The notes beneath the pieces are model-generated. The model searched no databases and was not told the origin of the DNA. It saw only the letters and a program-made list of their open reading frames with translations. Below, one piece after another: positions 1-24,575 of a DNA stretch of 24,575 nucleotides; position 1 is the first letter of the stretch, and every line of letters begins with the position of its first letter. Position numbers and translations under genes: made by a program. The stretch is taken from positions 1-24,575 of IMG/VR virus record IMGVR_UViG_3300010354_000620; one strand, written 5' to 3'. The stretch is from a virus.

Positions 1-3000
1 CCAAGACTTGGGGAAGGCTCTGGTAATTTACTAGCGTCACTAACTAGTATTTCATCATCAGTCAAAAACAAATTACTAGCTAAAGTTGTTGTTGCATTTT
101 CACTTATTCTTGTGAAAATTAAATTTTGATTCATTGGTTTGAATACCCTGAAGCCGTAAGTTTCTGTGTTGCCAACGGTGTTGCTAAATGTTCTAATTTC
201 TAAAGCATCATATAATGTACCAGGCATTAATTCTTCAGGAGCATGACTAGAATACATATCAATATATGCACCACCAACAATGTTAATATCTTCGGGTCTA
301 GTTCCTAATTCAGTATCAAGATATGTTGAGTAAATGTTTGAATCAATAACATATTGTTGATCTAAATAAATTATTGTTAAATCAACGTTACCCCCTACCT
401 GTACATCTGTTACGTTAGCCGATTGCACTATGCCGTTGATACTAATAAGATTAGCAGATTCAGTAAATCCAGGCACTGTATAAATTACATCAACAGTATT
501 AGAATTAGTTACTGATTGTAGCACATAGGCATTTGCCAGTGAATTTGCCTGTGTTATATATGATCCTACTGTAGCGGTTATACTGTTATCTAGATACAGT
601 TTATAGGTGCTTTCAACTGGTTGCCCGGTTAAACTCATTGAATCACGATCGACACTTAGTATTGTAAAGAATCCATTATTTTGAAATTCAAATGGAACAT
701 TTGCTTCAATTCTAATGGTTTTATCTGCTTCAAATCCGCGTTTAATAAAATCAATGGCTGCTATATTACCACTGTTTATTGTTAATCCTTCATAGCTAAA
801 TGAAAAAATGTTGCTTGTTAATGTAAATGCATTGGCTCTATAATTTGGACCTTGTATTTTTGTTCCCGGATAAGATAAACCATCTAATAGTAATTCAAAG
901 TTCTTTCCAGGCATACCTACGGTAGGATTATAGTATGTTGTTATTCTATCAATTGCATTTAACAGAACGTTTCCGCTATCAATTTTTACAAATCTTGTAA
1001 AATCAAAAATTGACTCTGTAGAGACATTTGCGTTTATAGCCAAGAACGCCTCATTGTTATAAACAATAATATTTCCAGAGCTTATATAGATATTACCGGT
1101 GTCATTAACAATATTACCAGTTGTGACAATTGTATTGGCATATGCTGTATTAGGAATCCATGAAACTAAATTACTAGTATATGCCAATCTGTCAAATTTA
1201 ATGTTGGCATCTATACTTCTGACTAAGTTATAGCTTAAATCTGGATTTGAGGAATAGTACTCGTTTTTTATTAACGGATATGCCGTAGCTCCTACTCCGT
1301 CGCCATTTATAAAAATATTTGGAGTTGATGTATAACCAAATCCTGGGTTAATTACAGTAACAGACTGAACTTTACCATTTCCAAATAAGTTAGTTATTGC
1401 TGTGGCGCCAGATCCACCGCCTCCGGTGATTTCTACATTTGGCGGTAATGAATAACCTAATCCAATATTACTAATAATAAAATCAGTTATTTTGTATTTG
1501 TAATTACTTGCATAATCAGAATACAAATTAGAACTAAACAATAAACTGTCTGACACTAAATTAATATTAGGACTTCTAAAAGTACCATATCTACTATCAT
1601 AGGCACTAGGTAAATCAAAATCTGTCCAGTTTCCAATGGTTGTATCTTGTCTATAGTAGATTGGTACGTATTCTCTTACTTGTGTTCTGTAGGGTTTTAC
1701 TTCCCGAATATAATCATTGTAAAAACTTTGGTTATCTCTTATATAATTTGGAAATTGCTCTAATGTTCTTAAACGGTGAAATACATCAATGAAACTCGAC
1801 TTAAAAATCCAGTCTGGAGCTTTTTGTTCTACAAAAATATAATTTAAAATATTTAAAAATAATTTGTTAAACTCGAAGCTTAGATTGTTAATAAGAATTT
1901 GCTGATAGGTGCTATCATATATATTTTGAAATTCAAATGTTGGTTGGGGATCATAAGCCACAGAATCATACACAGCAGTGTCATAACCTGTACCACTAGA
2001 AACATCATAGATTTTTGCACTTAATTCAAGTGTCCCAGCTTCTGCTCCAATTAAATTTAATGAACCGTCAGCATTTACTTCATATAGTAACCATTTATTA
2101 TTACCATCATCTAATATCTTTATGTATTCACCTTCAACAGGTGTAATCGCCTGTATATCTGAGTAAATTTCTAGTGTATAATCTATATCTTTACCGTTTT
2201 GAAATGTACTATCGTACCAAACTTTTGAATCCCAAAATAAATCAGTTTTATAACTCTGTACCTTGAATAATTCAAATGAATCGCTTGCTGAGTTATAACT
2301 GTAAATTACCCATTTTCCTTCATATGTTGAATCACTTGGAATCAGTATTTTGTATCCATTGGGAAAAGACGAAGTGTCTATGTAAGATAAATTCAAAACA
2401 CTATCAGTTTGGGCGTCAAATCCGCTCGCAGGTAAAGGATCATTCAAATATAATTTTGAAGGTGTTGTAACTAATAGAATTGGGTATCTGGCACATATTT
2501 CATTGAATAAATTTACAAAATTTTCTAATGCAGCAAGTCTGTTATTGACCATTGTTTGTCTTGGATAATTGAGAATACCAAGTTTGTCTTGTACCTTTAA
2601 GTTTGGATCAGGTACAATTTGTCCATTAGGGTCAATGCCAGCTAGACTATCTCGCAACTTTAGTATAGCTCGTGCCGGAATAGATTCTGCACCTGCATTT
2701 TGTTGAACTAGTTGCCATTCATTATGTATGATAGATGTATTACGATCAACCGGAGTGTCTAAATGCACAGCGATTTGTTCGCCTACTAATTTATTTGTAA
2801 TGTTGTATAATGCCACTGCATTATTTGAAAGTAATCCAAGATAAGGTATTCCTTGGTCTTTAGGATTTAAAATGTAGGATTCAAGAGCCTTTACACTTAA
2901 ACGACGTTTTGTTTTTACAGGATCTACTCCAGTTTTATCTTTGACCCAATAGTAATATTTTTGAGAAATAATACCAGTTACTGGATCAACAAGTGTTACA

Positions 3001-6000
3001 GATGAGTATGCACTATTATCTTGGTATTTAGGCACTCCGTCACCTACACCGTCGACATACTGACTTGGGAGAAAATCGCTTTCTACCCACTCATATATAG
3101 AAACGATACTGCCAGGAAATAAATCACCCCAATTTTTTACTCTGTATTGCAAACTAGATTGTTCATAATCAATAAATCTCAAAGTAGATAAATCTAACCA
3201 GGCTTTCCCAACTTGTCTGTCAGACCAGTAAAAAGTTTTATTATTAATTGTATCTATTCTAGTGGCCTGATTATAACTTGCTGGATCATACTCTTCTTTA
3301 AAATCTAGCTCTTGATCAACTACCCCTAATAATTTTCCTTTAATAGGATCTAAATAATCAAAAAAATCAATGATGCTCTGACTTACAGTATTGTAGATGT
3401 ATGAAGTTTTTACTGCGCCAATATCAACTCTTGGCTCTTTATACCTTATTAAATTCCACCCAGACTCTAAATTTTCGTTATAGTAATAAAATAAACTTCC
3501 GCCTTCTTCTACAACACCGGCATCATTTGATACTCCAACTATTAAATTTTTTGCTTTAATATCAATCGAAGCACCAAAATTAAATCCAGTAAGAACAGCC
3601 GCTGACAATTTTTGAGTATAGGCATATAAGTTAGGGTTATCTGCACTCTGAAATGGATTATTCATTATATTATAGATATAAACTGCGCCACTATCTTGTA
3701 TTAATGAAATAAAGTTTGTACTGTTGCTATCAAAGATAGTTTCACTAGGTAAAAAACTATCAAATCGCATTTTTGTTTCAATATCGGCACCATCGCTTGA
3801 AATTACAAGAGTTTCATTAGTCTGATCTACTGCTAGAGCCGTTCCAAAAGTTTCTCCTACTGTTTCTGGATGAAACAGAGATTGAGCGTAGATATTAATT
3901 TCAATTCCAAGATCATGCAAAGGTGTTCCTGTATTGCCAGAAACAACGTTTAGTTTGTCAGCGGCAACTACAACATCACTTACAATTTTAATCTTGTTTT
4001 CTTCTTCAAAAGCTGTTACGCCTGGTATTTCAGCTGCATTGATATTTAAAACTACTGATTCTAAAGTGCCGCCGGAAAAACTTACTTGTCTATTGTTTAT
4101 AAAGATAATTTCTCCTGGAAATACTGCACCTACCACTTTTCCACTTCCTAAACCGGTCGATGTAGCTTTAAAAATTGTTCCTACTACTGGTTGCAATAAT
4201 ATAGTTCCTGAGCTTGTGCTTTGAGTTTGCGAAATGGAATAAGTACCCGTTCTTCCTCTAGTGTAAAAATTGACTGTTGAAGATATAATAGATCCTAACA
4301 AACTAGTACTGATAAAGACTTTTAATGTTGCCGGAACTATATTAACGACATATGAATTTACAGGAATACTTGTTCCAGAAATAAATTGTCCAACTACAAT
4401 TCCAGTTACAGAAGCTACAGTAAAGTTGTTGTCCCCAAAACTTCCAGTAGCGGTTGTTGTTGCTGCTGGAGAATTAGTTGCTGTTAGCTGTTCTAAAATC
4501 TGTGTAAAAGGAATAATAGTAGGCGATTTAATATAAGTGTCTAAAGTAACCGAACCAGTGGTTACAGCGGTTATTGTTAAAACTGTTCCAGCAATTGATC
4601 CTGTAACTTCTGCACTAGGCGACGCTCCTATTTCAATGAAATCTGTATTTCCTATTTCACTAATTTGATAGGACAAACCCACTGACACGTTTGTTACTCC
4701 TTGTAGTGTATTGAATACCCTGGTTCCTGCGATTTCTCCATATACTCTACCAACATTTAGAAATCTAGTTACTAAACCAAAGCTATAACTGGCGGTAAAA
4801 TAATCAGGACTAGACACGTAAATGTTACAACCACTGTTACACATTGCTAATTGAGATCCAAAACGACTTCCTACAATCCCTGTTTCTGTTTGAAATAATG
4901 TTTGATCAAAAATAAATTGATTTGTTTCAATCTTAACAATGTTTCCTTGTTCTAAATTTGGAATTCCAAAGCCACCGTACTGAATAGTTTGGGCATCAAC
5001 CAAAAAGTAACTAGGAACATATCCAAAAGGATTATATTGTAAAGCCACTGAATCATAAATTAAAGAATTATTTAAATAAACCCTATAGACAGAATTTAAT
5101 GGATCGGGCGTAGCAAATGTATTTGTTAAACCATCTGTAGTAAATTCAATTGTTGTTCTATGATAGACATGGACGGCCCCTGAATTACTTAAATCATTTA
5201 CAGTTGTATTTTCGGCACCAACTGCAATTGTAGATCCGTCTGAATTACAAACCACCGATGATCCGAATCCGGAACCTGCTGCAGACTCGCTATTTAGAGG
5301 CAAGGTATCTAAAAATTCATAATGATTTTCTCTTTGTATGAAAATTATTTCAAGATTATTAATGGGTGCAGTTGTAAAAACAACATTTTTTCCGTTGCCG
5401 ACGGTAGTAATTGTAACAGTTATATCATTGCTGGGACTTGTGCCGCCTAAATTTGTTCCTAAAATAGTTAGTGTGTTAGTACTAAGGTAAGAGGTGCCGG
5501 CATTACTTAAAGTTAGAAAAATTCCGTATGCCTTACCAGTGGTATAACTTCCTCCAGACGGAATTGCTGCGGTTAATCCGGGAACCACACCAGTGGCAGT
5601 AAAGCTTACTCCAATAGTATTTGAAGCGGCTCCTATTAATGTAAAGTCTGTGTCGCCAACTTCAGCAATAACATAAGTTTTACCTATTTCAAATAGTTCT
5701 GCTTCGCCGGGGCCAGTTAATCGGTAGGTTACATTAAATCTTGCATTAGTTCCTGTTCCGCCAGTGGTGCTTACATTATTGTAAGATTTTATATCTGATT
5801 GAGGAAGTCCTGTGAAAGTAAAAGTATTAACACCACTGGTGTAACTACTTAGGCTATAATCAATATGAGGAAAATATTCGCTATTATCAATGATTTTTAC
5901 TACTAATACACTATTTTCATTTGTTACTGATTTATATAATGTAAATGAAGTTGTAGTACCATCACCATTTACTGTCTGACCTTCGGTCGTTCTTGGGTAG

Positions 6001-9000
6001 TTTAAAGTGTAGCAAAATACTTTGTTTGCGCCTGGGGCACCAATATATAGAAACTTAGCATCGTCCGACAGTGCCAACGACGAACCAAATTTGTCATTTA
6101 AGTTAGGAACACTATTTGTAATAACTTGTAATAATATCTGATTTTCATATACAAATACCGCTCCGGTAGAATTTAAAGATTCTGGTGCGCCTACAATTAA
6201 AAAACTTGAACTTTCAACGGTAGCTGTTGCTATTTTCTTACCAAAAGCCTGTACGTTAGAATTACTCGATGTTACAAAACCATATGCATCGAACCCATTA
6301 GTAATAATATTTTTTGTAAAAGCACTTACCTTGCCTGTTCCACTATAAGGAGCTCCTCCATATAAATAAAGTGCATTGCTGTCTGTGGCTACAGACTTAC
6401 CAAAGTTGTCGTTGCCTGTATATTGACTCTGTCCTAACAGTAATTTTGATTGATATTGCCAAGGATTACTTCTATTATAAACTGCCCAATTTCCTTCGTT
6501 ATCAAGATTTTCAACCCAAATTTTATCGTTTTCTAACCATCCGTTGTACGGTGATAAATTAACAACATCAATTGGAGTTTCTAATTTACTGCTTTGTAAT
6601 TTTAGTAAAATCCCTTGACTTACAATTTCTTCGGCGTCTAACAATACTTGAAGGTTATTAACAATTAAAATTAAAATCCTATTACTATCAACTATACCAT
6701 ATACTCGATAAATTCCATTAAAACGTGTATCGAAGTTTTTAAGTATTATTGTATCACCCTCGACTAATCCATGTTCTGCACTTATTGACAATTCTGCTAT
6801 TTCGCCTAAATTAGATTTTAATAGATAAGCATATCCTTGTAATCCAGTTGCTCTATATACATTCCATTGATTATCATAGTCTTTTGCTACCCAAATAGTG
6901 TACCCATTACCGATTTCGTCTAATATATTTTGAAAACTTGCAAAATCAGTGATATCATAAATTGCTGCATTTACGTCATCTCGATTAACAAAACCTGCAG
7001 AAGGTAAAGGTCTTAACTCTGCCGGTTCTTCTCTAGTTTCATTTCTAAGAAAGTTAGGTGTAAAAGTGCCATTTTGTTTATAAACATCTGCAAATTTAAA
7101 GGTTGTAATGTCAGTTTCATTATTTTCAGAATCATCAACTACACGGAATACTGTTGGATTATTTTTAAAACTATTGTCTGATAGTATAAATTCAATAAAT
7201 CTATTAGAAGATAATGCTCCATATTCGCCAACTCGAATAGCCCAATTTTCATAAAAATCTAACTCGGTGTTTAAATTATTAAATTGCGCCCCTTTAAGAG
7301 CGTTTATTGCATTCTGAGTTCCGCTTTGTTTTAATAAACCCTGATAAAATTTAGACTGTGTTGTAACGTCTATACCTAAATTTGAAAAATATTCCCTGGG
7401 CCTGAAACCAATCAAGCCATTACTGAATAATTGCACCTTTTCATCTAACGGCTGATCATTAATGTCATAAAATTTCAATGAACTGCTTGCATTAGTGGCA
7501 AAATTGTTAATTATACCCGATCTTAATTCACTTTCACTTATTTGTTGCCATTTTGATGTTTGAAATTGGTCAGAGGCAGTAATATTTTCTAGAGCAGTAA
7601 AAAATCTAAATTTCAGTGATACAATAGATCCTTTGAGATAATCTTGACCCGGCCGCCATTCATCAACGTTTTTATCACTGTAAATGTACCCCGGTAACTC
7701 AAGACTTCCGTTCCATTGATTAGTCTTGGCCCCCACTAATCTTAACCTATATTGTCTATTACCTGTTTCGGGAACATAGATAATATCATTGAATACCGTT
7801 GTATTATCTAATAACAAAAGATGTTCATATTGTACAAAATTAAATTCAGCTAATCCTATAACTTGTTCTTTTAAAGATTTTAAAGTAAAAACATTATCTT
7901 CTCGATAGACACTAAAATTGTTTTTCTTAATAGGTTGATAATTAATATCTAAAACTCTACTGTCTCCGGAAATGTTAGTAATTTCATCTACAACTTCATT
8001 TTGACTTTTTACAGTAATAGAATCTGATATTGGACTTAATACTATTACACTTCCCGGTTTCCAACCTTGTACAGACCAGTGTAGGAATTCTTTGGCACTT
8101 AATACCCAATCTTTGATCGAATTAAGCTGATTGTCTCTATTATCAAATATAAATCCTAAAGTTTCTAAATATCTTTGATAGCTGACTAGAAAATCTATAA
8201 TATGTTGAGTGGAATTAAATTCTGTTCCATAAGGCACAGATATTACCTGATTTGTTGCATCTCTATAAATTGTTCCGCGCTGCCCTGAAATTTCTATTGT
8301 ATAAGCATTGCTGTTTATTTGACTAGGTATTATAGTAAAAAATGGATTGTTAGTGTTGAATCCACTTACTGTATATCCTGCAGCCGAACGTTCGATTATT
8401 ACAGCTGAATAAATTAATTTATTTGTAGGCGACCCTTTGTATAGTTCAATAGAATAATTTTCTTCAGGAACTATTACACTATCATTGATACTACTAGGAC
8501 TTAACTGTTCAGCTAAAAGTTCTATAAATTTTTTGTCCGAAAATCCCGCCATCCTGTAAGATAACTGAACCGATATAGAACTTAAATTTTCTTTTATTAA
8601 ACCACTGGCATCTTCAACCCCGGTATTTTTTACATAATCTCGTATCCAATTTATGTAGCCAGCCGAACGAACTATTTCACCAGAATCATTTACAAAACCA
8701 TTAACATTTATGAAGTTTGGCTGTAAATGCAAGTTAAATTCTTTGTTTATAAATTGACCAGTAATTGTGCTTCTGAAATAATTTTGTAGATCAACAAGTA
8801 AAGAAAAATATTTTGCAGGTTTTCCTAATGCCATTGCAAGTTGTACAGCGAACGGGAAATCACTGCTCCTACGCCAGGCTAGTTCTGTAGGTCCTATATC
8901 TCCAACAGCATAACTTAGATTGCCCATATCACTAGTAAAATCAGTTACTAGAAATTTTGGATTGCGCAGATTACCATTATCATCTACAGGTATAATGTCA

Positions 9001-12000
9001 GTTAAACCTCTACGACTTAGTTTTCCGTCTGGGCCTATAAGTCTTGCCCGACTATATCTAAAGTCAATACCTGCTCTAGGACCTGCATGAATGTAACCTA
9101 TTTCTAAATCGTTCCAAAGAGTAAAGTTGCCTCCGGTGTATGGAGCTGGACCATATCGAGATTCCCAATAATCTGGTTTTTCACTAAATCCTAACATCTC
9201 CCAAGGGTGTGTATGTGGTCTATCAGTGTCGTAAAAATATCTATAGATACTTCTCCATGTACCAGGTAAATTTTCTCCATTTACGACATCACGTAATTTT
9301 TTATAATTCCATGTAAAAGCATCCGATGAATTAAATACGTTATTTGTAGTAAAATCAACTCTATTAGTTCCGACCCACTTTAAAAAACTTTTTGTTAATA
9401 GTTGATTATATTCTTTTAGACTATAATCAGTAATTCTCCATTTACCCGGAATATAATCATTTAGATTAAAGTTAATAGGATCATAATGAATTTTACAATT
9501 ATTATAAATTCTTCTTTCTAATTCAATTAATAAATCATCTCTATAATCATTAAACGCCGGAGTAATACTTCCATCATGTCCTTGAATCACTTGTATAGGT
9601 GTTCTATAAGTATCATCTAAATATTTTACCGGGGCATATTTTGGATACAATCCTAACTTTGTAGGAGTTTCTGGTACATAACTACCGTCAGTGTTGTTGT
9701 ATTCCACAATAGTAAGAATATCATTGTACAAAAGATTGTAACTATTTTGAATTACTACTGCTGGCCTAGTCTGATCAAAATAATAATCTTGTCCTTTAAC
9801 AAGTAAAAAAGTAGTAGTTTGCCCTTCAAGTTGGCGTGTCACATAAACATATACAGCTTTATTACTTGCAACGGTATCATTAAAAATATTTGTTATTTCG
9901 TATGCACGAATATCAGTATCAAATACAACATAGTTAGGTAAAACTACCTTATCGGCCTCTCCGTGAGGTACCATGTCACTATAATGATAAGGAAAACTAT
10001 CATTTTTTACATTGTTGATTACCGACATAATAGTATCAACACTTCCTGCTACGTTTGATCTATCCAAGTCTAAACTACTAGCTAATTCTAAAAATTTAAT
10101 TTTAAATTGTGTATATTCTTTAGATGCTAATTGTAATGCATTAGCAAAATTCATAACCGGGTGATTTAAAAATAAACCAGCATATATCATTGGCGCACTA
10201 TGCTGTAAAATACTGCCTCCAAAATTACTGTAAGACAAATCTCTCAAATTACTTTTACCTGGCACAGCACCTACAACGTTCTTAGTATTAGAACTAGTCT
10301 CAATGAGATGATTTCTTATCTGCCCTAGTGTCAAGTTTTGTAAATTAATATTCAAACTATTAATATCAAAATTTACGGGAATTTGATAAAATCCTAATTT
10401 TGACACTGAAGTTGAACTGTAAATGCTGATAAAAACAGTATCTCCTACAGTGAGTTCTGTAGGGTCAATTATGATAGCAAGTTTATCAACAACATCGGCA
10501 TACTTATGCTTATCACTGCTTAATAACCTTTTATTAATTACAATTTTAGTATTAGGAACATCTACATCTCGATCAGGACGAATATCAACAAAAAATAAAT
10601 TAGTGCTGCCATCATAATTAAATGTGAATACTTGATATTGCTTACTAAAGTAAGAATTGATTGCCCAAATATTTGTGCGAATGCTTGATGTTAGATTTAC
10701 ATTTTGTTGTAAAAGTCCTAAACTGATTGGAATACTGTTTGTTACTCCGGATGAAAGTATGTAATTGAATTCGTCAAGTTCAATGTTATTTTCAAATTGA
10801 ATATCGCCTTGTGTAAATAGATTTTTATAACTTAGTGGAAAGCCTAGTACAGCATCAACACTACCCGATCCTTCTTTGTATGAAAATATTTTAGTGCCTG
10901 TAAAATTTGATCCAGGATAAACAGACTGATCCCCAAAACTTATTCCTTCGTCATTAATGATATCAAATTTTGGAGCCTGATTTATTAATGTTTTCTGCTG
11001 TGACAAAACCCAACTATTACCGTTAAAGTGCCATTGCTTAGTACCGTTGGTTCCTTTTTTAACAATTAACGTGTTATTTGTTGAAACACTAGCATCCGCA
11101 GCTTCTTCTATGTAAGCTCTATAAACAAAAGGTAATGGAGTATCTTTTGTTACTTCTATACTGAAGTTGTAAATTTTGTTTCTTACCTGCAAATTTTCAT
11201 CTTCGCTGAAAATTACCCTATCGCCGTCGGTTAATGTTACTGATCTATCACCTACAGTAATAGTTAATTGTGTAGTTGAAGTGCATAAAACACCCTGTAC
11301 CTGGCTAAATGCATTGGTAATGATATCATCAAGTATATCAACCGGAGCTTTTGCTACGGCTCCAAAATTAAATAATTGAAAATTTGGTTTGAATTCAATT
11401 ATAGGTCTTTGGGCTCTTAAATTTTGATCAACAATTAAATCAACATTATTATATTGTGCTGTCTTTTCAATTACTTCGACATGAAACCATCTATTACTTC
11501 TAGACCAAGCATTTAAATCTTGACTGCTTTTATTAATGGTCAAATAATCTTGATTTGATAAATCATTATTTAATTCAGGACTTACTAAGTCGGAAGCTAA
11601 AACTAATTTTATAGATTCGCCAACACCTTCAACATAAAAAGTTTTATTTGCATATGGTTCAGTGACTGTAGAATCAAAAGTTATTTTTAAACCGTTTGTG
11701 AATATAATCCCATTGGGACTTCTATAACTTTTTTGTCCTATAATTTTAAGTGCAGGGTCAATTGAATCATTAGCAACATTAAAAATTTGAATTGCTCCGA
11801 CTGCACTATCGCTGACATCACTTTGATAATATAATATATCAAGCTGCGAGCTGATATCTGGTACTTGATTTAATATGCCTCGCCTACTATAAAATTCTTT
11901 ACCTACATTATTAACACCAGATGTTACTCTAACCTTAGATTCATCATTGACTCCAATTATAGGCTGTAAAACTATCCTATCTATACCAAAAGCGTCCGGT

Positions 12001-13070
12001 AAAACACTTATTTGAAAAATGTCGTTTCTTTCGCCAAACGGAACATCATCGGCAGGATCATAGGGGTAACTATCTTGGTCAAAGTTAGTAATATCATAAT
12101 TAGCTTGATAAACAACACCACCTTGAATTGAAATAGGTGCATCTGACCAAAATTCCGTATCACTAAACTCATTATTAATAAAAATTAATCTTTTGCCATC
12201 CAATGAGGTAGAAGGTCCGTCTATTCCTCCTAGGGTAAAATCTAAATCTTCAATTGAAACACCTTGTAAATCTCGATAACTTAAGGCTGTGGCAAATTCA
12301 ACACTTCCAACTAATGGCATCGAAGTCCATTCAACTTGGGAGTCTATTGGAGGCACGATGAATGTTAGGGTGCCAACATCTACTCCGTTATCATCTACTC
12401 CTAATACCGATCGTGTAGTAAGATTAGGAGAATTACTATTTGTTCCCGAAACCCCAGGAGCCGTTTGAATGTAAAATTTATTACCTGGTGAATTAATTAC
12501 AAACTTATAGGTGCCGCCTCTTACTAAAGAAAGAAACGGATTAGATATATTCCCATATCCATCAAATCTAAATGTTTGTGAAACAGTATCAAATTGTACT
12601 GTATATGTTCTTTCAAGTGGAATATCGCTGTTGCTTACAATTACTGCGTCTGGTCCATTTTCTAACCAGTAATACTGAGAATAATTGACAAATTTATCTA
12701 AGTCAATTTTAGGATCATAAGAGTAAAACTCATTTTCAAATAATCGACTATGATTATTTGTTAATCCTCCGTAATAGGCAATTTTGTTTATAATGTCAGA
12801 ATATGTTGTAGCAAACAACAAATTATTGTTTGTGCTATCTTTGATGTTAATGCTAGGTTCTAGTTGATAATCCTGCCGTTGCTTTGTTGGTTCAGTAATA
12901 TAGCTATCAGAATTTTTATATGCGGGTGTAAGTTTTCTACCAATATAACCATTAACTTTTATTAAATCTGGTTCGCTGACCAATTGATCCGTAATAGCAT
13001 TTAGAAACTTTTTATTTGGATCTGTTCTAAAAATTTCAGGTAAAAATTGTAATGTTTTGAAAACCGCCAT
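1..13070 (-). CDS. Giant virion (baseplate/tail-associated) structural protein, partial at its C-terminus
   Basis: I read this frame codon by codon from the ATG at 13070-13068 to base 1 and found no stop, giving at least 4356 codons; the C-terminus lies outside the window. An AGGA at 13077-13080 sits 6 bases before the ATG, and gp6 ends 14 bases upstream. Residues 1 to about 2200 and 3200 to 3750 look like the very long structural proteins of marine T4-like phages; a landmark is KPDYWESRYGPAPYTGGN near residues 1297-1317. Residues about 2220-3200 hold seven FG-GAP-type repeats with inserted modules, including two G-x-T-D-F modules. Residues about 3860-3928 hold two Gly/Tyr repeats. No signal peptide or membrane segment was seen. 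The position after gp6 is where T4 has gp7, so a peripheral wedge or fibre-like role is likely. That is inference: I do not see clear gp7 similarity. Confidence 0.93.
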   Translation of the reverse strand, partial: MAVFKTLQFLPEIFRTDPNKKFLNAITDQLVSEPDLIKVNGYIGRKLTPAYKNSDSYITEPTKQRQDYQLEPSINIKDSTNNNLLFATTYSDIINKIAYYGGLTNNHSRLFENEFYSYDPKIDLDKFVNYSQYYWLENGPDAVIVSNSDIPLERTYTVQFDTVSQTFRFDGYGNISNPFLSLVRGGTYKFVINSPGNKFYIQTAPGVSGTNSNSPNLTTRSVLGVDDNGVDVGTLTFIVPPIDSQVEWTSMPLVGSVEFATALSYRDLQGVSIEDLDFTLGGIDGPSTSLDGKRLIFINNEFSDTEFWSDAPISIQGGVVYQANYDITNFDQDSYPYDPADDVPFGERNDIFQISVLPDAFGIDRIVLQPIIGVNDESKVRVTSGVNNVGKEFYSRRGILNQVPDISSQLDILYYQSDVSDSAVGAIQIFNVANDSIDPALKIIGQKSYRSPNGIIFTNGLKITFDSTVTEPYANKTFYVEGVGESIKLVLASDLVSPELNNDLSNQDYLTINKSSQDLNAWSRSNRWFHVEVIEKTAQYNNVDLIVDQNLRAQRPIIEFKPNFQLFNFGAVAKAPVDILDDIITNAFSQVQGVLCTSTTQLTITVGDRSVTLTDGDRVIFSEDENLQVRNKIYNFSIEVTKDTPLPFVYRAYIEEAADASVSTNNTLIVKKGTNGTKQWHFNGNSWVLSQQKTLINQAPKFDIINDEGISFGDQSVYPGSNFTGTKIFSYKEGSGSVDAVLGFPLSYKNLFTQGDIQFENNIELDEFNYILSSGVTNSIPISLGLLQQNVNLTSSIRTNIWAINSYFSKQYQVFTFNYDGSTNLFFVDIRPDRDVDVPNTKIVINKRLLSSDKHKYADVVDKLAIIIDPTELTVGDTVFISIYSSTSVSKLGFYQIPVNFDINSLNINLQNLTLGQIRNHLIETSSNTKNVVGAVPGKSNLRDLSYSNFGGSILQHSAPMIYAGLFLNHPVMNFANALQLASKEYTQFKIKFLELASSLDLDRSNVAGSVDTIMSVINNVKNDSFPYHYSDMVPHGEADKVVLPNYVVFDTDIRAYEITNIFNDTVASNKAVYVYVTRQLEGQTTTFLLVKGQDYYFDQTRPAVVIQNSYNLLYNDILTIVEYNNTDGSYVPETPTKLGLYPKYAPVKYLDDTYRTPIQVIQGHDGSITPAFNDYRDDLLIELERRIYNNCKIHYDPINFNLNDYIPGKWRITDYSLKEYNQLLTKSFLKWVGTNRVDFTTNNVFNSSDAFTWNYKKLRDVVNGENLPGTWRSIYRYFYDTDRPHTHPWEMLGFSEKPDYWESRYGPAPYTGGNFTLWNDLEIGYIHAGPRAGIDFRYSRARLIGPDGKLSRRGLTDIIPVDDNGNLRNPKFLVTDFTSDMGNLSYAVGDIGPTELAWRRSSDFPFAVQLAMALGKPAKYFSLLVDLQNYFRSTITGQFINKEFNLHLQPNFINVNGFVNDSGEIVRSAGYINWIRDYVKNTGVEDASGLIKENLSSISVQLSYRMAGFSDKKFIELLAEQLSPSSINDSVIVPEENYSIELYKGSPTNKLIYSAVIIERSAAGYTVSGFNTNNPFFTIIPSQINSNAYTIEISGQRGTIYRDATNQVISVPYGTEFNSTQHIIDFLVSYQRYLETLGFIFDNRDNQLNSIKDWVLSAKEFLHWSVQGWKPGSVIVLSPISDSITVKSQNEVVDEITNISGDSRVLDINYQPIKKNNFSVYREDNVFTLKSLKEQVIGLAEFNFVQYEHLLLLDNTTVFNDIIYVPETGNRQYRLRLVGAKTNQWNGSLELPGYIYSDKNVDEWRPGQDYLKGSIVSLKFRFFTALENITASDQFQTSKWQQISESELRSGIINNFATNASSSLKFYDINDQPLDEKVQLFSNGLIGFRPREYFSNLGIDVTTQSKFYQGLLKQSGTQNAINALKGAQFNNLNTELDFYENWAIRVGEYGALSSNRFIEFILSDNSFKNNPTVFRVVDDSENNETDITTFKFADVYKQNGTFTPNFLRNETREEPAELRPLPSAGFVNRDDVNAAIYDITDFASFQNILDEIGNGYTIWVAKDYDNQWNVYRATGLQGYAYLLKSNLGEIAELSISAEHGLVEGDTIILKNFDTRFNGIYRVYGIVDSNRILILIVNNLQVLLDAEEIVSQGILLKLQSSKLETPIDVVNLSPYNGWLENDKIWVENLDNEGNWAVYNRSNPWQYQSKLLLGQSQYTGNDNFGKSVATDSNALYLYGGAPYSGTGKVSAFTKNIITNGFDAYGFVTSSNSNVQAFGKKIATATVESSSFLIVGAPESLNSTGAVFVYENQILLQVITNSVPNLNDKFGSSLALSDDAKFLYIGAPGANKVFCYTLNYPRTTEGQTVNGDGTTTSFTLYKSVTNENSVLVVKIIDNSEYFPHIDYSLSSYTSGVNTFTFTGLPQSDIKSYNNVSTTGGTGTNARFNVTYRLTGPGEAELFEIGKTYVIAEVGDTDFTLIGAASNTIGVSFTATGVVPGLTAAIPSGGSYTTGKAYGIFLTLSNAGTSYLSTNTLTILGTNLGGTSPSNDITVTITTVGNGKNVVFTTAPINNLEIIFIQRENHYEFLDTLPLNSESAAGSGFGSSVVCNSDGSTIAVGAENTTVNDLSNSGAVHVYHRTTIEFTTDGLTNTFATPDPLNSVYRVYLNNSLIYDSVALQYNPFGYVPSYFLVDAQTIQYGGFGIPNLEQGNIVKIETNQFIFDQTLFQTETGIVGSRFGSQLAMCNSGCNIYVSSPDYFTASYSFGLVTRFLNVGRVYGEIAGTRVFNTLQGVTNVSVGLSYQISEIGNTDFIEIGASPSAEVTGSIAGTVLTITAVTTGSVTLDTYIKSPTIIPFTQILEQLTATNSPAATTTATGSFGDNNFTVASVTGIVVGQFISGTSIPVNSYVVNIVPATLKVFISTSLLGSIISSTVNFYTRGRTGTYSISQTQSTSSGTILLQPVVGTIFKATSTGLGSGKVVGAVFPGEIIFINNRQVSFSGGTLESVVLNINAAEIPGVTAFEEENKIKIVSDVVVAADKLNVVSGNTGTPLHDLGIEINIYAQSLFHPETVGETFGTALAVDQTNETLVISSDGADIETKMRFDSFLPSETIFDSNSTNFISLIQDSGAVYIYNIMNNPFQSADNPNLYAYTQKLSAAVLTGFNFGASIDIKAKNLIVGVSNDAGVVEEGGSLFYYYNENLESGWNLIRYKEPRVDIGAVKTSYIYNTVSQSIIDFFDYLDPIKGKLLGVVDQELDFKEEYDPASYNQATRIDTINNKTFYWSDRQVGKAWLDLSTLRFIDYEQSSLQYRVKNWGDLFPGSIVSIYEWVESDFLPSQYVDGVGDGVPKYQDNSAYSSVTLVDPVTGIISQKYYYWVKDKTGVDPVKTKRRLSVKALESYILNPKDQGIPYLGLLSNNAVALYNITNKLVGEQIAVHLDTPVDRNTSIIHNEWQLVQQNAGAESIPARAILKLRDSLAGIDPNGQIVPDPNLKVQDKLGILNYPRQTMVNNRLAALENFVNLFNEICARYPILLVTTPSKLYLNDPLPASGFDAQTDSVLNLSYIDTSSFPNGYKILIPSDSTYEGKWVIYSYNSASDSFELFKVQSYKTDLFWDSKVWYDSTFQNGKDIDYTLEIYSDIQAITPVEGEYIKILDDGNNKWLLYEVNADGSLNLIGAEAGTLELSAKIYDVSSGTGYDTAVYDSVAYDPQPTFEFQNIYDSTYQQILINNLSFEFNKLFLNILNYIFVEQKAPDWIFKSSFIDVFHRLRTLEQFPNYIRDNQSFYNDYIREVKPYRTQVREYVPIYYRQDTTIGNWTDFDLPSAYDSRYGTFRSPNINLVSDSLLFSSNLYSDYASNYKYKITDFIISNIGLGYSLPPNVEITGGGGSGATAITNLFGNGKVQSVTVINPGFGYTSTPNIFINGDGVGATAYPLIKNEYYSSNPDLSYNLVRSIDANIKFDRLAYTSNLVSWIPNTAYANTIVTTGNIVNDTGNIYISSGNIIVYNNEAFLAINANVSTESIFDFTRFVKIDSGNVLLNAIDRITTYYNPTVGMPGKNFELLLDGLSYPGTKIQGPNYRANAFTLTSNIFSFSYEGLTINSGNIAAIDFIKRGFEADKTIRIEANVPFEFQNNGFFTILSVDRDSMSLTGQPVESTYKLYLDNSITATVGSYITQANSLANAYVLQSVTNSNTVDVIYTVPGFTESANLISINGIVQSANVTDVQVGGNVDLTIIYLDQQYVIDSNIYSTYLDTELGTRPEDINIVGGAYIDMYSSHAPEELMPGTLYDALEIRTFSNTVGNTETYGFRVFKPMNQNLIFTRISENATTTLASNLFLTDDEILVSDASKLPEPSPSL
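1285..1490 (-). repeat. Two tandem Gly/Tyr repeats (G-x-GY ... GATA) in the distal giant protein
   Basis: Two adjacent units share a pattern. One reads IGLGYSLPPNVEITGGGGSG then ATA; the next reads NPGFGYTSTPNIFINGDGVG then ATA. Each has a G-x-G-Y turn, a Pro, a short alternating strand, a Gly-rich loop and GATA. They lie at about residues 3860-3928. Units of this kind are common in long phage tail proteins; here only two copies are visible before the protein continues out of the window. Confidence 0.75.
4580..4690 (-). repeat. G-x-T-D-F module, copy B in the giant protein (diverged)
   Basis: Around residues 2793-2830 the giant protein reads VGLSYQISEIGNTDFIEIGA. The first half of the module (Y-x-I, then G-N-T-D-F, then I-G-A) is preserved, while the later F-x-A-T-G strand is not recognisable. 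It lies in the long insertion between propeller blades 5 and 6. It is less complete than copy A, so homology is likely but not certain. Confidence 0.65.
5590..5690 (-). repeat. G-x-T-D-F module, copy A in the giant protein
   Basis: Around residues 2460-2494 the giant protein reads GKTYVIAEVGDTDFTLIGAA, then a segment ending VSFTATGV. This matches the modules in gp6 and in the lysozyme-like protein: G-x-x-Y-x-I, then G-x-T-D-F-T-x-x-G-A, then an I-G-x-x-F strand. It lies in the long insertion between propeller blades 3 and 4. Its function is unknown; a small beta-rich surface domain is an inference. Confidence 0.85.
5800..5950 (-). repeat. Inserted beta module starting GDGTTTSFTL, between propeller blades 3 and 4
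   Basis: About 50 residues begin GDGTTTSFTL, continue through a V-L-V-V-K-I strand and a Y-S-L strand, and end with a T-F-T-F-T-G-L-P strand. The layout resembles a small beta-sandwich module that I recall in phage tail proteins. A second segment with similar layout (TTDGLTNTFATPDPLNSVY) follows blade 4 near bases 5050-5160. Calling it a module is pattern recognition only. Confidence 0.45.
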
Positions 13071-13076
13071 TTCTAA

Positions 13077-13080
13077 TCCT
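13077..13080 (-). promoter_or_regulatory. Ribosome binding site for the giant gene
   Basis: AGGA on the minus strand lies 6 bases before the ATG at 13070 and just after the gp6 stop. It fixes the chosen start and implies translation from the gp6 message. Confidence 0.75.
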
Positions 13081-13084
13081 ATAA

Positions 13085-16000
13085 TTATGAATTGTTCAAC
13101 TGAGCAGCAGTAATAGCGGTAATAATTTGCACGTTATCTACTGTTGCTGCACTTATTAATATTTCGTCTGGATCCGCATTAATTTGATATAATGTACCAA
13201 ATTGACTCTCAACGTTCGACGGAACAATGATTATACTACTAACATTAGGAACTAGAACAGAATGCAGATACGCACTCAATTCACTAAAATAAAATGTTTC
13301 GCCAAAATCCCAATTATTAACATCAAAATATGTGTTTATTGCACCAACTACTTGACTTTTAACTTCGTTGTCGCTAATTACAATATTTGGATTTTTGATT
13401 ACTTTAAATGTTGCCCTTAATGCAGGATTGGCTTTATTTCCAAATAATGGTTTAAATACAGCTGGATTATAAATTATGCTATCACTAATAGTCTTAAATG
13501 ACTCAATTGATCCAAACTCAGTTTTAAGTTCATCTATGGTCGGCGAACTGGGCTCCAATAATTTTCCACTGGTATCCGTTATATAGGCTACATAATCGTT
13601 GGCATATGTTTTTGTTAAAATGTAAAAATCAATTAGATTATTAGGACTAGGATCTATTCTTCGATTATTAGGTGCATTGTGTTTGTATTGAAATTGTAAA
13701 AACTGCCTACCAACTCGCGCAATGTAATTAGTAACAACGTTTAATATAGGTCCATTAGACTGATAAAATGTCGGAACATTCAGTGCTGGCACTGTTGTAT
13801 CGCCCTCGACTGCGTAAAATATAGTTCCGCTGGCATATAATGTAATATTATCAATGATTTGAATTTTTGTGTTGTATGCAGTTACAACTAAATCAGGATC
13901 AACCGGATTGTAAATTAAAAAATTAAACTGGTCAGTTGATTGAATAAAAAAAACATTTTTATTTTGCGGATTTGTCGAAGGTGCTACTAGTTCAAGAAAC
14001 AAATCTGGATTATCTGGTACTTCATCTAGGTTATCATCAGGAAAAGTTATTTTAATTTTTCTATTATCATCTACTCCATCTGAGCCTATTGCTCTACCCC
14101 AAATACGGTAAATCTGACTATAAAATAAAGCATTACTAGTATCAGGTGCAGTATTTGTCCTTAGTACCTTAATACTATCAATTAAAGTTGTTGCTGTTCT
14201 ACTATCATACACTCTGATGTCTGGGTCAAAATAGAATCTTGTTTCTCTTTCACTTTCAAAAAAATAATTTATTCCACGGCTTACCACTGTGTATTCACCA
14301 GCTGAGAAACTTAATTTTAAAAACCAACTGTCATCAAGTGCGGTTCCTGCTGTACTACCAGCGTTTGTTAAACTAAATTCACCATCGCCAAGATTTTGAC
14401 TCTCTACAATTTTCCATGACATTGTAGGAATATCATATCTTATACCAAATGTTTTATAGCTTAAAACTTGTAAAATAATATCATTTATTAAAGATTCAGA
14501 CCAGTCATTGGCGAACACAGGAATTATTTCACTTATTATAGCGCCTGTCGGAATCACCGCACTCAGTGTGGCAGTTTCGGTAAGACCCGGAGTATCATAA
14601 TTTATGATACTAGCCCATAGGCTGCTCTTTTGATATTCAGTTAATATAGTTCCTGTTTGTAGCTGATTTTGTGCATCAAAATATTTGCCTTCAGGAGCAA
14701 TAAATTTAACAAGACTTCCTTGCACTAAGAAAGTGTAGCTCGGACTTGTAAATAAACCCAAACTCCTGCTACCTGTATTTGAAGTCTGTGTCCAAGTTCC
14801 TAATATACCTACGGTTCCTGTGCCAGTGCCGGCACTAGTCGCAACAAAAATTGTTCCAACTGTATTTTGAGATGCACCGTAACTTGTAAAATCAGTAGTT
14901 CCAATTGTTAGTATTTTATAAACTTTTCCAGACACCATTGAACTTGCAACTATAGACGCACCTAATGGTTGGGTGCGAGTAGCAGTCTCATAATATAAGT
15001 GTCTGGTAGTAATTCCAGATATCAATGGCTTTACAGTATTTCTAACTATTGCATTAACCTCGGTGGTGCTTGTAAATTGAAAATTTTCCGTTTCCTGATA
15101 ACTTTCCTTATAAATTATACCATCTTGAGCAAAAATATTTGTACTGGAGTATTTTCCTGTTGCATCAATAACATCTAAATATCTGCTTATACCTGAACTA
15201 GTTCTATTTGTTGCTTTTAATTTAAGGATATTATTGAACGAAGTAAAAGGTAAGACATTATAATCTTCACCTGTTACCATTCTATTTTGTGTATAGTATT
15301 GTTGCGGAGCATTAGTTCTGATACTGTCTAAAGATTCTCTTGAAATAGCGTTAGTGACTGTATATTGAAGACTTGCTCTTATCGTTAGAGTTTCTGCTCT
15401 TCCTGTTCTTCCTCGATACGGGATATTAATTGTAATACCTGCCATTTCGTCAGGAGTAATTTTATATGTTAGATTATTGCTTGTTCTGTAATAAAGCCTA
15501 TAATTCCCTACAGGTATGTTAGTAAAAGACCCATCGCCAAAAACTAAATCAATTTGATCATTCGCTCTAGTTGCAACACTGTATAAATTTCTATCTTCTA
15601 CATTATTATAAATTACATTTACACCATTCACCGCAGGAATTTGAGTCCAAAGATCATTAATTGTATTAGTTGAAGTTAAAGAAAATAACCATACATCTGT
15701 ATTGTTTATATTATCAAAATTAATATTAACTATTCTATTTGGCAAACTTTCAGTTATTGTAAAGTCCAAACTGGCAAATGTGCCTTGTTTAAAATAGAAA
15801 AAATAACCTGTATTATTGCTTGCATTTCCTTGATTATCATTTCTATATAAAAAATTAAAAGCACCGCCAGGTCTAGGAGTAGATTCATAAATGAATTCTT
15901 GGTTAGAGCTTGTTGCACTTACAATTTCAAAAGGATAAGATACTCCTGCTATGGAAGAAGTATATGGATATGTAGGAGTTACACCTGCAATAATATCAAT

Positions 16001-16564
16001 GGTATATTCATCTGTTCGCACACCGCTTAAGATTTTGGAACCACCGGGTTTTCCTATAGCCTGCGAAGCTATCAAAGAAGCGTTTAATATAGCAGTAAAT
16101 TGTTCTAACCAATTTTCATTACTTGTATCATTCCAATTGATAACTGTGTTGCTAAGATTAATACCAGCACTATCAAGAATAGATTCTGATGTGCTTACAC
16201 TGTCAAATTTAAGAAAACCTGCTGCAGGTGTGCTTCTTTTAGGATTATAACTTACTAATCTAGCTAACTTTAGAATACTATCACGACGTTCTGCTGTATC
16301 TATAAAATTTTCTCTGGCATTTAAATCGGCACGAAATGCTAAACTTTGTCCTAAAAACGCTATAAGATCAATTAATGCAATATATTCGGAGCTTTCAGTA
16401 AAGTCATTGAAATCTTCAGGATAATACGTGCGTAAGTATTCAATCATTGACTTACGCAAAGTTTCATAATCAAAACTTTGAAAATCAGCTTCTCTAAAAG
16501 TTTGATAGATTTTAGTCCAATCTTGTTGAACTAGTAAGCTAGTTTGTCTTGTAGTAATGGCCAT
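13085..16564 (-). CDS. 6: Baseplate wedge protein gp6 (enlarged)
   Basis: The first ~130 residues are a clear gp6/gpJ-type N-terminus: a segment predicted to be helical (about residues 33-47) followed by FNDFTESSEYIALIDLIAFL and NARENFIDTAERRDSILKLA. In T4, gp6 dimers bridge neighbouring wedges and form the inner baseplate ring. At 1159 aa this copy is far longer than T4 gp6 (660 aa). Residues about 335-355 (DLVFGDGSFTNIP) and 379-387 (INIPYRGRT) resemble conserved baseplate-J motifs. Residues about 545-586 are an inserted G-x-T-D-F module, shared with two neighbouring proteins. The start is the first ATG of the frame; no strong Shine-Dalgarno sequence precedes it, only a GGG 7 bases upstream. 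The gene lies 47 bases after gp25 and 14 before the giant gene. Confidence 0.93.
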   Translation of the reverse strand: MAITTRQTSLLVQQDWTKIYQTFREADFQSFDYETLRKSMIEYLRTYYPEDFNDFTESSEYIALIDLIAFLGQSLAFRADLNARENFIDTAERRDSILKLARLVSYNPKRSTPAAGFLKFDSVSTSESILDSAGINLSNTVINWNDTSNENWLEQFTAILNASLIASQAIGKPGGSKILSGVRTDEYTIDIIAGVTPTYPYTSSIAGVSYPFEIVSATSSNQEFIYESTPRPGGAFNFLYRNDNQGNASNNTGYFFYFKQGTFASLDFTITESLPNRIVNINFDNINNTDVWLFSLTSTNTINDLWTQIPAVNGVNVIYNNVEDRNLYSVATRANDQIDLVFGDGSFTNIPVGNYRLYYRTSNNLTYKITPDEMAGITINIPYRGRTGRAETLTIRASLQYTVTNAISRESLDSIRTNAPQQYYTQNRMVTGEDYNVLPFTSFNNILKLKATNRTSSGISRYLDVIDATGKYSSTNIFAQDGIIYKESYQETENFQFTSTTEVNAIVRNTVKPLISGITTRHLYYETATRTQPLGASIVASSMVSGKVYKILTIGTTDFTSYGASQNTVGTIFVATSAGTGTGTVGILGTWTQTSNTGSRSLGLFTSPSYTFLVQGSLVKFIAPEGKYFDAQNQLQTGTILTEYQKSSLWASIINYDTPGLTETATLSAVIPTGAIISEIIPVFANDWSESLINDIILQVLSYKTFGIRYDIPTMSWKIVESQNLGDGEFSLTNAGSTAGTALDDSWFLKLSFSAGEYTVVSRGINYFFESERETRFYFDPDIRVYDSRTATTLIDSIKVLRTNTAPDTSNALFYSQIYRIWGRAIGSDGVDDNRKIKITFPDDNLDEVPDNPDLFLELVAPSTNPQNKNVFFIQSTDQFNFLIYNPVDPDLVVTAYNTKIQIIDNITLYASGTIFYAVEGDTTVPALNVPTFYQSNGPILNVVTNYIARVGRQFLQFQYKHNAPNNRRIDPSPNNLIDFYILTKTYANDYVAYITDTSGKLLEPSSPTIDELKTEFGSIESFKTISDSIIYNPAVFKPLFGNKANPALRATFKVIKNPNIVISDNEVKSQVVGAINTYFDVNNWDFGETFYFSELSAYLHSVLVPNVSSIIIVPSNVESQFGTLYQINADPDEILISAATVDNVQIITAITAAQLNNS
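14807..14932 (-). repeat. G-x-T-D-F module inserted in gp6
   Basis: gp6 residues about 545-586 read GKVYKILTIGTTDFTSYGAS followed by an N-T-V-G-T-I-F strand and a GTGTGT tail. This is the most canonical copy in the window and matches the copy in the lysozyme-like protein strand for strand, including the GTGT tail. Confidence 0.9.
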
Positions 16565-16583
16565 AAAAATACCCGTGTTCTAG

Positions 16584-16591
16584 TATTTATC
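16584..16591 (-). promoter_or_regulatory. Candidate T4-type late promoter before gp6
   Basis: GATAAATA on the minus strand differs from the T4 late consensus TATAAATA by one base and is followed by CTAG. It lies 19 bases before the gp6 start. A start point about 6 bases downstream would give a short leader. The match is short and the region A+T-rich, so chance occurrence is possible. Confidence 0.4.
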
Positions 16592-16611
16592 GATAAAAAA
16601 ATATGGTATTT

Positions 16612-16989
16612 TTATGATAGAGATAGAGAATTTAATTCTCTGTCAAATTTGAGTAATAAAACGTCGCTTAAATTTTCTGGTAAAAACACAAGTTCAAGTT
16701 GTATTTGAAAGCCAATATCAAGTTGATCAATTAAAACATTATCAACTCTTAATCTAGGATCGTAATTAACAATTCTTTTAATATCTTCCACTATCAACGC
16801 CTTAACATCTGCAGTTAAAGGCTCAAACAACATACTCCAAATAATGCTACCAAAATTTGGATTCATTAGTTTTTCGCCTTTTCTAATTGCAAAATGATTA
16901 AGTAAGTCTCTTTTTACAAGATCTAAATCAGTTAACCTAAATTTTTTACTTTGGTCAATTGTGCTAAATCCCTTATATCTAATAGCCAT
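16612..16989 (-). CDS. 25: Baseplate wedge protein gp25 (GPW/gp25 family)
   Basis: At 125 aa this is close to T4 gp25 (132 aa). The gp25/GPW pattern is visible: an N-terminal DLVKRDLLNHFAIRKGEKLM segment, then the family signature NPNFGSIIWSMLFEP (residues about 43-57), a helix with VKALIVEDIKRIVNYDPR, and a final pair of strands. gp25 joins gp6 and gp53 at the inner wedge and contacts the sheath; the family fold also occurs as the sheath-initiating subunit of other contractile systems. The start lies 8 bases after the stop of the lysozyme-like gene, and no Shine-Dalgarno sequence is visible before it. A late-promoter-like AATAAATA lies immediately upstream. Confidence 0.95.
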   Translation of the reverse strand: MAIRYKGFSTIDQSKKFRLTDLDLVKRDLLNHFAIRKGEKLMNPNFGSIIWSMLFEPLTADVKALIVEDIKRIVNYDPRLRVDNVLIDQLDIGFQIQLELVFLPENLSDVLLLKFDRELNSLSLS

Positions 16990-16994
16990 AAATG

Positions 16995-17002
16995 TATTTA
17001 TT
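16995..17002 (-). promoter_or_regulatory. Candidate T4-type late promoter before gp25
   Basis: AATAAATA on the minus strand overlaps the stop region of the upstream gene and ends 5 bases before the gp25 ATG. If used with T4 geometry, transcription would begin at or next to the start codon, giving a leaderless message. A single 8-base match in A+T-rich DNA is weak evidence. Confidence 0.3.
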
Positions 17003-18095
17003 CTACAATATCAGCGCCAAGATTGCTTATTGCATATCTACCTGCATTAAAGTAAATATGCCCTGGACGATTTTGACTATCTACAGTTTGACCAGTTTCG
17101 CGCCAGACTTTAGCTTTTGTAGCTATTGAGTAATTTTCAATATTTAATACTCCATTTGAATTAGAAACAGTCTGACCTAATTGTGGATTACCTAAGTCTT
17201 GATATTGATACGCTACAGATAGCATACCTGCAACTATATCTTTCGTATCCCCTGTCTTTATTGCTCCTGCTTTTATAAGTTTCACATAATTTTCTTTTAG
17301 AAATTGGTACATAATGTTGTTCTGAATCTGGTCGCTTAAAAGGAAAAGATCAGTAGTATCTATGTTATCTTTATCTGTCCAATTGCCGTTGTTATCTAAA
17401 TAGCCGTAATTTATTAACAACCACTGGCTTATCTGATATCTTCCTAGTTTTAAAGGACTCACAGTGAAAGTTACATTTCCAGTTATAGTATGATTACTTT
17501 TAAGAATAATTTCATTATTTGAACCAATAGCTGTACCGGTACCTATTCCAACTGCATTAGCAATAAAAATTTCGCCAATTGATGCACTATAAGCTCCAAT
17601 AGCAGTAAAGTCTGTTGTTCCAATACTTGAAATAGTGTAGGTACATCCGGGAATAAAATTGCCCGCTGTTATATTGCCACTAACTGATTTTTCAACTATT
17701 ACTGAATTATTACCAAAGGCTCCTGTGCTTGGATTAACAATATTTGCCACCATTCCTACTTTTAAGTCGCTATGGTCAGAATTAGTTATAGTGACTGTGG
17801 CAATATTTGCATAATACATCCCCCAATGAGATATTATTGTATTAGCGTTAATGTTGGCTTTGAATATACCTAATTCTGGCTTACCTACTGTAGCTAATTT
17901 GGTGTTATTGTTACTCTCAAGTTGTCCTAGTTGAATGGCTAAACATTTTGTTTCAAATTTATTTAAATTAGGTATGTTTTCTTTTACAGAATTAATCGTT
18001 TCCCCTTTAGGAAAAGTGAGATTGCCTAATACTATCCTACTAGCCGGATTTATCACTGCATTTTTTTTTGCTTCATCAATTCCAATATCTGCCAT
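16998..18095 (-). CDS. Lysozyme/transglycosylase-like baseplate protein, domain split by an insertion
   Basis: Residues 46-65 (KFETKCLAIQLGQLESNNNT) resemble the catalytic helix of lysozyme/SLT-like enzymes, with E60 in an E-S-N-N context. Residues 218-222 (GRYQI) and the following QWLLINYGYL match the segment that normally follows soon after. Residues 289-297 (AGMLSVAYQ) and 330-355 (VWRETGQTVD, then YFNAGRYAI) look like the C-terminal part of such domains. Between the two halves (about residues 75-215) lies an insertion with a G-x-T-D-F module. The likely job is local peptidoglycan cutting during infection, as the lysozyme domain of T4 gp5 does. The gene directly follows the gp5-like spike, which lacks that domain. 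AGGA at 18104-18107 supports the start. No signal peptide is seen. Enzyme assignment is from motifs alone. Confidence 0.6.
   Translation of the reverse strand: MADIGIDEAKKNAVINPASRIVLGNLTFPKGETINSVKENIPNLNKFETKCLAIQLGQLESNNNTKLATVGKPELGIFKANINANTIISHWGMYYANIATVTITNSDHSDLKVGMVANIVNPSTGAFGNNSVIVEKSVSGNITAGNFIPGCTYTISSIGTTDFTAIGAYSASIGEIFIANAVGIGTGTAIGSNNEIILKSNHTITGNVTFTVSPLKLGRYQISQWLLINYGYLDNNGNWTDKDNIDTTDLFLLSDQIQNNIMYQFLKENYVKLIKAGAIKTGDTKDIVAGMLSVAYQYQDLGNPQLGQTVSNSNGVLNIENYSIATKAKVWRETGQTVDSQNRPGHIYFNAGRYAISNLGADIVE
17523..17654 (-). repeat. G-x-T-D-F module inserted in the lysozyme-like protein
   Basis: Residues about 148-191 read IPGCTYTISSIGTTDFTAIG, then an S-I-G-E-I-F-I-A-N strand and a GIGTGTA tail. 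The layout matches the gp6 copy. It lies between the presumed catalytic E60 and the GRYQI motif at 218-222. Confidence 0.9.
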
Positions 18096-18103
18096 TTTTT
18101 TAT

Positions 18104-18107
18104 TCCT
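18104..18107 (-). promoter_or_regulatory. Ribosome binding site for the lysozyme-like gene
   Basis: AGGA on the minus strand lies 8 bases before the ATG at 18095, inside the 28-base gap after the gp5-like gene. Confidence 0.7.
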
Positions 18108-18123
18108 AGTCCGGATCGGTATT

Positions 18124-19638
18124 TTAAGATGTTTTGCCTACAACTGTACCATCAGGATTTTTAAACACTCCGGTTTTTCTCTGCCATGGTTCATGAGTTG
18201 GTGTAAATGGTGCAATGCTTTCAAATTTTTCTGAATCTATGGTCCATAGATTAGCAGACTTATCATACTTGACATTGCCCTGTTCATAAAAGCCAAAATC
18301 TTCATTTTTTGGCGGTTCTACGGGGATTTGACTATCTGTATTAAGATAAATGTTTCTTCCTTTTATTTTCACATCACCGTCGGTTAAAATTCCATATGTG
18401 ATAGATTTGTTTAAAATGCTAGTATCAGATCTAATACCTACATTTCCTGCATTGAGTGAATATTCTTTACCGGCTGTAATAGTGTATGATGACGTTTCAC
18501 TTCTGATATTTCCGCTAGCATAAAATTTAATGTCTTTTGCACTATAAAAATTGATGTCACGATCTGCATGAAAATTTATATCTTGCTGTGATCGCAAACT
18601 TACATTACTAGCACTGAAGATGTTAATACTCCCATCTGTGGTTAACTCAATCCATGCTGTACCTTTACTGTTAATGATGTACATCATGTTTTCAGTATCG
18701 TGCATTAAAATTTGATGACCTCCGCTACTGCGTATTCTCACTAAATTATTTTGCCCATAAACATCTCCGTCATCTAAAACAATAGAATGACCGCCTTTTC
18801 TAATAGGAAAATTTTGCACTACAGATATTGGTAGTGATCCAGCATCCAATAATGAATCAAGATTAGGAAACTCAGCAGTATCGGGTACAGTTCTTCCTGC
18901 ACTACTTAATCCTATAACCTGACTAGGAGTTTCTCTTTGACTACTGCTAGTCACGGTTCCACGTATAGGATCTTTATCTAATCCTTGTTCTATTACAATA
19001 TTAGCTTGATACGTATGCACTACTCTTGGTAATGTATAAAACTCTGGATTTTGATCAACAGAAGCATTTTGAACAGTCAATTCGGATGTAGGTAAAAAGC
19101 TTTCTGGGGTAATCCTACTTTGACCTCCAAATGACGCATCAAGCAGTATTTTATTTGATACCTGGCCAAAGCCTTTAATTCCAAAATTACTAGTTGATAT
19201 TTTTGTATTTCCAAATGGTCTTGAAATGCCAGGAACCATATGCTGAGTAGGATGATTTGCAACACAAGCAAACCAGTATCCTTGATTAGGATCGCCTTGC
19301 ACAAAAGTTATAAGAACTTTGTTACCTATATCAGGCGGAACTGCCCAAAAACCATAAGTTTGCCTAGAAGAAACAAAACTATCATTGGTATCTGAACTGG
19401 AACCTAAAGTGGTTCCAAAAAATGGGCTTGCGTATCTTACTACGTACCATTTATCTGGATCTTCTTCGTCGCCGCCAATGGCTGGTACCCAAACCGCAAG
19501 ACGTCCTGCTCTAGCCGGATCAGAATTATTTTTGATAATTCCTATAAATGGTCCAGGATCTAAATTTATACCTTTGTTATAACTTGATGTGCCTGCCCAG
19601 TCGGGTAATCTTCCTGCACTTGATTTATTTTCAGCCAT
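18124..19638 (-). CDS. 5: gp5-like baseplate spike: OB-fold plus beta-helix, no lysozyme domain
   Basis: Residues about 28-130 form a gp5/VgrG-type OB domain: PGPFIGIIKNNSDPARAGRL, then AVWVP, FWAVPPDIGNKVLITFVQGD and GYWFACV. Residues 280-335 (RKGGHSIVLDDGD, SSGGHQILMHD, KGTAWIEL) lead into a C-terminal beta-helix. Residues 337-384 hold six eight-residue units in register (SINIFSAS, NVSLRSQQ, DINFHADR, DINFYSAK, DIKFYASG, NIRSETSS), as in the membrane-piercing needle of T4 gp5. T4 gp5 (575 aa) has a lysozyme domain between OB and helix; here residues 140-280 show no lysozyme motif. The spike would trimerise at the tail tip beneath the hub. The preceding gap is 44 bases with only a weak GGAA as ribosome site. 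Confidence 0.9.
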   Translation of the reverse strand: MAENKSSAGRLPDWAGTSSYNKGINLDPGPFIGIIKNNSDPARAGRLAVWVPAIGGDEEDPDKWYVVRYASPFFGTTLGSSSDTNDSFVSSRQTYGFWAVPPDIGNKVLITFVQGDPNQGYWFACVANHPTQHMVPGISRPFGNTKISTSNFGIKGFGQVSNKILLDASFGGQSRITPESFLPTSELTVQNASVDQNPEFYTLPRVVHTYQANIVIEQGLDKDPIRGTVTSSSQRETPSQVIGLSSAGRTVPDTAEFPNLDSLLDAGSLPISVVQNFPIRKGGHSIVLDDGDVYGQNNLVRIRSSGGHQILMHDTENMMYIINSKGTAWIELTTDGSINIFSASNVSLRSQQDINFHADRDINFYSAKDIKFYASGNIRSETSSYTITAGKEYSLNAGNVGIRSDTSILNKSITYGILTDGDVKIKGRNIYLNTDSQIPVEPPKNEDFGFYEQGNVKYDKSANLWTIDSEKFESIAPFTPTHEPWQRKTGVFKNPDGTVVGKTS

Positions 19639-19682
19639 TATTAAAAATTTCCATATTTAGATTACTACTTAAAATTTTTAGA

Positions 19683-21953
19683 TTAATCATTTTGTCTTTG
19701 ATTTGATTCAGTTTTGCTATCAGGTATAACTGCATTTGGTATGCGTATAAGGTCTAAAGTTTGAGTAAATTGTCCTCTACTAAATTCACTTTGTACTGAT
19801 AAAACTTTGTATATGCCGCTAAAACTACCATCCGTCGATCTGCCATTTGATAATACTTCTTGTTTATTAACAATACCTAATGTATTATCTATGTCAATGG
19901 AGTTCTTTACATTCAACCGCACATACACTTGTTCAGCATCAAATAATATTTGTCCATTTTCGCTAATTGGTCGTAAAGAATTATTTCCTAATCTATTTGT
20001 TAAAAGTTTATTCCATTCTTCAGGATTAGCTGGAGTGTAGTAAATATCATCTTGTTTAATAAACGAAGGGTCTCCGATGATCTGCAACTTAACATTTAAA
20101 GCGTCACCTCGTTGTCTTGTATAAAGACTAGTTTTCATGTCTGCAATAACTTGTTCTTTAGGATTAGTAGCATTTGCAGTACCAACTGAATTTTTATTTG
20201 AACCAGTAAAAGATTTTACTACAGGAGGAAAGGCTCTGTAATCACTACTTTCGTTACCATATTCAGTTTCATCAACATCTTTTATATCGCTACCTGCATC
20301 TGTTGCTGTTCTTCTTACCTGATCTCCTTTTGTGGTAACAAGTGTGTAAAATGAAGAATCAAAATCTACATCAAGTCTCAAAATGTCTTGATTTTTGCCA
20401 GTGTACAAATAATCATATGTTCTCACAACTGCATCAGCAGCATTAGACGCATCAACTTTAGCAAAATTAGGATGATACGTGTTGGCGGCAGTGTAAGGCA
20501 TAATTGAATATAACACTGTCTTCTCATAAGTGTTAGTACTATTATCAAAATCTTTAAGCTCAACAGTAGGTAAAATTTTATACCACATTAACTTTTTAGG
20601 AGTATTAGTGTTACCGGCTCTTTCACTGTCATTAGTGTATTGACTGTTAGCGTCAGCAGTATTTTGCGTGGATTTCTGTGTTTCAATTTGTTTTTTTACA
20701 TAATCACTTTTTGACATTACCATATCTATAATGTCAATAATACTATATCCGGCATGAAAAGAAAAAGATTGCTGACTTTTAAATTTTCTGTCTGCTTTGG
20801 TGTACCCACTAGAAGTATTATCCATGCCTATATCAGTGAAGGAACTTTCAGCTGCTTCTACTATAGGCGACTTAGCTATTTCCTCACTAGGAATATTAAA
20901 TGCTATCTTAGTAGGAGGTTTTTTTGCAAGCTTTTTTTCTTTTGAAATTTTATCCATATAGGCGTTATAAGCAGCGGGCAAACTTTTTGTATTGTAAGCC
21001 ATTCCTTCTAATAATGCTTCTCTTTGTCTTTCTATTTGCTCCGGGGTTGGTTTTTGATTAGCAAAAATTATTGTGTTTTCTTTGATCCATTTTTCTAACT
21101 CTTGTTCAAGACGATCTTCATTTTCTTGAACTTGTTGCGTGAATGTATTAACAAGTTGATTTTCGCTGCTAAAAAACTCTCCTACTGTGCCAGCTTCTAT
21201 TTTCATAGCTACGGGTAACGAGGCTGTAGTTGTGTCAAAAGCTGAATGATTATAAGGCATAGCTTTACATGCATATGTTGTGCCTGACCCTGTAGGTTTA
21301 ATTTTCATTTCTAACAACTTAATTGCTATACGTTTCCTTGTAATGACGTTATTCGTCGAGCCAGCTAACTGTTCATCTGTAGGACTTGCCAATAAATCAA
21401 TTTGTAGTAAGTAGGGTTGAGACATGTAATTAACTGAGGCATCGTCTGAAGTTTCACATGCGCTTAATAATCTATCAAGCAAACTTAAACCATAAGGTTC
21501 AGTAATGGTAAAACCTATATCAACTGCATTTGAAGCTTTTGTTTTTGCATTTAAACCAACTATTGTTTGAATTTGAAGATTATCAATAAAAAAATCAGTT
21601 TGAAAATCTGGGTGCCTTAAAGTCTGATTATAATCTGCACTACCTGTTTTAGTTTCTTGAGCAACTAATCCTCCCATGGTCATTGCATAACCGCCGGAGC
21701 TACTAATTAAAGAATATTTAGGCTGAAAACTAGCTGGATTTTTTGCGAGATTGTTATAGTCTTTTGATGTTAGAAAAAATAATGTTATTCTATAGGTATA
21801 ATTAGCATATTTGTGTAGTATGTTTTCAGGAACAGTACCAGAAACTTCAACGCTATAACTATTAGATTTACCTGTAACATTGTTACCACGGACCGAATCT
21901 TGAGCGTTACGTAGTCTTTCTTCAATGAAAGCCGCTTCTGTTTTGATTGCCAT
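19683..21953 (-). CDS. Putative central baseplate hub protein (gp27-like role)
   Basis: This 756-aa virion protein lies between gp53 and the gp5-like spike. Residues 151-165 (TEPYGLSLLDRLLSA), 181-188 (YLLQIDLL) and 207-236 (KRIAIKLLEMKIKPTG, then YACKAMPYNHSAF) suggest a tube-like hub fold. Residues about 275-345 are rich in Glu and Lys, probably helical or coiled. Residues 517-535 (YTGKNQDILRLDVDFDSSF) and 711-737 (FSGIYKVLSVQSEFSRGQFT, then LDLIRI) resemble the end of phage hub proteins that sit on the spike. T4 gp27 (391 aa) is much shorter, so the equivalence is by position and motif. A strong AGGAG at 21962-21966, inside the end of gp53, fixes the start; the gap is 3 bases. Confidence 0.6.
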   Translation of the reverse strand: MAIKTEAAFIEERLRNAQDSVRGNNVTGKSNSYSVEVSGTVPENILHKYANYTYRITLFFLTSKDYNNLAKNPASFQPKYSLISSSGGYAMTMGGLVAQETKTGSADYNQTLRHPDFQTDFFIDNLQIQTIVGLNAKTKASNAVDIGFTITEPYGLSLLDRLLSACETSDDASVNYMSQPYLLQIDLLASPTDEQLAGSTNNVITRKRIAIKLLEMKIKPTGSGTTYACKAMPYNHSAFDTTTASLPVAMKIEAGTVGEFFSSENQLVNTFTQQVQENEDRLEQELEKWIKENTIIFANQKPTPEQIERQREALLEGMAYNTKSLPAAYNAYMDKISKEKKLAKKPPTKIAFNIPSEEIAKSPIVEAAESSFTDIGMDNTSSGYTKADRKFKSQQSFSFHAGYSIIDIIDMVMSKSDYVKKQIETQKSTQNTADANSQYTNDSERAGNTNTPKKLMWYKILPTVELKDFDNSTNTYEKTVLYSIMPYTAANTYHPNFAKVDASNAADAVVRTYDYLYTGKNQDILRLDVDFDSSFYTLVTTKGDQVRRTATDAGSDIKDVDETEYGNESSDYRAFPPVVKSFTGSNKNSVGTANATNPKEQVIADMKTSLYTRQRGDALNVKLQIIGDPSFIKQDDIYYTPANPEEWNKLLTNRLGNNSLRPISENGQILFDAEQVYVRLNVKNSIDIDNTLGIVNKQEVLSNGRSTDGSFSGIYKVLSVQSEFSRGQFTQTLDLIRIPNAVIPDSKTESNQRQND

Positions 21954-21956
21954 TGA

Positions 21957-22262
21957 TTAAACTCCTAAGTCTTGCCTAAGAGTGTCTATTTTAGGTATAT
22001 AAATTCTTGTGCCTGCAACAAAATCTTTTAAGGGATCTACAAGAACATTTGGATTTCTTTGTGCGAAAACCCACCATAATGCACTAGTTCCATAAAGGTC
22101 TGATGCTAATAGATCTGGTCTATATTGATAAACACTGTCAATAGCATACAAAACATCATCGGGTGATTTAGTTACAGGCCTGTCAATCATTACATCTAAA
22201 AAATTACCAAAAGTTTTTGTTTTAAAATATGGACTTGTAGCAGCATATTGTATCTTAGCCAT
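21957..22262 (-). CDS. 53: Baseplate wedge protein gp53
   Basis: The block YRPDLLASDLYGTSALWWVF (residues about 47-66) followed by AQRNPNVLVDPLKDFVAGT and IYIP is typical of gp53 and its short homologues. In T4, gp53 completes the wedge and contacts gp6 and gp25. At 101 aa it is about half the T4 protein (196 aa), so it probably represents only the core. Its ATG overlaps the stop of the preceding gene by one base (TAATG), suggesting translational coupling, and a G-run at 22272-22277 may serve as ribosome site. Confidence 0.88.
   Translation of the reverse strand: MAKIQYAATSPYFKTKTFGNFLDVMIDRPVTKSPDDVLYAIDSVYQYRPDLLASDLYGTSALWWVFAQRNPNVLVDPLKDFVAGTRIYIPKIDTLRQDLGV
21962..21966 (-). promoter_or_regulatory. 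Strong ribosome binding site for the hub gene
   Basis: AGGAG on the minus strand, 8 bases before the ATG at 21953, overlaps the last codons of gp53. It supports this start over later in-frame ATGs. Confidence 0.8.
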
Positions 22263-23272
22263 TATAGATAGCCCCCCGGGAAGGTATTAGTTGAACCTAC
22301 AATTAATTGACCTGCTGCAAACTTTGCATAATCAAACCCAATTGCCTGTGTTCTACTCATTATTGGTTGTAACGTTAAATTGAACGTGCTTACTGTAGGA
22401 ACTCTATTAAATGCGTTATTTACACTTTGAGTAGTTATACCACTGCCGGCGTTAGTTCCTGGTACTGACGGCAAAGTAATTGATCCAAAACCTGGTCCCT
22501 GTAAAGTGCTGCTTGTAGTACTTGAACTAATTGATTGTGTAGTAGCAACTTCCATATAATCTACATCTTGGGGCATAGTATGAGTAAAGCTTGTTGCTAC
22601 ACAAGGCACATGTGGTAAATAATGCTGTCCATATCCGTCAAGATAAACGATAGGTGGCGGACTTCCTTGATAATCTGCTGATAGTCCGTAAAACATTTTT
22701 GTTATTGCTCTAAAAAAATATAATGCCGCTAAAAAATACTTTCCTTCAGCTGCTGATTGAACAGTGAAGTCTCCAGATATACTTATTGAGCCAACGGCAC
22801 TTGATTCATAGAAATATTGGGCATAATTAGCATGTGTTAAAGGAACTGTACTGTAATTAGCATTATGTGTAACTGTCACTTGTGGGACGTAGGGAAAAAT
22901 GAAACCATTTGTATTTTTTAACGGTTGGAGAATTCCGGCATTTGATGACCAATACAAAATTTTTGCGTTTGGACTAATACTTACTCTTACCCTCCAGTCA
23001 TTGCCGGACCCGTCGGATTGTCCAAATGTTATGTTAGGAGTTTGGGTAAATGCTTTTGTGGTTAGTCCCCCGCCGGTATTTAAACCTGCTATTGATAATC
23101 TAGAATCAGCAGGGCTTAAAGGTAGAGTGGTAGTACCGTTATTAGGACTAAAATTAGAAAAAATTCCGCCGTTGGCTGTTTTTCTTGTTTCGGCTATATT
23201 TTCAAAACTGCTTGTGTTATCAACAAAACGGCCATATCCTCCGTTTGCAACACCACCCGTAACTACTGCCAT
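22262..23272 (-). CDS. Baseplate/tail-tube junction protein (gp48- or gp54-type candidate)
   Basis: This 336-aa protein has a Gly/Ser/Thr-rich N-terminus followed by a conserved-looking core: WRVRVSISPNAKILYW (93-108), GILQPL then GFIFPYVPQVTV (113-134), LTHANYAQYFYESSAVGSIS (145-164), FRAITKMFYG (187-196), PPPIVYLDGYG (205-215) and TMPQDVDYMEV (232-242). I recall this pattern in T4-like marine phages as a structural protein near the tube cap. T4 gp48 and gp54 join the tail tube to the hub. I cannot tell these two apart here. It is the first gene of the leftward operon, with AGAGGAA as ribosome site and a late-promoter-like sequence upstream. Confidence 0.6.
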   Translation of the reverse strand: MAVVTGGVANGGYGRFVDNTSSFENIAETRKTANGGIFSNFSPNNGTTTLPLSPADSRLSIAGLNTGGGLTTKAFTQTPNITFGQSDGSGNDWRVRVSISPNAKILYWSSNAGILQPLKNTNGFIFPYVPQVTVTHNANYSTVPLTHANYAQYFYESSAVGSISISGDFTVQSAAEGKYFLAALYFFRAITKMFYGLSADYQGSPPPIVYLDGYGQHYLPHVPCVATSFTHTMPQDVDYMEVATTQSISSSTTSSTLQGPGFGSITLPSVPGTNAGSGITTQSVNNAFNRVPTVSTFNLTLQPIMSRTQAIGFDYAKFAAGQLIVGSTNTFPGGYL

Positions 23273-23277
23273 AAAAA

Positions 23278-23284
23278 TTCCTCT
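23278..23284 (-). promoter_or_regulatory. Ribosome binding site for the 336-aa junction protein
   Basis: AGAGGAA on the minus strand lies 5 bases before the ATG at 23272 and is the best Shine-Dalgarno match of the leftward operon. Confidence 0.75.
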
Positions 23285-23295
23285 TGCTTTTTTAT

Positions 23296-23303
23296 TATTT
23301 ATT
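23296..23303 (-). promoter_or_regulatory. Candidate T4-type late promoter of the leftward baseplate operon
   Basis: AATAAATA on the minus strand differs from TATAAATA by one base, is followed by ATAAAA and lies 23 bases before the first structural gene. The position between divergent late (structural) and regulatory genes is where such a promoter is expected. The T4 consensus is established; use of this variant here is inferred. Confidence 0.5.
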
Positions 23304-23325
23304 TGCTAAATTAACTGCGTATTTT

Positions 23326-23330
23326 AAGGA
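23326..23330 (+). promoter_or_regulatory. Ribosome binding site for gp55
   Basis: AAGGA lies 5 bases before the ATG at 23336. No convincing sigma-70-type promoter for gp55 was found in the 63-base gap; the best pair (TTGCTT, 17 bases, TAAATT) is weak. Confidence 0.7.
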
Positions 23331-23335
23331 AAAAA

Positions 23336-24220
23336 ATGAAACAAAATTATCTAAACAATCGTGATATTTTAAAAGAAATTCACAAGAGTAAAATGACGTA
23401 CTGTAGTTTTACTACACCAGATGATGGTTATTATGATATTATTTTACCTAGTATTGACAAAATAAACAAAAAAAACACTGCAGAAGGGCGTAAATTAAGA
23501 GCAGAAAGGCTTACAAGAGCAGCGTATGATGCGGCCCAGGCTACAAGTCCAACTAAATTAAAGTTAGACGATTTTTCAATAAAGACAAGCAAAATTTCTC
23601 AAACTGATATTGTGTTTCGTATTATGACCTGGGAACACATACCAATTGATAATTCAAAAACTAAAAAGAACAAATTTGTTTTGCTCGACGACAGCGAAAA
23701 TCCAATCACAGAATACGACGATCAACCTCAAGATACCACTTCAAACAAATATATTAAAGTTAACTTTCCTCCATTTCAACATTATAAAATAGACGAAAAC
23801 GGAGTGCCGTATTGTGTAGGCAAAAGTCATTGGCAAGGTGATTTAATAAAAGGTAAATTTAATAAAGAACATGGCACCATGACTCGCACCTTGGCGCATA
23901 TGTTTATAAAATTGTGCGAACGTTATGCTACTAGAAGTAACTGGCGTGGTTACACTTACAACGACGAAATGCGCAGCCAAGCATTATTACAATTATCACA
24001 GATAGGACTACAATTTGATGAGAGCAAGTCACAAAATCCTTTTGCCTATTATACTGCCGCTATCACTAATAGTTTTACTAGGGTTCTTAATATCGAGAAG
24101 CGTAATCAGAACTTACGCGACGATATTCTCGAAATGAACGGACTAACTCCTAGTTATACTAGACAAGGTATGGGTAGTTGGGGCGGAGGTACGCCGTCCG
24201 GCGAATACAACGACGATTAA
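23336..24220 (+). CDS. 55: RNA polymerase sigma factor for late transcription, gp55
   Basis: gp55 replaces the host sigma factor on RNA polymerase and recognises the TATAAATA-type -10 of late genes. Residues 4-15 (NYLNNRDILKEI) match the T4 gp55 start (NYVNNKELLQAI). The sigma-region-2-like core is at about residues 181-258: TLAHMFIKLCERYATRSNWR, GYTYNDEMRSQALLQL, FDESKSQNPFAYYTAAITN, then SFTRVLNIEKR. This parallels T4 ([27 protein letters not shown]). At 294 aa it is much longer than T4 gp55 (185 aa). About 150 extra residues (roughly 25-175) separate the N-terminal motif from the core, and I do not recognise them. The C-terminus ends in a Gly-rich tail and YNDD, without the hydrophobic clamp-binding motif of T4 gp55. 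It is divergent from the baseplate operon and followed by gp47. Confidence 0.88.
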   Translation: MKQNYLNNRDILKEIHKSKMTYCSFTTPDDGYYDIILPSIDKINKKNTAEGRKLRAERLTRAAYDAAQATSPTKLKLDDFSIKTSKISQTDIVFRIMTWEHIPIDNSKTKKNKFVLLDDSENPITEYDDQPQDTTSNKYIKVNFPPFQHYKIDENGVPYCVGKSHWQGDLIKGKFNKEHGTMTRTLAHMFIKLCERYATRSNWRGYTYNDEMRSQALLQLSQIGLQFDESKSQNPFAYYTAAITNSFTRVLNIEKRNQNLRDDILEMNGLTPSYTRQGMGSWGGGTPSGEYNDD

Positions 24221-24222
24221 GT

Positions 24223-24250
24223 TTGACTTCACTACTTACAAAAGTATAAA
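24223..24250 (+). promoter_or_regulatory. Sigma-70-type promoter candidate for gp47
   Basis: TTGACT at 24223-24228, a 16-base spacer and TATAAA at 24245-24250 each match the bacterial consensus at five of six positions. Transcription would start near 24257, one or two bases before the ATG at 24259, so the message would be almost leaderless. No Shine-Dalgarno sequence is seen before the ATG, which agrees with this. Confidence 0.5.
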
Positions 24251-24258
24251 CTATATAG

Positions 24259-24575
24259 ATGTCTAATCTTTTTAAACGAGCAGCAGTCTGCACAGATATT
24301 CATTTTGGCTTAAAAAGCAACAGTCAAACACACAACGACGATTGTTTAAATTTCATTAAATGGTTTACGACCAAAGCTAAGGAGGAAGGATGTGAAACAG
24401 CGTTTTTTCTTGGAGATTGGCATAACAATCGTGCTAGTATCAATATTGTCACTCTTAACTATAGTCTCCGTGCTCTGGAACATCTCTCAGCCAACTTTGA
24501 TACTGTGTACTTTATCCCTGGCAATCATGATTTATATTATCGTGACAAGCGTGATGTTCAAAGTGTGGAATGGGC
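24259..24575 (+). CDS. 47: Recombination endonuclease subunit gp47 (SbcD/Mre11-like), partial
   Basis: The first 105 residues carry the metallophosphoesterase motifs in order: TDIHFG (12-17), GDWHNNRA (52-59) and PGNHD (87-91). These coordinate two metal ions in the Mre11/SbcD/gp47 family. With gp46 the protein forms the nuclease that resects DNA ends for phage recombination and recombination-dependent replication. The gene is cut by the right edge of the window; T4 gp47 is 339 aa, so about a third is present. It starts 38 bases after gp55 in the same direction and has its own promoter candidate. The ATG is chosen because MSNLFKRAAVCTDIHFG places the first motif at the usual distance from the N-terminus. 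Confidence 0.93.
   Translation, partial: MSNLFKRAAVCTDIHFGLKSNSQTHNDDCLNFIKWFTTKAKEEGCETAFFLGDWHNNRASINIVTLNYSLRALEHLSANFDTVYFIPGNHDLYYRDKRDVQSVEW

Follow-up and report, generated by a model that had tools for sequence, protein, structure and literature searches.

Why should one small domain recur in neighbouring virion proteins that otherwise have nothing in common? The window analysed here, a stretch of viral DNA of 24,575 nucleotides taken as a whole, covers the baseplate region of a T4-like contractile phage, coded on the minus strand, and three mutually unrelated proteins in it host one domain of ~50 residues:

3..13070, minus strand: giant virion-like protein (host gene), an open reading frame of 4356 residues that continues beyond the window
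13085..16564, minus strand: gp6, baseplate wedge subunit (host gene; PHROG 10646, E 4e-300)
16998..18095, minus strand: baseplate hub/tail lysozyme-like protein, 365 residues (host gene; PHROG 27932, E 2.7e-9, residues 236-323)

The length of the giant protein is a lower bound (at least 4356 residues). The gp6 model resembles T4 gp6 (5iv5) and the phiKZ baseplate, and an OB-domain gp5-like protein is also encoded on the minus strand of the window. At the far end, on the plus strand, a partial open reading frame (24259-24573) was judged metallophosphoesterase-like (T4 gp47-like) by eye only.

A preliminary description of this DNA had claimed four copies of the domain. Scoring the window with a profile of 78 copies, none of them from the window, confirmed that all four places are real:

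14804..14953, minus strand: domain copy in gp6 (E 1.1e-20)
17523..17672, minus strand: domain copy in the hub/lysozyme-like protein (E 6.6e-18)
5559..5708, minus strand: domain copy 1 of the giant protein (E 4.4e-17)
4623..4685, minus strand: N-terminal half of copy 2 of the giant protein (Y-x-I...GNTDF...IGA; E 1.4e-6 alone)
4188..4622, minus strand: 145-residue insert dividing copy 2 after the IGA loop (no family assigned)
4128..4187, minus strand: C-terminal half of copy 2 of the giant protein (VGTIFKATSTGLGSGKV; E 2.9e-4 alone)

The intact copies thus match at E values of 1e-20 to 4e-17, while 650 shuffled window open reading frames gave zero matches to the same profile, so that homology between copies in unrelated hosts, as had been proposed, is directly observed. 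Copy 1 of the giant protein had been placed at 5590-5690, which is too short, and the fourth copy is not intact, its halves lying 145 residues apart; joined in silico, they score E 6.4e-13. The dividing insert contains low-complexity, β-repeat-like stretches (TGSIAGTVLTITAV...GTYSISQTQ and NNFTVASVTGIVVGQFISGTSIP...), which look like other small virion modules, mutually nested. The flanks of the hub/lysozyme-like copy also resemble a second small module divided by the domain, but this match is weak (E about 0.01) and only suggestive. Separately, the giant protein carries an FG-GAP_2 repeat (window 3303-5900, minus strand, residues 204-246, E 7.7e-5), and a planctomycete protein (L169) likewise has an FG-GAP_2 repeat beside the domain.

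An alignment of 81 copies spans 50 columns, with the consensus xxAGSFVxGxxYxILTVGTTDFTxIGAxSNTVGxxFxATGxGSGTGTA. One narrow pattern led to 356 confirmed relatives in viral contigs, and a second to at least 538; conservation of the Asp in TDF was not used as evidence, as the search pattern biases toward Asp. The 81 copies showed no coherent match to any Pfam, PHROG or NCBIfam family, only scattered weak ones, the best being YjbE (E 0.00051, 23 members), PHROG (0.011) and NCBIfam (0.002), and a PDB sequence search with the domain returned nothing significant. No earlier description of the domain was found in the open literature, subscription papers being mostly outside coverage.

AlphaFold2 predicts for the hub/lysozyme-like copy (pLDDT 97.7) a strand at residues 11-16, a helix at 22-25 and strands at 35-37 and 47-49. 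Full-length gp6 is modelled only moderately overall (mean pLDDT 64); at residues 537-587, however, it shows an equal order of elements with a pLDDT of about 90. Different folds for the copies would have refuted the idea of a shared domain, and these predictions agree. A Foldseek search of BFVD recovered the substructure in 11 independently predicted proteins of uncultured viruses (TM 0.73-0.97), and a Foldseek search of the PDB found no counterpart to the fold. The models hence describe what is predicted to be a single compact, independently folding unit, with no experimental structure and with a predicted fold for which the searches returned no solved counterpart. Similarity to carbohydrate-binding domains, which the preliminary description had proposed to look for, was not found, the structure search giving no match to such folds.

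Recurrence in unrelated virion proteins, which the preliminary description had proposed to look for with a profile, was found on a large scale: 349 copies in 223 loci, falling into 58 host-protein clusters. Since some of these loci were retrieved via the host protein, the copy and locus counts are not prevalences. All viral clusters with a PHROG function (24/24) are virion parts, an observed restriction that applies to annotated hosts; about ten clusters carry no assigned function. If virion proteins made up half of the candidates, the probability of 24/24 would be about 6e-8, which is only a rough guide because the clusters are not fully independent. Annotated hosts in the head and neck are the major head protein, the adaptors Ad1 and Ad2, head closure Hc3 and an internal virion protein; those in the tail are two kinds of baseplate wedge, hub, sheath, distal and minor tail proteins, fibres and spikes. 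The suggestion that the domain decorates the baseplate is therefore too narrow, as it also occurs in capsid, sheath, neck and fibres.

This distribution bears on whether the domain might be a pure structural cement, contacting neighbouring subunits of capsid, sheath and baseplate without any cell-binding role. Its occurrence in high-copy shell proteins would fit, and a tail-cementing role has been proposed for additional sheath domains (PMC9230969). The same sequence, however, occurs among wholly different neighbours, in fibres, adaptors and hub, which makes a shared contact surface unlikely, and we regard cementing alone as improbable.

Carriers are mostly uncultivated tailed phages. Cellular genomes (257 Gb) contained only 21 loci, in which the classifiable host proteins have Ig, FG-GAP, fn3 or autotransporter repeats, typical of surface proteins. 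Single-query searches found the domain in 3/50,697 phage records, namely cyanophage S-TIM54 and two spring-water phages. One of the queries was an edited copy, and three BLAST searches of phage collections gave no match, most likely through masking of low complexity, so that 3/50,697 is a floor.

Comparison of filled and empty sites shows directly that the domain is an insertion. Among distinct gp6 sequences, 36/63 have the domain and 27/63 lack it, with a clean gap at one site; had it been integral to gp6 in all relatives, the idea of an inserted domain would have failed. On a tree of these 63 sequences its presence and absence need at least three changes, and the copy is retained across most of a deep clade. 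One gp6 without the domain (L138) retains roughly nine additional residues where the insertion would sit, possibly a scar of loss. The major capsid protein exists with the domain (L208) and without it (L273), the flanks being near-identical on both sides. The tail sheath has it in L276-type proteins and lacks it in L299 and many others, with two insertion points within one region (L213-type versus L017), and head-tail adaptors L363-L366 and others are cleanly without it. Together with the predicted fold, these empty sites support the earlier proposal of one insertion domain dispersed among unrelated virion proteins. The filled and empty pairs cover gp6, capsid, sheath, adaptor and the following loop of the giant protein, not giant-protein copies 1 and 2:

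11166..11354, minus strand: giant-protein loop, empty in the window (alignment of 48 orthologues)

This loop is empty in most relatives as well. It holds a single copy in L109, L111, L112 and L121, a copy inside a copy in L090, L091, L096, L097, L104 and L146, and another module in L115, L116, L118 and L120; on the strength of the alignment, we read it as a hotspot that takes different small modules in different relatives. Self-nesting of the domain also occurs in L074 and L029. The cut falls directly after the IGA loop in copy 2 of the window, in L074 and in the nested pairs.

The preliminary description had called the domain mobile, which holds in an evolutionary sense only, recent DNA transposition not being seen. 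Rickettsia palindromic elements, about 100-150 bases long, sit in-frame within coding genes that are unrelated to one another, and a comparable selfish element, copying itself into coding genes, would account for in-frame insertion into unrelated genes and for nested copies (L074, L029, L090, L096, L104, L146). The DNA gives this reading little room. Hairpins or palindromes in the domain DNA of eight copies did not exceed those of shuffles (z -1.58 to +2.00), and copies at the same locus, 62% identical in DNA, are almost as diverged at synonymous sites as copies elsewhere (pS 0.65 versus 0.75, near saturation). The A2 copies were picked by similarity to the query, which inflates their mean identity. 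Near-saturated synonymous sites and the absence of hairpins therefore indicate, for this sample, a protein-coding segment that spreads slowly rather than an active DNA element. Conservation sits at the protein level and annotated hosts are virion genes only, both of which also speak against a selfish element. DNA-level transposition is thus not supported by the available sequences, and we consider a self-copying element very unlikely. An intein-like element and one like the Rickettsia elements were both rejected, given the size of the domain, the absence of hairpins and a synonymous divergence close to saturation. Some gp6 matches that seemed 1.1 kb longer, as with inteins, turned out to be matches to this domain in the gene upstream.

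Selection on the domain protein is evident in gp6 pairs at 80-85% identity, in which the domain is 72% identical and pN/pS is 0.28 for the domain versus 0.15 for whole gp6. By this comparison, the domain in gp6 is under purifying selection, yet freer than its host protein. Such faster evolution is also compatible with a tolerated passenger, which would have entered permissive virion loops by chance recombination, would have no function and would keep its fold only since misfolding harms the host. Presence or absence that varies inside single protein families points the same way, as does the loop of the giant protein that swaps unrelated modules. On the other hand, the gp6 copy has persisted across most of a deep clade even though it can be removed cleanly, and virion-only annotated hosts would require other loop-tolerant proteins to be absent. 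A functionless passenger stays a serious rival, although we think it the less probable account.

On balance we favour, without regarding it as settled, a loop-inserted domain held by purifying selection that acts as surface decoration, exposure and binding being inferred in the absence of ligand data. The route that we infer is rare illegitimate or short-homology recombination, by which the coding segment would be copied from one virion gene to another. Being small and compact, with ends that are probably adjacent, as inferred from the strand pattern, the domain could enter a loop without breaking the host fold. Copies on capsid, sheath, neck, baseplate and fibres would then create a multivalent outer surface, if they are exposed as we infer. 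Such a decorated surface may weakly bind cell-surface or particulate polymers, or may stabilise the shell, and selection would retain the domain for its decoration of the particle. Against decoration stands the absence of a match to a known binding fold and of any ligand or experimental structure. Bolder still, and doubtful at present, is a scheme in which a set of small modules of new fold, this domain among them, spreads among phages through a dedicated process that inserts them in-frame into loops of virion proteins alone, the modules nesting in one another and covering whole particles with a shared adhesive coat.

Whatever its role, the libraries searched contain no model for the domain, although hundreds of viral contigs carry it. 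Naming it would correct annotation, because unrelated proteins that share the domain can be mistaken for homologues. It also marks insertion-tolerant loops on nearly every part of tailed phages, the major capsid protein included, and, as a single domain that is small, expressible and cleanly deletable, it makes the purpose of accessory virion domains directly testable.

How does the domain compare with known systems? With Rickettsia palindromic elements it shares in-frame insertion, demonstrated here for gp6, capsid, sheath and adaptor; it differs in having neither a palindrome nor DNA identity between copies, and in that its annotated hosts are virion genes only. Carbohydrate-binding repeats of phage tail proteins, such as BACON in crAssphage (PMC6949934), are likewise accessory domains in multiple copies. 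Unlike these repeats, which it matches neither in sequence nor in structure, the present domain is spread over many proteins, not arrayed in one. Domain shuffling in phages is a subject of PMC10684548. The closest comparison is with phage Ig-like domains, for example Hoc of T4 and extra sheath domains (Fraser et al. 2006 via PMC10385173, PMC9230969). Ig-like domains occur in unrelated virion proteins, are exchanged horizontally and have been proposed to bind cell-surface carbohydrates weakly (PMC9230969, PMC10385173); for the extra sheath domains, a contribution to adhesion or stability has been suggested (PMC9230969). The present domain differs in its size of about 50 residues, half of theirs, in its predicted strand-helix-strand-strand order instead of an Ig sandwich, and in sitting inside loops and even inside itself. 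No Ig model in Pfam matched the 81 copies, and no Ig fold was found in the PDB structure search; we do not class the domain as phage Ig-like because this defining fold test failed. It resembles them as a small β-containing accessory domain of many unrelated virion proteins (here all 24 annotated clusters), horizontally exchanged and differing in presence among relatives, and by this analogy it probably decorates the particle surface as phage Ig-like domains do.
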